Shown here piece after piece: positions 1 to 64,000 of a DNA stretch of 64,000 nt. The position numbers and the translations under genes are program-made. The notes under the pieces were generated by a model. The model ran no database searches, had not been told where the DNA came from, and saw nothing but the letters and a program-made list of their open reading frames with translations. How positions within the stretch are numbered: position 1 is the first letter of the stretch; every line of letters begins with the position of its first letter. This DNA is from Solirubrobacterales bacterium. GTDB lineage: Bacteria > Actinomycetota > Thermoleophilia > Solirubrobacterales > 70-9. The DNA is taken from positions 1 to 64,000 of the forward strand of contig JADGPJ010000001.1 in the NCBI GenBank assembly GCA_017882505.1. The letters are read 5' to 3'.

Positions 1-1
1 C

Positions 2-106
2 GCCGCCTTCATCGAGAAGCCGTTCAACGCCGGCGAGCTGCTGCGAACGGTGCGCGAGGCGATCGATTCCCCGGGGGCGATCGAGGGTGGACGATCTGGC
101 GACTGA
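2..106 (+). CDS. Response regulator receiver domain, C-terminal fragment (truncated by window start)
   Basis: Frame from base 2 reads AAFIEKPFNAGELLRTVREAIDSPGAIEGGRSGD*; the K-P-F motif is typical of the receiver-domain C-terminus; overlaps the start of the next gene. Confidence 0.65.
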   Translation, partial: AAFIEKPFNAGELLRTVREAIDSPGAIEGGRSGD

Positions 107-1499
107 GGCCACCCCGGCCCGCCTCCTCGTCACCGACGACAGGCCGGAGATCCTGCGGCTGTTCGAGCGCACTCTCGGCGAGCGCTACGACTGCGAGTTC
201 GCCGGCAGTGTCGAGGAGGCTCGCGGGAAACTGCGGGAGAAGGAGTTCGACCTCGCCCTCTGCGACATCCAGATGCCGAAGGAGTCAGGACTGGTCCTGG
301 TCGAGGAGATCGCCCGCGACCATCCCGACACCGGGATGGTCCTGGTCACCGGAGTCGACGATTCCGAGGTCGCCAACCGCGCCTTCGAGCTGGGGGCGCA
401 GGGCTACCTGGTCAAGCCCTTCTGGCCGGGCCAGTTGCTGATCACGACGATCAACGCCCTGCGCCAGCGCGACCTCGAACTGGCCCAGAGGGCTCACAGC
501 AGAGCCATGGAGGAGCGCCTGCAGATGCTGATGGACATGGCGCCGGTGCCCGTGTACATCAAGGACCTGGAGCGCCGGTACCTGCTCGCCAACCGCATCG
601 CCCACCAAATCGCGGGGCTCGAGCCGAACGCGCTGATCGGCCACACCGACAGCGAGATCATGCCGCCGGACTCGGAGCGGCTGGTGGCGCGGAGCGATCG
701 CCAGATCCTCGATGACGGTGGTACCTACGAGGCGGAGGAAACGCTCGTCGTCGGCGAGCAGGAGCGGACGTTCCTAACCGTCAAGTTCCCCTTCCTCGAC
801 GACGACGGCAAGATCGCCGGGGTCTCCGGGATCTCGACCGACATCACCGCCAAGAAGAAGGCGGCGGAGCTGCAGGAGGAGCTTGCGGCGGCGCAGGCGC
901 GGGCGATCGAGGAGCTGCGGATCTCACGCCAGGAGACGGTGGAGCGGCTCGCCAAGGCGATCGAGATGCACGACGCTGCAACGGGCGAGCACGTCAACCG
1001 GATGGCCACGGTCGCCGCCTTCCTCGCTCACCGGCTCGGGCTCGAGCCCGAGCCGGTGGTGCTGCTGCGCGCCGCGGCGCCGATGCACGACGTCGGCAAG
1101 ATCGCGACCCCAGACGGCATTCTGCAGAAGCGGGGCCCGCTCACCGACGAGGAGCGCAAGGTGATGGAGCGCCACACGATCATCGGCCACGAGATCCTCG
1201 CCGGCTCCGACAGCGAGCTGCTGCGGATGGGCGCGGTGATCGCCTTCACCCACCACGAGCGCTGGGACGGCGGCGGCTACCCACGGGGCCTCGCCGGCGA
1301 GGAGATCCCGATCGAGGGCCGGATCGTCGCCGTCGCCGACGTCTTCGACGCCCTGCTCAGCGACCGCAGCTACCGGCCGGCGATGCCGCTCGAGCAGGCG
1401 CTGACGATCCTGCGCAAAGGCATGGCGACCCACTTCGACCCCGCGGTCCTCCGCATCCTCCTCGACAACCTCGAGGAGGTGCTTGCACTGCGTGGCTGA
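87..1499 (+). CDS. Two-component response regulator: receiver + PAS + HD-GYP (RpfG-like c-di-GMP phosphodiesterase)
   Basis: VTDDRPEILRLF receiver start, DIQMP phosphoacceptor region, PAS domain, HDVGK and HHERWDGGGYPRGL HD-GYP signatures. Confidence 0.92.
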   Translation: MDDLATEATPARLLVTDDRPEILRLFERTLGERYDCEFAGSVEEARGKLREKEFDLALCDIQMPKESGLVLVEEIARDHPDTGMVLVTGVDDSEVANRAFELGAQGYLVKPFWPGQLLITTINALRQRDLELAQRAHSRAMEERLQMLMDMAPVPVYIKDLERRYLLANRIAHQIAGLEPNALIGHTDSEIMPPDSERLVARSDRQILDDGGTYEAEETLVVGEQERTFLTVKFPFLDDDGKIAGVSGISTDITAKKKAAELQEELAAAQARAIEELRISRQETVERLAKAIEMHDAATGEHVNRMATVAAFLAHRLGLEPEPVVLLRAAAPMHDVGKIATPDGILQKRGPLTDEERKVMERHTIIGHEILAGSDSELLRMGAVIAFTHHERWDGGGYPRGLAGEEIPIEGRIVAVADVFDALLSDRSYRPAMPLEQALTILRKGMATHFDPAVLRILLDNLEEVLALRG

Positions 1500-1576
1500 C
1501 GGAGGGTCGACCGAGCAAGTGGCGCTCGGAGCTGTGGCGGGCTTGGCCGCGGTCCCGAGTTGACATCCTGATCGCC

Positions 1577-2011
1577 GTGAGCCCGCACTCCGACACCTTC
1601 AAGCGCCAGCAGCGCCGGCGGGCGATCGTCGCCTGGACGGTCGCCGGGATCTTCGTCGCCCTGATCGCCGTCGGCGCGATCTTCGGAGACGAAGGCAAGG
1701 ACGGCGGCCACGAGCACCCGATCCCCTTCGGCTACGCGATGACGGCGGCGCAGTACGCCGGGCTCGAGCCCGGGCTCGACGAGAGCGATTTCGTCAACCG
1801 GCTCGAACAGACCGGCCTGCCCGAGCACCTCACCAGCACGAGCTACGTCGTACTCTTCCCGCCGCACTCCGAAGACGTGCACTGCAGCTTCTGGGAAATA
1901 TCCGACCGGCCCGAACTCGTCGCCCGGATCTGCTTCTCCGATCCCGAAGCGCGCCTGGTCGAGAAGCTCGAGCGCAACGTCTCCGACGAACCCGTCGGCG
2001 TCAACGCCTGA
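1577..2011 (+). CDS. Hypothetical protein with one N-terminal transmembrane helix
   Basis: GTG start; hydrophobic segment AIVAWTVAGIFVALIAVGAIFG; no recognised domain. Confidence 0.6.
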   Translation: MSPHSDTFKRQQRRRAIVAWTVAGIFVALIAVGAIFGDEGKDGGHEHPIPFGYAMTAAQYAGLEPGLDESDFVNRLEQTGLPEHLTSTSYVVLFPPHSEDVHCSFWEISDRPELVARICFSDPEARLVEKLERNVSDEPVGVNA

Positions 2012-2018
2012 CCCGGCC

Positions 2019-3125
2019 TCAGCCGGCGATCGGCACCTGCTGGGTGATGCAGTGGATGTTGCCGCCGCCGAGCAGGATCTCCCGCGCCGGAACCCCGATG
2101 ACCTCGCGTTCGGGGAAGTAGCCGATCAGGATCTCGGCGGCCTCGTCGTCGGTTCGCTCGTCGAGCAGCGGGAAGACGATGCGCCCGTTGCCGAGGTAGA
2201 AGTTCGCGTAGGAGCCAGCGAGGCGGTCCCCCGCGCGCCGCGGCTGGGTGCCGGCGACGGAGTCGACTCCGCGCGCCTCCTCGGCGCTGATCTCGAGCGG
2301 ACCGGGGGAGGGCAGGCGGACGATCTCGAAGGAGCGGCCGCGGGCGTCGGTGGCGGATTCCAGCCGGTTCAGGGCGTCGCGGGAGATCTCGTGCTGGGGG
2401 TCGGACTCGTCGTCGCTCCAGGTCAGCAGCACCACCCCCGGGCGGGCGAAGCAGGCGAGGTTGTCGATGTGGCCGTCGGTCTCGTCTTCGTAGACCCCGC
2501 GACCGAGCCAGACGACCTTCTCGGTGCCGAGGTACGCGTGCAGGGCGGCCTCGATCTGCTCGCGAGACAGCTCCGGGTTGCGGTTGCGGTTGCGCAGGCA
2601 TTCCTCGGTGACGAGCACGGTGCCCTCGCCGTCGACGTGGATCGATCCGCCCTCGAGCACGATCGGCGCCCGGTAGCGCTCGGCGCCTTCGATCTCCAGG
2701 ACCTTGGCGGCGACGCGGTCGTCGCGGTCCCAGGGGAAGTAGAGGCCGCCGTCGAGCCCGCCCCAGGCGTTGAAGCGCCAGTCGACCCCGCGCCGCCCGC
2801 CGGCGCCGTCGACGACGAAGGTCGGGCCGGTGTCGCGGATCCAGGCGTCGTCCGTCGACATCTCGACCACCCGGACCGAGGCGGGCAGGAGCGAGCGGCA
2901 GTGGTCGAACTGGGCGTCGGAGACCGCCATCGTCACCGGCTCGGAGACGGCGACCGCCGCCGCCACCGCGGCGTAGGCCTCCTGCGCCGGCTTGGCCCCC
3001 AAGCGCCAGTTGTCGGGGCGCTCGGGCCAGACCATCCAGCAACCGGAATGGGACTCGAACTCGCCCGGCATCCGGAAGCCGTCGGCGGCGGGGGTCGAGT
3101 CCAGGGTCGCGCTCACGGCTCCCAT
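2019..3125 (-). CDS. aguA: Agmatine deiminase
   Basis: Porphyromonas-type peptidyl-arginine deiminase family motifs: [68 protein letters not shown]. Confidence 0.93.
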
Positions 3126-3165
3126 TGTCGCGAACCCGGCGGCGACCCCCTACAGTCGGCACGAG

Positions 3166-4107
3166 ATGGCGGAGATCCAGGTCATAGCCGCGTCCGAGGT
3201 GAGCCACTCGCCGGCCCGCACGCGGCCACCGCGAAGGGCGGCGTTCCGCATCGCCGCCGTCCAGGAGCGCTGGCGCCCGGACCCCGAGGAGCATCGCGAG
3301 GCGCTGGCGGCCGCGGTCAGGGTAGCCGCCGCCGAGGGCGCCCAGCTCGTCTGCCTGCAGGAGCTGACGCTGAGCCCCTACTTTGCCGTCGACCCGGCGG
3401 GGCCGGGCGCGGCCGGAGCCGAGTCGGAGGAGCTTCCCGGCGGCCCGACCCACAGCTTCGCCGCCGCGATCGCGGCGGAGACCGGGGTCCCGGTCCACGC
3501 CTCGCTCTACGAGCGTGCCGAGGCCGCCGACGGCCTCGGCTACAACACCGCGATCGTCGTCGCCCCGGGCGGCGAGCTTCTGGCGCGAACGCGCAAGCTG
3601 CACATCCCGGTCACCGCCGGCTACCACGAGGATCAATACTTCCGGCCCGGCCCCGCGGACGAGGTTCCGTTCCCGGTGCTCGCCCTCGGCAACGCCCATC
3701 TCGGCCTGCCGACCTGCTGGGACCAGTGGTTCCCGGAGGTCGCCCGCGCCTACAGCCTCGAGGGCGCCGACGTCCTGATCTATCCGACCGCGATCGGCTC
3801 CGAGCCCAACCACCCCGAGTTCGACACCCAGCCGCTCTGGCAGCAGGTGATCGTCGGCAACGGAGTCGCCAACGGCGTCTTCATGGTCGCCGTCAACCGC
3901 ACCGGCGAGGAGCCGCCGCTGAGCTTCTACGGCTCCTCCTTCATCTCCGACCCCTACGGCCGCGTCCTCGTCCAGGCGCCGCGCGACGAGCCCGCGGTCC
4001 TGGTCGCCGATCTCGACCTCGACCAGCGCCACGACTGGCTGGAGCTCTTCCCCTTCCTCGCCACCCGCCGCCCCGACGCCTACGGCCGCCTGGTCGACGA
4101 AGGCTGA
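3166..4107 (+). CDS. aguB: N-carbamoylputrescine amidase (carbon-nitrogen hydrolase)
   Basis: Nitrilase-family E/K/C motifs: LQELTLSPYF, RKLHIP, LPTCWDQWFPE; divergent partner of aguA; ATG at 3166 with TACAGT 9 nt upstream. Confidence 0.9.
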   Translation: MAEIQVIAASEVSHSPARTRPPRRAAFRIAAVQERWRPDPEEHREALAAAVRVAAAEGAQLVCLQELTLSPYFAVDPAGPGAAGAESEELPGGPTHSFAAAIAAETGVPVHASLYERAEAADGLGYNTAIVVAPGGELLARTRKLHIPVTAGYHEDQYFRPGPADEVPFPVLALGNAHLGLPTCWDQWFPEVARAYSLEGADVLIYPTAIGSEPNHPEFDTQPLWQQVIVGNGVANGVFMVAVNRTGEEPPLSFYGSSFISDPYGRVLVQAPRDEPAVLVADLDLDQRHDWLELFPFLATRRPDAYGRLVDEG

Positions 4108-4132
4108 GGACCCCGTCTAACGTGTGGCGACG

Positions 4133-4315
4133 ATGACCTGCCCCAAATGCCAGGCGCCGATGCGGACCCACAAGCGCAACGGCGTCACGATCGAGCAGTG
4201 CACCAAGTGCCACGGCATCTTCCTCGACCGCGGCGAGCTCGAGCAGCTGATCGGCGCCGAGAGCTCGTTCCTCGGTCGCGACGGCTCGCTCGGCGCCGGC
4301 GACAGGCAAAGGTGA
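4133..4315 (+). CDS. TFIIB-type zinc ribbon small protein
   Basis: MTCPKCQAPM...EQCTKCHGIFLDRGELEQL: CPxC and CTKC motif. The ORF track starts at GTG 4124; ATG 4133 sits 9 nt after TAACGT. Confidence 0.8.
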   Translation: MTCPKCQAPMRTHKRNGVTIEQCTKCHGIFLDRGELEQLIGAESSFLGRDGSLGAGDRQR

Positions 4316-4325
4316 CGACGCTCTG

Positions 4326-4658
4326 ATGCCAACTCCACTGATCGAGTTCCCCGCCGACGACGCCGACCGTGCCCTGCGCTTCTGGAAAGGCGTCCTCGGC
4401 GCCGATCTGTCCCCCCGGCCGGACGGGGCCGGATCCGGCTGGGTCTTCGAGGACGGCGCCATGCGCCTCGGTGTCCACGAGCGGGGGAGGGGCCCCGGCG
4501 ACACCGCCTCGCTGCCCTACTTCGGTGTCACCGACCTGGCCGCGACGCTGGTTCGGGTCCAGGAGCTCGGCGGCTCCGTCGTCCACCCCGGCGAGCGCTG
4601 GGCGATCTGTCGCGACTCCGAGGGCACCCCGTTCGCCCTCGAGCACCTCTCCGCCTGA
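4326..4658 (+). CDS. VOC (glyoxalase/bleomycin resistance) family protein
   Basis: IEFPADDADRALRFWKGVLGAD...YFGVTDLAATLVRVQELGGSVV...DSEGTPFALEH. Confidence 0.85.
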   Translation: MPTPLIEFPADDADRALRFWKGVLGADLSPRPDGAGSGWVFEDGAMRLGVHERGRGPGDTASLPYFGVTDLAATLVRVQELGGSVVHPGERWAICRDSEGTPFALEHLSA

Positions 4659-4743
4659 GCCCTCCGGCGCTCAGGCGTGATGTTGATCACACGAGCCCCG
4701 CAGTGTGAGGGGGGTCACAAACGCCTGCTCAGAAGGCTGCATA

Positions 4744-4755
4744 CTTGTATACAAG
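4744..4755. promoter_or_regulatory. Perfect 12-bp palindrome CTTGTATACAAG, candidate GntR/FCD operator
   Basis: Self-complementary; fits the TNGTNNACNA pattern known for FadR/FCD regulators; shares ATACTTGTAT/ATACAAGTAT with a site upstream of the GntR gene. Confidence 0.6.
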
Positions 4756-4775
4756 CAATCGAGATGGAGCCACTG

Positions 4776-4991
4776 ATGAAGAACTCAACTTGGAACGTCA
4801 CCACTTACAGCGATGGAAATCCCGTCGGCGCGGCGCAGGGCCTGGACCACGATCAGGCTATCGTCGCGATCCGCCAGGCGATGTACGGGCATGATCCGCT
4901 GACCGACAACCGGGTCTCCCGCAAGCGTTTGGCCTGGACCGAGGACGTCGAGCGCTTCGCGTCGGCGCAGGGCCTGCCGGTCGCCGCTTAG
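4776..4991 (+). CDS. Hypothetical 71-aa protein
   Basis: MKNSTWNVTTYSDGNPVGAAQGLDHDQAIVAIRQAMYGHDPL...; ATG preceded by GGAG; the ORF track extends upstream across the palindrome. Confidence 0.6.
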   Translation: MKNSTWNVTTYSDGNPVGAAQGLDHDQAIVAIRQAMYGHDPLTDNRVSRKRLAWTEDVERFASAQGLPVAA

Positions 4992-5026
4992 GGCTCGCCG
5001 CACCGAGCGGCTCGACCGCCTGGGGT

Positions 5027-5692
5027 TCAGGCGTCTTCGGGTCGCTCGAAGTAGTCGGGGTGTTCCGCTCGCATCCGGGGCACCTCGCGCAGGACCGTGC
5101 GCAGGTGCGCGCGCAGATGCGACTCCGCCAGGTCGGCATCGTGAGCGGCGACAGCGTCGATCACCAGCCGGTGCTCGGCGATCATCTCCTCCAAGTAGTT
5201 GGGCATCCCGAGACTGAGGCGGCGCACGCGGTTCAGGTGCGCCTTCGCCCGCTCGCTGACGACCCACACCGACGGGTGCCCGCTGAGGTCGCAGAGGGTG
5301 CGATGGAAGGAGTCGTCGAGGTGGTAGAAGGCGTCGAGGTCGCCCGCCTCGCAGGCCTGTGCCTGTTCCTGGACGTTGATTTCCAGCCGGTCGATATCGG
5401 CGTCGGTCGCGGCCTCGGCGCTGATCCGGATCGCGGCGCACTCCAGCGACTCGCGGATGAACTGGGCGTCGCCGATCGCCGCCGCGTCCACCCGGGCGAC
5501 GAAGCTGCCGAGCTGGGGAACGGTTTCCACCAGCCGGTCCTCCCGCAGCAGGCTCAGTCCCTCGCGGATCGGCGTGCGGCTGATGCCGAGTTCGGCCGCC
5601 AGCGTGTTCTCGGAAAGCCGCTGGCCGGGCTCCAGCCCACCGCGGACGATCGCGTTGCGCAGGGCCACGTATACCCGGACCCGAGTGGGCAT
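5027..5692 (-). CDS. GntR-family transcriptional regulator (FadR/FCD type)
   Basis: wHTH RVYVALRNAIVRGGLEPGQRLSENTLAAELGISRTPIREGLSLLREDRLV followed by an FCD-like helical domain; ATG chosen at 5692, inside the longer ORF. Confidence 0.9.
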   Translation of the reverse strand: MPTRVRVYVALRNAIVRGGLEPGQRLSENTLAAELGISRTPIREGLSLLREDRLVETVPQLGSFVARVDAAAIGDAQFIRESLECAAIRISAEAATDADIDRLEINVQEQAQACEAGDLDAFYHLDDSFHRTLCDLSGHPSVWVVSERAKAHLNRVRRLSLGMPNYLEEMIAEHRLVIDAVAAHDADLAESHLRAHLRTVLREVPRMRAEHPDYFERPEDA

Positions 5693-5744
5693 GGATTTGC
5701 CCCGCTTAGAGCGGTCCAGGGAGATGACCGAAGCCAAGAATTCA

Positions 5745-5758
5745 GGATACAAGTATCC
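5745..5758. promoter_or_regulatory. Inverted repeat GGATAC-AA-GTATCC, candidate autoregulatory operator of the GntR gene
   Basis: Perfect 6-bp arms; contains ATACAAGTAT, the reverse complement of ATACTTGTAT at 4741-4750. Confidence 0.55.
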
Positions 5759-5790
5759 AAGCGGACCTCCCGCGACCTGCGCGGGCGGCG

Positions 5791-6519
5791 CTAGGAGGTG
5801 GGGCCGGAACCGGCGAGCGGCTCGACGCGGAAGGCCGAGCGCAGCGGGTGCGCGGGCTTGTAGAACGTCGCGGTCTGGTTCAGCAGGCGCCAGGGATAGG
5901 GCAGGGTCCCGCCCGGCTGGGCGAGGAAGCGGGTGAAGAGAACCGAGGCGCGGTGGCAGCTGATCAGCGAGCGGGCCGGGATGTAGAGCAGGTACTGGCC
6001 GCGGGTGAACCGGAGCGGACCGACGACGGTGCTGTTGTTGACGGTGAAGGTGCCGCTGCAGAGCTTGCCGATCGCCGGGTTGCCGCCGCCTTCGCCGCCG
6101 CCGGAGGTACGGGCGACCGAGAAGCCGGACTGAGAGCCGCGGGCGAAGCTTGCCTTGCCGGTCCCCTGGGCGATCACGCGCCACGGCTGGGGCAGGACGC
6201 CGTCGTAGTCCTCGAGGAAGCGCGCGAACAGCTGTGAGGCGCTGGCGCAGCTGATTTCAGAAGTAGCGGCGGGAGTGACCGTGTAGTTGCCCGCCGGCAG
6301 GTTGGCGGCGCCGATCCGGTCGTTGTGCAGAACGCGGAAGCTGGGGCAGCTCGTGACCGCGGCCGCGGGCGCGGCGGCGACGTTCAGGGCCAGCAACGCG
6401 AGCAGCCCGGCAAGCGCCAAGACGACGGACGCAGCGAGGCTCTTCCTGACGGCTGGGGAATGGACGAGATTCACGATTCGGGAACCTACCAGCGCGAGCA
6501 GCGGACGGGCGGTCCCCAC
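5791..6519 (-). CDS. Secreted or membrane-anchored hypothetical protein with two tandem copies of one ~75-aa domain
   Basis: N-terminal signal/TM segment; repeated pattern ISCxxASxLFxRFLxxxxGxLPxPWR...F...FxV occurs twice. Confidence 0.7.
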   Translation of the reverse strand: MGTARPLLALVGSRIVNLVHSPAVRKSLAASVVLALAGLLALLALNVAAAPAAAVTSCPSFRVLHNDRIGAANLPAGNYTVTPAATSEISCASASQLFARFLEDYDGVLPQPWRVIAQGTGKASFARGSQSGFSVARTSGGGEGGGNPAIGKLCSGTFTVNNSTVVGPLRFTRGQYLLYIPARSLISCHRASVLFTRFLAQPGGTLPYPWRLLNQTATFYKPAHPLRSAFRVEPLAGSGPTS

Positions 6520-6546
6520 CCGGGCCCCCGGTGAGCTCCCGACGAT

Positions 6547-7521
6547 TCAGCCTCGTGGCGTGGGGGCGATGCGGTCGAGCTCTGCGAGGTCCTCGGCCGT
6601 TGGCTCCCACCTGATCGTGGCGACGTTGGAGGTGATCTGCTCTGGCTTGGTCGCTCCGGCGATCACGGAGGCGACGGCGGGTTGGGCGGCGAGGCCGGCG
6701 ATCGCCACGTCGATCGTCTCGAGGCCGCGTTGGTGCGCGTAGGCCTCGATCGCCTCGACGACGTCGAACTGCTCGTCGCTGCCGGGCCGCTCGGCTGCGG
6801 CGAGGCGGGTGCCCGCCGGCGCCGGCTCGCCGCGGCGGTACTTGCCGCTGAGCAGTCCCTTTTCGAGCGGGAAGAAGGGGAGGATCGAGACGCCGAGCCG
6901 CTCGCAGGCCGGCGCGACCTCGGCCTCGATCCCGCGTTCTAGCAGGCTGTAGTGGTTCTGCAGGGTGACGAAGCGGGTCAGGCCGCGCTCGCGGGATATG
7001 CGGTCGGCCTGCTCGAGTTCGGCGGCGCTGAAGTTGGAGCAGCCGATCGCACCGACCAGTCCTTCGCGGACGAGCTCGTCGAGCACCTCGAGGGTCTCGG
7101 CGATCGGCGTCACGCCGTCGGGCTGGTGGTACTGGTAGAGGTCGATCCGGTTGACCCCGAGCCGCCGCAGCGAGCCCTCGATCGCCCAGCGGACGTACTC
7201 GCGACAGCCGCGCGGAACCTCCGGCAGGCCCTCGGCGCCGCTCATGTCCATCCCGAACTTGGTCGCCAGCACGTACTCGTCACGCCGCCCCGCCAGTGCC
7301 TCCCCCATCAACCGCTCGCTGGCGCCGGCGCCGCCGTAGATGTCGGCGGTGTCGAAGAGGGTGATGCCGGCGGCGAGGGCGGCCTCGAGCACCGCCGCGG
7401 TGCGGTCGAGGCCGAGCCGGCGGCCGAAGTTGTTGCAGCCGAGGCCGACGACGGAGACCTCGAGCGCGGAATCTCCGAGGCGGCGGGCGGGGAGGGACGT
7501 GGCGGGGGACGCGGGGGTCAT
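6547..7521 (-). CDS. Aldo/keto reductase
   Basis: ARRLGDSALEVSVVGLGCNNFG, LFDTADIYGGAGASERLMGEAL, DLYQYHQPD, GAIGCSNFSAAEL. Confidence 0.88.
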   Translation of the reverse strand: MTPASPATSLPARRLGDSALEVSVVGLGCNNFGRRLGLDRTAAVLEAALAAGITLFDTADIYGGAGASERLMGEALAGRRDEYVLATKFGMDMSGAEGLPEVPRGCREYVRWAIEGSLRRLGVNRIDLYQYHQPDGVTPIAETLEVLDELVREGLVGAIGCSNFSAAELEQADRISRERGLTRFVTLQNHYSLLERGIEAEVAPACERLGVSILPFFPLEKGLLSGKYRRGEPAPAGTRLAAAERPGSDEQFDVVEAIEAYAHQRGLETIDVAIAGLAAQPAVASVIAGATKPEQITSNVATIRWEPTAEDLAELDRIAPTPRG

Positions 7522-7594
7522 CTGTTCTCCTCGGCAAACCGCCAAAGGGCTGGTTTCTTTCCGGTGTGTCGCCCGCGTAGCATGCGGTCGACCG

Positions 7595-9556
7595 ATGCCC
7601 GAACCAGTTAAGCGCAACCAGCGCTACATGCCCGGGCTCGACGGGCTGCGCGCGATCGCCGTGCTGTCCGTGATCGTCTTTCACCTGGGTTTCGGCTGGG
7701 CACCGGGCGGCCTGCTCGGCGTCGGCATCTTCTTCACGCTCAGCGGCTACCTGATCACCGACCTGCTGCTGGCGCAGCTCTCCGCCCGCGGCCGGATCAA
7801 GCTCGGCAGCTTCTGGCTGGCCCGCGCCCGGCGGTTGCTGCCGGCGCTGTTTGTGATGCTGGCGATCGTCGCCGCCTGGGTCACCGTCTTCGGCCCCGCT
7901 CAGCCGGACCAGTTCCGCAAGGCCGTGGTCTCGGCTGTGTTCTACGTCAACAACTGGCAGCAGATCTTCGGCAACGTCTCCTACTTCGCCCGCTTCGCGG
8001 CCGAAGGCCCGCTCAACCATCTCTGGTCGCTCTCGGTCGAGGAGCAGTTCTACATCATCTGGCCGTTCCTGCTGCTGCTCGGGGTCAAGGTCGTGCGCGA
8101 GCGCCCGCTGCCCTCGGGCGTGCGGCCCCGGCTCGCCCTCGTCACCATCGCGATGGCGATCGCCTCCTCGATCCTGATGGCGATCCTCTATCACCCGAGC
8201 CTCGACCCGTCGCGGATCTACTACGGGACCGACACCCGTGCGGGTGGGCTGCTTTTCGGGGCGGCGCTGGCGATGGTCTGGCCGAGCCGGCGCCTCAGCC
8301 GGCGGATCACGCTGCCGGCGCGCAACACCCTCGACGGGCTCGGCATCCTCGGCCTGGTGATCGTCGCGATCATGATCTGGCGCACCGGCCAGTACTCGTC
8401 GTTCCTCTACCAGGGCGGGTTCGTCGTTCTCTCACTCGCCACCGTTCTGATCCTGATGCCGCTGGCGCATCCCGCCTGTCGGCTCGGGACCTGGCTCGGC
8501 GTGCGACCGCTGCGCTGGGTCGGCGTGCGCTCCTACGGCATCTACCTCTGGCAGACCCCGATCATCGTCATCACCTCGCCGCAGGGCCGGCACGGCGACA
8601 GCCTGGTGCGCGACGCCCTGCAGGTGGCGGCGATCTTCGCCGTCTCGGCGCTGTCCTGGAAATTCCTCGAGGAGCCGATTCGCCATGGCGCGATCGGCCG
8701 CTTCTTCGCGCGCCGCCGCGCGGTGGGGTGGAAGTGGCAGACCTTCGCGCCGCCGATGCGGGCGGTGATCGTCTGCTCCGGCCTGGTCCTGGTCATCGCC
8801 GCGGCGGGGATGGCGGGGGTGAATGCCGCCAGCGTCGAAGGCGAAGGCACCAGGGTCGCCGAAGCGACCGCGAAAGGGACGACGAAGCCGCCGCCGCTGA
8901 CTCCGGCCCAGGCCAGCGAATCGAAGAAATCGTCCTGCAAGGCGGTCATCCACATCGGCGACTCGACCTCCGAGGGACTCGACTCGCCCGAATACCTGCC
9001 GATCCCGGGCCAGCGGATCGAAGCTCGCTATCGCGAAGTCGGGGTCAAAGAAGCGCACATGGAGATCTCCGGCGCGCGCTCGATCGAAGAGCAGTTCGAA
9101 GGCGAACCGAACGCGCAGGAAGTCGCGGAGGCGTGGAAGAACGAAGGCTACAAAGGATGCTGGGTGCTGGCCCTCGGCACCAACGAGGCGGCCAACGTCG
9201 CCGCCGGCTCCAACGTCGGTGAGCGTGAACGGATCGACAAGATGATGGCGATCATCGGCCACGAACCGGTGATGTGGGTCAACGTCCGCTCGATCGTCGA
9301 AGCGGGGGATCCCTACTCGGCCGAAAACATGGAAAAGTGGGACGAAGAACTGGTCGCCGCTTGCGCCGCCTACCCCAACATGCGCATCTACGACTGGGCC
9401 TCCGACGTCAAAAACTCTTGGTTCATCGAAGACGGAATCCACTTCACCTCACCCGGCTACGCCGCCCGAGCCCAGTTGATCGCCCAGGCGCTGGCCCACG
9501 CCTTCCCCGCCAAAGGGGAGTCCAAAGGCGGCTCGAATAACTGCGTCGTCAGCTGA
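7595..9556 (+). CDS. OafA/YrhL-type membrane acyltransferase with C-terminal SGNH-like domain
   Basis: YMPGLDGLRAIAVLSVIVFHLG, LWSLSVEEQFYIIWP, multiple TM segments; then HIGDSTSEGL, LGTNEAANV, DGIHFTSPGYAARAQLI. Confidence 0.9.
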   Translation: MPEPVKRNQRYMPGLDGLRAIAVLSVIVFHLGFGWAPGGLLGVGIFFTLSGYLITDLLLAQLSARGRIKLGSFWLARARRLLPALFVMLAIVAAWVTVFGPAQPDQFRKAVVSAVFYVNNWQQIFGNVSYFARFAAEGPLNHLWSLSVEEQFYIIWPFLLLLGVKVVRERPLPSGVRPRLALVTIAMAIASSILMAILYHPSLDPSRIYYGTDTRAGGLLFGAALAMVWPSRRLSRRITLPARNTLDGLGILGLVIVAIMIWRTGQYSSFLYQGGFVVLSLATVLILMPLAHPACRLGTWLGVRPLRWVGVRSYGIYLWQTPIIVITSPQGRHGDSLVRDALQVAAIFAVSALSWKFLEEPIRHGAIGRFFARRRAVGWKWQTFAPPMRAVIVCSGLVLVIAAAGMAGVNAASVEGEGTRVAEATAKGTTKPPPLTPAQASESKKSSCKAVIHIGDSTSEGLDSPEYLPIPGQRIEARYREVGVKEAHMEISGARSIEEQFEGEPNAQEVAEAWKNEGYKGCWVLALGTNEAANVAAGSNVGERERIDKMMAIIGHEPVMWVNVRSIVEAGDPYSAENMEKWDEELVAACAAYPNMRIYDWASDVKNSWFIEDGIHFTSPGYAARAQLIAQALAHAFPAKGESKGGSNNCVVS

Positions 9557-9623
9557 TCCACCAGTTTCCAGTCCAGGCCGCGGGGTACCCAGCGGCGAAC
9601 GAACTACATAGGGAGATACATCT

Positions 9624-10373
9624 ATGAGCGATCCGAACGAGCGCGATTCAAAGCTCGTCCAGTACATGAACGAGGCCTACGGCAAGGAGCGCGAGCTCGA
9701 GAGCGCCCTGCTGGCCTACATCGATATGACCACCAAGGCGCCTTACAAAAAACGGCTCAAACAGCACCTGCGTGAGACCAAAGGGCACGCCAGAGAGCTG
9801 GAACGTCGAATCAAGAAACTCGGCGGCGGCGGCCACGCGCTGCAGAACGTGGTCGCGAAGACGATGGCGGCGGCGAAGGCCCCGCTGCACGCGATTCGCG
9901 GCAGCGGCGAGCAGGAGAAGATGCTGAAGAACGCCAAGACCCAGTACTCCGACGAGCACGAGGAGATCTCGACCTACCTGGCGCTGGAGACGTTCGCGTC
10001 GAAGGTCGGCGACAAGGTGACGGCGAAACTGGCACGCGACATCCGCCGCGAGGAGGAACGGATGGCGAAGTTCCTCGAGGGCCAGATCAAGTCGCTCTCC
10101 AGCGCGGTGGCGCTGGAGGAGGTTCCCAGCGCCCAGCGTCGCGCGGTGAAAGCCTCGGTGTCGCGCAAACGTCCGGCGGCGAAAAAAGCCCCGGCGAAAC
10201 GATCGGCTAAACCGAAAGCTGCGAAAAAAAGCCAGCGCCAAACGGAAAAGCGCGAGCAAAGCGAGCGCGACGAAATACCCGCCGGCGGCCCCCGGCCTAC
10301 CAGCCGGGGACGAAGCCGTCGACTGGGTGAGAGTCATCGCCGCCCTCGGGCAGTTGCCCCGAGGCGGCGATGA
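9624..10373 (+). CDS. DUF892/YciF-like ferritin-like protein with Lys/Ala-rich tail (3' end uncertain)
   Basis: MNEAYGKERELESALLAYI...HARELERRIKKLGGG; basic tail; 3' end overlaps the convergent cupin gene after an A7 run. Confidence 0.65.
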   Translation: MSDPNERDSKLVQYMNEAYGKERELESALLAYIDMTTKAPYKKRLKQHLRETKGHARELERRIKKLGGGGHALQNVVAKTMAAAKAPLHAIRGSGEQEKMLKNAKTQYSDEHEEISTYLALETFASKVGDKVTAKLARDIRREEERMAKFLEGQIKSLSSAVALEEVPSAQRRAVKASVSRKRPAAKKAPAKRSAKPKAAKKSQRQTEKREQSERDEIPAGGPRPTSRGRSRRLGESHRRPRAVAPRRR

Positions 10374-10692
10374 TCAGCGCCTCCTCGCCGCCGTTGCGCA
10401 GCGCGTGAAGAGCGCCGGCGTCGATCCTGATCGCTTCGCCGGCGCTCAGGCTCGTCGTCTCCTCGTCGACCCTGAACTCGACCGGGCCGCCGGAGACGAC
10501 GACGTAGACCTCGTCCTGGTCGTCGTGGAAGTGCCCCTTGTCCCCCTGCGTCGACTTTCCAGTCGGGAGGCGGATCCAGGTGACGCCGATCTGGGGCGAG
10601 CGGAGCGCCCTGCGGCCCATGTAGAACTCGCCGCCGTCCTCCTCGAGGTAGTTGTCGAGGTCGGCGAAGCGGAGCGTCGTGAAGGCGGTCAT
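10297..10692 (-). CDS. Cupin-domain protein
   Basis: GDKGHFHDDQDEVYVVVSGGPVEFRVDEE...LSAGEAIRIDAGALHALRNGG. Confidence 0.85.
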   Translation of the reverse strand: MTAFTTLRFADLDNYLEEDGGEFYMGRRALRSPQIGVTWIRLPTGKSTQGDKGHFHDDQDEVYVVVSGGPVEFRVDEETTSLSAGEAIRIDAGALHALRNGGEEALIIAASGQLPEGGDDSHPVDGFVPGW

Positions 10693-12620
10693 CGTGCTCC
10701 CACGATATCGACCGGTTCGAGATCGTCGGCGGGCTCGAAGCCGAGGATGGCGCCGTAGAAGTAGAGCTCGGCTTCGAGGCAGCGGATCTCGGTCTCCGAG
10801 CGGCGGAAGCCGTGCTGCTCGCCCTCGAAGGCGAGGTAGGCATGGGGGACGCCGTTCGCCTTCAGCGCCGCCACCATCGTCTCCGCCTGGTTCGGCGGCA
10901 CGACCTCGTCCTCGAGGCCCTGGAAGAGGATCACCGGCGCCCGCAGTCGCTCGACGAAGTGGATCGGCGAGCGTTCGCGGTAGAGGTCGGCGCGCTCGGG
11001 ATAGGGGCCGATCAGGCCGTCGAGGTAGCGGGACTCGAACTTGTGGGTGTCGCGGGCGAGGGTCTCGGTGTCGGCGACGCCGTAGTAGCTGGCGCCGACG
11101 GCGAAGTCGTCGTGGAAGACGAGCGCGCAGAGGGTCGCGTAGCCGCCGGCGCTGCCGCCGCGGATCGCCAGCCGATCGCCGTCGACCTCTCCGGCCTCGG
11201 CCAGGTAACGGGCGGCGGCGACGCAGTCGTCGGTGTCGACGACCCCCCAGGTGCCGCGGAGCTTCTCGCGGTAGGCGCGGCCGTAGCCGCTGGAGCCGCG
11301 GTAGTTGACGTCGACGACGCCGAAGCCGCGGCTGGTCCAGAAGGCGAACTCGCGGTCGAGCGCGGGCGTGGCGTGGGAGGTGGGCCCGCCGTGGCTCTGG
11401 ACGATCAGCGGCGGGAGTTCGCCCTCGGGGCCGTCGAAGTCGGCGTTGGCGGGCGGGTAGTAGAAGCCGTGCGCGGTCTCGCCGCCGCTGGTCGGGAACT
11501 CGATCGCGCGCGGGACCGAGACGTAGGCCGGGTCGACCGCTTCGTCGCTGGCCGCACGCACGGTCTCCGTCTCGCCGCTGGCGGCGTCGAAGAGGACGAT
11601 CGCGGTCTCGCTCTCGGGGCTGGAGGCGGCGAAGGCGACCTTGGTGCCACCGGCGGAGAGCGAGGGGAAGCCGAAGGAGGTGAAGGGGAGGCCGAGGTCC
11701 CGCAGGCGCTCGGCGCCGGGGTCGAGGGCGAAGAGGCGTTCTTCGCCACGCTCGCAGCGCACGCAGACGATCGAGCCGTCGGCGAGGAAGGCGTAGGTGG
11801 AGCCGCCGAACAGCCACTGTGGGTGGGCGAGATCGGCTTCCTCGGCGGTCAGCTGTGCAATTCCCTCGGCGCGGTAGAGGTTCCACCAGCCGTCGCGGTC
11901 GGAGACGAAGTGGAGCCGGCCCGCGGAATCCCACTCCGGCTGGAAGATCGACTCCGCCGGGCCGCCGGCGAGGAGGCGCGCGTCCCGCGGATTGTCGAGC
12001 GGCGCCAGCCAGAGCTCGGTCCCGTCCCAGGGCATGTTGGGGTGGTCCCAGCAGGTCCAGGCGAGTCGCTGCCCGTCGGGGCTGACCCGGGGAAACGAGT
12101 AGAAGTCGCGCCCGCAGGCGAGCACGGTGACCGGGCCCTCGCCGTCGAGCGGCAGCGAGACGATCTGGTTCTCGGCTTCTCCCTCGCCGTGGACCTCGCG
12201 CACGCCGACCACGGTTCGCCCGTCGGCAGCGAGGCGGAAGTCGGCGTAGCGCAGCCCGGCGCCGGTCTCGGGCTCGGGCGTGATCGCGACGGGGCCCTCA
12301 CCCAGCCGTTGCCGGTAGAGGCGCTGGTCGGCGAAGTTGGCGAAGAGGACGAGGTCGGGTCCGGCGAGGCTCCAGGCGCCGCCGCCGTACTCGTGCGCCC
12401 GCGTCCGCACGTAGAAGCCCTCCGGCGTCACCACCTCGGCATTGCCGCCCTCGGGGCGGCGCATGAGGACGACCCGGCCCCCCTCGGTCGGACGGCCCTC
12501 CGCCCACCAGACCGCATCGTCGGCGGCGATCGCGGCGCCGCCCAGACGTCGCCCGGCGCGGGCGACGAGCGGCGGATCTATCGGGGAGCGCCAGGATCCG
12601 TAGGGGGCGGTCGTCGACAC
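10689..12620 (-). CDS. S9 family peptidase (prolyl oligopeptidase / acylaminoacyl-peptidase type)
   Basis: WD40-like beta-propeller repeats; catalytic GGSAGGYATLCALVFHDDFAVGASYYGVAD; 4-nt overlap with the cupin gene; TAGACT 7 nt upstream of the GTG start. Confidence 0.92.
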   Translation of the reverse strand: MSTTAPYGSWRSPIDPPLVARAGRRLGGAAIAADDAVWWAEGRPTEGGRVVLMRRPEGGNAEVVTPEGFYVRTRAHEYGGGAWSLAGPDLVLFANFADQRLYRQRLGEGPVAITPEPETGAGLRYADFRLAADGRTVVGVREVHGEGEAENQIVSLPLDGEGPVTVLACGRDFYSFPRVSPDGQRLAWTCWDHPNMPWDGTELWLAPLDNPRDARLLAGGPAESIFQPEWDSAGRLHFVSDRDGWWNLYRAEGIAQLTAEEADLAHPQWLFGGSTYAFLADGSIVCVRCERGEERLFALDPGAERLRDLGLPFTSFGFPSLSAGGTKVAFAASSPESETAIVLFDAASGETETVRAASDEAVDPAYVSVPRAIEFPTSGGETAHGFYYPPANADFDGPEGELPPLIVQSHGGPTSHATPALDREFAFWTSRGFGVVDVNYRGSSGYGRAYREKLRGTWGVVDTDDCVAAARYLAEAGEVDGDRLAIRGGSAGGYATLCALVFHDDFAVGASYYGVADTETLARDTHKFESRYLDGLIGPYPERADLYRERSPIHFVERLRAPVILFQGLEDEVVPPNQAETMVAALKANGVPHAYLAFEGEQHGFRRSETEIRCLEAELYFYGAILGFEPADDLEPVDIVGAR

Positions 12621-12674
12621 CGACTGCAGTCTAGGCAGCTCCCGTCGGGACCGAGACGGCCGGGATGCTCCGGC

Positions 12675-13637
12675 TCAGCTCTCGACGTCGCGGTAGTGAT
12701 CGCGCCAGATCAACCGGTGGACGCCGAGGTGGCGGGGCAGCGTCCGCAGGCCGGGGATGAAGGGGATGCAGATGAAGGCGAGGCTGAGGATGCCCATCAG
12801 GACGAAGATCAGAGCGTCGGCGTTGGGGGATTCCTTGAACGGTTCGACCTGGTACCAGAAGGTGTAGAGCCAGAGCCAGACCTGCCCCGGGTAGCTGCCG
12901 GTCTCGTTCATCATTCCCCACTGGGTGCCGAGCAGGTGCTGGCCTTCGGCCCGTTCCTCGAAGTAGCCGCCGGCGGAGAGGAAGAGCAGCGGTTTGGTGT
13001 AGTTCGTCTCGTAGAAGTGGTGGTTGCCGGCGACCAGCGCGCCGTCGAGGCCGCCGCTCTGGGCCAGCCCGAGCAGCGACGCCATCATCGGCGCCACCGG
13101 CCCGTAGTCACCGGGGGGGAGGACGGGTTCGCCGCCCACCACCTTGACGTCCGCGACGGCTTCTTCGTAGGCGGTGGTCCAGGCTTCCTGGAGCTTGGGA
13201 GGCGCCGCCTCGTAGGCGGCCAGAGCGGTCTTCAGCTGTGGGTCCGCCGGGATCTCCTTCAGCGGTTCGATCACATAGCTCTGAGCGGTGTTGATCGGGA
13301 CCTTCACCCCCGCCGCTTCCTGAAGGGGGATCGGGCCGATCTTCTGCGCCGACCCGGAGGTGTTGTTGTAGGGAGGGCCGTAGGTGGCGATCTCGCTGGT
13401 CCCGTTCAACTCGGTCACGGCTGTGGTGAGGAAGTCGCCGGGGTCGGCCTGCGACCAGCTCTGGATCGTCGTCGGCGTGTCGTCGGGCGAGGAGAAGAGG
13501 ATAGTGAGGACGACGGTCAGGCCGGCGATCACCGCAAGGGCCACGACGAACTCCTTGACGAGGTCGTAGCGGACGAACGGCCCCGGCCAGGGGGCTCTGT
13601 CGTCGGGCGTGGCGGGTGGCGCGCCAGGGCTGCTCAT
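12675..13637 (-). CDS. Membrane protein paired with cytochrome b; few TM helices and a large extracytoplasmic insert
   Basis: TM VVALAVIAGLTVVLTILF and C-terminal TM ALIFVLMGILSLAFICIPF; stop overlaps the cytochrome b gene by 4 nt. Confidence 0.6.
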   Translation of the reverse strand: MSSPGAPPATPDDRAPWPGPFVRYDLVKEFVVALAVIAGLTVVLTILFSSPDDTPTTIQSWSQADPGDFLTTAVTELNGTSEIATYGPPYNNTSGSAQKIGPIPLQEAAGVKVPINTAQSYVIEPLKEIPADPQLKTALAAYEAAPPKLQEAWTTAYEEAVADVKVVGGEPVLPPGDYGPVAPMMASLLGLAQSGGLDGALVAGNHHFYETNYTKPLLFLSAGGYFEERAEGQHLLGTQWGMMNETGSYPGQVWLWLYTFWYQVEPFKESPNADALIFVLMGILSLAFICIPFIPGLRTLPRHLGVHRLIWRDHYRDVES

Positions 13638-14332
13638 GGCGCCCCACCCTGGCCCTGGGTTGGCGCCGCGGCGGGAGAGGGGGACGGCGCCGGTTTGGAC
13701 GTTCGCGCGGGGTAGGGGGGAACTACGCCGGTCCGGCGCACCAGCAATATGTGGCCGACCATCAGCGCCACCACAACGACTGGCAACAGGATCACGTGGA
13801 ATGTGTACATCTGGCCGAAGTCGACGACGTTGAAGAAGGAACCTATCCCGACCGAGTTGAGCCCGTCCTTGCCCTCGCTGGCGATCCATTGGGAATCAAA
13901 GTTCTGCTGCGAGAGGTAGCCGGTGAAAGCGGCGCCGATCGCGACCAGGAAGGTGACGGCACCGGTGACCCAGGTCCGCCCGCGGCCACCGCGCCAGGCT
14001 GCCATGAAGAATTTCCCCCAGAGGTGGACGACCATCGCGAAGAAGAAGAGCTCGACCGACCAGAGGTGGATGCTGTTGAAGAACCGCCCGATGCCGGTCA
14101 CATGCCACCATTCCGGCCCCTTCAGGCCGAGGATCATCCCTGAGGCGATGATGACCACGAGCGCCGCGATCGTCGCCACGCCGAAGACGTAGATCCAGGA
14201 AGACACGTACGACGGCTGGCGGTCGGGCAGAAGCTTCTCCGGCGGCAGGGTGGCGACGGCCCGCTCCCGCACCCAGGTGGTCCACATCTTCCGCTCCTCC
14301 GGGGAGACGGAGTCCGGCCCGCCCTCACTCAC
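13634..14332 (-). CDS. Cytochrome b N-terminal (b/b6 type)
   Basis: Two His pairs in helices: NSIHLWSVELFFFAMVVHLWGKF and MYTFHVILLPVVVVALMVGHILLV. Confidence 0.85.
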   Translation of the reverse strand: MSEGGPDSVSPEERKMWTTWVRERAVATLPPEKLLPDRQPSYVSSWIYVFGVATIAALVVIIASGMILGLKGPEWWHVTGIGRFFNSIHLWSVELFFFAMVVHLWGKFFMAAWRGGRGRTWVTGAVTFLVAIGAAFTGYLSQQNFDSQWIASEGKDGLNSVGIGSFFNVVDFGQMYTFHVILLPVVVVALMVGHILLVRRTGVVPPYPARTSKPAPSPSPAAAPTQGQGGAP

Positions 14333-14490
14333 GGTTCATGCTGCCGCTTGGGGAACGGCAGCAGGATCGCGAGGATGAATACGGCGATCATCAGCAAAAT
14401 CACGATCACGTTCCCGACCGACATTTGGAAGAAATGCCAGTGCAAATAGTGAGCCGGGTGACTCAGATCGAATAGTGCCGCGGTTACCAC
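14329..14490 (-). CDS. 53-aa single-TM small protein translationally coupled to cytochrome b (absent from ORF track)
   Basis: VVTAALFDLSHPAHYLHWHFFQMSVGNVIVILLMIAVFILAILLPFPKRQHEP*; stop overlaps the cytochrome b GTG (GTGA); TATAGT 8 nt upstream of its own GTG. Confidence 0.75.
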   Translation of the reverse strand: MVTAALFDLSHPAHYLHWHFFQMSVGNVIVILLMIAVFILAILLPFPKRQHEP

Positions 14491-14551
14491 GGTTCGAGAC
14501 TATACCCGGTCCCGGCGGATCCGCAGTCAACAGTGGTTGTACTGACTGCGA

Positions 14552-15673
14552 TCAGCCGAGGCCGCCGCCGATCAGGGCGCCGATGCCGAAGGTCAACGCC
14601 GCGGCCGCGACCCCGATCAGGACCTGGCGGCCGCCGGAGAAGAGCACGCCGCGTCCGGTCATCACGGTTATCAGCGCCCCGATCCCGAACAGCGCCGCCG
14701 CGGAGAAGGCGGCGCTGACCACGATCGCGACGGTGCCGCTGAGCAAGAAGAAGGGGAGGATCGGGACCGTGGCGCCGATCGCGAAGAGGACGAAGGAGGT
14801 GCCGGCGGCGGCGCCGGCGGAGCCGCCGAGCTCCTGCGGGTCGATTCCGAGCTCCTCCCGCGAGAGCGTGTCGAGCGCCTGCTCGGGAGTGGACATCAGG
14901 CGATCGGCCAGGGCGCCGGCCTGGTCGGCCGGCAGCCCCTTCGCCTGGTAGATCAGCGCCAGCTCCTCGCGCTCCTCCTCGGGGATCGCCTCCAGCTCCT
15001 CGCGCTCGATCGCGATCTGGCGGCTGAACAGCTCGCGCGCGTTCATCACCGAGATCCACTCGCCCATCGCCATCGAGCCGGCGCCGGCGACCAGGCCGGC
15101 CAGCCCGGTGATGAGGATCTGGCTGTGGCCGAGCTGGGCCCCGGCGACGCCCATCACCAGGCTGAAGTTGGAGATCAGCCCGTCGTTGGCGCCGAGCACC
15201 GCCGCCCGCAGCGAGTTGCCGCTGGCGGCGCGGTGGCGCCCCTCGAGCCGGGCCAGCGAGGGGCCCTGCAGCCCGCCCTCGCCCTCGCCGATCGCCTGCA
15301 GCAGCCGGGCGTGGGAGCGCTCCTCGGCCGGCAGCGCCGTTCCCGCCGCCTCGGGCTGGGCGTCGTAGGAGCCGGCGTCGGCCTGCTCCATCGCGTTGAT
15401 CGTCGGCAACACGAAGCCGGTGCCGACCCGCCCGGCCAGCCAGGCCAGCAGTCGAGTCCTCCAGCCGATGTGGGGGGAGGGGATCGCCTCGCCGGCGTCG
15501 CGCAGCCGCTGGCGCCAGAAATCCGCGTGGCGCTCCTCGACCTCGGCCAGCTGGCGGTAGACGCGCCCCAGCCGCTCGTCCTCCTCGAGCGCCGCCACCC
15601 GCCGGTACAGCTCGGCGCTGTCGACCTCGTCCTGGAGGTTGCGGCGCCAGCGGTCGGCGTCGGTGGCGGGCAT
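14552..15673 (-). CDS. Ferritin-like + CCC1/VIT1 fusion (EVIT/MbfA-type iron exporter)
   Basis: N-terminal rubrerythrin-like E/H motifs (DEVDSAELYRRVAALEED, EVEERHADFW); C-terminal VIT1 domain LGANDGLISNFSLVMGVAGA, GSMAMGEWISV. Confidence 0.88.
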   Translation of the reverse strand: MPATDADRWRRNLQDEVDSAELYRRVAALEEDERLGRVYRQLAEVEERHADFWRQRLRDAGEAIPSPHIGWRTRLLAWLAGRVGTGFVLPTINAMEQADAGSYDAQPEAAGTALPAEERSHARLLQAIGEGEGGLQGPSLARLEGRHRAASGNSLRAAVLGANDGLISNFSLVMGVAGAQLGHSQILITGLAGLVAGAGSMAMGEWISVMNARELFSRQIAIEREELEAIPEEEREELALIYQAKGLPADQAGALADRLMSTPEQALDTLSREELGIDPQELGGSAGAAAGTSFVLFAIGATVPILPFFLLSGTVAIVVSAAFSAAALFGIGALITVMTGRGVLFSGGRQVLIGVAAAALTFGIGALIGGGLG

Positions 15674-15678
15674 TCGCG

Positions 15679-16185
15679 CTAGCTCTCCTCCTCGACGCTG
15701 ATCTCGGCGAGGCGGTGGGTGTCGACGTCGTAGACGAAGCCGCGCACGCGGTCGCGGTGGGGGAGGAAGGTCGAGCGGCGGACGCGGCGCAGCGACTGCC
15801 GCACGTCGGCCTCGACGTCGCGGAAGGACTCGATCGCGAAGGCCGGCGCGACGCCGGTCGCCTCCTCGAGCTCGGCCCTGAAGCCGTCGTCGGTGAGGGT
15901 CTGCATACCGCAGTCGGTGTGGTGGATCAGCATCACCTCGGTGGTGCCGAGGCGGCGCTGGGAGACCGCCAGCGAGCGGATCACGTCGTCGGTGATGACG
16001 CCGCCGGCGTTGCGCAGCACGTGCGCCTCGCCGTCACCGAGGCCGAGCGCGGCGAAGACGTCGAGCCGCGAGTCCATGCAGGTGACGATCGCCAGGTGGC
16101 GGCTGGGCTGGACGTCGAGATGCCGTTCGGGGAGCGAGTCGGCGAAGCCCCGGTTGTTCGCCAGCAGCTGGTCGATCGTGTCCAC
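15679..16185 (-). CDS. Beta-class carbonic anhydrase
   Basis: IVTCMDSRLDVF, RNAGGVITDDVIRSLAVSQRRLGTTEVMLIHHTDCGM. Confidence 0.92.
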   Translation of the reverse strand: MDTIDQLLANNRGFADSLPERHLDVQPSRHLAIVTCMDSRLDVFAALGLGDGEAHVLRNAGGVITDDVIRSLAVSQRRLGTTEVMLIHHTDCGMQTLTDDGFRAELEEATGVAPAFAIESFRDVEADVRQSLRRVRRSTFLPHRDRVRGFVYDVDTHRLAEISVEEES

Positions 16186-16228
16186 GGAACGGGAGCCTAG
16201 AGGCGCGGGGCGGATACAGTCGCTGCCG

Positions 16229-16735
16229 GTGGCGAGCGGCGACGAGACCCAGATCCGGCCGGCGACGGAGGCCGACGTCGAGCTGCTGTTCGGGTTGATC
16301 CTCGAGCTGGCCGAGTACGAGAAGCTGCGCGACGAGGTCGGCGGCGATCCCGAGACCCTGCGCCGCTCCCTGTTCGAGCAGCGCGCGGCCGAGGCGCTGA
16401 TCCTCGAGGCCGGCGGCGAGCCGATCGGCTACGCGATCTTCTTCGCCACCTTCTCCACCTTCGAGTGCCGCTCCGGGATCTGGCTGGAGGACGTCTACGT
16501 CCGCCCCGAGCACCGCCGCGGCGGTGCCGGTCGGGCGGTGATAAAGCACCTTGCCGAGCTCGCCCTCGACCGCGGCCACGTGCGGCTCGAATGGTGCGCC
16601 CTGGAGTGGAACCAGCCGGCGCTGCGCTTCTATGACCGGCTCGGCGCCACCCGGCTCGAGGACTGGCGGATGCTGCGGCTCGAGGTCGACGGCATGCGCC
16701 GGCTCAGCCAGCCGCCTCCTCAGCCGCCCGCCTGA
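16229..16735 (+). CDS. GNAT-family N-acetyltransferase
   Basis: IRPATEADVELLFGLILELAEYEKL, WLEDVYVRPEHRRGGAGRAVI, EWNQPALRFYDRLGA. Confidence 0.88.
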   Translation: MASGDETQIRPATEADVELLFGLILELAEYEKLRDEVGGDPETLRRSLFEQRAAEALILEAGGEPIGYAIFFATFSTFECRSGIWLEDVYVRPEHRRGGAGRAVIKHLAELALDRGHVRLEWCALEWNQPALRFYDRLGATRLEDWRMLRLEVDGMRRLSQPPPQPPA

Positions 16736-17969
16736 GCAGCAGCTCGCGCTCGCGCTCGTTGCCGGTCAGCTCCGCCGCGCGCCGGAACTCGGCCTCGGCC
16801 TCCTCGCCGCGGCCGAGCTTGGCGAGCAGGTCGCCGCGGACGCTGGGCAGCAGGTGGTACCCGGCGAGCGCCGGCTCGTCGGCGATCGCGTCGAGCAGCT
16901 CCAGGCCCACCGCGGGGCCGAAGGCCATGCCCAGAGCGACGGCGCGGTTGAGGTCGACGATCGGCGAGGGGGTGAGTTGGGAGAGCGCGTCGTAGAGGGC
17001 GGCGATCCGCACCCAGTCGGTCTCCTCGGCGCTCAGCGCCCGGGCGTGGCAGGCGGCGATCGCTGCCTGCAGGCCGTAGGGGCCGAGCGGGCCCGGCAGC
17101 GCTTCCGCCCGTTCCAGCGCCGCCCTGCCGCGGACGATCAGCAGCGGGTCCCAGCGCGAGCGGTCCTGTTCGAGCAGCAGCACCGGCTCGCCGCCGGGGC
17201 CGATCCGAGCGGCGTTGCGGGAGGCCTGAATCTCCAGCAGCGCGATCAGTCCGTGGGCCTCGGGCTCAGCGGGGGCGAGCTCGGTGAGGATGCGGCCGAG
17301 GCGCAGCGCTTCGTCGCAGAGGGCGGGGCGGATCCAGTCCTCGCCGGCGCTCGCCGCGTAGCCCTCGTTGAAGACGAGGTAGATGACTTCGAGCACCGAG
17401 GGCAGCCGCGCCCGCAACTCGGCGCCGCCGGGGACCTCGAACGGCACCTTCGCGTCCCTCAGGGTGCGCTTCGCCCGCACCAGTCGCTGCGCGATCGTCG
17501 ACTCGCCGACCAGGAACGCCCGGGCGATCTCCGGCGTCGTCAGGCCGCCGAGCAGGCGCAGCGTCAGCGCCACCCTGGCCTCGGCCGAGAGCAGCGGGTG
17601 GCAGCAGGTGAAGATCAGGCCCAGCAGGTCGTCGCCGACCTCGCCGTCGAGCGCCGCCTCGAAATCGGCCCGGTCCATCGCGAAGTGGATGCCGACGTCG
17701 CGGGCGAGCTCTTGCCCCTTGCGCTGGAAGGTTCGATCGCGTCGCATCAGGTCGATCGCCCGGTTCTTCGCGGTGGCCATCAGCCAGGCGCCCGGGTTGT
17801 CCGGGACGCCCGACTCGGGCCAGCGCTCCATCGCCGCCACCAGCGCGTCCTGGGCCAGGTCCTCGGCGAGGCCGACGTCCCGCACCATCCGCGCCAGGCC
17901 GGCGATCAGGCGGGCCGACTCGATCCGCCAGACCGTCTCGACCGCACGCTTGGCCTCGGGCCCGCCCAT
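16704..17969 (-). CDS. ECF sigma factor with C-terminal extension (ECF42-like)
   Basis: EDLAQDALVAAMERWP, NPGAWLMATAKNRAIDLMRR, FTCCHPLLSAEARVALTLRLLGGLTTPEIARAF, long helical C-terminus; next to a DGPF protein. Confidence 0.9.
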   Translation of the reverse strand: MGGPEAKRAVETVWRIESARLIAGLARMVRDVGLAEDLAQDALVAAMERWPESGVPDNPGAWLMATAKNRAIDLMRRDRTFQRKGQELARDVGIHFAMDRADFEAALDGEVGDDLLGLIFTCCHPLLSAEARVALTLRLLGGLTTPEIARAFLVGESTIAQRLVRAKRTLRDAKVPFEVPGGAELRARLPSVLEVIYLVFNEGYAASAGEDWIRPALCDEALRLGRILTELAPAEPEAHGLIALLEIQASRNAARIGPGGEPVLLLEQDRSRWDPLLIVRGRAALERAEALPGPLGPYGLQAAIAACHARALSAEETDWVRIAALYDALSQLTPSPIVDLNRAVALGMAFGPAVGLELLDAIADEPALAGYHLLPSVRGDLLAKLGRGEEAEAEFRRAAELTGNERERELLLRRAAEEAAG

Positions 17970-17974
17970 CGCCG

Positions 17975-18352
17975 CTAGGACTGGCCGGCGGCTTCCTGCA
18001 CGTCCTGCGGGAAGTCCTCCAGCTCGAACACGCGGCGGACCTCGATCCGGCAGTTGTCTTGCGGGCAGCGCTTCGCCCACTCGACGGCTTCCTCCTTGGA
18101 GCGGGCCTGGATCAGCCAGTAGCCGCCGACGACCTCCTTCGCCTCCGCGAAGGGCCCGTCGGTGACGGTCGCCTTGCCGTCGGAGAAGTCGACCAGGGCT
18201 CCTTCCCCCGGCGGGTGCAGGCCGTCGAGGGAGAGCAGCATCCCCGCCTTTCGCAGCTCCTCGTTGTAGCGGCTCATCGCGGCGACGTCCTCGGCCGACG
18301 GCGACCACTCCTCTTCCTGGATGCCCGGGTACATGAACATCATGAATCGCAT
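17975..18352 (-). CDS. YCII-related DGPF-motif protein
   Basis: MRFMMFMYPG...DGKATVTDGPFAEAKEVVGGYWLIQARSKEEAVEWAKRCP. Confidence 0.88.
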   Translation of the reverse strand: MRFMMFMYPGIQEEEWSPSAEDVAAMSRYNEELRKAGMLLSLDGLHPPGEGALVDFSDGKATVTDGPFAEAKEVVGGYWLIQARSKEEAVEWAKRCPQDNCRIEVRRVFELEDFPQDVQEAAGQS

Positions 18353-18457
18353 GCGATCACCCCTCGCTTGGTCGTTGCGAGCGCCCAATCGCGCCCTCTA
18401 CTCCGACGACGAACGACCTTCCCGAAAATCGACAAGCCCGTCAACGGGCGGTTCGCG

Positions 18458-18664
18458 CTACTCGTCGCGGGGGGTGATGCGGAAGATCGAGACGACCTCG
18501 GCCTGGTGGGCCTCGGGATGGGCCACGTAGGCGCTGGGGCCGCCGCCGAACCAGCCGGCAGCTTCGTTGTTGCCGACGAAGATCCCCGGGTGGTGGGTGC
18601 CGTTGGCGTCCTGGACCCAGACCTTGTCGCCCTCCTTGAAGCCCTCTTCGATCGCCTCGCTCAT
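18458..18664 (-). CDS. Small hypothetical protein (68 aa)
   Basis: MSEAIEEGFKEGDKVWVQDANGTHHPGIFVGNNEAAGWFGGGPSAYVAHPEAHQAEVVSIFRITPRDE; TAGACT 7 nt upstream of ATG. Confidence 0.65.
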   Translation of the reverse strand: MSEAIEEGFKEGDKVWVQDANGTHHPGIFVGNNEAAGWFGGGPSAYVAHPEAHQAEVVSIFRITPRDE

Positions 18665-18790
18665 CGCCGCGAGTCTATCTCCGTTCGTGCGCTCGGCGGC
18701 CGACCTCCGCCCGCCGGATGTCACAGCTCGCGCGGCTTCGCCACCTCCGGGCCGGTGTCCGGCCTGAGGGCGGTGCCGCGTCGAAACGAG

Positions 18791-18805
18791 CGCTCCTGAG
18801 GAGCG
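18791..18805. terminator. Hairpin CGCTCC-TGA-GGAGCG downstream of the amidase gene
   Basis: 6-bp perfect stem directly downstream of the stop at 18816 (minus-strand gene). Confidence 0.35.
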
Positions 18806-18815
18806 GAGCGGTGCT

Positions 18816-19505
18816 CTAACAGGGCCCGAGGCGCCGCAGGTGCTGGCGGTAGACGCGCATCGAGGAGTGCCGCCAGTCGCCGTGGGTCTGCGTGCGCAGG
18901 CTCGGCACCAACTCGTGGTGATACGGGGAGGTGAGGCTCTCGGCATGCCCGATCACGTCGTGGACCGGGATATGGAAATGACAGCGCAGGTACTGGGTGA
19001 GCCGCAGCGATTCGCGCAGCTGCCGCGGGTTGTCGAGCACGTCGGAGTCGGCGAAGCCGGCGTGCTCGATCCCGATCGCGGTCCAGTTGAGGCCGACCGT
19101 GTGGCGGCAGCGGGTGCGCAGGTTGACCAGCTGGAAGATCCGGCCCGAGGAGCCGATGACGAAATGGGCACAGACGTTGGGGAGCTCGTGCAGCTCGACG
19201 TCGGGCACGTCCGGGGCGAAGGTGTTGTAGACGGCGCTGGCGCTGCTGGTCTCGGCCATGTGCTCGACGATCACGTGCGGGTGACGGAGCTGCCACTGGT
19301 ATTCGCCGTAGTGGCGCTCGGAGTAGGCGGCCATCTCGCGCTTGCGTTTTGCCCCGAAGGGGATCGGCCAGCGGGTGATCGGGGGGCGGGCGGCGCTGGC
19401 GCCGGCCGCCGGCGCGGCCTGCGCCGGCCCGATCGAGGTCGCCACCAAGACAGCGAGGAGAAATGACGCCGCGAGGACGATCGCGGCTCTGGGTGCGGGC
19501 CTCAT
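18816..19505 (-). CDS. Secreted N-acetylmuramoyl-L-alanine amidase (Amidase_2/PGRP type)
   Basis: Signal peptide; VIVEHMAETSSASAVYNTF, LCAHFVIGSSGRIFQLV-like segment, NWTAIGIEHAG, HDVIGHAE. Confidence 0.8.
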   Translation of the reverse strand: MRPAPRAAIVLAASFLLAVLVATSIGPAQAAPAAGASAARPPITRWPIPFGAKRKREMAAYSERHYGEYQWQLRHPHVIVEHMAETSSASAVYNTFAPDVPDVELHELPNVCAHFVIGSSGRIFQLVNLRTRCRHTVGLNWTAIGIEHAGFADSDVLDNPRQLRESLRLTQYLRCHFHIPVHDVIGHAESLTSPYHHELVPSLRTQTHGDWRHSSMRVYRQHLRRLGPC

Positions 19506-19615
19506 CGCCGTTGATGCTAGGGCCAACGGGCCTTTCGCCGCTTGCAGCACCCCTTCGGCGCCGGTAATCTATTTTAGGTAGGAACGTCAAACTGCTCTTC
19601 GCAGGGAAGGATGAG

Positions 19616-20965
19616 ATGGGCTGGACCGCGACCGCTGGGGTTGTTGCTGCGCTGATGGCTCTGGGACTGCTGACCGTGTCGCTGCTGCGGGCGCGGCGCG
19701 AAGCGGGCCGCTTCCGCCTGCTCGACGAGATCGCCCGCGTCTCGGACGGCGCCGACGACCTCCCGGCGACGCTGGAGGCGATCTGCGACCTCCTCGTTCC
19801 CACGGTCGCCGACTTCTGCATGATCGACGTGCTCACCGACCGCGGGGTCGAGCGCGCCGCCGCCCGCGCCTCCGTGCGGGGAGGGCCCGAGGCGCAGCTG
19901 GGACTGGCCAACCGCGAACCCTCGACCCCGGCGCCGATGATTCGCGAGGGGGCCGAGGCCTCGCTGGAGCCGCGCTTCATCGAACGGATGGGGGAGGCCG
20001 ACCTGCGCGATCTGGCCCACGACCCCGATGACCTCACCTTCCTCCGCGGCCTGGGGATACGCTCGGCGATCACCGCGGCGTTGCGCGCCCGCGGCAGCGT
20101 GATCGGCACGATCACCCTGGGGACGGCCTGGTCGCGCCGCCGTTACCGCCGGCACGACGCCCGCTTCGCCCGCGTCCTCTCCGGGCGCCTCGCCCTGGCG
20201 CTGGACAACGCCGGCCTCTTCTCCGACCTCGAGCGGGTCCAGCGCGAACGGGCCGAGATCGCCGCGACGCTACAGCGGGGACTGATGCCGCCGCCGCTTC
20301 CGGATATCCCCGGTTGGGTGGCGGCGGCGATGTACCGGCCGGCGGGAGCCGAGAACGAGGTCGGCGGCGATTTCTACGACGCCTTCCCGATCGCCGGCGG
20401 CTGGATGCTGGTGATCGGCGACGTCACCGGCCGCGGCGCCCAGGCGGCCTCGGTCACCGCCCAGGCCCGTTACACGCTGCGCACCGCGGCCTGGCTCAGC
20501 GGCGACCCGCTGGTCGCCTTCGCCACCCTCAACAGCGCCCTGCTGGCGCGGGCCGACTCCGCCCTCTGTACGGTCGTCGCCCTGTCGCTCTCCGCCGACG
20601 CGGCCGAGCCGGTCCGCCTCGCCGTCGCCGGGCACCTGCCGCCGCTCCTGATCGACGGCGACGCCGTGACCGAGGTCGCCGAGGCCGGACCGGTGCTCGG
20701 TGCCTTCGGCGACGCCAGCTGGAGCCTCGAGCAGACCGCGGTCGGGCCGGGGCAGCAGCTGGTGACGGTGACCGACGGGATCACCGAGGCCGGCGGCGGC
20801 GAGGATCGGTTCGGTGAGGCAAGGCTCCGCGCCGAGCTTGCCGGCTCGGCCAGTCCGGCGATCTCGGTCAGCAAGCTCGAGGGGGCGCTCGACCGCTTCA
20901 CCGCCGGTGCGCTCGAGGACGACGCGGCGGCGCTGGCCGTGACGCCGCTCCAGCCTCCCGCCTAG
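19616..20965 (+). CDS. SpoIIE/PP2C phosphatase with GAF domain (RsbU-like)
   Basis: LLDEIARVSDGADDLPATLEAICDLLVP GAF region; YRPAGAENEVGGDFYDAFPIAGGWMLVIGDVTGRGAQAA. Confidence 0.9.
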   Translation: MGWTATAGVVAALMALGLLTVSLLRARREAGRFRLLDEIARVSDGADDLPATLEAICDLLVPTVADFCMIDVLTDRGVERAAARASVRGGPEAQLGLANREPSTPAPMIREGAEASLEPRFIERMGEADLRDLAHDPDDLTFLRGLGIRSAITAALRARGSVIGTITLGTAWSRRRYRRHDARFARVLSGRLALALDNAGLFSDLERVQRERAEIAATLQRGLMPPPLPDIPGWVAAAMYRPAGAENEVGGDFYDAFPIAGGWMLVIGDVTGRGAQAASVTAQARYTLRTAAWLSGDPLVAFATLNSALLARADSALCTVVALSLSADAAEPVRLAVAGHLPPLLIDGDAVTEVAEAGPVLGAFGDASWSLEQTAVGPGQQLVTVTDGITEAGGGEDRFGEARLRAELAGSASPAISVSKLEGALDRFTAGALEDDAAALAVTPLQPPA

Positions 20966-20966
20966 G

Positions 20967-21005
20967 CGCGCGAGATCCGCGGTCACGCACGGTGCATCTC
21001 GCGCG
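20967..21005. terminator. Perfect 10-bp inverted repeat CGCGCGAGAT...ATCTCGCGCG between two phosphatase genes
   Basis: Arms 20967-20976 and 20996-21005 just downstream of the stop at 20965. Confidence 0.5.
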
Positions 21006-21023
21006 GCAGTAAAGTCGCCGGCA

Positions 21024-22076
21024 GTGTCCGGGCTCCGGTCTCATCCTGCTCGACTTGCCTGGGTATGCGCCACCGCGCTGGTCGTGTTCGTGATCTGGGG
21101 CGTGACCGACGTGAGGGCCAACGCCGGAATCGGCTTCTTCTACGCGGTGCCGATCGGGCTGGCCGCCTGGTGGGGCGGCCGCCGCGCCGCGGCCATCGCC
21201 GTGGTCGGCTGCGCCGGCCTCTACGTCTTCGGCGTCCTGGTCCTGCAGTCGGTCCCGAGCTTCGGCGCCACCTTCGCGGTGCGCCTGGTCGCCTTCGTCG
21301 CCGTCGCGGTTCTCGTCTCGCTGCTGCGGGAGCGGCTGACGCAGCTCGAGCACTCGGCCGAAGAACTCGACGACATCCGGGCGGCGTTGACGCCGTCGAC
21401 GCTGCCCGAGATCGCCGGGGTCGACGCGGCGGCGGCGTTCGTCCCCTCCGAGTTCGGGCTCTCCGGTGACTTCTACCTGCTGACCAACGGTCCCGACGGC
21501 TCCACCGTCGCGATCGTCGGCGACGTCGTCGGCCACGGCCCCGAGGCGGCGCGGCTCGCGACCTTCGTTAGGGCCCGCTTCGCGGCGCTCGCGGCGGGCA
21601 CCAGCGATCCGGCCGAGCTGCTGATGCTCGCCAACGCGGCGCTGCTCGATCGCGCCGGTGGTGAGCAGGAGCTGGTCAGCGCCGCCTGCCTGCGCTTCGA
21701 GGCCGGGGGCACGGGTCTCTCCTGGGCCACCGCCGGCCACCCGCTGCCGCTGCGCCTCCCCGACCTGCGGCAGTTCGATTTCGGCGGCACCACCTTTCTG
21801 CTCGGCGCCGACGCGACCCTCAGCCTGCGGCGGGTCGACACCTCGATCGAGGGCGAGGAGGGCGTCGTCGTCTTCACCGACGGGGCGACCGACGTGCGCC
21901 GGGAGGGGAGGCTGCTCGGCCTCGAGGGCCTCGCCCGGCTGCTCGAGCCCTTCGCCCGGCTGCCGCCGGCGGCGATGGTCAGCGAGGCCGAGCGGGCGAT
22001 CCTCGAGTGGACGGACGAGCCGATCCGTGACGACCTCTGCCTGCTGGCTCTGAGGCCGGAGGCCCAGCTGACGTAG
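21024..22076 (+). CDS. Membrane-anchored SpoIIE/PP2C phosphatase
   Basis: N-terminal TM helices; AAFVPSEFGLSGDFYLLTNGPDGSTVAIVGDVVGHGPEAARLA. Confidence 0.88.
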   Translation: MSGLRSHPARLAWVCATALVVFVIWGVTDVRANAGIGFFYAVPIGLAAWWGGRRAAAIAVVGCAGLYVFGVLVLQSVPSFGATFAVRLVAFVAVAVLVSLLRERLTQLEHSAEELDDIRAALTPSTLPEIAGVDAAAAFVPSEFGLSGDFYLLTNGPDGSTVAIVGDVVGHGPEAARLATFVRARFAALAAGTSDPAELLMLANAALLDRAGGEQELVSAACLRFEAGGTGLSWATAGHPLPLRLPDLRQFDFGGTTFLLGADATLSLRRVDTSIEGEEGVVVFTDGATDVRREGRLLGLEGLARLLEPFARLPPAAMVSEAERAILEWTDEPIRDDLCLLALRPEAQLT

Positions 22077-22155
22077 TCGGCTAGGCATGGTTGGGCGGCC
22101 CCGCAAAGTGCGCGTTTCGAGCTCGCGGGCGGACGGGTAGGAGGAGTCCGTCGAC

Positions 22156-23010
22156 GTGAGGGCCCCACTGCGCAGCTTCGACCGCTTCCAGCGCGAGCGC
22201 CGCTACCTGGCGGCGCCGATCGGGGTCGTGAAGAAGTTCGGCGAAGACGAAGGCGGCAGCATGGTCTCGTTGATCGCCTACCGCGCCTTCTTCTCGCTCT
22301 TCCCGCTGCTGCTGCTGATGACCACGATCCTCGGCTACCTGCTCGCCGACAACCCGGAGCTGCGCGAAAAGGTGATCGACTCGACCCTCTCCCAGTTCCC
22401 GGTTATCGGCGATCAGCTCAAAGGCGGCACCCTGACCGGGAGCGGCGTCGCCCTCGCGGTCGGCATCGTCGGTTCGGTGCTCGCCGGGCTCGGCGTCGTG
22501 CTGGAGATCGAGAAGAGCTTCGACCGCGTCTGGGGGGTGGCGGACGACAACCGTCACGGCTTCCTCGGCTCGCGCCTGCGGGCGATCGGTCTGTTGGTCC
22601 TGCTCGGGGGCCTCGCGGTCGTCTCGACCGTCGTCTCCGGCCTCGTCGCCGGCGGCTCCGATCTCCTCGGTCCGGTCTGGGGAATCCTGATCGCCACCGC
22701 CCTCAATCTGATCGTCTTCGGCGCCGTCTTCCGGCTGCTGACGAGCGGCAAGATCGCCTTTCAGGCACTGGTCCCGGGGATCGCGATCGCGACGGTCGGC
22801 TGGGAGCTGTTGCAGTTCCTCGGCGGTTGGTACGTCTCGCACGAGGTTCGCAGCGCGACCCCGGTCTACGGCACCTTCGCCTTGGTCATCGGTCTGCTCG
22901 CCTGGATCCACCTCGGCGCCTTCTTCACCGTGCTCGGCGCCGAGGCCAACGTGGTTCGGGCGCGCCGGCTCTGGCCGCGCAGCTTGCTGCCTGACGGCTC
23001 GGGTAACTGA
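22156..23010 (+). CDS. YihY/BrkB family inner membrane protein
   Basis: MVSLIAYRAFFSLFPLLLLMTTILGYLL; YGTFALVIGLLAWIHLGAFFTVLGAEANVV. Confidence 0.9.
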   Translation: MRAPLRSFDRFQRERRYLAAPIGVVKKFGEDEGGSMVSLIAYRAFFSLFPLLLLMTTILGYLLADNPELREKVIDSTLSQFPVIGDQLKGGTLTGSGVALAVGIVGSVLAGLGVVLEIEKSFDRVWGVADDNRHGFLGSRLRAIGLLVLLGGLAVVSTVVSGLVAGGSDLLGPVWGILIATALNLIVFGAVFRLLTSGKIAFQALVPGIAIATVGWELLQFLGGWYVSHEVRSATPVYGTFALVIGLLAWIHLGAFFTVLGAEANVVRARRLWPRSLLPDGSGN

Positions 23011-23045
23011 GGAGTGGACCTTGACAGAACGGGTAGACGGTTGAC

Positions 23046-23153
23046 ATGGCATCGATCAAGAATCAACTCACCCGCAAGGCGGTCAGGTCGACCGCGAAGC
23101 ACACGGCCCGCGGTACGGCCTCGAAACTGAGCGGAAAGGCGGCGCAGGTATGA
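23046..23153 (+). CDS. 35-aa highly basic peptide (absent from ORF track)
   Basis: [35 protein letters not shown]; 5 K, 3 R, no D/E; ATGA overlap with the next ORF. Confidence 0.55.
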   Translation: MASIKNQLTRKAVRSTAKHTARGTASKLSGKAAQV

Positions 23154-23449
23154 GCCCCGGCAAGGAGCGCGACGAGGCGATCGTCGAGGAAGCGGAGGAG
23201 GCCGCCGCGGCGGAAGCCGCCGAGATCGGCGGCGAAGCGCCGAAGGACAGCGACGACCCCGCCGAGCAGCCGCTGGTGGAGGCGGGCGAGGGCGAGTCGG
23301 AGGGCTTCGAGCTAGCCGAGCGCCAGCTCGTGGACAACGCCAGCCATGGCGACGAACACCGCTTTCCCGACCGCGACGCCCCTCCCGCCGAGGAGCCCGA
23401 GACCGCCGAGCGCGGCGAGGCCGACCAGACGATCCCGGCCGACGGGTAA
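23150..23449 (+). CDS. Acidic, probably disordered hypothetical protein (99 aa)
   Basis: [52 protein letters not shown]...; strongly D/E-rich; ATGA-coupled to the basic peptide. Confidence 0.6.
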
Positions 23450-23498
23450 AAAGGAGGTTGGCAGCGGAGCGAATCTTCGAAAGAAAGGCGTGACAAGG

Positions 23499-24479
23499 AT
23501 GGAGACGAGAAAGCTCGGTGCGACGGGGCCGGAGGTCTCGGCCGAGGGACTCGGTTGCATGGGGATGTCGGAGTTCTACGGCTCGACCGACGAGGGCGAG
23601 GCCAAGGAAGTGATCGGTCGCGCCCTCGACCTCGGCGTCACCCTCCTCGACACCGCCGACATGTACGGCCCGTTCACGAACGAGAAGCTGATCGGCGAGG
23701 CGATCGCCGGGCGCCGCGACGAGGTCGTCCTGGCGACCAAGTTCGGCAACGTCCGCGGCGAGATGGGCGAGCGCCTCGGTGTCCGCGGCGACGCCGAGTA
23801 CGTGCACAAGTGCTGCGAGGATTCGCTGCGGCGGCTGGGCGTCGAGCGGATCGACCTCTACTACCAGCACCGGGTCGACGCCAAGGTGCCGATCGAGGAG
23901 ACCGTCGGCGCGATGGCGGAACTGGTCGAGCAGGGCAAGGTCGCCCACCTCGGCCTCTCCGAGGCCGGCCCGGAGACGATCCGCCGCGCCCACGCGACCC
24001 ACCCGATCGCCGCCCTGCAGACCGAGTACTCACTCTGGACCCGCGATCCCGAGGACGGGATCCTGCCGACCGTTCGCGAGCTGGGCATCGGCTTCGTCGC
24101 CTACAGCCCGCTCGGCCGCGGCTTTCTCACCGGCCGCTTCCGCTCGATCGACGACCTCCCCGAGGACGATTTCCGCCGCGTCAACCCGCGCTTCGAAGGC
24201 GAGAACTTCGACCGCAACCTGGAGCTGGTGGAGAAGGTCGAGGAGATCGCCGAGGAGAAGGGCGTCACCGCCGGGCAGCTGGCCCTCGCCTGGGTCCTCG
24301 CCCAGGGCACCGACATCGTCCCGATCCCCGGCACCAAGCACGTCCAGTACCTGGAGCAGAACGTGGCCGCCGCCGAGGTCGAGCTCAGCGAAGAGGACCT
24401 GCGCCGGATCGAGGAGGCGGCCCCCGCCGGAGTCGCCGTGGGCGACCGCTACGCCGACATGTCGCCGCTCGATCTCTAG
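23499..24479 (+). CDS. Aldo/keto reductase (second copy type in window)
   Basis: [58 protein letters not shown]. Confidence 0.92.
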
Positions 24480-24496
24480 CTCGGACGGGAAACAAC

Positions 24497-24547
24497 GGAC
24501 GAGTCCTGCATTTCCGGCTGCATAGCGGCAAAATGCAGGACTCGTCC
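24497..24547. repeat. Intergenic hairpin repeat copy 1 (17-bp perfect stem, 17-nt loop)
   Basis: GGACGAGTCCTGCATTT / AAATGCAGGACTCGTCC; loop CCGGCTGCATAGCGGCA. Confidence 0.85.
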
Positions 24548-24706
24548 CGCTTCTCAGGCACGGCTAGAGTGAGTCCGGTTGGTGCTCTTCACCAGCGTCG
24601 GCGACGGACTCAACAAGGCGACCGTGCGCTACCTCGAGCCGAGGTTGCTGCAGCTGGCGGCGAACGCTGGGCGGCGGAACCAGACAACGGCAACGCTCCG
24701 AGCTTG

Positions 24707-24725
24707 CCGCCTCTCTCGGAGGCGG
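24707..24725. terminator. Hairpin CCGCCTC-TCTCG-GAGGCGG downstream of the MscS-type gene
   Basis: 7-bp perfect stem 10 nt past the minus-strand stop at 24735. Confidence 0.5.
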
Positions 24726-24734
24726 ACTGACCGC

Positions 24735-25652
24735 CTACCCCACCGGTTCCGGCTTCCGCAGCGCCTCCAGGACCTCCTCGGCCAGCTGGGAGCCGTCCTC
24801 GGGGCGCAGCGGGGTGGCGCTGACGCGGAGGACGACGCCGTCCTGGTCGATCTCCTCGAGGGCGACGTTGGGGCGATAGCGGGTCGGGACGGTGATCGCG
24901 CGCAGCAGGCGCTGCTCGATCTGATGCGGACTGGCATCCGACGGGAAGCGTGCTTTGACGTCGACTTTGTCCGGCTCGCGCAGGGGGACGACGACCAGGT
25001 TGAGCAGGACGCTGTTGGGTACGAGGAGACGATCGGCTCCCTGGCTCAGGGTCGTGTAGAAGAGCCCGAGCGAGGAGACGGTTCCCTCGAGCGAGCCGGC
25101 GAGGGCGCCGCCGACCAGCCGGATTCGTTCGCCGACACGAAAGGGCCGGGTGCTCTGCAGGACGATGCCGGCGAAGATCCCGCCGATCGCCTGCTGCGCC
25201 GCGAGGCCGAGCAGAACCGCGGTGAAGGCGCCGCCGACGGCGAGGGTGCTGGCGGTGACGCCGGCAATGCGCAGGGCAAAGATCACCACCGCGCCGATCG
25301 CGAGGAGGCGGATGACGAAGCCGGCGGTGCCCGCGGTGGCGGGGTCGAGGCGGCGGTTGAGGCGGGGGGAGAGCGCACGCGAGAGCCAGTGGGTGGCGGC
25401 GGTGCCGGCGATCACCAGCACGGCCACGGTGCCGATCCGGATCCACTCGCCGTAGCCCGGCGCGATATGCCGGCGCTCGTAGTAGACGACCATGGTCGCG
25501 GCAAGGACGACAAGCGCGGCCAGCAGGCCTACGAGGGACTTCTTGGAGACCGCTTTCGGGGCCAGCTCGTCACCGAGCCCGAGCGAGTTCCAGACGTGGC
25601 TGCGGGTCTCGAAGAGCTCGCGGGGAAGTTTGCGGCGGCGGGGAGCAGGCAT
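24735..25652 (-). CDS. MscS-family mechanosensitive ion channel
   Basis: AVGGAFTAVLLGLAAQQAIGGIFAGIVLQSTRPFRVGERIRL; VPNSVLLNLVV. Confidence 0.88.
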   Translation of the reverse strand: MPAPRRRKLPRELFETRSHVWNSLGLGDELAPKAVSKKSLVGLLAALVVLAATMVVYYERRHIAPGYGEWIRIGTVAVLVIAGTAATHWLSRALSPRLNRRLDPATAGTAGFVIRLLAIGAVVIFALRIAGVTASTLAVGGAFTAVLLGLAAQQAIGGIFAGIVLQSTRPFRVGERIRLVGGALAGSLEGTVSSLGLFYTTLSQGADRLLVPNSVLLNLVVVPLREPDKVDVKARFPSDASPHQIEQRLLRAITVPTRYRPNVALEEIDQDGVVLRVSATPLRPEDGSQLAEEVLEALRKPEPVG

Positions 25653-25701
25653 CAAGTGCAGATACCCGCTCAGCGCGGAGTTATGTGTGCGCGGGGCCGA
25701 A

Positions 25702-26073
25702 TCAGCCGCGAATGGCGGCGAGGGCTTCGTCGCGCGTCGCGTGAATCTCCATCGACAGCTCCAGGCCGGTGATCTCGAGGACTCGCCGGACCTGTTCGTT
25801 GTCGCTGCAGATGACCACGCGGCCCTTGCCGTCACCGTCGGCGCTGCGATCGAGGCGTTGCCAGGTCCTGACGATCAGCGCGATTCCGGTGGAGTCGATG
25901 AACTCGCACGCGGAGAGATCGATCAGCACCGAGGCGTCGCCGGCGGAGATCGCGTCCTCGAGCGGGTGCTCCAGGTCGGATGCGGTGCTGAGGTCCAGCT
26001 CGCCCCGAACCGCGATCACTCGAAGGCCGTCGTCGAGCTTGGCGGCGGTTGCTTCGAAGGGGGCGGGGCTCAC
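25702..26073 (-). CDS. STAS-domain anti-sigma factor antagonist
   Basis: LRVIAVRGELDLSTASDLEHPLEDAI...VLIDLSACEFIDSTGIALIVRTWQRL. Confidence 0.9.
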   Translation of the reverse strand: MSPAPFEATAAKLDDGLRVIAVRGELDLSTASDLEHPLEDAISAGDASVLIDLSACEFIDSTGIALIVRTWQRLDRSADGDGKGRVVICSDNEQVRRVLEITGLELSMEIHATRDEALAAIRG

Positions 26074-26217
26074 CAGCCGATGCTACCGCAGGTATCGGGG
26101 CGAGCCACCGTCCGGTTTGCCGACGCTTGGCGAGGGTAGGAATTGAGCGGCGGCGGGGAAAGTTATGCTCGCCGACGAGACCGACGACGGCGTTGCGGCG
26201 CTGGGACAGGCGAAATC

Positions 26218-27057
26218 GTGAATACGACCACCGACGATCGATCGGGGCTTGAAATGTCCCTCCCTGCCCGAGCCGAGAATGTTGCGGTCGTGCGCCACGC
26301 CCTCGCCGGCTTGGCCGATCGGATCGGGATGGACGAGCCGGGAATCGCCGACTTGAAGACGGTCGTCACCGAGGCCTGCATGAACGTCATCGTTCATGCC
26401 TACCCCGATGACGAGCCGGGCCTGCTCGAGGTCGAGGCTCTCCCGGAAGCGGCGAGCCTCACCGTCGTCGTCCGCGACTACGGGATGGGGATCCGTCCCC
26501 GGCCCGACGTCGACCGGCCCAGCCTGCGGATCGGCCTGACCCTGATCGCCGCCCTCTCCACCAGCTTCGAGATCAAGGGTGGCGTCGGCCGAGGCACCGA
26601 GATAACGATGCAGCTGCCGCTCGAAGCGCGCGACGAAGGTGGGGAGCGCGAGCACGCCGCCGCGGCCGCACCGGTCCGGGTCGACGCCACGGAGATCCGA
26701 GTCGGATCGGCGGAACTGGTCGCGCCCGTTCTCAGCCGCGCCCTCGCCGCCCTCGCCGCCCGCCACGAGATCAGCGTCGACCGCATCTCGGACGCGATGC
26801 TGCTCAGCGACGCGATCTCCGCCGGCGCGCCCAAGGTCTTCAAGGACGGCCGCGTCCGCCTCAGCATCGCCGACCGCTCCGAGGGCGTCGAGTTGCGGAT
26901 CGGCCCGATGGAGAGCGGCGGCGCCGAGCGCCTGCGCGGCAGCTTCGAACTGCCGGAGGTCGGGGGCTCGATCGAGGCGCTGGCCGACGAGCTGCGCGTC
27001 GAGCAGGGCGACGGCGGCGACTTCCTCGTCGTCGGCATCGCCTCACCGGCGGCTTAG
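26218..27057 (+). CDS. RsbW-like anti-sigma serine kinase with second degenerate ATPase-like half
   Basis: GIADLKTVVTEACMNVIVHAY (N box), VVVRDYGMGIRP (G1), GRGTEITMQLPL; the C-terminal half lacks these boxes but keeps similar layout. Confidence 0.85.
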   Translation: MNTTTDDRSGLEMSLPARAENVAVVRHALAGLADRIGMDEPGIADLKTVVTEACMNVIVHAYPDDEPGLLEVEALPEAASLTVVVRDYGMGIRPRPDVDRPSLRIGLTLIAALSTSFEIKGGVGRGTEITMQLPLEARDEGGEREHAAAAAPVRVDATEIRVGSAELVAPVLSRALAALAARHEISVDRISDAMLLSDAISAGAPKVFKDGRVRLSIADRSEGVELRIGPMESGGAERLRGSFELPEVGGSIEALADELRVEQGDGGDFLVVGIASPAA

Positions 27058-27872
27058 GCGCCCTCCCCTTCGCGGCCCTGTTCGGCCACCTCCTCGCGGA
27101 TCCGCTCCAGGGTCCGGCGCAGGATCCGCGAGACGTGCATCTGCGAGTGGCCGATCCGCTCGGCGATCTGGGACTGGGTCATATCCTCGGCGAAGCGCAG
27201 CTGCAGGATCAGCCGCTCGCGGTCGTCGAGGTGGGGCAGCACCCCTTCCAGCGCGAGTTTGTCGTCGACCAGCTCGAAGCCCTCGTCCTCGTTGCCGACC
27301 CACTCGGAGGCGGGCGATTCGTCCTCTTCGCCGCCGACCGGCCGGTCGAGTGAGAGCGGGCGCCGGTTGTGATTGGCCTCCAGCACATCGAGCACGTCGG
27401 TCGGGTCGATCTCCAGCTTGGCGGCGATCTCGCCGACCGAGGGCGAGCGTTGCAGCTCGACGGTCAGCGCCGCGGTCGCCTTGTCGACGGCGGCCATGCG
27501 GTCGTGGAGGCCGCGGGGCACCCGAACGGTCCAGACGCGGTCGCGGAAGTGGCGCTTCAATTCGCCGAGGATGGTCGGCGAGGCGAAGGCGGCGAACGGC
27601 GTGCCGCGCGCGGGGTCGAAGCGGTCGATCGCGTTGACGAGGCCGAGGTTCGCCACCTGGAGCAGGTCGTCGAAGGACTCGCTGGCGCCGCGGTAGCGCA
27701 GCGCCAGGTTCTTGGCGAAGGGCAGGTAGCGATGCACCAGCTCCTCGCGGGCCGCCGAATCGCCCTGCTCGCGCAGGCGTTTCCACAGCTCTCGCTCGTT
27801 GGCCAACCCTTCGCCGGGGCCGGAATTCACGTCCTGCTGGATTGGTCGGGTCTCGTCCCTTTTCGCTGCCAT
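27054..27872 (-). CDS. Alternative sigma factor of SigB/SigF type
   Basis: LPFAKNLALRYRGASESFDDLLQVANLGLVNAIDRFDPARGTPFAAFASPTILGELKRHFRD; region 4 DRERLILQLRFAEDMTQSQIAERIGHSQMHVSRILRRTL. Confidence 0.94.
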   Translation of the reverse strand: MAAKRDETRPIQQDVNSGPGEGLANERELWKRLREQGDSAAREELVHRYLPFAKNLALRYRGASESFDDLLQVANLGLVNAIDRFDPARGTPFAAFASPTILGELKRHFRDRVWTVRVPRGLHDRMAAVDKATAALTVELQRSPSVGEIAAKLEIDPTDVLDVLEANHNRRPLSLDRPVGGEEDESPASEWVGNEDEGFELVDDKLALEGVLPHLDDRERLILQLRFAEDMTQSQIAERIGHSQMHVSRILRRTLERIREEVAEQGREGEGA

Positions 27873-28089
27873 CGATGCCTCGCGCCGGATAGTTACACCG
27901 GCGCCGCCCTGAGGGCGATGAACCGAAGCCGTGCAGCGCCCGGCGACCGTTTGGCCACCGTTCTCAAAAGATAGCGGGGGGCGGCCGTTCGCCTTCGGAT
28001 CCCCTTGCCGGCGCTACTGCCCGCGTGGCAGCCGCTTCGCCTGCCCTTCGCGAGTGTTTCCAGCCAGGCGGCCGGGGTAGCCTGATTCC

Positions 28090-28962
28090 ATGGAAGGAGG
28101 GGGGCCTCGGCGTCGCCTCGTCGCCCGGCTGGCCCCGGCGGCGGCCTTGGCGATGCTCGCCCTTGCGCTGGCGCCGGCGAGCGGCAGCGCCATCGGCGGC
28201 GTGCCCGGAACGCGCCACTGGCGCCCGCCGCCCCGCACCGCGGCGTGGCAATGGCAGCTACAGGGCAAGATCGACCCCGACGTCAAGGCTTGGGCCTACG
28301 ACATCGACGGCTTCGAAGCGACCAAGGGCGATGTGCGGGCGCTGCACCGCCACCGCCGCAGGGCCATCTGCTACCTCGACGTCGGCAGCTGGGAGAACTT
28401 CCGGCCCGACGCCGGTCGCTTCCCGAAATCCGTGATCGGCCGCCGCTACGCCGGCTTCCCGAACGAGCGCTGGCTCGACGTCAGTCGCTTCCAGCTCTTC
28501 GCGGCGCCGCTGCGAGCGCGGATCGCGATGTGCGCGCGCAAGCGCTTCGACGCCGTCGAGCCCGACAACGTCGCCGGCTGGGAACCCGAAAACAAGACCG
28601 GCTTCGACATCACCCCGGCCGACCAACTCCGCTTCAACCGCTGGATCGCCCGCGAAGTCCACGCGCGGGGGATGGCGGTGGCGCTGAAGAACGACGGCCG
28701 CCAGGTCAAGCAGCTCCTCCCGGACTTCGACTTCGCGATCGTCGAGGAGTGCTTCCAGTACGAAGAATGCGGCTACTACGAGCCCTTCGTGCGAACCGGC
28801 AAGGCCGTCTTCGAGGCCGAGTACGAACTCGAACCCGCCGAATTCTGCGCCGCCGCCGAAGCACTCGGTTTCAGCGCGATCCGCAAGTCCTACGACCTCT
28901 TCGCTCGGCCCTGGGAACCCTGCGATCCGCTCGCTTCGAGCCCGCGGATCAGCATCGGGTAG
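28090..28962 (+). CDS. Secreted GH114-type endo-alpha-1,4-polygalactosaminidase family protein
   Basis: Signal peptide; AWQWQLQGKIDP, AICYLDVGSWENFRPD, FDAVEPDNVAGWEPENKTGF, ALKNDGRQV, FAIVEECFQYEEC. Confidence 0.88.
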   Translation: MEGGGPRRRLVARLAPAAALAMLALALAPASGSAIGGVPGTRHWRPPPRTAAWQWQLQGKIDPDVKAWAYDIDGFEATKGDVRALHRHRRRAICYLDVGSWENFRPDAGRFPKSVIGRRYAGFPNERWLDVSRFQLFAAPLRARIAMCARKRFDAVEPDNVAGWEPENKTGFDITPADQLRFNRWIAREVHARGMAVALKNDGRQVKQLLPDFDFAIVEECFQYEECGYYEPFVRTGKAVFEAEYELEPAEFCAAAEALGFSAIRKSYDLFARPWEPCDPLASSPRISIG

Positions 28963-28996
28963 AGCGGTGCCCGCAACCGTGCCGAAGGAGGCCTAG

Positions 28997-29635
28997 ATGG
29001 GATTCGACCAGTACCGCGAGCCGCCCGACGAGCTGTCGGCCGAGACCCGCACCTTCGCCCGGCTCCCGCCTCGCTGACCGAGGAGGCGGAGGCGATCGGC
29101 TGGTACGGGCAGCGCATCGCCGTCGAGCAGGACGCCGAGGCGCTGGCGATTATGCGCGACGCCCAGGCGGAGGAGTTCAAGCACTTCGCGATGGACCTCG
29201 GCCGCGCCGAGCTGGCCGACAACGACCGCGGGGCGGTCGATGCCGATCTCGAGCCGCTGGGGAAAGGCGCCGAGGACTACCCGCGCTCGGTCGCCCGCGC
29301 GGTCGAGTCGATCCGCCTGGGCGGGGTGGAGGGGCCCTACGGGCTGGCGCTCGGCCCCGACGAGTACACGCAGGTGATCGAGACGGCCGAGCACGGCGGC
29401 TACCCGCTCTTCGATCACCTGGCGAAGATCCTCGCTGGTCCGATCGTCTGGGCGCCGGGCGTCAGGGGCGCCCTCGTGATCAGCCTCCGCGGCGGTGACT
29501 TCCGCTTCGAGTCGGGCCAGGGTCTGGCGATCGGCTACAGCCACCACGACGCCGAGCCGGTCCACCTCTATCTGGAGGAGAGCCTCTCTTTTTGTGGTCG
29601 CGACGCCGGAGGCGGCGGCGCCGCTCAGCCCCTGA
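28997..29635 (+). pseudogene. Collapsed EncFtn (encapsulated ferritin)-encapsulin fusion pseudogene
   Basis: Frame A MGFDQYREPPDELSAETRTFARL; frame B ASLTEEAEAIGWYGQRIAVEQDAEALAIMRDAQAEEFKHFAMDL, then encapsulin-like RAELADNDRGAVDADLEPL and YPRSVARAVESIRLGGVEGPYGLALGPDEYTQVIETAEHGGYP...GALVISLRGGDFRFESGQGLAIGY...LYLEESL; frame C FVVATPEAAAPLSP*. Confidence 0.85.
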
Positions 29636-29663
29636 GCGGCGCCCACCTGGAGCTCCCGGAGTT

Positions 29664-30296
29664 CTACTCGGACGCGGCTGACTCGACCTCGACCTCGGGG
29701 TCGACCTCGACCTCGGTCTCGGGGTCGGGCGACATGAAGTGCAGCATCTCGACTTTGGAGAGTATGCCCGGCTCGTCGCCGTTGGCGATCCGTTCGGAGG
29801 CTTCCGCCTGGATCTTCAGGAGCCGGTCGAGCGTCTCGCTGAGGAGGCCCGCCACGTCGGTCCAGCCCTTCTGGTCGACGACCATCGGCACGCGACTGAG
29901 GTGGCGATCCCCGATCTCGTCGAAGGTGCCGCTGCGGACCGCCTCCTCGATGTCATCGAAGACGGCTTTCAACATCGCGCCGGAGAGGCCTGGGCGCAGG
30001 ACGGTGGGCATCCGCGACCATTCGGCATCACTGAGGAACTGGCGTCGAGTGGCGCGATAGAAATGCTCGGTGGCGCCGCGGCGCTGCTTCGTGTCGACCA
30101 GCTCGATGCAGTCGTATTTCTCGAGCACCCGCACGTGGTAGGCGACCAGATTCAGACTTTGGTCCAGCTCCTGGGCGAGCAGGTTGGGGCTGGCCACCCT
30201 CTCGTTGAGAATGATCAGGATCCGTACACGCAGCGGATGAGCGAACGCTTTGGCGACAATTTGTTCGACGCCGTCCCTTTTTCTCGTCTTCGGCAA
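29664..30296 (-). CDS. ArsR-type HTH regulator with C-terminal extension
   Basis: AFAHPLRVRILIILNERVASPNLLAQELDQSLNLVAYHVRVLEKYDCIELV; probable TTG start. Confidence 0.85.
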   Translation of the reverse strand: MPKTRKRDGVEQIVAKAFAHPLRVRILIILNERVASPNLLAQELDQSLNLVAYHVRVLEKYDCIELVDTKQRRGATEHFYRATRRQFLSDAEWSRMPTVLRPGLSGAMLKAVFDDIEEAVRSGTFDEIGDRHLSRVPMVVDQKGWTDVAGLLSETLDRLLKIQAEASERIANGDEPGILSKVEMLHFMSPDPETEVEVDPEVEVESAASE

Positions 30297-30615
30297 GGGG
30301 CTTTCCTTCGTTCGTTTTGCAGGGTGGCGGCCGATCGAGGCACTTTAACGCTCCGAAGTCAGGAATTTCACAACGGTCTTGTTTTTTCCGTTTATTGGCA
30401 CTTTATTTCCTGCACCCCTTGATTGCTGGAAGGAATTAAAGTATTCATATCGAGTCGCACCGAAAGGGAACGGTGGGCCTGGGAATGCGAGGGGAGCGAG
30501 GGGAGGTGGGCTGGATGAAGATGGGACCGATGCAGGAGCGGGTTACTCCGACGGCTATCAGCAAGGGCTCTTAGTTCCGCACTGGGACGACGGTCGCGCC
30601 TGACAGGCTTAGCCG

Positions 30616-31215
30616 GTGGCCACTTGGAAGCTGCCCTTCGTCGTCGTCGCGATCGTCGTCCCGATCGCCGCCGCCTTCTACGCCGGCGGCCCCGGGACCG
30701 GCGTCGCGGTCGCCGCCCTAGTGGCGGTCGGCATCGTCTACGTCGCCGTTCGCGAGCGTCCGCGGGGCGCGATCGGGGATTCGCCGTCGACCGCCGACCG
30801 CCGCCGGCTGCTGGTCGTCGTCAGTCGTCCGGCCGAGGATCCGCTGGTGATCGCGCAGGTCGCGGAAGCGGCGGCTGCGGGCGAGGGCAGCGGGGCCGGG
30901 GCCGAGGTCCTCGTTCTCGCCCCGGCTCGAATCGGGTTTCTCGACCGCTGGGCCTCCGATCTCGAAGCGGCGCGGCGAGAGGCTCAGCAGAACCTGGTCA
31001 TCACCGTCGCCTCCCTGGCCAAGGCGGGCGTCGCCGCCGAAGCACGGGTCGGCGACGAGGACCTGGTGCAGGCGGTCGAGGACACGATGCAGAGCTTCGC
31101 GGCTACGGACGTGATCCTGGTCACCGCCAGCGCCGAGCGCGACCCGGCGGCCGCGACCGCGGCGAAGGAGCTGGAGTCGAGGCTGCGGGCCCGGTTCCGC
31201 CGGCTTGTGGTGTGA
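30616..31215 (+). CDS. Membrane-anchored hypothetical protein with USP-like C-terminal domain
   Basis: Two N-terminal TM segments; RRRLLVVVSRPAEDPLVIAQVAEAA...DVILVTASAERDPAAATAAKELESRLRARF. Confidence 0.65.
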   Translation: MATWKLPFVVVAIVVPIAAAFYAGGPGTGVAVAALVAVGIVYVAVRERPRGAIGDSPSTADRRRLLVVVSRPAEDPLVIAQVAEAAAAGEGSGAGAEVLVLAPARIGFLDRWASDLEAARREAQQNLVITVASLAKAGVAAEARVGDEDLVQAVEDTMQSFAATDVILVTASAERDPAAATAAKELESRLRARFRRLVV

Positions 31216-31235
31216 CCGGCGACGTTGCCGGTCAC
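31212..31235. terminator. Hairpin GTGACCGGC-GACGTT-GCCGGTCAC between convergent genes
   Basis: 9-bp perfect stem overlapping the stop codon of the + gene. Confidence 0.55.
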
Positions 31236-31246
31236 GCCACCCGTCG

Positions 31247-31519
31247 TCAGCGATCCAGGAGCTCGCTGAAACGCAGCGCCGCCCGGGTTGGGATCACGAA
31301 GTCGGCGCTGCGGTGGAGCAGGCCGGCGCCACCGAGGTCGCGGATCGCCCGTTCGATCGAGTCGCGCTCGCCGAAGTCCGCCTGCTCGCCGCCGATCTCG
31401 CGGACCAGCTCGGCGACGGTGACCTGGGTCGGGTGGAGGCCGAGCACCTGCCGCAGGACCGCTGACTCTGTGGCGAGGTCGCTCGCCTTAGTCGTCCAGC
31501 TGTCATCGGTCCCGTCCAT
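31247..31519 (-). CDS. Small winged-helix-like hypothetical protein
   Basis: LRQVLGLHPTQVTVAELVREIGGEQADFGERDSIERAIRDLGGAGLLHRSADFVIPTRAALRFSELL. Confidence 0.65.
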   Translation of the reverse strand: MDGTDDSWTTKASDLATESAVLRQVLGLHPTQVTVAELVREIGGEQADFGERDSIERAIRDLGGAGLLHRSADFVIPTRAALRFSELLDR

Positions 31520-31544
31520 GCCGCTCCCTGGGCCGCTAAGTCGG

Positions 31545-31871
31545 TCAGGCGTCCGGACTCTCCCCTGCGGACTCGACCCCTGGGTCGTCCAGGGCGAGAA
31601 TCTGAAGCGCCCAAGGCGCCTCGATCGCGATGCAGTAGAAGTGCTGCATCGAGCCCCGCACCGGCGTCGTCTTGACCAGGGTCACCGCGGCGCAATCCGC
31701 GAGTACGCGGACGTGATAGCTGACGTTGCTCAGGGGCCTGTCCAGCGCGACCGAAAGCTCGCGCGGGCTGATCGCCTCCTCGCCGGCCATCTCGCGGAGG
31801 ATCTGTCGGCGCAGCGGATGTCGTAGCGCCGCCAGCAGGTCGTTGTCGTCCGATCGGTTGAGACTCGTCAT
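31545..31871 (-). CDS. ArsR-type HTH regulator
   Basis: LLAALRHPLRRQILREMAGEEAISPRELSVALDRPLSNVSYHVRVLADCAAVTLV; ATG at 31871, TATATT 10 nt upstream. Confidence 0.85.
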   Translation of the reverse strand: MTSLNRSDDNDLLAALRHPLRRQILREMAGEEAISPRELSVALDRPLSNVSYHVRVLADCAAVTLVKTTPVRGSMQHFYCIAIEAPWALQILALDDPGVESAGESPDA

Positions 31872-31955
31872 CTCGGTCGGCAATATAGAGCAAACGAAAC
31901 GTTTTGTCTGTAAGGCTTCTGTCTGAGCCGAACGTTGCCGCGGGCGTACCGGTTC

Positions 31956-33848
31956 TCAGCCGCCGCCGCGCACCCCGCCCATTTCGCTGAAAACCGCGGT
32001 GACCCCACCGTCCTCGCGTTCCTCGTCGGCGATCACGTGGGAGACGGCGTTGATCAGGGCCAGATGGGTGAAGGCCTGGGGGAAGTTGCCGAGGTGGCGA
32101 CCGGAGTCCGCCTCCAGCTCCTCGGCGAAGAGGTCGAGCCAGCCCGCCGCCTCCAGCAGCCGCTCGCACAGTTCCCGCGCCCGCTCGCACTCTCCGATCT
32201 CGGAAAGGGCCGAGACCAGCCAGAACGAGCAGATCAGGAAGGTGCCCTCCTTGCCGTGGAGCCCGTCGTCGGTCTCCTTGACCCTGTAGCGGAGGACGAG
32301 GCCGTGTTCGGTCAGATCGTCGGCGATCGCGTCGACGGTCGCCCGCAAACGCGGATCGTCGGGGGGAAGGAAGCGGAGCAGCGGGATCAGCAGCAGCGAG
32401 GCGTCGAGGGCATCGGTCTCGTAGTGCTGGCGGAAGATGCCGTCGCGGACGCCGCGCTCGAGGATCTCGGCGTGGAATTCGTCGGCCTTGGCCTGCCACT
32501 CGTCGGCGATCTCGTCGAAGCCGAGGCCGCGGGCCATGCGGACGCCGCGGTCGACGGCGACCCAGATCATCAGCTTCGAGGAGACGTAGTGCTGGGGCTC
32601 GCCGCGGGACTCCCAGATCCCCTGGTCGGGGCTGGGCCAGGCGTCGATCGCGGCCTCGACCTGGTAGCGGATCAGCTGGCGGTCGGCGGGCTCCCCTTTG
32701 CCTTTGAGTGCTTTTTCGTGCAGGTAGACCGAGTCGAGGAGCGAGCCCCAGACGTCGTTCTGGCGCTGGTCGTAGGCGCCGTTGCCGATCCGCACCGGCT
32801 TCGCCCCGCCGTAGCCGTCGAGGTGGTCCAGGGTCTGCTCGGTCAGCTTCTTCTCGCCGCCGATCCCGTACATGATCTGGAGGTCGGGGTGGTCCTTGCA
32901 GACCTGGACGATGAAGCGCATGTAGTCCCGCGCCTCTTCGTCGAAGCCGAGCGTGTGCAGGGCCCAGAGGCTGAAGGTCGAGTCGCGGATCCAGCTGAAG
33001 CGGTAGTCCCAGTTGCGTTCGCCCCCGGGGGTCTCCGGCAGCGAGGTGGTCGGGGCGGCGACGATCGCTCCGGTCGGCGTATAGGTGAGCCCCTTGAGGA
33101 CCAGCGCCGAGCGCTGCAGGTGAATCCGCCAGGGGTGGTCGGGGAAGCTGCCGTGGCGCAGCCAGGCGCGCCAGAACTCTTCGGTCGAGTCGAGCCGCTC
33201 CAGCGCCTCGGGGGAACTGCGGGGCCCGCCGAGGCCGCCCTCGCCCCAGGTGACCGCACAGAAGCCGCTCTCGTTTTCGCGCAGCTTCAGGGTACCGCTG
33301 GCGGCGCCGCCGTCGAGCGTCAGCTCCATGTCGCTGGTCAGCCGCAGTTCGGTCCCGTCGGCGGTGGCGACGGCCTCGCCGAGCTCGCCGCCCGACCAGG
33401 TGGCGCCTTCGAGCCCGTAGCCGAAGCGCGGCAGGCACTCCATCTCCATCTCGACCTCGCCGTCGATGCAGGTCATCGTTCGCAGCAGCGAGCGGTCGGA
33501 CTCGTGGTCGGTCTCGGGCCGGGCGCCCTTGCCGTCGGCGGTCACCCACTCGGCGATCGTCAGGGCATCGTGGACGACGACCCAGCCGGTGTCGGTGACC
33601 CAGGTGGTCTCGATCACCAGCGTCCCCGGCTCGTAGCGGCGGCTGATCGGGACGATCACCCCTCGCGGCCGCAGGGTGAGGTGGCCGGCGCCGCGGTCGA
33701 GCAGCGCCGCGAAGGCGCTGGGCGAGTCGAAGCGAGGCATGCAGAGCCACTCGACCGAACCAGCGAAGGAGACGAGGGCGGCGGTGTGGCAGTCGGAGAG
33801 GAAGCCGTAGCTGCCGATTGGGGGAAAGCGGTCGTCGATCTCGCTCAC
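31956..33848 (-). CDS. GH15 family glycosidase (glucoamylase/trehalase type)
   Basis: PPIGSYGFLSDCHTAALVSFAGSVEWLCMPRFDSPSAFAALLD; NWDYRFSWIRDSTFSLWALHTLGF; EGTFLICSFWLVSAL. Confidence 0.93.
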   Translation of the reverse strand: MSEIDDRFPPIGSYGFLSDCHTAALVSFAGSVEWLCMPRFDSPSAFAALLDRGAGHLTLRPRGVIVPISRRYEPGTLVIETTWVTDTGWVVVHDALTIAEWVTADGKGARPETDHESDRSLLRTMTCIDGEVEMEMECLPRFGYGLEGATWSGGELGEAVATADGTELRLTSDMELTLDGGAASGTLKLRENESGFCAVTWGEGGLGGPRSSPEALERLDSTEEFWRAWLRHGSFPDHPWRIHLQRSALVLKGLTYTPTGAIVAAPTTSLPETPGGERNWDYRFSWIRDSTFSLWALHTLGFDEEARDYMRFIVQVCKDHPDLQIMYGIGGEKKLTEQTLDHLDGYGGAKPVRIGNGAYDQRQNDVWGSLLDSVYLHEKALKGKGEPADRQLIRYQVEAAIDAWPSPDQGIWESRGEPQHYVSSKLMIWVAVDRGVRMARGLGFDEIADEWQAKADEFHAEILERGVRDGIFRQHYETDALDASLLLIPLLRFLPPDDPRLRATVDAIADDLTEHGLVLRYRVKETDDGLHGKEGTFLICSFWLVSALSEIGECERARELCERLLEAAGWLDLFAEELEADSGRHLGNFPQAFTHLALINAVSHVIADEEREDGGVTAVFSEMGGVRGGG

Positions 33849-33915
33849 GGCGAACGCCAAGCTACCAGCGGGGCGGGCGGGGAGCGTGCGCGGGGCCGGC
33901 GCTACGCTGAATCCC

Positions 33916-34848
33916 GTGACCCTGCCGATCGCCCACGAGACGGGCATCTTCGGCCCGCTCGAGCTGCTGCCGATGCTGATCGTGGCGGGCCTCTACACGA
34001 GGCGCTCGATGACCCTGTCGGCGAAGGGGCGGCCGGTGCCGCTCTGGCGCCAGGTCTGCTTCGCCTCGGGCCTGCTGGTGATCGCGGTCGCCCTGGTCAC
34101 GCCGATCAGCGACGTCGCCGACGAACTGGTGATCGCGCACATGGTCGAGCACCTGCTGCTCGGCGACGTCGCCACCCTGCTCCTCGTCCTGGGCCTGACC
34201 GGGCCGCTGCTGCAGCCGGTTCTGGCGATCAAGTTCTTCGACCGGCTGCGGATCCTCGCCCACCCCGCGGTGGCGCTGCCGCTGTGGGCGATCAACCTCT
34301 ACTTCTGGCACACGCCGCCGCTCTACGACGCCGCCTACGGCACCGCGCCTGTGCACGCGCTCGAGCACTCGACCTTCATCTTCTTCGGCTGCCTGATGTG
34401 GATGCCGCTGTTCGGCCCGCTGCCGGTGCCGCAGTGGTTCACCGCCGCCTGGAAGGTCGGCTACGTGATCGCCGTCCGCTTCGTCGGCGTCATCCTCGGC
34501 AACGTCCTGATGTGGTCAGGAGCCGTGCTCTACCCGATCTACGGGCCGGGGGAGAGCAGCTGGGGCATCTCGCCGATCGCCGATCAGAGCACCGCCGGGG
34601 TGATCATGATGCTGGAGGGGACCTTCCTCGGCCTGGGCCTGCTCGGCTGGCTCTTCTTCGCGGCGGCGAAGGAGGGGATCGAGAAGCAGCGCCTGCTCGA
34701 CCTGGCCCAGGACCTCGGCGTCGAGCTCGACGCCGAGCGGGCGCAACGAGCGGTCGCGGCCGGCCACGGCGCTCACCTCGAGGCGCAGATCCTCGGCGCC
34801 GCCTCGGAGGCCGCGCCGAGCGGGGATCCGGGTGTCGCTGCTAGATAG
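33916..34848 (+). CDS. CtaG-type cytochrome c oxidase assembly membrane protein
   Basis: HMVEHLLLGDVATLLLVLGL, YFWHTPPLYDAAYGTAPVHALEHSTFIFFGCLMW. Confidence 0.87.
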   Translation: MTLPIAHETGIFGPLELLPMLIVAGLYTRRSMTLSAKGRPVPLWRQVCFASGLLVIAVALVTPISDVADELVIAHMVEHLLLGDVATLLLVLGLTGPLLQPVLAIKFFDRLRILAHPAVALPLWAINLYFWHTPPLYDAAYGTAPVHALEHSTFIFFGCLMWMPLFGPLPVPQWFTAAWKVGYVIAVRFVGVILGNVLMWSGAVLYPIYGPGESSWGISPIADQSTAGVIMMLEGTFLGLGLLGWLFFAAAKEGIEKQRLLDLAQDLGVELDAERAQRAVAAGHGAHLEAQILGAASEAAPSGDPGVAAR

Positions 34849-34951
34849 AGCGAAGGCTTGGCTGGTGACCGGGCCGGTGGGGAGGGGGCTCTCCTTCGCG
34901 GTCGACTTCGGGGCCGCCCTGCGCACTGCGTTGGCGAAGCGCCGCGGATAG
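34832..34951 (+). CDS. 39-aa small protein (absent from ORF track)
   Basis: VSLLDRAKAWLVTGPVGRGLSFAVDFGAALRTALAKRRG*; overlaps the 3' end of the CtaG gene by 17 nt. Confidence 0.5.
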   Translation: MSLLDRAKAWLVTGPVGRGLSFAVDFGAALRTALAKRRG

Positions 34952-34985
34952 CCCGTCGAGCCGATTCCTTTAGGGTCAGGCACGG

Positions 34986-36383
34986 ATGCAGACCTCTCTC
35001 ACAGAGTTGCCCGACTCCCGCGTGCGGGTCGAGGTCGAGGTGCCGGCCAAGGACGTCGATCGCGCCGCTTCGCGGGCCGCCCGGGCGATGGCCAAGGAGA
35101 TGCGGATGCCGGGATTCCGCAAGGGCAAAGCGCCGCCGTCGCTGGTGATCCAGCGGCTCGGCTTCGGTCCGGTGCTGGAAGAGGCGATCCGCGATTCGCT
35201 GCCCGAGTGGTACGAACGGGCGCTGCTCGACGCCGGCGTCAGCCCGATCGGCGACCCCAGCATCGAGATGGTCTCGACCCCCGACGCCGAAGGCGAGGCG
35301 CTGGAGTTCAAATTCGAGGTCGGGGTCCGGCCCCCGGCCATGCTCGGCGAGTACAAGGGTCTCGAGGTCGGCAAAGCGGAGAACGAGGTTCCCGACGACG
35401 TCGTCGACCGCGAGATCGAGCGGGTGCGCGAGGGTTTCGCCAGGCTGGAGCCGGTCGAGCGCCCCGCCGCCGAGGGCGACTCCCTGCTGATCGACTTCGA
35501 GGGGCTGATCGACGGCACCGCCTTCGAGGGCGGCAAGGCCGAGGACTACCTTCTCTCGCTTGGCTCGGGCCAGCTGATCGAGGGCTTCGAGGAGCAGCTG
35601 ACCGGCGCCGCGACCGGCGAGGATCGCCAGGTCGAGGTCACCTTCCCCGACGAGTACCAGGCCGAGCACCTGGCCGGCAAAGCCGCGGTCTTCAACGTCA
35701 AGGTCAAGGAGGTGCGGGAGAAGATCCTCCCCGACCTCGACGACGACTTCGCCTCCGACGCCTCCGAGTTCGAGACGCTTGAGGAGCTGCGCGCCGACGT
35801 CCGCGAGAAGGTCGGCGAGGCGCTCGACAGTCGCTCCCTCGAAGACTTCCGGATCGCCGCCGTCGACGCCGCGGTCGACGCCGCCACGGTCGACGTTCCC
35901 GACGAGCTGGTCACGGCGCGCGCGACCGAACGCTGGGAGCGGATGGAACGTCAGCTCGCCCAGCGCGGCATGGACCCCAACGCCTTCCTGGAGATGCAGG
36001 GCAAAACGCGCGACGAGCTGATCGAGGAGTCGAAGCCGGACGCCGAGAAGGAGCTGAAGCGCGAGGCGGTGGTCACCGCGATCGCCGACGCCGAGGCGAT
36101 CGAGGTCAGCGAGGAGGAGCTGGTCGAGGCGCTCGAGCACAGCGCCGAGCACGAACGCACGACCCCCGAGAAACTGCTGGAGAGGCTGCGCCAGAACGGC
36201 CGCGACGCGATGATCGCCGACGACATCAGGGCCCGCAAGGCGATCGAGCTGGTGGCCGACGCCGCGAAGCCGATTCCGCTCGCGGAGCCCGAAGAGGAGC
36301 CCGAGGCGAGCGAGGAGATTTGGACGCCGGAGAAGGAGCGCGAGAAAGCCGGCGGCCTCTGGACTCCCGGCGACCCGGACTGA
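34986..36383 (+). CDS. tig: Trigger factor
   Basis: RVEVEVPAKDVDRAASRAARAMAKEMRMPGFRKGKAPPSLVIQRLG; FKBP-like EGDSLLIDFEG; precedes clpP/clpX. Confidence 0.96.
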   Translation: MQTSLTELPDSRVRVEVEVPAKDVDRAASRAARAMAKEMRMPGFRKGKAPPSLVIQRLGFGPVLEEAIRDSLPEWYERALLDAGVSPIGDPSIEMVSTPDAEGEALEFKFEVGVRPPAMLGEYKGLEVGKAENEVPDDVVDREIERVREGFARLEPVERPAAEGDSLLIDFEGLIDGTAFEGGKAEDYLLSLGSGQLIEGFEEQLTGAATGEDRQVEVTFPDEYQAEHLAGKAAVFNVKVKEVREKILPDLDDDFASDASEFETLEELRADVREKVGEALDSRSLEDFRIAAVDAAVDAATVDVPDELVTARATERWERMERQLAQRGMDPNAFLEMQGKTRDELIEESKPDAEKELKREAVVTAIADAEAIEVSEEELVEALEHSAEHERTTPEKLLERLRQNGRDAMIADDIRARKAIELVADAAKPIPLAEPEEEPEASEEIWTPEKEREKAGGLWTPGDPD

Positions 36384-36585
36384 GCGCAACGAGTAGGGGT
36401 CCGGTCACCCTCCGGGCGGCCAGACCCATCCACCGGCACGCCCGACCGGGACGGCCCAGTGTGCGGAAACTCCCGCGAAGACCGCCGGCAGTTCGGAAGC
36501 TCGCAAAAAGGGGCTGCCGTGAGCCGGGGTCTGCTGGAGCTCGCCCTCCTGCGACGTGCTTGGTCCCTGGCGCCTTCGGCGGCCG

Positions 36586-36599
36586 CCAGGCGCGCCTGG
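36586..36599. promoter_or_regulatory. 14-bp perfect palindrome CCAGGCGCGCCTGG in clpP upstream region
   Basis: Flanked by direct repeats CTGGCGCCTTC (36567-36577 and 36596-36606). Confidence 0.4.
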
Positions 36600-36621
36600 C
36601 GCCTTCTATAGAGTGCCGCTC

Positions 36622-37202
<581 letters not shown>

Positions 37203-37206
<4 letters not shown>

Positions 37207-37718
37207 AGCGTCCGCTCCTCCTCGGTCTCGTCCTCCTCGCCGCCTTCGCGGCGCCCGCCTCGGCCAAGATCGTCAGCCGCGATGGCGGCATGCCCTATTA
37301 CGAGCACGTCTTCCCGATCGAGGGCCCGCACTATGAACGGGGGCCGGTTGGCGAATTCGGTGTCCCGCGCAGCGGGGGCCGGATCCACGAAGGCTTCGAC
37401 CTCCTCGCCGGCTGCGGGACGGAGCTCGTCTCGGCGGTCACCGGACGGGTGCGCGAAACGGGCTATGACCCGATCCTCTACGGCAATTACCTGCTGATCC
37501 ACGCCCGAGGCGAGGACCGCAGCTACTTCTACGCCCACATGCTGCACCCGCCCGTGGTCCACCGGGGCGACGATGTCTGGGCAGGAGAGAGGGTCGGGCA
37601 GGTGGGAAAGACCGGCAACGCCCGCACCGTCGGCTGCCAGCTCCACATCGAGATCCGCGTCCACGGCGTGCCGGTGAACCCCAAGTCTGAAGTGAATCGT
37701 TGGGACAGCTACAGCTAG
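37203..37718 (+). CDS. Secreted M23-family peptidase-like protein; probable non-ATG (CTG) start
   Basis: In-frame signal peptide [29 protein letters not shown] upstream of the ORF-track ATG (37290); [54 protein letters not shown]. Confidence 0.6.
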
Positions 37719-37732
37719 CTCGCTGAAGCTTC

Positions 37733-37752
37733 TTGGTGGCCGGGGCCACCAA
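37733..37752. terminator. Hairpin TTGGTGGCC-GG-GGCCACCAA between convergent genes
   Basis: 9-bp perfect stem nested inside a CTGAAG/CTTCAG outer repeat. Confidence 0.55.
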
Positions 37753-37758
37753 AGGTCT

Positions 37759-38238
37759 TCAGTCGAGTGCGCGTTCGAACCAGAGGCTGGCCTTCGGGTT
37801 CGAGTTGTAGGCGGGAACCTCGCGGTAGCCGGCGGCGCGGTAGAGGCCGATCGCCTCGGTCAGGTAGTCGGAGGTGTCGAGGCGGGCGGCGCCGCAGCCG
37901 TGCCGGATCGCGGTCTGCTCGAGCTCGGCCAGCAGCCGGCGGCCGAGGCCGATGCCGCGGTGGGTGGGGGAGACGAACATGCTCTTGACCTCGGCGACGT
38001 CGGTGTCGAGGTGGCGGACGCCACCGATCCCGGCCGGCGCGCCGTCGACGCGGGCCAGCAGCAGCACCCCGTTCGGCGCCACCAGCTCCGCCGACGGCCC
38101 CGCCGCGATCTCGGCCTCAATGTCGACCTCGTACTCGAGCGGCCCGTCGGCCTCGCGGATGAAGGCGTCGTAGAGCCCCAGAACCTCGGGGTCCTCGGGA
38201 GTCGTCAGCTCGAGCTTGATCTCCGGCGAGTCCTGCAT
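37759..38238 (-). CDS. GNAT-family N-acetyltransferase
   Basis: KSMFVSPTHRGIGLGRRLLAELEQTAIRHGC, EAIGLYRAAGYREV. Confidence 0.88.
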   Translation of the reverse strand: MQDSPEIKLELTTPEDPEVLGLYDAFIREADGPLEYEVDIEAEIAAGPSAELVAPNGVLLLARVDGAPAGIGGVRHLDTDVAEVKSMFVSPTHRGIGLGRRLLAELEQTAIRHGCGAARLDTSDYLTEAIGLYRAAGYREVPAYNSNPKASLWFERALD

Positions 38239-38270
38239 TTCCCTCTTATGCGAACGGAAACGCAGGACTT
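38228..38270. repeat. Intergenic hairpin repeat copy 2
   Basis: GAGTCCTGCATTTCC matches copy 1 exactly (24501-24515) and pairs with GGAAACGCAGGACTT with one mismatch. Confidence 0.7.
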
Positions 38271-38277
38271 GTGGTGT

Positions 38278-38733
38278 TCACAGCCCGAGCTCGTACTCGA
38301 CCCATTCGGAGCGCTCGGCTCCGGTCGAGTCGTAGAGGCGCTGGGCGGTGAGGTTGTCGGGAGCGGTCGCCCACTCGAGGTTGGCGGAGCCGCGCTCGCG
38401 CGCGACCTCGGCGCAGGCCTCGATCAGGGCGCGGCCGACGCCCCGGCCGCGGACAGCCGCGTCGACGTAGAGGTCGTTCATCAGCACCGTCTCGGTCGCC
38501 TGCAGCGAGGTGAAGTGCCAGTAGAGGCAGGCATAGCCGACGAAGCGATCACCTTCGCGGGCGCCAATCAACATCCCGTCCTCGCTGGGGGCGAGGAAGC
38601 GGCGGAAGAAGGAGCGGTTGCGCTCTTCGTCGATCTCGTCGACCTCGTAGAAGCGCTGGTAGGCGGCGATCAGCGGCAGCAGCCGCTCGAACTCGGCCGT
38701 GGCGACGGGGGCGACATCGAGCTCGGCTGGCAC
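38278..38733 (-). CDS. GNAT-family N-acetyltransferase
   Basis: NDLYVDAAVRGRGVGRALIEACAEVARERG, NLTAQRLYDSTGAERSEWVEYEL; GTG start. Confidence 0.88.
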   Translation of the reverse strand: MPAELDVAPVATAEFERLLPLIAAYQRFYEVDEIDEERNRSFFRRFLAPSEDGMLIGAREGDRFVGYACLYWHFTSLQATETVLMNDLYVDAAVRGRGVGRALIEACAEVARERGSANLEWATAPDNLTAQRLYDSTGAERSEWVEYELGL

Positions 38734-38886
38734 CCGCCCACGGTACCGCGAGAGCGCAAGGCGGGGATCACGAGCAGGGACAGCCGGCCCCACGCAGTAA
38801 ACGACCCCCACGTACCGGCCAGTTGCCCCGTCTAAGCTGTTGGACCCAGCCGGAGGTCAAGATCATCCCGATAGGAGGGGATTCCG

Positions 38887-40173
<1,287 letters not shown>

Positions 40174-40179
40174 TCGGAT

Positions 40180-40216
40180 TGGCGCTTTCCGGCCGCATGG
40201 CGGACGGAAAGCGCCA
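40180..40216. repeat. Intergenic hairpin repeat copy 3 (11-bp stem)
   Basis: TGGCGCTTTCC / GGAAAGCGCCA; loop GGCCGCATGGCGGAC resembles the copy 1 and 2 loops. Confidence 0.7.
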
Positions 40217-40235
40217 GCTTCTAGACTCGCCGCCT

Positions 40236-42791
40236 GTGAGCGCGGCGGATCGACAGAGGCTGGAGGGGGCGACCCGGTACGAACCGGCGGAGGTCGAGTC
40301 GCGGATCTTCGCCGAGTGGATCGAGGGCGGCTACTTCCATCCCGCCGCGGAGGGGACGGCGGCCGACAACTTCTCGGTCGCGATCCCGCCTCCGAACGTG
40401 ACCGGGGCCCTGCACATGGGCCACGCCCTGAACGGCTCGATGCAGGACGCGCTGGTGCGGCTGAATCGAATGAGAGGTCGCAGGGCGCTCTGGATCCTCG
40501 GCACCGACCATGCCGGCATCGCCACCCAGGCCGTGGTCGAGAAAGGGCTGAGGGCCGAAGGCAAGACGCGTCAGGAGATCGGCCGCGAGGCCTTCGTCGA
40601 GCGGGTCTGGGCCTGGAAGCAGGAGTACGGCTCGCGGATCGTCGAGCAGTACAAACGACTCGGCGCCTCCTGCGACTACGAGCGCGAGCGCTTCACCCTC
40701 GACTCCGACTACGTCCGCGCCGTCTACCGCGTCTTCAAGCGGCTCTTCGACAAGGGCTACATCTACCGCGACCACTACATGGTCAACTGGGATCCGGGCT
40801 CGCGCTCGGCGATCTCCGACCTCGAGGTCGAGAACCGCGAGGTCGTGGACTCCCTCTACTCGATCGATTACCCGGTCGAGGACTCCGACCAGGTGCTGAC
40901 CGTCGCCACCGTGCGCCCGGAGACGATGCTCGCCGACACCGCGATCGCGGTCAACCCGGGCGACGAGCGCTACGCGGACCTGGTCGGCGGGTTCTGCGTG
41001 CTGCCGCTGGTCGGGCGGCGCCTGCCGATCATCGCCGACGAGCACGTCGACCCCGAGTTCGGCACCGGGGCGTTGAAGATCACCCCCGGCCACGACCCCA
41101 ACGACTTCGAGATCGGCCGCAAGCACGGACTCGAGGAGATCGTCGTGATCGGCGAGGACGGTCGCCTCACCGAGGAGGCCGGGGACTTCGCCGGGATGAG
41201 CGCCGCCGAGGCGCAGGTGGCCGTGGTCGCGGCGCTGCGCGAGGAGGGCAGGCTGCGGGCCGAGGAGCCCTACGCCCACTCGGTCCCCTTCTCTCACCGC
41301 TCCGGCGAGCGGATCGAGCCGCTGATCTCGCTGCAGTGGTTCTGCCGCATGGACGAGCTGGCGAAACCGGCGATCGAGGTGGTCGAAGCCGACGAGGTGA
41401 GGATCGCTCCGGCCCAGTGGAAGCGCGTCTACCTCGAATGGATGCGGGAAATCCGCCCCTGGTGCGTCTCGCGCCAGCTCTGGTGGGGGCACCGCATTCC
41501 CGTTTGGTACTGCGACGCCTGCGAGGAGACCTTCGTCGCCGAGTCGGCGCCGGAGCGCTGCGGCACCTGCGGCGGCGAGCTGCGCCAGGAGGAGGACGTC
41601 CTCGACACCTGGTTCAGCTCGGCGATTTGGCCTTTCGCGACGCTCGGCTGGCCCGACGACACCGCCGAGCTGCGCGCCTTCTACCCGACCAGCTTCCTCA
41701 CCACCGCGCGCGAGATCCTCTTCCTCTGGGTGGCGCGGATGATCATGACCGGGATCGAGTTCGCCGGCGATGTCCCCTTCCGCGACGTCTACGTCCACTC
41801 GGTGATCCAGGCCCGCGACGGCCGGCGGATGTCGAAGAGCCTCGGCACCGGGATCGATCCGCTCGAGGAAATCGACGTCCACGGCGCCGACGCGCTGCGC
41901 TTTGGCCTGCTGGCGATGTCCTCGAGCCAGGATGTCCGCTTCTCCGACGCCAAGGTCCAGCAGGGCAACGACCTCGCGAACAAGCTCTGGAACGCCAGCC
42001 GGCTGATCCTGCTCAACGCCGCCGCGGTCGAGCCAAAGCCGGCGGTGCTCCACGTCGAGGACCGCTGGATCCTCTCGCGGCTGGAGCGGACGATCGCCTC
42101 GGTCACCGAGAAGCTCGAGACCTACGACTTCGCCCACGCGGTCCAGGAGGCCTACTCGTTCTTCTGGCGCGACCTCTGCGACTGGTACCTGGAGATCGTC
42201 AAGCCTCGGCTCTACGACGGTGAGGAGGAGGTGTCGGCGACGCTGCTCTACGCGCTGGAGCGAGTGCTCGCCCTGCTGCACCCGACGATGCCCTTCGTCA
42301 CCGAGGAGATCTGGTCCTTCCACCCGGCCCGCGACGGCCACCTGGTCGTGCACCCGTTCCCGGTCGCGGACTCCTCGCTCTTCGACGACGCGGCCGAGGC
42401 CGACGTCGAGGGTGGGATCGGGCTGACCCAGCGCCTGCGTGCCTGGCGCGACCTCGTCGACGTGCCGGCCGGGGCGGTGCTGGTGGCCGTGATCGACGGA
42501 GTTGAACCGCCCGGGTTCGTCGGCAGGCTCTCTCGCTTCGAGTTCGACGGCGTCGGTGCCGCGCCCGTCGCCTCGATCGGGCCGGTACGGATCCTCGCCT
42601 CCGAGCAGCTCGACGCCGAGGCGGTCGCGGCGCGGCTGGAGAAGCGCCGCGAGGAGCTGCGGGCCGAGGTCGAGCGCGGCGAGCGCAAACTCGGCAACGA
42701 AGGCTTCGTCGCCAAGGCTCCGTCCGAGGTGGTCGAGGAGGAGCGCGGCAAGCTCGAGCGCTACCGGGCCGAACTCGCCGAGCTCGGCTAG
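40236..42791 (+). CDS. valS: Valyl-tRNA synthetase
   Basis: PPPNVTGALHMGHALN (HIGH-type), DTWFSSAIWPFATLGWP, KSLGTGIDPLE (KMSKS-type). Confidence 0.97.
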   Translation: MSAADRQRLEGATRYEPAEVESRIFAEWIEGGYFHPAAEGTAADNFSVAIPPPNVTGALHMGHALNGSMQDALVRLNRMRGRRALWILGTDHAGIATQAVVEKGLRAEGKTRQEIGREAFVERVWAWKQEYGSRIVEQYKRLGASCDYERERFTLDSDYVRAVYRVFKRLFDKGYIYRDHYMVNWDPGSRSAISDLEVENREVVDSLYSIDYPVEDSDQVLTVATVRPETMLADTAIAVNPGDERYADLVGGFCVLPLVGRRLPIIADEHVDPEFGTGALKITPGHDPNDFEIGRKHGLEEIVVIGEDGRLTEEAGDFAGMSAAEAQVAVVAALREEGRLRAEEPYAHSVPFSHRSGERIEPLISLQWFCRMDELAKPAIEVVEADEVRIAPAQWKRVYLEWMREIRPWCVSRQLWWGHRIPVWYCDACEETFVAESAPERCGTCGGELRQEEDVLDTWFSSAIWPFATLGWPDDTAELRAFYPTSFLTTAREILFLWVARMIMTGIEFAGDVPFRDVYVHSVIQARDGRRMSKSLGTGIDPLEEIDVHGADALRFGLLAMSSSQDVRFSDAKVQQGNDLANKLWNASRLILLNAAAVEPKPAVLHVEDRWILSRLERTIASVTEKLETYDFAHAVQEAYSFFWRDLCDWYLEIVKPRLYDGEEEVSATLLYALERVLALLHPTMPFVTEEIWSFHPARDGHLVVHPFPVADSSLFDDAAEADVEGGIGLTQRLRAWRDLVDVPAGAVLVAVIDGVEPPGFVGRLSRFEFDGVGAAPVASIGPVRILASEQLDAEAVAARLEKRREELRAEVERGERKLGNEGFVAKAPSEVVEEERGKLERYRAELAELG

Positions 42792-42800
42792 CCGCGCTCG

Positions 42801-44096
42801 GTGGCCCTGGCCCGGTTCGATCCCGACGCCTATCTCGACTCGCTGGAGGCGATCGGGTGGCGCCTCGGCCTGGAGCGGATGCACAAGCTGACGACGGCGC
42901 TGGGGATGCCCCAGCACCGCTTCGGCTCGATTCACGTCGTCGGCACCAACGGCAAGTCCTCGGTGACGCGGATGATCGCGGCGCTGCTGGAGGCCCACGG
43001 CGTCGGCTCCGGCGCCTGCCTCTCGCCCCACACCGCAAGCTGGTCGGAGCGGACGCTGATCCACGGCGAGGAGATCGGAGCGGGGGAGTGGGCAGCCGCG
43101 GTCGAGACGGTCGCCACCGCCGCCGAGGGGGTCAACCGCACCCTCGAGGAGGGCGACGCCGTGACCCAGTTCGAGGCGGCGACCGCCGCGACCTTCCTCG
43201 CCCTGGCGAACGCGAGGGTGAAGGCGGCGGCGATCGAGGCCGGCCTCGGCGGCAGGCTCGACGCGACCAACACGATCCCCTCGCGGGTGACGGTGCTGAC
43301 CTCGATCGGCCTCGATCACACCGATTGGCTGGGGGAGACCGAGCTCGAGATCGCGGCCGAGAAGCTGGCGGTCCTGCGCGACCAGACGACGCTGGTGCTG
43401 GGGCGGGTCTCGCCCGAGGTCGCGGCGCTGGCGGAGCGCACCGCGGCCGAGCGGGGGGCGCGCCTGGTGCGGGCGCCGGAGGATCCCGGGCCGGAGATCC
43501 GGCTGCTGGCGCCGGGCGACTTTCAGCGGCGCAACTTCGCCCTGGCGCGGAGCGCCGCCGAGGCCTTCCTCGGCGAGGTCGACCCGGCGCTGGTCGGCGA
43601 GGTGGCGGCGAGCGTCTCGATTCCGGGCCGGCTGGAGCGGATCGCCGCGCGGCCGCCCACCTACATCGACGCCGCCCACAATCCCGACGGCGTCCGCGCT
43701 CTCGCCGAAGCCCTTCCCGCCGTCACCGGCGATCGGGGGGTCGTCGCCTGCCTGGCGATCCTCGCCGACAAGGACGCCGCCGCGATGGTGGGGGCGCTGG
43801 CGCCGGCGCTGGAGCGGGCCGTCTGCACCGAGCTGCCGGCGGCCGCGCTGGCGGCGCACGGTCGGCCCGGGGCCCGCTCGCGCTCGGCGGCGGAGCTGGT
43901 CGCGGCCTGCGGGGCGGTGGGGCTGGTGGCCGAGGCGGAGCCCGACTTCGAGGCGGCGCTGCTGCGCTCATCCCTGCTGGCGGCCGAGCCGCCGGAGGGC
44001 GCCCTGCTGATCACCGGCTCCCACTACGGGATCGCCCCGGCGCGGGCGGTGCTGGGCGCCGATCCGGCTCAGGTACCGGGCCGGAAACCGCGATGA
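42801..44096 (+). CDS. folC: Folylpolyglutamate/dihydrofolate synthase
   Basis: HVVGTNGKSSVTRMIAALLEAHGVGSGACLSPH; GLGGRLDATN; DAAHNPDGVRALAEALP. Confidence 0.93.
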   Translation: MALARFDPDAYLDSLEAIGWRLGLERMHKLTTALGMPQHRFGSIHVVGTNGKSSVTRMIAALLEAHGVGSGACLSPHTASWSERTLIHGEEIGAGEWAAAVETVATAAEGVNRTLEEGDAVTQFEAATAATFLALANARVKAAAIEAGLGGRLDATNTIPSRVTVLTSIGLDHTDWLGETELEIAAEKLAVLRDQTTLVLGRVSPEVAALAERTAAERGARLVRAPEDPGPEIRLLAPGDFQRRNFALARSAAEAFLGEVDPALVGEVAASVSIPGRLERIAARPPTYIDAAHNPDGVRALAEALPAVTGDRGVVACLAILADKDAAAMVGALAPALERAVCTELPAAALAAHGRPGARSRSAAELVAACGAVGLVAEAEPDFEAALLRSSLLAAEPPEGALLITGSHYGIAPARAVLGADPAQVPGRKPR

Positions 44097-44114
44097 CTGT
44101 GCGAGGATTCCGGT

Positions 44115-44234
44115 ATGGAACGTGGCGCCGGCTCCCAACTGCTTGCGATGATGGGCCTGGTCGCCGCCGTCGTCGCGATCGTGATCCTCGTCTTCTTCGG
44201 GGTCGGATACCTGTTCGGAAGGCTCTTCCTCTAA
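44115..44234 (+). CDS. 39-aa single-TM small protein (absent from ORF track)
   Basis: MERGAGSQLLAMMGLVAAVVAIVILVFFGVGYLFGRLFL*. Confidence 0.55.
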   Translation: MERGAGSQLLAMMGLVAAVVAIVILVFFGVGYLFGRLFL

Positions 44235-44325
44235 CGAAACACTCGTCCCGACGGCGCGAACAGGGTTCGGGGAACTCGTGGCGAAGTAGACTGCCCGCTC
44301 CCATTTTGCGGCGGGACGACCCCTT

Positions 44326-45081
44326 ATGTCACTAGCGATCTTCGGCATCAAGAACAACGGCCTCGACCTGGCCGCGACCCTTTTCCTGCTGATGCTGGTC
44401 GTTCTCTGGCTGGCGCTGATCGTCTACACCTACCTCGACGCCCGCCGGCGCATCTCCGATCCGTTCCTGATCGCCTGCGCGACCGTCGCCTCCTTCTTCC
44501 CCTTCATCGGCACCGCCGTCTACGCGATCGTGCGGCCGCCGGAGTACCTCGAGGACGCCCACGAGCGCGAGCTGGAGATCAAAGCGGCGGAGCTGCGGGT
44601 GCGCCAGCTGCGGGATCAGACCTGCCCCAACTGCGAGTACCCGGTCGAGAAGAACTTCCTCCGCTGCCCGAACTGCCAGCGCCGGCTCAAGGACCCCTGC
44701 CCGACCTGCGGCAAGCCGGTCGATCCGCGCTGGGGGCTCTGCCCCTACTGCGAGACCGCGCTCGGCGGCGGCGGCGACAAACCGCGCCGGCCGCCGAAAC
44801 GTGAGCGACGCCCGGAGGCCGAGCCCCGGCGATCCGAGCCCCCGCGCCGTGAGGCGGAGGGGTCGGGATCGCGCGAAGCGCCGCCGAAACGCCAGCCCGC
44901 CCGCCGCAAAAAAGCGCCCGCGAGCAGTGCCAAGAAGCCCTCCGAGGGAGCCCCCGGGAAAGAGCCGCCGAGGCGCCCATCTGCCAAGGAGCCGTCGACT
45001 CCCAACCCCGATCCGTCGACTCCCAACCCTGATCAAAGGAGCCCTAGCCGTGAGCCGGACCCTGATCCTCGTCAAGCCTGA
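44326..45081 (+). CDS. Membrane-anchored double zinc-ribbon protein with basic/Pro-rich tail
   Basis: TM segment; [43 protein letters not shown]. Confidence 0.8.
44992..45033. repeat. 21-bp tandem duplication encoding PSTPNPD x2
   Basis: CCGTCGACTCCCAACCC(C/T)GAT, two adjacent units with one difference. Confidence 0.8.
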
Positions 45082-45457
45082 CGCCTTCGAGCGTGCACTG
45101 ACCGGCGAGGTGATCGCCCGCTTCGAGCGCAAGGGGCTGAGAATCGTCGCCCTGAAGACGATCCTCGCCGACGAGTCGATCGCCAACCGGCACTACGCCG
45201 AGCACACCGAGAAGCCGTTCTTCGGCGAGCTCGTCTCCTTCATCACCGGCGGCCCGCTGGTCGCGATGGTGCTCGAGGGGGTCGAAGCGGTTCCGGCGGC
45301 TCGCCAGCTGATCGGGGCGACCAACCCGGTCGAGGCGGCCCCGGGGTCGATCCGGGGAGATTTCGCTCTGGAGGTCACCTTCAACATGGTCCACGGCTCG
45401 GATTCCGACGAGTCGGCGGAGCGCGAGATAGGCATCTGGTTCCCAGAGCTTTCCTAG
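45050..45457 (+). CDS. ndk: Nucleoside diphosphate kinase
   Basis: [71 protein letters not shown] start inside the 3' end of the upstream gene. Confidence 0.95.
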
Positions 45458-45462
45458 CGCCC

Positions 45463-46017
45463 GTGAAGGTGGTGCTGGCTTCAAGTTCGCCTCAGAGGAG
45501 CGAGATTCTTCGGAAGCTCGGCCTCGACTTTGAGGTCATTGCCCCGGACGTGGATGAGCTGACGGGGGGCGATCCGGAGGTTGAGGTCGTCGAGAACGCT
45601 CGGATGAAGGCTCGGGCGGTTGAGGCCGGGGCGGAGGCGCTGGTGATTGCCTGCGATACGGATGTGGCTCTGGACGGGAAGGCGCTGGGGAAGCCTCAAG
45701 GGGAGGTTGAGGCTCGGGAGTACCTGGATCGGATGTCGGGGAGGGCGCACACCGTGCTCAGCGGGCTGGTCGTGCTCGAGGGCGGGGAGGAGCGGTCGGG
45801 CCTGGAGAGGACCTCGGTCGTCTTCAAGGAGCTCTCTGAGGACGAGAAGATGCGGTACGTGCGGTTCGGGGAGTGGCGCGGGCGTTCCGGCGGGTACGCG
45901 ATACAGACGCTTGGATCGACGCTCGTGGAGCGGGTCGAGGGCAGCGTCTCGAACGTGGTCGGGTTGCCGGTCGGCTTGCTGGCCGAGCTGGCGCCGGCGC
46001 TGTTCGACCGACCCTAG
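45463..46017 (+). CDS. maf: Maf-like nucleotide pyrophosphatase
   Basis: VVLASSSPQRSEILRKLGLDFEVIAPDVDE; ALVIACDTDVALDGKALGKP; GYAIQTLGSTLVERVEGSVSNVVGLP. Confidence 0.93.
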   Translation: MKVVLASSSPQRSEILRKLGLDFEVIAPDVDELTGGDPEVEVVENARMKARAVEAGAEALVIACDTDVALDGKALGKPQGEVEAREYLDRMSGRAHTVLSGLVVLEGGEERSGLERTSVVFKELSEDEKMRYVRFGEWRGRSGGYAIQTLGSTLVERVEGSVSNVVGLPVGLLAELAPALFDRP

Positions 46018-46201
46018 CCGCCGGGGAGTGCCATCATGGGGGTGCGGGAATCGCCCGCCGCGGGAGGCGTGCTCCTGCAAGTACTGGAGCAGCACCGTGG
46101 CGAATTCGGAGGCCGAACCACCGCTCCGGCAAGATGAACTCGGGGGCGCGGCCACTCCTTTAGCCGGCGCTCATGCAAAGCACCAAACTTAGGTCTTCCA
46201 C

Positions 46202-47047
46202 GTGTATCGAAAGCAAGTACGCCGCCGCAGGGCGGTACTCGCGCTGTTGGTCATCGGCTCCTTCGTGTTGCTGACGATCACCTATGGGCGCGGCTCGAAC
46301 GGCGTCCAGCGCGGCGTCAGCACGATCTTCAGCCCGGTCCAGTCGGCCGCCGACCGGGCGCTGAAGCCCGCCCGTGACCTCGTCAACTGGTTCGACTCGA
46401 CCTTCGACGCCCGCGGCCGCAACAGTCGCCTCCACACCGAACTGGAAGCCGCACGCGAACAGTCCGTCGGCGCTCAGGCGGCCTTGGCTGAAAACGCGCA
46501 GCTGCGGAAGATCGTCGGACTCGACCACGGCGGAGCGATCCCATCGGGCTACGAACCGGTTACGGGAAGGGTGATCGCGCGCTCCCCGACCGTCTGGTTC
46601 TCCGACGTCACGATCGACGTCGGCTCCAGCGACGGCGTCGCCGTCAACGACCCCGTCGTCAACGGCGACGGCCTCGTCGGCAGGGTCTCCTCGGTGATTG
46701 GCGGCTCGGCGCAGGTGACCCTGATCGCCGACGGGTCCAGCGCCGTCTCGGCCAAAGTCGTACCGCTGGGTGTCCAGGGCGTGGTCCGCCCCGCCGTCGG
46801 CGATCCCGGCAGCCTGATCCTCGACTTCATCGACTCGGCCAAACACGTCCATCGCGGCCAGGACGTGGTCACCGCCGGCTGGCGGGCCCAGGGACTGTCC
46901 TCGCGCTTCCCGCCCAACATCCCGATCGGCGAAGTCACCCACGCGTCGATCGAAGAGCAGGAGGCGCAGCAGCAGGTGGAAGTGAGGCCCTTCGCCGACC
47001 TGCGCAACCTCGACCTGGTCCAGGTCCTGACCGGTGGCTCGCGGTGA
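46202..47047 (+). CDS. mreC: Rod shape-determining protein MreC
   Basis: N-terminal TM; VIARSPTVWFSDVTIDVGSSDGVAVNDPVVNGDGLVGRVSSV. Confidence 0.9.
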   Translation: MYRKQVRRRRAVLALLVIGSFVLLTITYGRGSNGVQRGVSTIFSPVQSAADRALKPARDLVNWFDSTFDARGRNSRLHTELEAAREQSVGAQAALAENAQLRKIVGLDHGGAIPSGYEPVTGRVIARSPTVWFSDVTIDVGSSDGVAVNDPVVNGDGLVGRVSSVIGGSAQVTLIADGSSAVSAKVVPLGVQGVVRPAVGDPGSLILDFIDSAKHVHRGQDVVTAGWRAQGLSSRFPPNIPIGEVTHASIEEQEAQQQVEVRPFADLRNLDLVQVLTGGSR

Positions 47048-47592
47048 TCCTGACCCCGAAGATCCTCGCCCGCCTGGTGGCGATCGTGCTGCTCGGAGTT
47101 CTGCTCCAGCTCTCCTTCTTCTCCCGCGTCGCGGTCTTCCACGTCAGCCCCGACGTGCTGCCGGCGCTGGTCGTCTCGCTGGGCCTGCTCGGCGGCACGA
47201 TGACCGGGGCGGTGACCGGCTTCTCGGTCGGCTTCCTGCTCGACTGCCTGCTGATCGCGCCGCTCGGCGGCGGCTCGCTGGTCCTGCTCACCACCGGCTA
47301 CCTCGCGGGTCTCTTCCGTGAGCGCTTCGAGATCCACAGTCAGATGGTGGCGCCGCTGCTCTGCATGGTCGGGACCCTGTTCGCCGAGCTCGGCTTCGGC
47401 GCCGTCCAGCTGATGCTGGGGATCGATTCCACGGTCAGCAGCCTGGTGATCCGCGACATGCTGATCAAGAGCGTCTTCGCCTTCTTCCTCGGCTGGCCGA
47501 TCTACCTCGGCGTCAAGCGGGCCCTGCGCCCGGCCCTGGTCGAGGAGCCGGCGGCGCGGCGCAGCCGGCAGCCGACGGTGCTGGGAGCCTAG
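47044..47592 (+). CDS. mreD: Rod shape-determining protein MreD
   Basis: Multi-TM small protein directly downstream of mreC with 4-nt overlap. Confidence 0.85.
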   Translation: MILTPKILARLVAIVLLGVLLQLSFFSRVAVFHVSPDVLPALVVSLGLLGGTMTGAVTGFSVGFLLDCLLIAPLGGGSLVLLTTGYLAGLFRERFEIHSQMVAPLLCMVGTLFAELGFGAVQLMLGIDSTVSSLVIRDMLIKSVFAFFLGWPIYLGVKRALRPALVEEPAARRSRQPTVLGA

Positions 47593-47597
47593 GAGCG

Positions 47598-49496
47598 ATG
47601 TTCCTCGGACCCGACGACCGGCCGCGCGGCACCCGGCTCTCGCTGCGGATCGCCGTGGTCGGCGGCGTCGCCGTCGCGCTCTTCGCGATCCTCGCCTTCC
47701 GCCTCTGGAACCTGCAGATCCTCGACGGCGGCAAGTATCTGGCGGAGGCGCAGAACAACCGCACCCGGGAGTACAAGGTGATCGCGCCACGGGGCGCCAT
47801 CCTCGACCGCAACGGCGGCGTCCTCGTCGACAACCGCACCAGCCTGGCGCTGCTGCTGACGATGAACAAGCTGCCGGCGGATCCGGCCAAACAGAAGGAA
47901 GAGCTGACCGAACTCGGCGAACTGGCGCACATGTCGCTGAAGAAGGTCAGGCAGACTGTCCGCGAACAGGAAGAAGTCGCCGCCGGGGCGCCGATCACGC
48001 TGCGCCGCGACGTCGGTTACGACCTCGTCTACTACCTGGAAGAGAACCAGCGGCGCTTCCCCGGAGTCACGGTCCAGCGCGTCTTCGTCCGCCAGTACCC
48101 GGACGGCAGTCGCGCCGCACACCTGCTCGGCAGTGTCGGCGAGGTCTCCGAAGAAGACCTGAAAGCGGGTCCCTACAAGAACTTCGAACCCGGTGAAGAG
48201 GTCGGCCAGGGCGGCGCCGAGTACACGTACAACCGCGTTCTGCAGGGCAAGCCCGGGCTGACCAAGATCCAGGTCAACGCGCTCGGAGAGCCGACCCCGG
48301 GGGGGCAGCTGGTCTCCAAGCCGCCGGTTCCCGGCAACAACCTGAGGCTGACGATTAACGGCTCCGTCCAGGCCGCGGGCGAAAGCGCGCTGGCCGACCG
48401 CGGCCTGCCGGGGGCCTTCGTGACGATGAACGTCGACAACGGCGAAATCCTCGGCCTCGGCTCCTTCCCGACCTACGACCCGACGGTGTTCACGAAAACG
48501 ATGACCCAGGCGCAGGTCAACGACCTCTACCGCAGCGAAGCCGCGCCGCTGTACGACCGCGCGACCGAAGGGCTCTACCCGACCGGCTCGACCTTCAAGC
48601 TCATCACCGCGCTGGCGGGACTCGAAGGCGGGCTCGTCACCCCGCAGACGGTGATCCAGGACAACGGCGAAATCACCGTCGGGGAACAGACCTTCGAAAA
48701 CTCCGAAGGCGTCGCCAACGGCCCCGTGAACCTGGTCTCGGCCCTGCGGGTCTCCTCCGACGTCTACTTCTACCTGCTCGGGCTGAAAATGTGGGACACC
48801 AACCAGCTCCAGCACTGGGCGCACGAGCTGGGGATCGGCCGGCCGACCGGGCTCGACCTGCCGGTCTACGAAAACGGCCTGCTGCCGAGCAAGCAGTGGC
48901 GCAACAAGCTCTACGCCGCGGGCGAAACCGAACGTCCCTGGTCGGCGGGCGACGACATCCAGCTTGCGACCGGGCAGGGCGACCTGCAGACGAACCCGCT
49001 GCAGATGGCGATCGCCTACGCGACCCTGGCGAACGGCGGCAACGTCGTCACGCCCCACGTCGGGCTCCGGGTCGAAGACGGCGCCGGACGGGTCCTGAGG
49101 GAATTCGAGCCTCACAGGCGCCGCCACGTCAAAATCAACCCCGCCTACCGCGCCGCGATCCTCGAAGGCCTGCACGAGGCCGCGCAGAGCCCGGGGGGAA
49201 CCTCGTACTCGAGTTACGCCACCTTCCCGATCGAAGTAGCCGGCAAGACCGGCACCGCGGAACGGGCTGGCCACGCGAATCAATCCTGGTACATCGTGCT
49301 CGCCCCGTATCCGAATCCCCGTATCGTGACTGCGGTGACGATCGAGGAAGGCGGCTTCGGCGCCGAAAGCGCCGCTCCGGCGGCCAAGGAAATACTGGAA
49401 GCGTATTTCCAAAAGCAGCTGACCAAAGCCTCCGAAGGCGGCGAAGGCGAAGGCACCGAAACCGGCGCCCCCGAACTCGAAGCGGGCCACGGCTGA
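47598..49496 (+). CDS. mrdA: Penicillin-binding protein 2 (PBP2)
   Basis: TEGLYPTGSTFKLITALAGLEGG (SxxK), SSDVYFYLLG (SxN-like), VAGKTGTAER (KTG). Confidence 0.94.
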   Translation: MFLGPDDRPRGTRLSLRIAVVGGVAVALFAILAFRLWNLQILDGGKYLAEAQNNRTREYKVIAPRGAILDRNGGVLVDNRTSLALLLTMNKLPADPAKQKEELTELGELAHMSLKKVRQTVREQEEVAAGAPITLRRDVGYDLVYYLEENQRRFPGVTVQRVFVRQYPDGSRAAHLLGSVGEVSEEDLKAGPYKNFEPGEEVGQGGAEYTYNRVLQGKPGLTKIQVNALGEPTPGGQLVSKPPVPGNNLRLTINGSVQAAGESALADRGLPGAFVTMNVDNGEILGLGSFPTYDPTVFTKTMTQAQVNDLYRSEAAPLYDRATEGLYPTGSTFKLITALAGLEGGLVTPQTVIQDNGEITVGEQTFENSEGVANGPVNLVSALRVSSDVYFYLLGLKMWDTNQLQHWAHELGIGRPTGLDLPVYENGLLPSKQWRNKLYAAGETERPWSAGDDIQLATGQGDLQTNPLQMAIAYATLANGGNVVTPHVGLRVEDGAGRVLREFEPHRRRHVKINPAYRAAILEGLHEAAQSPGGTSYSSYATFPIEVAGKTGTAERAGHANQSWYIVLAPYPNPRIVTAVTIEEGGFGAESAAPAAKEILEAYFQKQLTKASEGGEGEGTETGAPELEAGHG

Positions 49497-50692
49497 TGTA
49501 CGCAACCCGAACCCGAAAAGCCAGAACCGAGCCCTTCGCCGTCCACACCGGAATCGGCGAGCGCCTTGGCCTCGCCCACATGGACTGGCCGCTGACGATC
49601 GCGGCAGTGGCGCTGGTTGCCTTCAGCATCTTCACCCTCGGCCAGGCGACCACCCACGACGTGCCCGGCAGCCCCGGCTACTACGTGGACCGCCAGACGA
49701 TCTACGCGGTCCTCGGGCTGGTCGGGATGATCGTCGTCAGCCGCATCGACTACTCACGCTTCCGCGAGCTGCGGGTCGGGATCTACACCTTCCTCAGCGT
49801 CAGCATCGCGATGGTCTTCGTCTTCGGCTTCGCCGCCCGCGGCTCGCGGCGGGCCTTCGAACTTCCCTTCTTCAGCTTCCAGCCATCTGAGCTCGGCAAG
49901 GTCCTGCTCGTTCTGGCCCTCGCCGGGTTCGTCATCGATGGCGCCAGGCGCGGCTCGGCGAGGCAGCGCACGGTGCGCTACCTCTGCCTCGGCCTCGCTC
50001 CTGCTGCACTCGTATTTCTGCAGCCCGACCTCGGCACGTCATTGGTGTTCGTGGTCGCCACCCTCGCCGTGATGTACTTCGGAGGTGTCCCATGGACCCA
50101 CTTCGCGGTCATCGGCGCGGCTCTCGTCGCCTTGGTTTCGCTCGTCCTCATCGTTGCCCCCGCCGTGGGGGTACCGGTCCTCAAGGGCTACCAGGAGCAG
50201 AGGCTTACCTCGTTCCTGCACCCGAGCCAGGACACCGGCGGCGCGGGCTACCAGCAGCATCAGGGGGTGGTCGCGATCGGCTCCGGTGGGAAGACCGGGC
50301 GTGGCGATCGTGCCACCCAAACGCGGCTCGACTTCGTTCCCGAGCGCAGCACCGACTTCATCTTCGCGGTGATCGGTGAGCGCTACGGGTTCATGGGCGC
50401 CGCGTTCGTCCTATCCCTTTACGCCCTGCTCTTCTGGCGGGCGCTGCGGATCGTGACGCTCTCGAAGAACTCGTACGGAACCCTGGTCGCGGGCGGCATT
50501 GCCGTCTCGCTGCTGTTCCAGGTCTTCGTAAACGTGGGGATGAACCTCGGCATCATGCCGATCACGGGCATCCCCTTACCGCTGATGAGCTACGGGGGAT
50601 CCTCCGTGCTCGCTACCTTCCTTGCGGTCGGCATTCTTCAGAGCATCAACATCCAAGCGCATCTCAGCCAGAAGGGAAGGTTCGCCTGGTGA
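49496..50692 (+). CDS. rodA: RodA/FtsW/SpoVE family protein
   Basis: FQPSELGKVLLVLALAGF, FLQPDLGTSLVFV, NVGMNLGIMPITGIPLPLMSYGGSS. Confidence 0.94.
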   Translation: MYATRTRKARTEPFAVHTGIGERLGLAHMDWPLTIAAVALVAFSIFTLGQATTHDVPGSPGYYVDRQTIYAVLGLVGMIVVSRIDYSRFRELRVGIYTFLSVSIAMVFVFGFAARGSRRAFELPFFSFQPSELGKVLLVLALAGFVIDGARRGSARQRTVRYLCLGLAPAALVFLQPDLGTSLVFVVATLAVMYFGGVPWTHFAVIGAALVALVSLVLIVAPAVGVPVLKGYQEQRLTSFLHPSQDTGGAGYQQHQGVVAIGSGGKTGRGDRATQTRLDFVPERSTDFIFAVIGERYGFMGAAFVLSLYALLFWRALRIVTLSKNSYGTLVAGGIAVSLLFQVFVNVGMNLGIMPITGIPLPLMSYGGSSVLATFLAVGILQSINIQAHLSQKGRFAW

Positions 50693-50745
50693 TGCCTCGA
50701 GAGAGGGATCCGGCGGTGCGTACCTATCCGAACTGAGCTGAATTC

Positions 50746-52593
50746 ATGAAGAAAACTATTTTGGTGTCCGCCGAGCGCGGCGAGACCCGCGTGGCCGTCC
50801 TCGAGTCGAAGACGAAAGGTGGCAAGGCCGACGTCGCCGAGCTCTACATGGAGCGTCGCGGTCGTCGCTCGATCGTCGGCAACATCTACAAGGGCAAGGT
50901 CGACAACGTCCTGCCCGGGATGGAGGCGGCCTTCGTCGACATCGGCCTCGAGCGCAACGGCTTCCTCCACGTCGACGAGATCGTCCTCCCGGGGGGCGAG
51001 CAGGCTCCCAAGCGCGGCCGCGGCAGCGGCCGCCGCATCAACGAGCTGATCAAACCGGGGCAGGAGATCCTCGTCCAGGTGGTCAAGGACCCGCTGAAGT
51101 CGAAGGGCGCGCGGCTCTCGATGAACGTCTCGATCGCCGGCCGCTACCTCGTCTTCGCGCCCCAGGGCAGCGGCGTCGGGGTCAGTCGTCGCCTGACCGA
51201 TTCCGAGCGCGACCGCCTGCGCAAAATGGTCGACCGCACCTACAAGGGGCCCGGCGGGCTGATCGTCCGCACCGCCGCCCATGGCGCAAAAAAATCGGAC
51301 TTCGTGCGTGAGATCGGCTACCTCCAACGCCTCAACGAGGTGCTCGAGCGGCGCACTGACACGACCAAGGCGCCCGCCCTCGTATTCCAGGAGGCGGACC
51401 TCTCGGTGCGGGTTCTGCGCGACGTCTTCCTCAGTGAGTTCGAGACGGCGATCATCGACTCCCAGAAGCAGTTCGAGCGCGTCACCAACTTCTTCCAGCG
51501 CACCGCGCCGGAGCTGGTCGACGGCGTCAAGCTCTACGACGAGAAGAAGCCGCTGTTCGAGAAATGGAAGATCGACGAGGAGATCGAGTCGACCCTGAAC
51601 CGGCGCGTCGACCTGCCCTCCGGCGGCTACCTGATCATCGACTACACCGAGGCCCTGACGGTGATCGACGTCAACAGCGGCAGCTTCACCGGCCGCGGCA
51701 AAGGCGGCCTCGAGGAGACGATCACCAAAGTCAACACCGAGGCGGCCGAGGAGGCCGTGCGACAGTTGCGGCTGCGCGACATCGGCGGCATCATCGTCAT
51801 CGACTTCATCGACATGGCCCGGGCCAGCAACCGCGACAAAGTCCTGAAGACGATGCGCAAAGCGCTCGACGCCGACAAGTCGAAGAGCTACGTGGTAGAG
51901 GTTTCGCCGCTGGGCCTCGTCGAGATGACCCGCCAGAACGTCACCGACGGGGTGCGCGAGATCCTCACCGTCCCCTGTCCCACCTGCGCGGGAGAGGGCG
52001 TCGTGCTCTCGGCCGAGACCGTCGCCCTGGAGGGGCTGCGGAAGATGCGCGACATCGCCGCCGAACACGCCGATACCGAGGCATTCCTGATCCGGGTCAA
52101 CCCGAAGGTCGCCGCCGAGCTGACCGATTCCGACAGCGGCCTGGCCGAGCTGGAGTCCGAGACCGGCAAGCAGTTCCACTTCGAGGGCGGCGACGCGCTG
52201 GCGATCGGCACCTTCGAGGTGGTCGAGTCGGGCAGTCGCGCGGAGATCGAGGAGCGGGCGCTGCCGTTCAAGGTCGGCGAGGAGGTCCTGGTCAAGATCG
52301 ACGAGCCGCATATGTACAACGCCGACGACGCCGTCGCCCGGATCGACTCGTACATCGTCAGCGTCACCGGCGGCGGCCGCTTCGTCGGCGATCGGCGGCT
52401 GGTGCGGATCGAGGAGGTCGAACGCTCCGCCGCGACCGCCTCGCTGCTGGGAACCGATTCCCCCAACGGCTCCGGAGGCGGCGAGGAAAACGGCGCCGAG
52501 CTAGACTCCGCCGCTGCTTCGCGCAAACGCAGTCGCGGCCGTAGAGGCGGTCGGGGGCGTTCGCGCGCTAACCAAGGCGGCAAGGACGAGTGA
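50746..52593 (+). CDS. Ribonuclease E/G family protein with TRAM-like C-terminal segment
   Basis: GNIYKGKVDNVLPGMEAAFVDIGLERNGFLHVDE; TVIDVNSGSFTG; GGIIVIDFIDM; PCPTCAGEG; C-terminal KVGEEVLVKIDEPHMYNADDAVARIDSYIVSVTGGGRFVGDRRLVRIEEV. Confidence 0.94.
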   Translation: MKKTILVSAERGETRVAVLESKTKGGKADVAELYMERRGRRSIVGNIYKGKVDNVLPGMEAAFVDIGLERNGFLHVDEIVLPGGEQAPKRGRGSGRRINELIKPGQEILVQVVKDPLKSKGARLSMNVSIAGRYLVFAPQGSGVGVSRRLTDSERDRLRKMVDRTYKGPGGLIVRTAAHGAKKSDFVREIGYLQRLNEVLERRTDTTKAPALVFQEADLSVRVLRDVFLSEFETAIIDSQKQFERVTNFFQRTAPELVDGVKLYDEKKPLFEKWKIDEEIESTLNRRVDLPSGGYLIIDYTEALTVIDVNSGSFTGRGKGGLEETITKVNTEAAEEAVRQLRLRDIGGIIVIDFIDMARASNRDKVLKTMRKALDADKSKSYVVEVSPLGLVEMTRQNVTDGVREILTVPCPTCAGEGVVLSAETVALEGLRKMRDIAAEHADTEAFLIRVNPKVAAELTDSDSGLAELESETGKQFHFEGGDALAIGTFEVVESGSRAEIEERALPFKVGEEVLVKIDEPHMYNADDAVARIDSYIVSVTGGGRFVGDRRLVRIEEVERSAATASLLGTDSPNGSGGGEENGAELDSAAASRKRSRGRRGGRGRSRANQGGKDE

Positions 52594-52595
52594 GC

Positions 52596-53057
52596 ATGTA
52601 CGCAGTAGTAGAAACCGGTGGCAAGCAGTACAAGGTCGAGCAGGGCACGTCCCTCCTCGTCGATCGCCTCGACGCCAAAGAGGGCGACAAGGTCGCCCTG
52701 CGGGCGGTGATGTTCCGCGACACCGAGGTGATCGCGGCCCCGAAAGAGCTCGAGAAGGTCAAGGTCGAGGCCACCGTCTCCGAGCATCTGCGCGGGCCGA
52801 AGATCAAAGTCTTCAAATACAAGGCCAAGAAGGGCTACCGGCGTCGCGCCGGCTACCGTTCCGAGCTGACCAAGCTCGAGGTGACCAGCCTGAAAATGGG
52901 CAAAGCGGCGACCAAAACGGCCGAGAAGGAAGCCCCGAGCGAGAAGAAGCCCGCCGAGGCCAAGAAACCCACTGAGAAAAAAGCGGCAAGAAAACCGGCA
53001 GCCAAAAAAGCGCCGGCGAAGAAAGCTGTGAAAGAGGAGGGCTCCGATGGCTCATAA
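52596..53057 (+). CDS. rplU: 50S ribosomal protein L21 with Lys/Ala-rich C-terminal tail
   Basis: [45 protein letters not shown]; then ~50-aa K/A/P tail. Confidence 0.95.
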
Positions 53058-53301
53058 GAAAGGACTCGGTTCCAGCCGCAACGGGCGGGAATCCAATCCC
53101 AATATGCTCGGGGTCAAGGTCTTCGCCGGCCAGGAGGTCAGCGGTGGCGAGATCATCGTGCGCCAGCGCGGGACCAAGTTTTGGCCGGGCGAGGGGACCG
53201 GGCTCGGGCGCGACCACACGATCTTCGCGACGCGGGCCGGGAAGGTTGACTTCCGGCAGGCGCGGCGCGGCCGGACGATTTCGGTTCTCCAGGACGACTG
53301 A
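53047..53301 (+). CDS. rpmA: 50S ribosomal protein L27
   Basis: [48 protein letters not shown]. Confidence 0.97.
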
Positions 53302-53307
53302 GCGAAC

Positions 53308-53327
53308 GGAGGGGCGGGTGTCCCTCC
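53308..53327. terminator. Hairpin GGAGGG...CCCTCC downstream of rpmA
   Basis: 6-bp stem 7 nt after the rpmA stop; alternative GC-rich pairings nearby. Confidence 0.4.
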
Positions 53328-53458
53328 GCCCACGCCGCCGGTCCTTCGCCCGGCGTGGCTTCGGGCTCGGTTTTGGTCATTGGGCTCGGCTGACGCGGCG
53401 GTCGTCTTTGTTCGCCCAGAGGGCCAAGAAGGACGGTCCATCTACTCTCTGAATCTCC

Positions 53459-54751
53459 ATGTATGACAAGGCGAAAATCTGGGTTGAGGGCGGTCCGGGC
53501 GGCAACGGCTGCGTCAGCTTTCGCCGCGAGGCTCATGTGCCTCGCGGCGGGCCCGATGGGGGAGACGGGGGGCACGGCGGGGACGTGGTGCTCGTTTGCG
53601 ATCTCTCGAAGCGGGATTTGGGGGCCCTGAAAGGGAGCAAGCACTTTCGCGGACAGCGGGGGAGTCATGGGGAAGGGTCGAACCGGCATGGGGCCCGGGG
53701 CGAGGAGCGGGTGATCCTGGTGCCGGCGGGGACGCAGGCGACCACCGTGGACGGGAGCGCGATCGATCTGGTCGAACCGGGGCAGCGGGCCGTAGTGGCT
53801 CAGGGAGGGCGCGGGGGGCACGGGAACAAGCGGTTCGCGACCTCGACCCGACAGGCGCCGCGGTTCGCCGAGAACGGGACCAAGGGCGAAGCCGACTGGA
53901 TCGAGCTGCGGCTGAAGCTGCTGGCGGACGTCGGCCTGGTCGGGCTGCCGAACGCCGGCAAGTCCTCGCTGCTGGGGCGGTTGACGCGGGCGGCGCCAAA
54001 GGTGGCCGATTACCCGTTCACGACGCTCTCGCCGGTCCTGGGGACGATCGAAGGCGAGGACCGCCAAGCGGTGGTCGCCGACATCCCCGGACTGATCGAA
54101 GGCGCCGCCGAGGGCGCCGGGCTGGGCCACGAGTTCCTCGCGCACGTCGAGCGCTGCTCGATGCTCGTCCACCTCGTCGACATGGCGCCGATGGAGGGTG
54201 ACCCCGTCGCCGACTACGAGACCGTGCGCGCCGAGCTCTCGGCACACGGGGCGGGGCTGGAGCGGCTGCCGGAGCTGGTGGTCCTGACCAAGCGCGACCT
54301 GATCGAAGCCGAGCGGGTCGAGGCGGTGCGCGCGGAGTGGGTCGAGCGCCTCGGCGAGAGCGTCCTCGGCGTGCTCGCGGTCTCCTCGGCTACCGGCGAG
54401 GGCCTGGAGGACCTGCGCGGCCGGATTCTCACCGAGCTGCCCGAGTCGCCCCTCTCAGGCGTGGTCGCGGACGGTGCCCCGGCCGCCGAATTCGAGGCCG
54501 AGCACCGGGTCTACCGACCCGCGGGAGAGGGCGGCTACTGGGTCGAGCAGGAGGAGGACGGCGCCTTCCGCGTCGCCGGGCGTGGCGTCGAGCTCCTCTT
54601 CGAGCGCCACGACACCCGCAACGAGGAGGCGCTCGCCTACCTCGAGCAGCGGCTGGTGGAGATCGGCGTCGTCAGCGCCCTTGCCAAGGCGGGCTTCCGG
54701 GCCGGCGATGACGTCCGCGTCGGCGAGCACGAGTTCGAGCTGCATGTCTAA
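53459..54751 (+). CDS. obgE: GTPase Obg/CgtA
   Basis: MYDKAKIWVEGGPGGNGCVSFRREAHVPRGGPDGGDGGHGG; GLPNAGKSSLLGRLTRAAPKVADYPFTTLSP. Confidence 0.97.
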   Translation: MYDKAKIWVEGGPGGNGCVSFRREAHVPRGGPDGGDGGHGGDVVLVCDLSKRDLGALKGSKHFRGQRGSHGEGSNRHGARGEERVILVPAGTQATTVDGSAIDLVEPGQRAVVAQGGRGGHGNKRFATSTRQAPRFAENGTKGEADWIELRLKLLADVGLVGLPNAGKSSLLGRLTRAAPKVADYPFTTLSPVLGTIEGEDRQAVVADIPGLIEGAAEGAGLGHEFLAHVERCSMLVHLVDMAPMEGDPVADYETVRAELSAHGAGLERLPELVVLTKRDLIEAERVEAVRAEWVERLGESVLGVLAVSSATGEGLEDLRGRILTELPESPLSGVVADGAPAAEFEAEHRVYRPAGEGGYWVEQEEDGAFRVAGRGVELLFERHDTRNEEALAYLEQRLVEIGVVSALAKAGFRAGDDVRVGEHEFELHV

Positions 54752-54753
54752 GT

Positions 54754-55482
54754 TCAAGCGAGGCTCGAGAGCCCGGCCGCGAGGGCGAAGCCGAGCACGG
54801 TGATCAGTCCCGCGCGGCGGCCGGCTTCGGCTCTGGCATCGGGAATCATCGAGTCGATCAGCATCACCAGCAGCGCCCCGGCGGCGAAGCCGTCGATCGC
54901 CGCCTTGAGATTTCCGGACGCGGTGTCGGCGATCAGGTAGCCGGCGACCGTGGCCAGGGTGCAGATCGCGGCGACCGCCAGCCACAGTCGCAGGATCGCC
55001 GCCTGCGAGGTGCCGGCTTTGAGCATGTCGGCGGCGGATCCCATCGCCTCCGGCAGGTTGGAGACGAAGATCGCGACCAGCAGCGCGACGCCGACCCCGT
55101 TGCCGGCCGCCAGGTTGATGCCGAGGACCATCTGCTCCGGGATCCCGTCGAGGAAGGCCCCCAGCGCCAGCGCACTCCCGGTCCCGGACCCCTGGGAGCG
55201 GCCCTGCCGGCCGCGGCCGGTGGCCGAGCGGCGGGCGATCAGCCCGTCGAGCCCGTAGTAGACGATGGCGCCGACGCCGAGGCCGGCGCCGGTGATGCCG
55301 GCGCCGCCGACCGCGAGCCCCTCCTCCGCGAGCTCGAAGCTGACGGCGCTGATCAGCGCCCCGGCGCCGAAGGCGAGCACGGCGCCGACCTGCGTCGGGG
55401 ACCATTTCCGGGCGAAGCTGAGCAACGTCCCGCAGATCAGCGAGCTCGCTGCCAGGGCACCCCAGCCCAGCGCCGCGGCCAT
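54754..55482 (-). CDS. ZIP-family metal transporter
   Basis: 8-TM-like layout; GAFLDGIPEQMVLGINLAAGNGVGVALLVAIFVSNLPEAMGSAADM. Confidence 0.85.
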   Translation of the reverse strand: MAAALGWGALAASSLICGTLLSFARKWSPTQVGAVLAFGAGALISAVSFELAEEGLAVGGAGITGAGLGVGAIVYYGLDGLIARRSATGRGRQGRSQGSGTGSALALGAFLDGIPEQMVLGINLAAGNGVGVALLVAIFVSNLPEAMGSAADMLKAGTSQAAILRLWLAVAAICTLATVAGYLIADTASGNLKAAIDGFAAGALLVMLIDSMIPDARAEAGRRAGLITVLGFALAAGLSSLA

Positions 55483-55575
55483 CTCAGCTTCGCCTCACGG
55501 GCGGTTTCGCCATCAGCGGTTCAGCCTAGCCGCGGGGCGCGACACGGCCCCGGCCGCTCATACACTTGCTCGCCC

Positions 55576-56664
55576 ATGACTCTCGTTGTCAAGCTCGGTT
55601 CCTCGATCGTCGCCGCCGACGACGGCGAGCTGCGCACGGACGTCCTCGACTCCGTCTGCGAGCAGGTCAGCGCGCTGGAGCGCGGCGGCGAGCGGATCGT
55701 GATGGTCACCTCGGGGGCGATCGCGCGGGGGATGCGGTTGATGGAGTTGCCGGTGCGCCCGCGGGCGATGGACGAGCTGCAGGCCGCCTCCGCGGTCGGC
55801 CAGGGCGATCTCTTCCGCGCCTACCAGGAGCGGCTCGCCGCCCAGGGCACCAAATCCGCCCAGGTGCTCCTCACCGCCGCCGACATCGCCGCTCGGACCA
55901 ACTACCTGAACGCTCGCCAGACCCTGCGGCGGCTGGTCAAGTGGGGGGTGGTGCCGGTGATCAACGAGAACGACACCACCGCCACCGACGAGATCACCTT
56001 CGGCGACAACGATTTCCTCGCGGCCCAGGTGGCGCTGCTGCTCGACGCGCGCCTGCTCGTCCTGCTGACGAACATCGACGGCCTTCACAACGCCGACCCG
56101 GCGCTCGACGCGGAGGCGGAGCTGATCTCCGAGGTGAGCGACTTCTCCACGCTCGACTCGCTGGCGATCGGCGATCGCACCTCCGCCTTCGGCTCCGGCG
56201 GCATGCGCAGCAAGGTGGCGGCGGCGGAGATGGCGAGCGAGGCCGGGATTCCGGCCGTGATCTGCAACGGGACCAGAGCGGGCACGCTGGTGGCGGCCGC
56301 GGGTGGCGAGGCCGGTGGCACTCGTTTCGCCGCCCAGGAGGGCAAGGAGTCGAGCTTCAAGCTCTGGCTGAAGTACGCCAAGCCGACGCGCGGGCGCCTG
56401 CTCGTCGACGCCGGCGCCGCGCGCGTGCTGCGAGAGAGCGGCTCGAGCCTGCTGCCGGTCGGGGTCGCCGAGGTTGCCGGTAGCTTCGAGGCCGGCGATG
56501 CGGTCGACGTCGCCAGCGCCGGCGAGCTGATCGGCAAGGGCATCAGCGACTACTCCTCGCGTGAGCTGACCCAGGTGATCGGGATGAAGACCGGCGCGGT
56601 TCGCGACGTGCTTCCGCACGCGGCGGACGAGGTCATCCACCGCGACCGCTTCGTGTTGCTCTAG
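55576..56664 (+). CDS. proB: Glutamate 5-kinase with C-terminal PUA domain
   Basis: TLVVKLGSSIVAADD; VTSGAIARGMRLM; NENDTTATDEITFGDNDFLAAQVALLLDA; GTRFAAQE. Confidence 0.96.
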   Translation: MTLVVKLGSSIVAADDGELRTDVLDSVCEQVSALERGGERIVMVTSGAIARGMRLMELPVRPRAMDELQAASAVGQGDLFRAYQERLAAQGTKSAQVLLTAADIAARTNYLNARQTLRRLVKWGVVPVINENDTTATDEITFGDNDFLAAQVALLLDARLLVLLTNIDGLHNADPALDAEAELISEVSDFSTLDSLAIGDRTSAFGSGGMRSKVAAAEMASEAGIPAVICNGTRAGTLVAAAGGEAGGTRFAAQEGKESSFKLWLKYAKPTRGRLLVDAGAARVLRESGSSLLPVGVAEVAGSFEAGDAVDVASAGELIGKGISDYSSRELTQVIGMKTGAVRDVLPHAADEVIHRDRFVLL

Positions 56665-56685
56665 GTCCCCAGCTACCCTTGTCCG

Positions 56686-57951
56686 ATGGCTGTGACCGCG
56701 ACCACCGTTGCCGAGTCCTGCGCCGCCGCGAAGGAGGCGGCGCGCGCTCTCGCGAGCGCTTCGACCGAGGCCAGGAACGCCGCCCTCGAGGCGACCGCTC
56801 GGCTGCTGGAGGAGCGGAGCGCGGAGATCCTCGAGGCCAACGCCGCCGATCTCGCCGACGACCATGCCGCCGAGCTCACCGAGGCGCTGCGCGACCGCCT
56901 CGCGCTGGCGCCGGCGCGGGTCGCCGCGATGGCCGAGGGCGCGAGGGTGGTGGCGGGGCTCGACGACCCGGTCGGCGAGGAGCTCGAGCACAGGACTCTG
57001 GCCAGCGGGCTGGACCTGCGAAAGATTCGGGTTCCCCTGGGGGTCGTCGCCGTCGTCTACGAGGCACGCCCGAACGTGACGATCGACTGCGCGGCGCTGA
57101 CGATCAAGAGCGGCAACGCGATCGTCCTCAAGGGCTCCAGCTACGCCGAGCGTTCGAACGGGGCCCTGGCCGCGATCGTCCGCGAGGCGCTGGTCGAGGC
57201 CGGACTGCCCGAGGACGCGGTGCTGCTGCTGGCCGGAGGCGGTCGTGACGACATCGCCCAGCTGGCGACGCAGGAGGGACTCGTCGACCTGATGATCCCG
57301 CGCGGGGGCGAGGGCCTGAAGGCTGCGATCAAGGACGTCGCGACGGTGCCGGTGATGTATGCGGCGGCCGGCAACTGCCACGTCTTCGTCCACGCCGAGG
57401 CCGACCTCGAGATGGCGCGGCGGATCGCCGTCAACGCCAAGGTGCAGCGCCCCGGCGTCTGCAACTCGGCCGAGACGCTGCTGATCGACGGCGCGATCGC
57501 GGCGCGGTTCGCGCCCGCCGTCCTCTCCGACCTGGCCGCGGCCGGGGTCGAGCTGGTCGGCGACGAACGCCTGCGCTCGCTCGCCGGGGACGTAGCGGTG
57601 GAGGCGGCGAGCGCCGCGGACTGGGACACCGAGTACCTGGGCCTGAAGATGGCGGTGGCCGTGGTCGATTCCGTCGAGGAGGCGATCGAGCACATCAACG
57701 CGCACGGCACCGGCCATTCCGAGGCGATCGTCACCACCTCCGAGGAGGCGGCGGACGAGTTCACGGCCGGCGTCGACGCCGCCGCCGTCTACGTCAACGC
57801 CTCGACCCGCTTCACCGACGGCTTCGAGTACGGGATGGGGGCCGAGATCGGCAACTCGACCCAGAAGCTGCACGCCCGCGGCCCGATCGGGATGCGCGAG
57901 CTGACGACCTTCAAGTACGTGGCGCGCGGCGACGGCCAGGTGCGTGAGTAG
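56686..57951 (+). CDS. proA: Gamma-glutamyl phosphate reductase
   Basis: PLGVVAVVYEARPNVTIDCAALTIKSGNAIVLKGSSYAERSN; NAKVQRPGVCNSAETLLID; STRFTDGFEYGMGAEIGNSTQKLHARGPIGMREL. Confidence 0.96.
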   Translation: MAVTATTVAESCAAAKEAARALASASTEARNAALEATARLLEERSAEILEANAADLADDHAAELTEALRDRLALAPARVAAMAEGARVVAGLDDPVGEELEHRTLASGLDLRKIRVPLGVVAVVYEARPNVTIDCAALTIKSGNAIVLKGSSYAERSNGALAAIVREALVEAGLPEDAVLLLAGGGRDDIAQLATQEGLVDLMIPRGGEGLKAAIKDVATVPVMYAAAGNCHVFVHAEADLEMARRIAVNAKVQRPGVCNSAETLLIDGAIAARFAPAVLSDLAAAGVELVGDERLRSLAGDVAVEAASAADWDTEYLGLKMAVAVVDSVEEAIEHINAHGTGHSEAIVTTSEEAADEFTAGVDAAAVYVNASTRFTDGFEYGMGAEIGNSTQKLHARGPIGMRELTTFKYVARGDGQVRE

Positions 57952-58555
57952 CCCGGGGGGCGCGGGGATCGGGGTGCTGGGGTCGGCGTTCAACCCCCCG
58001 CACCTCGGTCACCTGGCGCTGGCTCAGGAGGCGCTCTGGCAGCTCGGCCTCAGCGAGGTGATCCTGGTCCCGACCGGCGCCGCGCCGCACAAGCGGATCG
58101 CCGACGACCCGGGCCGGGAGCTGAGGATGACGATGACCCGGCTCGCCGCCGCCGACGACCGGCGCTTCTCGGTCTCCTCACTGGAGGTCGATCGCCCGGG
58201 GCCGTCCTACACGTATGAGACCTTGGAGCTGCTTGCCAAGGAAAGAGGCGAAACGGAGCTGGTGTTCGTGATGGGGGCGGACGCCGCCGTGGGCCTGGAG
58301 AGCTGGCGCAATCCGGAGCGGGTGGTCGAGCTGGCGCGGCTGGCGGTGGCGCGCCGGGCCGGCGTCTCCGACGCGGAGGTGGCGGCGGTCCTGCGCAGCC
58401 TCGGCGCCGACGGCCGGGCGACGATGCTGGAGATGCCGCAGTTCGGCGTCTCCTCCTCGTCGGTGCGCGAGCGGGCGGCGCGGGGCAGGCCACTGCGCTA
58501 CCTGGTCCCGGAGCCGGTCGCGCGGTTCATCGAGGAAAAGGGGATCTACTCATGA
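57944..58555 (+). CDS. nadD: Nicotinate-nucleotide adenylyltransferase
   Basis: GVLGSAFNPPHLGHLALAQEA; VPTGAAPHK; VSSSSVRERAARGRPLRYLVPEPVARFI. Confidence 0.94.
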   Translation: MSSPGGAGIGVLGSAFNPPHLGHLALAQEALWQLGLSEVILVPTGAAPHKRIADDPGRELRMTMTRLAAADDRRFSVSSLEVDRPGPSYTYETLELLAKERGETELVFVMGADAAVGLESWRNPERVVELARLAVARRAGVSDAEVAAVLRSLGADGRATMLEMPQFGVSSSSVRERAARGRPLRYLVPEPVARFIEEKGIYS

Positions 58556-58941
58556 CCGGGATCTCCTCGGAGGCGCTGGCCCGCCGCATCGCGGCGCTGG
58601 CCGACTCGAAAAAAGCGGAGGACATCGTCGTCCTCGACATGCGCGGCCTCGTCGCCTACACGGACTTCCTCGCGATCTGCACCGCCCGCAACGAGCGCCA
58701 GGCGCGCGCGGTCGTCGACGAGGCCAGGGTGCAGATCAAGGCCGAGACCGGGCTGGTGCCGAGCGGCAGCGACCGGGGCGGGGATGCCGACTGGATCATC
58801 CTCGACTACCTCGACTGCGTTCTCCACGTCTTCACGCCCGAGGCGCGCGACCGCTACCAGCTCGAGGATCTCTGGCGCGAGGCGCCTCGCCTGGAGCTCG
58901 ATCTCGAACTGCCCGAAGCGCCGTCGGTCGCCAGCGCCTGA
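58552..58941 (+). CDS. rsfS: Ribosomal silencing factor RsfS
   Basis: KAEDIVVLDMRGLVAYTDFLAICTARNERQARAVVDEA; DADWIILDYLDCVLHVFTPEARDRYQLEDLW. Confidence 0.94.
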   Translation: MTGISSEALARRIAALADSKKAEDIVVLDMRGLVAYTDFLAICTARNERQARAVVDEARVQIKAETGLVPSGSDRGGDADWIILDYLDCVLHVFTPEARDRYQLEDLWREAPRLELDLELPEAPSVASA

Positions 58942-59021
58942 TCTCGCCGGAAAGGTCGTCGCGGCCAGTTCGGCTCAGATGTGACGAATTACCGTCCGAG
59001 GCCCCCCTTACGGTGCCGCGC

Positions 59022-59780
59022 ATGGGAAGCTTCAAGCGGTCGCTGTTCGGCTATCGCCGTCCCGATGTGGACGACGCACTGTCGACTCTCGACTCACATA
59101 TGACGGAGCTGCAGGCGAGGCTCGAACAGCAGACGGGGACGATCGGCGAACTCGAACGCGAGACGGTCTCGCTCTCGGGCATGGTGATCGAGCGCGAGGG
59201 TGAGATCCGCGGTCTCAGCGAGCGCCTGCGAGAGGCGAACGAGTGCCACGACCGCAGCATCGCCTCGCTCGACGCGGTTACCGCCAGGCTCGAGGAGATG
59301 CACGCCCAGGCGCGCGGTCAGGCGACGAGGATTCGGATGAAAGCCCTGCGCGAGGCGGTCGAGGTGAGCCGCCGGGTGCAGGCGCTGACCGAGGAGGAGC
59401 CCGCGACCGCCGAGGTCGAGGCTGAGCCGGCGACCCCGGTGGCCGAGCCGGGCGCCGCCAGCGGCAACGGTCGCGTTCCGGAGGAGATCTTCGACGGGCT
59501 CTTCGAGGGCAAGGTCAAGCTCGAGATCGGCCCCCTCGGCGACTTCTCCCAGCTGGTCGGCTTCGAGGACGCTGTCGGCAAGCTCGGCGCCTCCGAGATC
59601 TCGGTCGAACGATTCTCCGAGGGTCGAGCCACCCTCTCGATGCGGCTCGACCAGCCGGTGGAGTTGCTGCGCGAGCTCGAGGACCTCTCGACTCTCGACT
59701 TCAAGGTTCGCCACACGGCTCCGGACAACCTGATCCTCGACATCGACGAGGACCCGGGCCCCGAGCGGCGCGCCGCGTAA
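59022..59780 (+). CDS. DivIVA-like coiled-coil protein with additional C-terminal domain
   Basis: FKRSLFGYRRPDVDDALSTLDSHMTELQARLEQ; coiled coil; C-terminal KVKLEIGPLGDFSQLVGFEDAVGKLGASEISVERFSEGRATLSMRL. Confidence 0.7.
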   Translation: MGSFKRSLFGYRRPDVDDALSTLDSHMTELQARLEQQTGTIGELERETVSLSGMVIEREGEIRGLSERLREANECHDRSIASLDAVTARLEEMHAQARGQATRIRMKALREAVEVSRRVQALTEEEPATAEVEAEPATPVAEPGAASGNGRVPEEIFDGLFEGKVKLEIGPLGDFSQLVGFEDAVGKLGASEISVERFSEGRATLSMRLDQPVELLRELEDLSTLDFKVRHTAPDNLILDIDEDPGPERRAA

Positions 59781-59816
59781 TCAGGCTGCACTCTCGGTAA
59801 ACTCCTTGGCCGATCT

Positions 59817-59889
59817 GGGGCTGTAGCTCAGCTGGAAGAGCGTCGCGCTGGCAGCGCGAAGGTCAGGGGTTCGAGCCCCCTCAGCTCCA
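59817..59889 (+). tRNA. tRNA-Ala(GGC), no encoded CCA
   Basis: GGGGCTG acceptor / CAGCTCC; D-arm TAGCTCAGCTGGAAGAGC; anticodon stem-loop TCGCG-CTGGCAG-CGCGA; T-arm GGTTCGAGCC; 73 nt with discriminator A. Confidence 0.95.
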
Positions 59890-59929
59890 CTTCTCAAACA
59901 ATCGCCCGTCGCTGCCGATTAAGGATGCG

Positions 59930-60652
59930 ATGAGCGCCGTCGACCAGCACGTGTTCTCGCATGGGATGCAGGACACGCGGGATACCCTCGAGGCCTGGAA
60001 CGAGCGCCACTGGGCGGTTCTGCGGGGTTGGCTGGCATTGAGCGTGGCGATCGCGCTGACGCTGCTGGCCGCGGTCTGGGTCGTCGCCGGGTTGCTGACG
60101 CCGGACCTGACGCCGATCCACCTGCCCGGGCTGACCCAACCTTCCGACCCGGGGGACCTGCTGCCGATCCTCTGGCGCAACTCGCTGGTCCTGGCCCTCC
60201 ACGCCACCGCCTGCGTCGCCGGCTTCATCGCCGGCGCCTCGATGCCGATCGCCGCCGAACAGCGGACGGGCTTCTCGCGCTGGGTCCACGTCAAGGCGGG
60301 CGAGCTGGCGATCCTCTTCGTCTGCGCCGTCACCCTCTTCTCGCTCTGCACCCAGGCGCTCTACCTCGGCTTCCAGGGCTCGACGATCGCCTTCCAGCTG
60401 CACATCTCCCGCTTCGAATTGATCCTCAGCGTCCTTCCCCACGCGATCCCCGAGCTGACGGCACTCTTCCTGCCGCTCGCCGCCTGGCTGATCGCCAGCC
60501 GCCGCGGCGAGTGGAACCAGCTGCTGGCCGCGACTGTCATCACCGTCGTGCTCGCGATCCCGACCCTGATCATCGCGGCGACGATCGAGGTCTACGTCTG
60601 GCCGCACATCCTCGAGTCGATGTCGTCCTACCGGTACGTATTCCCGGCATAG
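59930..60652 (+). CDS. SpoIIM-like multi-TM membrane protein
   Basis: Multiple TM helices; LPHAIPELTALFLPLAAWLIASRRGEW resembles the HxxxElpa motif of stage II sporulation protein M family. Confidence 0.65.
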   Translation: MSAVDQHVFSHGMQDTRDTLEAWNERHWAVLRGWLALSVAIALTLLAAVWVVAGLLTPDLTPIHLPGLTQPSDPGDLLPILWRNSLVLALHATACVAGFIAGASMPIAAEQRTGFSRWVHVKAGELAILFVCAVTLFSLCTQALYLGFQGSTIAFQLHISRFELILSVLPHAIPELTALFLPLAAWLIASRRGEWNQLLAATVITVVLAIPTLIIAATIEVYVWPHILESMSSYRYVFPA

Positions 60653-60695
60653 GCCCGACGCGCCGTCGCGCCCGGCCCTCATAAGATCGCCGCTG

Positions 60696-63185
60696 ATGGC
60701 GAGCTACGCACCGAAGACGATCGAGCAGAAGTGGCAGGCCGTTTGGGCCGAGGAGAAGACTTGGGAGGTCGCCAACCCGGGCCAGCCCGGCTTCGACGAG
60801 TCGAAGCCGAAGTCCTACGTGCTGGAGATGCTCCCCTACCCCTCGGGCGAACCCCACGTCGGCCATCTCAAGTGCTATGCGGTCGGCGACGCGATCGCCC
60901 ACTTCCGCCGCCGCCACGGCTTCGAGGTGATCCACCCGATGGGCTACGACGCCTTCGGGCTGCCGGCCGAGAACAACGCGATCAAGACCGGCGAGGCGCC
61001 GCGGGAGGCGACCGAGCGCTCGATCGAGTCATTCCGCCGCCAGTTCCGCGAGTGGGGGATCTCGGTCGACTGGTCGCGCGAGCTCGGCACCCACACCCCC
61101 GAGTACTACCGCTGGACCCAGTGGATCTTCCTGCAGCTGTTCGAGCGCGGTCTCGCCTACCGCACCGAGGCGCCGGTGCAGTGGTGCCCCAAAGACGCGA
61201 CCGTGCTCGCCAACGAGCAGGTCGTCGACGGCCGCTGCGAGCGCTGCGGGACCGAGGTCGTGCAGCGCAACCTCGAGCAGTGGTTCTTCCGCATCACCGA
61301 CTACGCCGACCGCCTGCTCGCCGACTTCGACCTGCTCGAGTCCTGGCCCGAGCACGTGATCACGATGCAGCGCAACTGGATCGGCCGCTCCGAGGGGGCC
61401 GAGGTCGTCTTCCGCTGCGAGGAGATTGGGCTCGACTTCCCGGTCTTCACGACCCGCCCCGACACCCTCTTCGGCGCCACCTTCTTCGTCCTCGCTCCCG
61501 AGCACCCGGAGCTGGCTCGGCTGGTGGCCGGCACCCCGGGCGAGGAGGAGGTCCGCGAGTACGTCAACCGGATCGCCCGCGAGTCGGCCGAGGAGCGCGG
61601 AGCCGAGGATCGTGAGAAGACCGGCGTGCCGCTCGGGCGCAGCGTCGTCAACCCGGTCAACGGCGAGGAGATCCCGATGTTCGTCGCCGACTACGTGCTC
61701 ATGGAGTACGGCACCGGCGCGATCATGGCGGTGCCGGGCCACGACTCCCGCGATTACGAATTCGCCCGGGCCTTCGGGTTGCCGGTCGAGCGGGTGATCG
61801 AGGGCGAGGACCCCGAGTCCGCCCGAGACGCGAGGGGGCTGCCGTACCCCGGCGACGGGCCGATGGTCAACTCCGGCCGCTTCGACGGCAAGGGCAACCG
61901 CGAGGCCTACGAGGAGATGGTCGAGTGGCTCGCCTCGGAGGACCGCGGCCGCTCCTCCGTCAACTACCGGCTGCGCGACTGGCTGGTCTCGCGCCAGCGC
62001 TACTGGGGCGCCCCGATCCCGATCGTCTACTGCGACGGGTGCGGGACGGTGCCCGTGCCCGACGACCAGCTGCCGGTCGAGCTGCCGGATATCGAGGACT
62101 ACGCGCCGCGGGGCAAGAGCCCGCTGGCCGCCGCCGAGGACTGGGTCGCGACCGAGTGCCCTCGCTGCGGCGGCCCCGCCCGGCGCGAGACCGACACGAT
62201 GGACACCTTCGTCGACTCCTCCTGGTACTTCATCCGCTACCTCGATCCGCGCAACTCCGAGGCGGCCTGGGACCGGGCGGCGGCCGACCACTGGCTCGCG
62301 GTCGACCAGTACATCGGCGGCGTCGAGCACGCGATCCTGCACCTGATGTACGCGCGCTTCCTAACCAAGGCGCTCGCCGACCTCGGCCACCTCGGCGTCC
62401 AGGAGCCGTTCGCGAACCTCTTCGCCCAGGGGATGATCACCCGCGACGGGGCGAAGATGTCGAAGTCGAAGGGCAACACGGTCAGCCCCGGCGACTACGT
62501 CGAGCGCTACGGCGCCGACTCGGCCCGCACCTACGTCTGCTTCATGGGCCCGCCGGAGCGCGGCGGCGACTGGGCCGACGAGGGCGTGGAGGGCGTCAAC
62601 CGCTTCCTCTCGCGGCTCTGGCGGCTCTGTGGCGAGGTCGAGGAGAGGACCGAGGCGGCCGAGCCGGGCGAGGGCGCGCAAGGCGACGCGAGAGCGCTGC
62701 TCGCCAAGGCCCACTGGGGGATCGAGAAGGTGACCCGGGACTTCGAGCGGGGCTTCCAGTTCAACACCGCGATCTCCGCCGTGATGGAGCTCGTCAACGA
62801 CGCCTACCGGCTCAAGGACGGCCTCTACGGGGACCCGGAGGGGGCCGCGACGGTGCGCTTCGCGACCGCGACGGCCGCCTCGCTGATCTTCCCCTTCGCG
62901 CCGCACCTCGGCAGCGAGGTCTTCGAGCGCCTGACCGGCGAGCGGGTCTGGGAGCGGGCCTGGCCCGTCGCCGACCCGCAGTTGCTCGTCAGCGACACGG
63001 TCACCCTCGTCGTCCAGGTCAACGGCAAGCTGCGCGACCGCATCGAGGCCGGCGCCGACGCACCACGCGAGGAGCTGCTGGCACTGGCTCGGGCGAGCGA
63101 GAAGGTGGCCAAGTACCTCGACGGCAAGGAGATCGTCAAGGAGGTCGTCGTGCCCGGAAAGCTGGTCAATCTGGTGGTCAGGTAG
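60696..63185 (+). CDS. leuS: Leucyl-tRNA synthetase
   Basis: LEMLPYPSGEPHVGHLKCYAVGD; MGYDAFGLPAENNAI; KMSKSKGNTVSPGDYVERYGADSARTYVCFMGPPE. Confidence 0.97.
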   Translation: MASYAPKTIEQKWQAVWAEEKTWEVANPGQPGFDESKPKSYVLEMLPYPSGEPHVGHLKCYAVGDAIAHFRRRHGFEVIHPMGYDAFGLPAENNAIKTGEAPREATERSIESFRRQFREWGISVDWSRELGTHTPEYYRWTQWIFLQLFERGLAYRTEAPVQWCPKDATVLANEQVVDGRCERCGTEVVQRNLEQWFFRITDYADRLLADFDLLESWPEHVITMQRNWIGRSEGAEVVFRCEEIGLDFPVFTTRPDTLFGATFFVLAPEHPELARLVAGTPGEEEVREYVNRIARESAEERGAEDREKTGVPLGRSVVNPVNGEEIPMFVADYVLMEYGTGAIMAVPGHDSRDYEFARAFGLPVERVIEGEDPESARDARGLPYPGDGPMVNSGRFDGKGNREAYEEMVEWLASEDRGRSSVNYRLRDWLVSRQRYWGAPIPIVYCDGCGTVPVPDDQLPVELPDIEDYAPRGKSPLAAAEDWVATECPRCGGPARRETDTMDTFVDSSWYFIRYLDPRNSEAAWDRAAADHWLAVDQYIGGVEHAILHLMYARFLTKALADLGHLGVQEPFANLFAQGMITRDGAKMSKSKGNTVSPGDYVERYGADSARTYVCFMGPPERGGDWADEGVEGVNRFLSRLWRLCGEVEERTEAAEPGEGAQGDARALLAKAHWGIEKVTRDFERGFQFNTAISAVMELVNDAYRLKDGLYGDPEGAATVRFATATAASLIFPFAPHLGSEVFERLTGERVWERAWPVADPQLLVSDTVTLVVQVNGKLRDRIEAGADAPREELLALARASEKVAKYLDGKEIVKEVVVPGKLVNLVVR

Positions 63186-63231
63186 CGGCGGCCTCGCCTG
63201 TCGCCCCCTGGTTCTGGTAGAAAGCGCGCCA

Positions 63232-63627
63232 ATGCTCGTAAGGCGTCTCGAGGACGCACCAGTTGAGGAGTGGCACCGTTTGCGCACCCACGTCCTGATG
63301 GACGCGGGGGAACTCGGATCCCGAAATCTCTCGGTCACCTGGCTCGCCGTGCCGGCCGGTGCCAAGCAGGCGCTGCGCTCCGACGAGGAGTCCGAGCAGG
63401 CCTACGTGGTCGTCCGCGGCAGCGGCGCGATGTCGGTTGCCGGCGACACGCAGCAGGTGGGGGAGGGTGACCTGATCCTCGTTCCGCCGGCCACCGAGCA
63501 CTCGGTCAGCAACGACGGCGATGCCGAGCTCGCCTGCGTCTCGATCCAGTCGCCGCCGGTCGCGGCCGCCGAGCTCTACAGCGATCAGCTCGCAGAGGTG
63601 GCGGGTTATGACGACGACGACGTTTAG
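63232..63627 (+). CDS. Cupin-domain protein
   Basis: ESEQAYVVVRGSGAMSVAGDTQQVGEGDLILVPPATEHSVSNDGDAELACVSIQSP. Confidence 0.82.
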   Translation: MLVRRLEDAPVEEWHRLRTHVLMDAGELGSRNLSVTWLAVPAGAKQALRSDEESEQAYVVVRGSGAMSVAGDTQQVGEGDLILVPPATEHSVSNDGDAELACVSIQSPPVAAAELYSDQLAEVAGYDDDDV

Positions 63628-63697
63628 TCGCTGAGCCTGCGCCCAATCGTTTGATCTAGCGCGCCACACGCGCAGCCGGGTCGTCGAGCATCGGGCG

Positions 63698-64000
63698 ATG
63701 CCCGAGCTGAGCAGAGTCCAGGTGGCCGTCTACGGAGCGATCGCCGTGGCGCTGCTGCTGGTCGGGGCGCGGGCGATTCGCGGTGAGGGCGCCGCCGACA
63801 GCTCCTTTGCCGCCGGTGCGCCGAGCGCGGGGGCTTCGACCGGCGGCGCTTTCACGATCAGCGGCCAGGGCGGCGACCTGATCATCGACGTCACCGGCGC
63901 GGTCGCCCGGCCCGGCGTCTACCGGATGCCCGCCGGCAGTCGCGTCAACGACGCGGTCCAACGGGCCGGGGGCCCGACGGCCAAAGCCGAGGTGGAAGCG
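63698..64000 (+). CDS. comEA: ComEA-like competence protein, N-terminal part with SLBB domain (truncated by window end)
   Basis: TM segment then IIDVTGAVARPGVYRMPAGSRVNDAVQRAGGPTAKAEVEA. Confidence 0.82.
   Translation, partial: MPELSRVQVAVYGAIAVALLLVGARAIRGEGAADSSFAAGAPSAGASTGGAFTISGQGGDLIIDVTGAVARPGVYRMPAGSRVNDAVQRAGGPTAKAEVEA

Follow-up and report, generated by a model that had tools for sequence, protein, structure and literature searches.

A probable recent pseudogene of a family 1 encapsulin operon, and the cargo genes of its relatives

Remnants of a cargo gene and a shell gene

The window is a stretch of 64,000 nucleotides from a draft genome (G000; 2.63 Mb, 127 contigs, 93% complete). 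At about 29 kb into a contig of 101,641 bp, it carries pieces of an EncFtn cargo gene and of a family 1 encapsulin shell gene, lying between two intact neighbours (Table 1). The original prediction described a fossil of a cargo and shell operon, and translation of positions 28960-29760 reproduced the peptides that it had quoted from three reading frames. The GGAGG that it placed before the ATG at 28997 is present and is conserved in G001, the sister species, and in G010.

Table 1. Features of the locus and its immediate neighbours, in window coordinates.
Feature	Position	Strand	Description
GH114 (PF03537)	28090..28962	+	Upstream neighbour, intact; beside the operon in 5 congeners
EncFtn N-terminus	28997..29065	+	MGFDQYREPPDELSAETRTFARL; frame A, original start, upstream GGAGG; TGA soon after the 1-bp deletion
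Lesion 1	29065..29066	+	1-bp deletion, frameshift relative to G001
EncFtn residues 25-68	29068..29199	+	Frame B; EE..AI.WY.QR and EEFKH retained
Lesion 2	29200..29207	+	Junction of a 443-bp deletion; cargo and shell joined in frame
Shell residues about 88-105	29208..29257	+	ELADNDRGAVDADLEPL; from alignment to G001
Lesion 3	29250..29258 (~29257)	+	In-frame 114-bp deletion (38 codons) between 8-bp near-repeats CGAGCCGC / CGAGCCGT
Shell C-terminal half	29257..29586	+	110 codons aligned; PF04454 positions about 142-252
Lesion 4	29589..29593	+	1-bp insertion at 29589 in a T run, frameshift
Shell C-terminus	29594..29635	+	VVATPEAAAPLSP; cognate shell stop TGA at 29633-29635
ArsR-like HTH protein	29664..30296	-	Downstream neighbour, intact

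The polypeptide encoded by frame B matched both the Pfam EncFtn-like profile PF22277 (E 2e-8, profile positions 22-64 of 85, 34.3 bits for a cut-off of 27; window positions 29062-29199) and Linocin_M18, PF04454 (E 4.4e-32, profile positions 142-252 of 253, 111.7 bits for a cut-off of 24.3), which bears out the two family assignments of the prediction. The NCBIfam model of the family 1 encapsulin shell, encap_f1 (NF041155), was also matched above its cut-off (E 1.3e-33, 116.6 bits for a cut-off of 100), and ferrit_encaps matched the remnant with an E of 3.9e-9, under its cut-off. In a search of the whole genome, the EncFtn stretch was recovered with an E of 2.0e-9 and the second half of the family 1 encapsulin (29260-29586) with an E of 4.8e-31. 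No other match to PF04454 or PF22277 was found in G000 by this search, and hence no sign of the intact encapsulin which the prediction had proposed to look for elsewhere in the genome. A search for family 2 encapsulins (PF19307) gave no match, yet its controls likewise gave none.

The EncFtn N-terminus is 95% identical to residues 1-21 of the G001 protein, and residues 25-68 are 93% identical. The ferroxidase ligands (E and ExxH) are still present in frame B, within EE..AI.WY and EEFKH; the EXXH motif has been named in the literature (PMC11202242). The shell no longer has a full-length HK97 fold in a single open frame, having lost residues 1 to about 84 and a block of 38 codons, and it carries a frameshift close to its C-terminus.

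Lesions were mapped by alignment to the intact locus of G001. Both frameshifts were recovered, as were two deletions, one of which fuses cargo to shell; together the 443-bp and 114-bp deletions account for the missing cargo C-terminus and for the loss of much of the shell N-terminal half. The larger takes out the C-terminal half of EncFtn together with its targeting peptide (GSLGIGSLKG), and the shell from residue 1 to about residue 84. The targeting peptide (SLGIGSLK) is kept in six congeners. The aligner splits this lesion into 361 and 82 bp around seven bases; a single event is simpler. Since the intact genes of the relatives overlap as ATGA, a deletion of 443 bp (2 mod 3) unites the cargo and shell frames.

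The four lesions lie within 640 bp and are confined to the operon, since the genes around it (HATPase, sigma, GH114, ArsR, Usp, ArsR2 and GH15; about 2,050 codons) have kept all or almost all of their length and are colinear with those of G001. The shell remnant carries four changes (L226R, D232G, G203A and F253L) at 69 positions that are invariant in nine intact shells, whereas intact shells show 0-3 changes at 69-72 such positions. L226R and D232G are radical; F253L adjoins lesion 4 and may belong to it.

With a dN/dS of 0.154 between G000 and G001 over 110 codons, the shell remnant still has the appearance of a protein-coding sequence. The branch of G000 carries 11 nonsynonymous and 13 synonymous changes, that of G001 5 and 13 (p 0.34). 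This nonsynonymous excess is not significant and points only weakly to relaxed selection; the loss of the operon in this species thus appears to be young.

The orthologous site in congeners

The comparison set comprised 12 genomes of one actinobacterial genus, G000 and 11 congeners, all of them drafts from which a cargo could be absent. An ortholog of the ArsR-like protein occurs in all 12 and marks the orthologous site, which in nearly all genomes is flanked by the sigma factor and HATPase genes at one end and by the ArsR-like and Usp-like genes at the other. Full-length encapsulin was found in nine of the 11 congeners. In an unrooted tree of HATPase, sigma and ArsR, G000 falls among shell carriers as sister to G001, with a bootstrap of 100. 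In G001 cargo and shell are both intact and have the same neighbours, so the window locus can be read as a derived pseudogene.

Four states of the locus were observed. EncFtn and shell are both intact in six congeners (G001, G003, G007, G008, G010 and G011), and GH114 adjoins the operon in all but G007. These intact relatives resemble the EncFtn encapsulins of Rhodospirillum rubrum and Haliangium ochraceum (PDB 5da5, 7oe2, 9ry4): the cargo precedes the shell, the genes overlap, EncFtn ends in a tail of the same type (SLGIGSLKG), and the shell can be aligned end to end with solved family 1 shells. The copy in the window differs from the Rhodospirillum and Haliangium operons in being broken: deletions have removed half of each protein, and there are two frameshifts.

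Three other congeners have an intact shell and an EncFtn that is gutted or gone. In G004 (L056:6108-6330) the core of EncFtn has been deleted in frame, joining MVFDQYHEPPEGLPARTRTFARLCASLDEESQAIG to a tail that ends in SLGIGGLREEAR, so that the remnant retains the N-terminus and the targeting peptide; an intact shell follows. In G005 (L053) and G006 (L054), nothing of EncFtn is left but its final 9-12 codons (IGSMKGQGR), which stand directly before the ATG of an intact shell and were perhaps retained because they hold its ribosome-binding site. Finally, G002 and G009 show no trace of the operon between sigma and ArsR; as the tree is unrooted, it may have been lost there or may never have been present.

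In G000, then, both genes are broken by two deletions and two frameshifts, the sister species is intact, and a search of the assembly turned up no other copy. From the profile matches, the intact orthologs in the sister and five further congeners, the four lesions and the lack of another encapsulin, we consider it very probable that a family 1 encapsulin operon, with an EncFtn ferroxidase cargo gene followed by an overlapping shell gene, has recently become a pseudogene here, and to this reading we join a proposed rule on cargo. The idea of a fossil operon is thus upheld; to it are added the exact lesion sizes, the sister species, further stages of loss among the congeners and a second, unlinked cargo. 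The pseudogene itself is ordinary in kind, and the interesting part is the pattern of cargo dependence.

Tagged cargos and retention of the shell

A C-terminal targeting peptide holds cargo to the shell, and FLP-TP proteins store iron together with it (PMC11202242, PMC8229669). We found an unlinked DyP peroxidase with a C-terminal SLGIGG in G003, G004, G005, G006, G008 and G011, and thus in all three shell carriers that have no intact EncFtn, where the tails read SLGIGGLRDG (G004), SLGIGGRRDADLA (G005) and SLGIGGIGAG (G006). The G006 protein, which served as the query in the comparison, has the domains PF04261 and PF20628. The DyP of G011 is tagged and contains an assembly gap; a frameshift in it was rejected, the interruption being a run of N and not a lesion. 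In G007 a DyP fossil (C331, L116:4725-4918) consists of two fragments in different frames, the rest having been deleted, and is syntenic with the DyP of G005, G006, G008 and G011. No tagged DyP was found in G000, G001, G010, G002 or G009, the site in G001 being unreadable since the neighbouring gene there stands at the end of a contig; beside the neighbouring gene in G000, G010, G009 and G002, where the flanks differ, no DyP remnant was seen. A targeting-motif scan of G000, with FolB- and BfrB-type motifs outside its range, returned 12 matches, none of them a targeting peptide at a protein C-terminus; those near a protein end belong to a VIT1 membrane protein (14552-15673).

All 12 genomes fit one pattern: where the shell is intact there is at least one intact tagged cargo, and where the shell is broken or missing there is none; G000 has a broken shell and neither cargo intact. 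Fisher's test of shell against cargo gave 0.0045, a value that overstates the pattern, the species being related. The pattern rests on few lineages and suggests that two interchangeable cargos, the linked EncFtn and the unlinked tagged DyP, served one shell and were lost in different species, the shell staying while either remained and decaying after both had gone. The locus would then be the end point of a cargo-dependent dismantling, a proposal to which we give about even weight. It would have run as follows. The 443-bp deletion would have removed the cargo C-terminal half, the targeting peptide and the N-terminal third of the shell at one stroke, and therefore neither a loaded nor an empty shell could form; self-assembly of what is left is not expected. 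If EncFtn was the sole cargo in this lineage, nothing would have selected for retention of the shell. Congeners with the second cargo, the DyP ending in SLGIGG, could lose EncFtn and keep the shell intact, the tagged DyP presumably holding it under selection elsewhere in the genus. Stated as a rule, a shell would persist for as long as the genome keeps one or more tagged cargos, and no longer. Ordinary ferritins would take over iron handling and storage; G000 retains a classic ferritin (G000:C25:45014-45421).

The main alternative accepts the pseudogene and takes the rule for a coincidence: the shells of G004, G005 and G006 would reflect recent loss of EncFtn, or another use of the shell, and not selection exerted through DyP. 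Few lineages are involved; taken alone, the non-overlap of EncFtn and DyP losses in the nine genomes with an intact shell does not reach significance; and encapsulation of DyP is predicted from its tail. Moreover, G005 groups with G007 (support 93), so the loss of EncFtn may have happened twice, and late, in G005 and in G006. However, between G005 and G006 the shells show divergence (dS 0.33) with a dN/dS of 0.275 and no lesion, and so resemble shells accompanied by EncFtn (0.2-0.33); the DyPs do end in an encapsulin targeting motif; and shells have decayed only where both cargos are missing. Coincidence seems a serious possibility, somewhat short of an even one.

Unlinked secondary cargos are well described: in Mycobacterium tuberculosis and Myxococcus xanthus one shell serves core and unlinked tagged cargos (PMC8229669, PMC11830004). 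The arrangement in this genus would be the same, but here EncFtn is the core cargo and DyP the unlinked one, and different congeners have lost the one or the other with the shell staying. A full-text literature search that covered few subscription papers brought up no account of an encapsulin operon in decay, or of cargos lost reciprocally. Encapsulins are patchily distributed, and the manner of their loss is little described. Within one genus the same locus, flanked by conserved genes, occurs here in intact, cargo-less, broken and empty form, so that the value of a shell without its operon cargo, and the ability of an unlinked tagged enzyme to keep a shell under selection, can be tested. The value of the pseudogene is as one stage of a comparative series on why cells keep encapsulin shells.

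Other accounts of the lesions

It is very unlikely that the lesions are errors of assembly or sequencing in a species whose operon is intact or differently arranged. The assembly from which they are known is a draft of many contigs, and the T run that holds lesion 4 is a kind of site where indel errors are common. On the other hand, four separate lesions of different kinds fall in these 640 bp and none in the flanks, the locus lies mid-contig, lesion 3 is placed at near-repeats as expected of a real deletion, and no second copy was found on another contig. The clustering of the lesions and the changes at invariant sites, two of them radical, speak for decay rather than for error.

Even less probable is that the deletions made a compact EncFtn-encapsulin fusion, translated now or until lately, with frameshifts that are errors, arose late or are bypassed. 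Neither deletion breaks the frame (443 bp fits the one-base offset of the gene overlap), one long frame B is left, and dN/dS of the remnant is low. Natural FLP-encapsulin fusions are known in archaea (PMC8346489), and those of Pyrococcus furiosus and Sulfolobus resemble the locus, in which an EncFtn-like stretch lies N-terminal to a shell stretch in one frame after the 443-bp deletion. Those fusions, however, keep the FLP domain and an assembling shell (PMC11202242, PMC8346489), whereas in the window both parts are truncated and the frame is broken. The locus does not hold a whole FLP domain fused to a whole shell in one open frame, as EncFtn lacks its C-terminal half and the shell lacks residues 1-84 and another 38 codons. 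Two of two deletions would be in frame by chance about once in nine, and therefore no selection is read into it. Frame B has no ATG, GTG or TTG before 29152, and F253L, L226R and D232G fall at invariant positions. A compact one-frame fusion in relatives, the finding that would have spoken against a fossil, was seen in none of the 11 congeners. Programmed frameshifting was rejected since it could not restore the deleted halves.

Further features were observed near the pseudogene and elsewhere in the window. The ArsR-like protein has a low-complexity acidic tail (EVEVDPEVEVES; 29664-29735, minus strand) encoded by a short CGACCTCGACCTCGG-like repeat. A DUF892 protein (9624-10373, plus strand) also gives a weak match to the ferritin profile PF00210. 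The protein encoded at 14552-15673 on the minus strand belongs to the VIT1 family (E 2.9e-62) and has an extra N-terminal region that is very weakly rubrerythrin-like (E 0.076, below cut-off); iron or manganese handling is a possible function of this protein in the same window.
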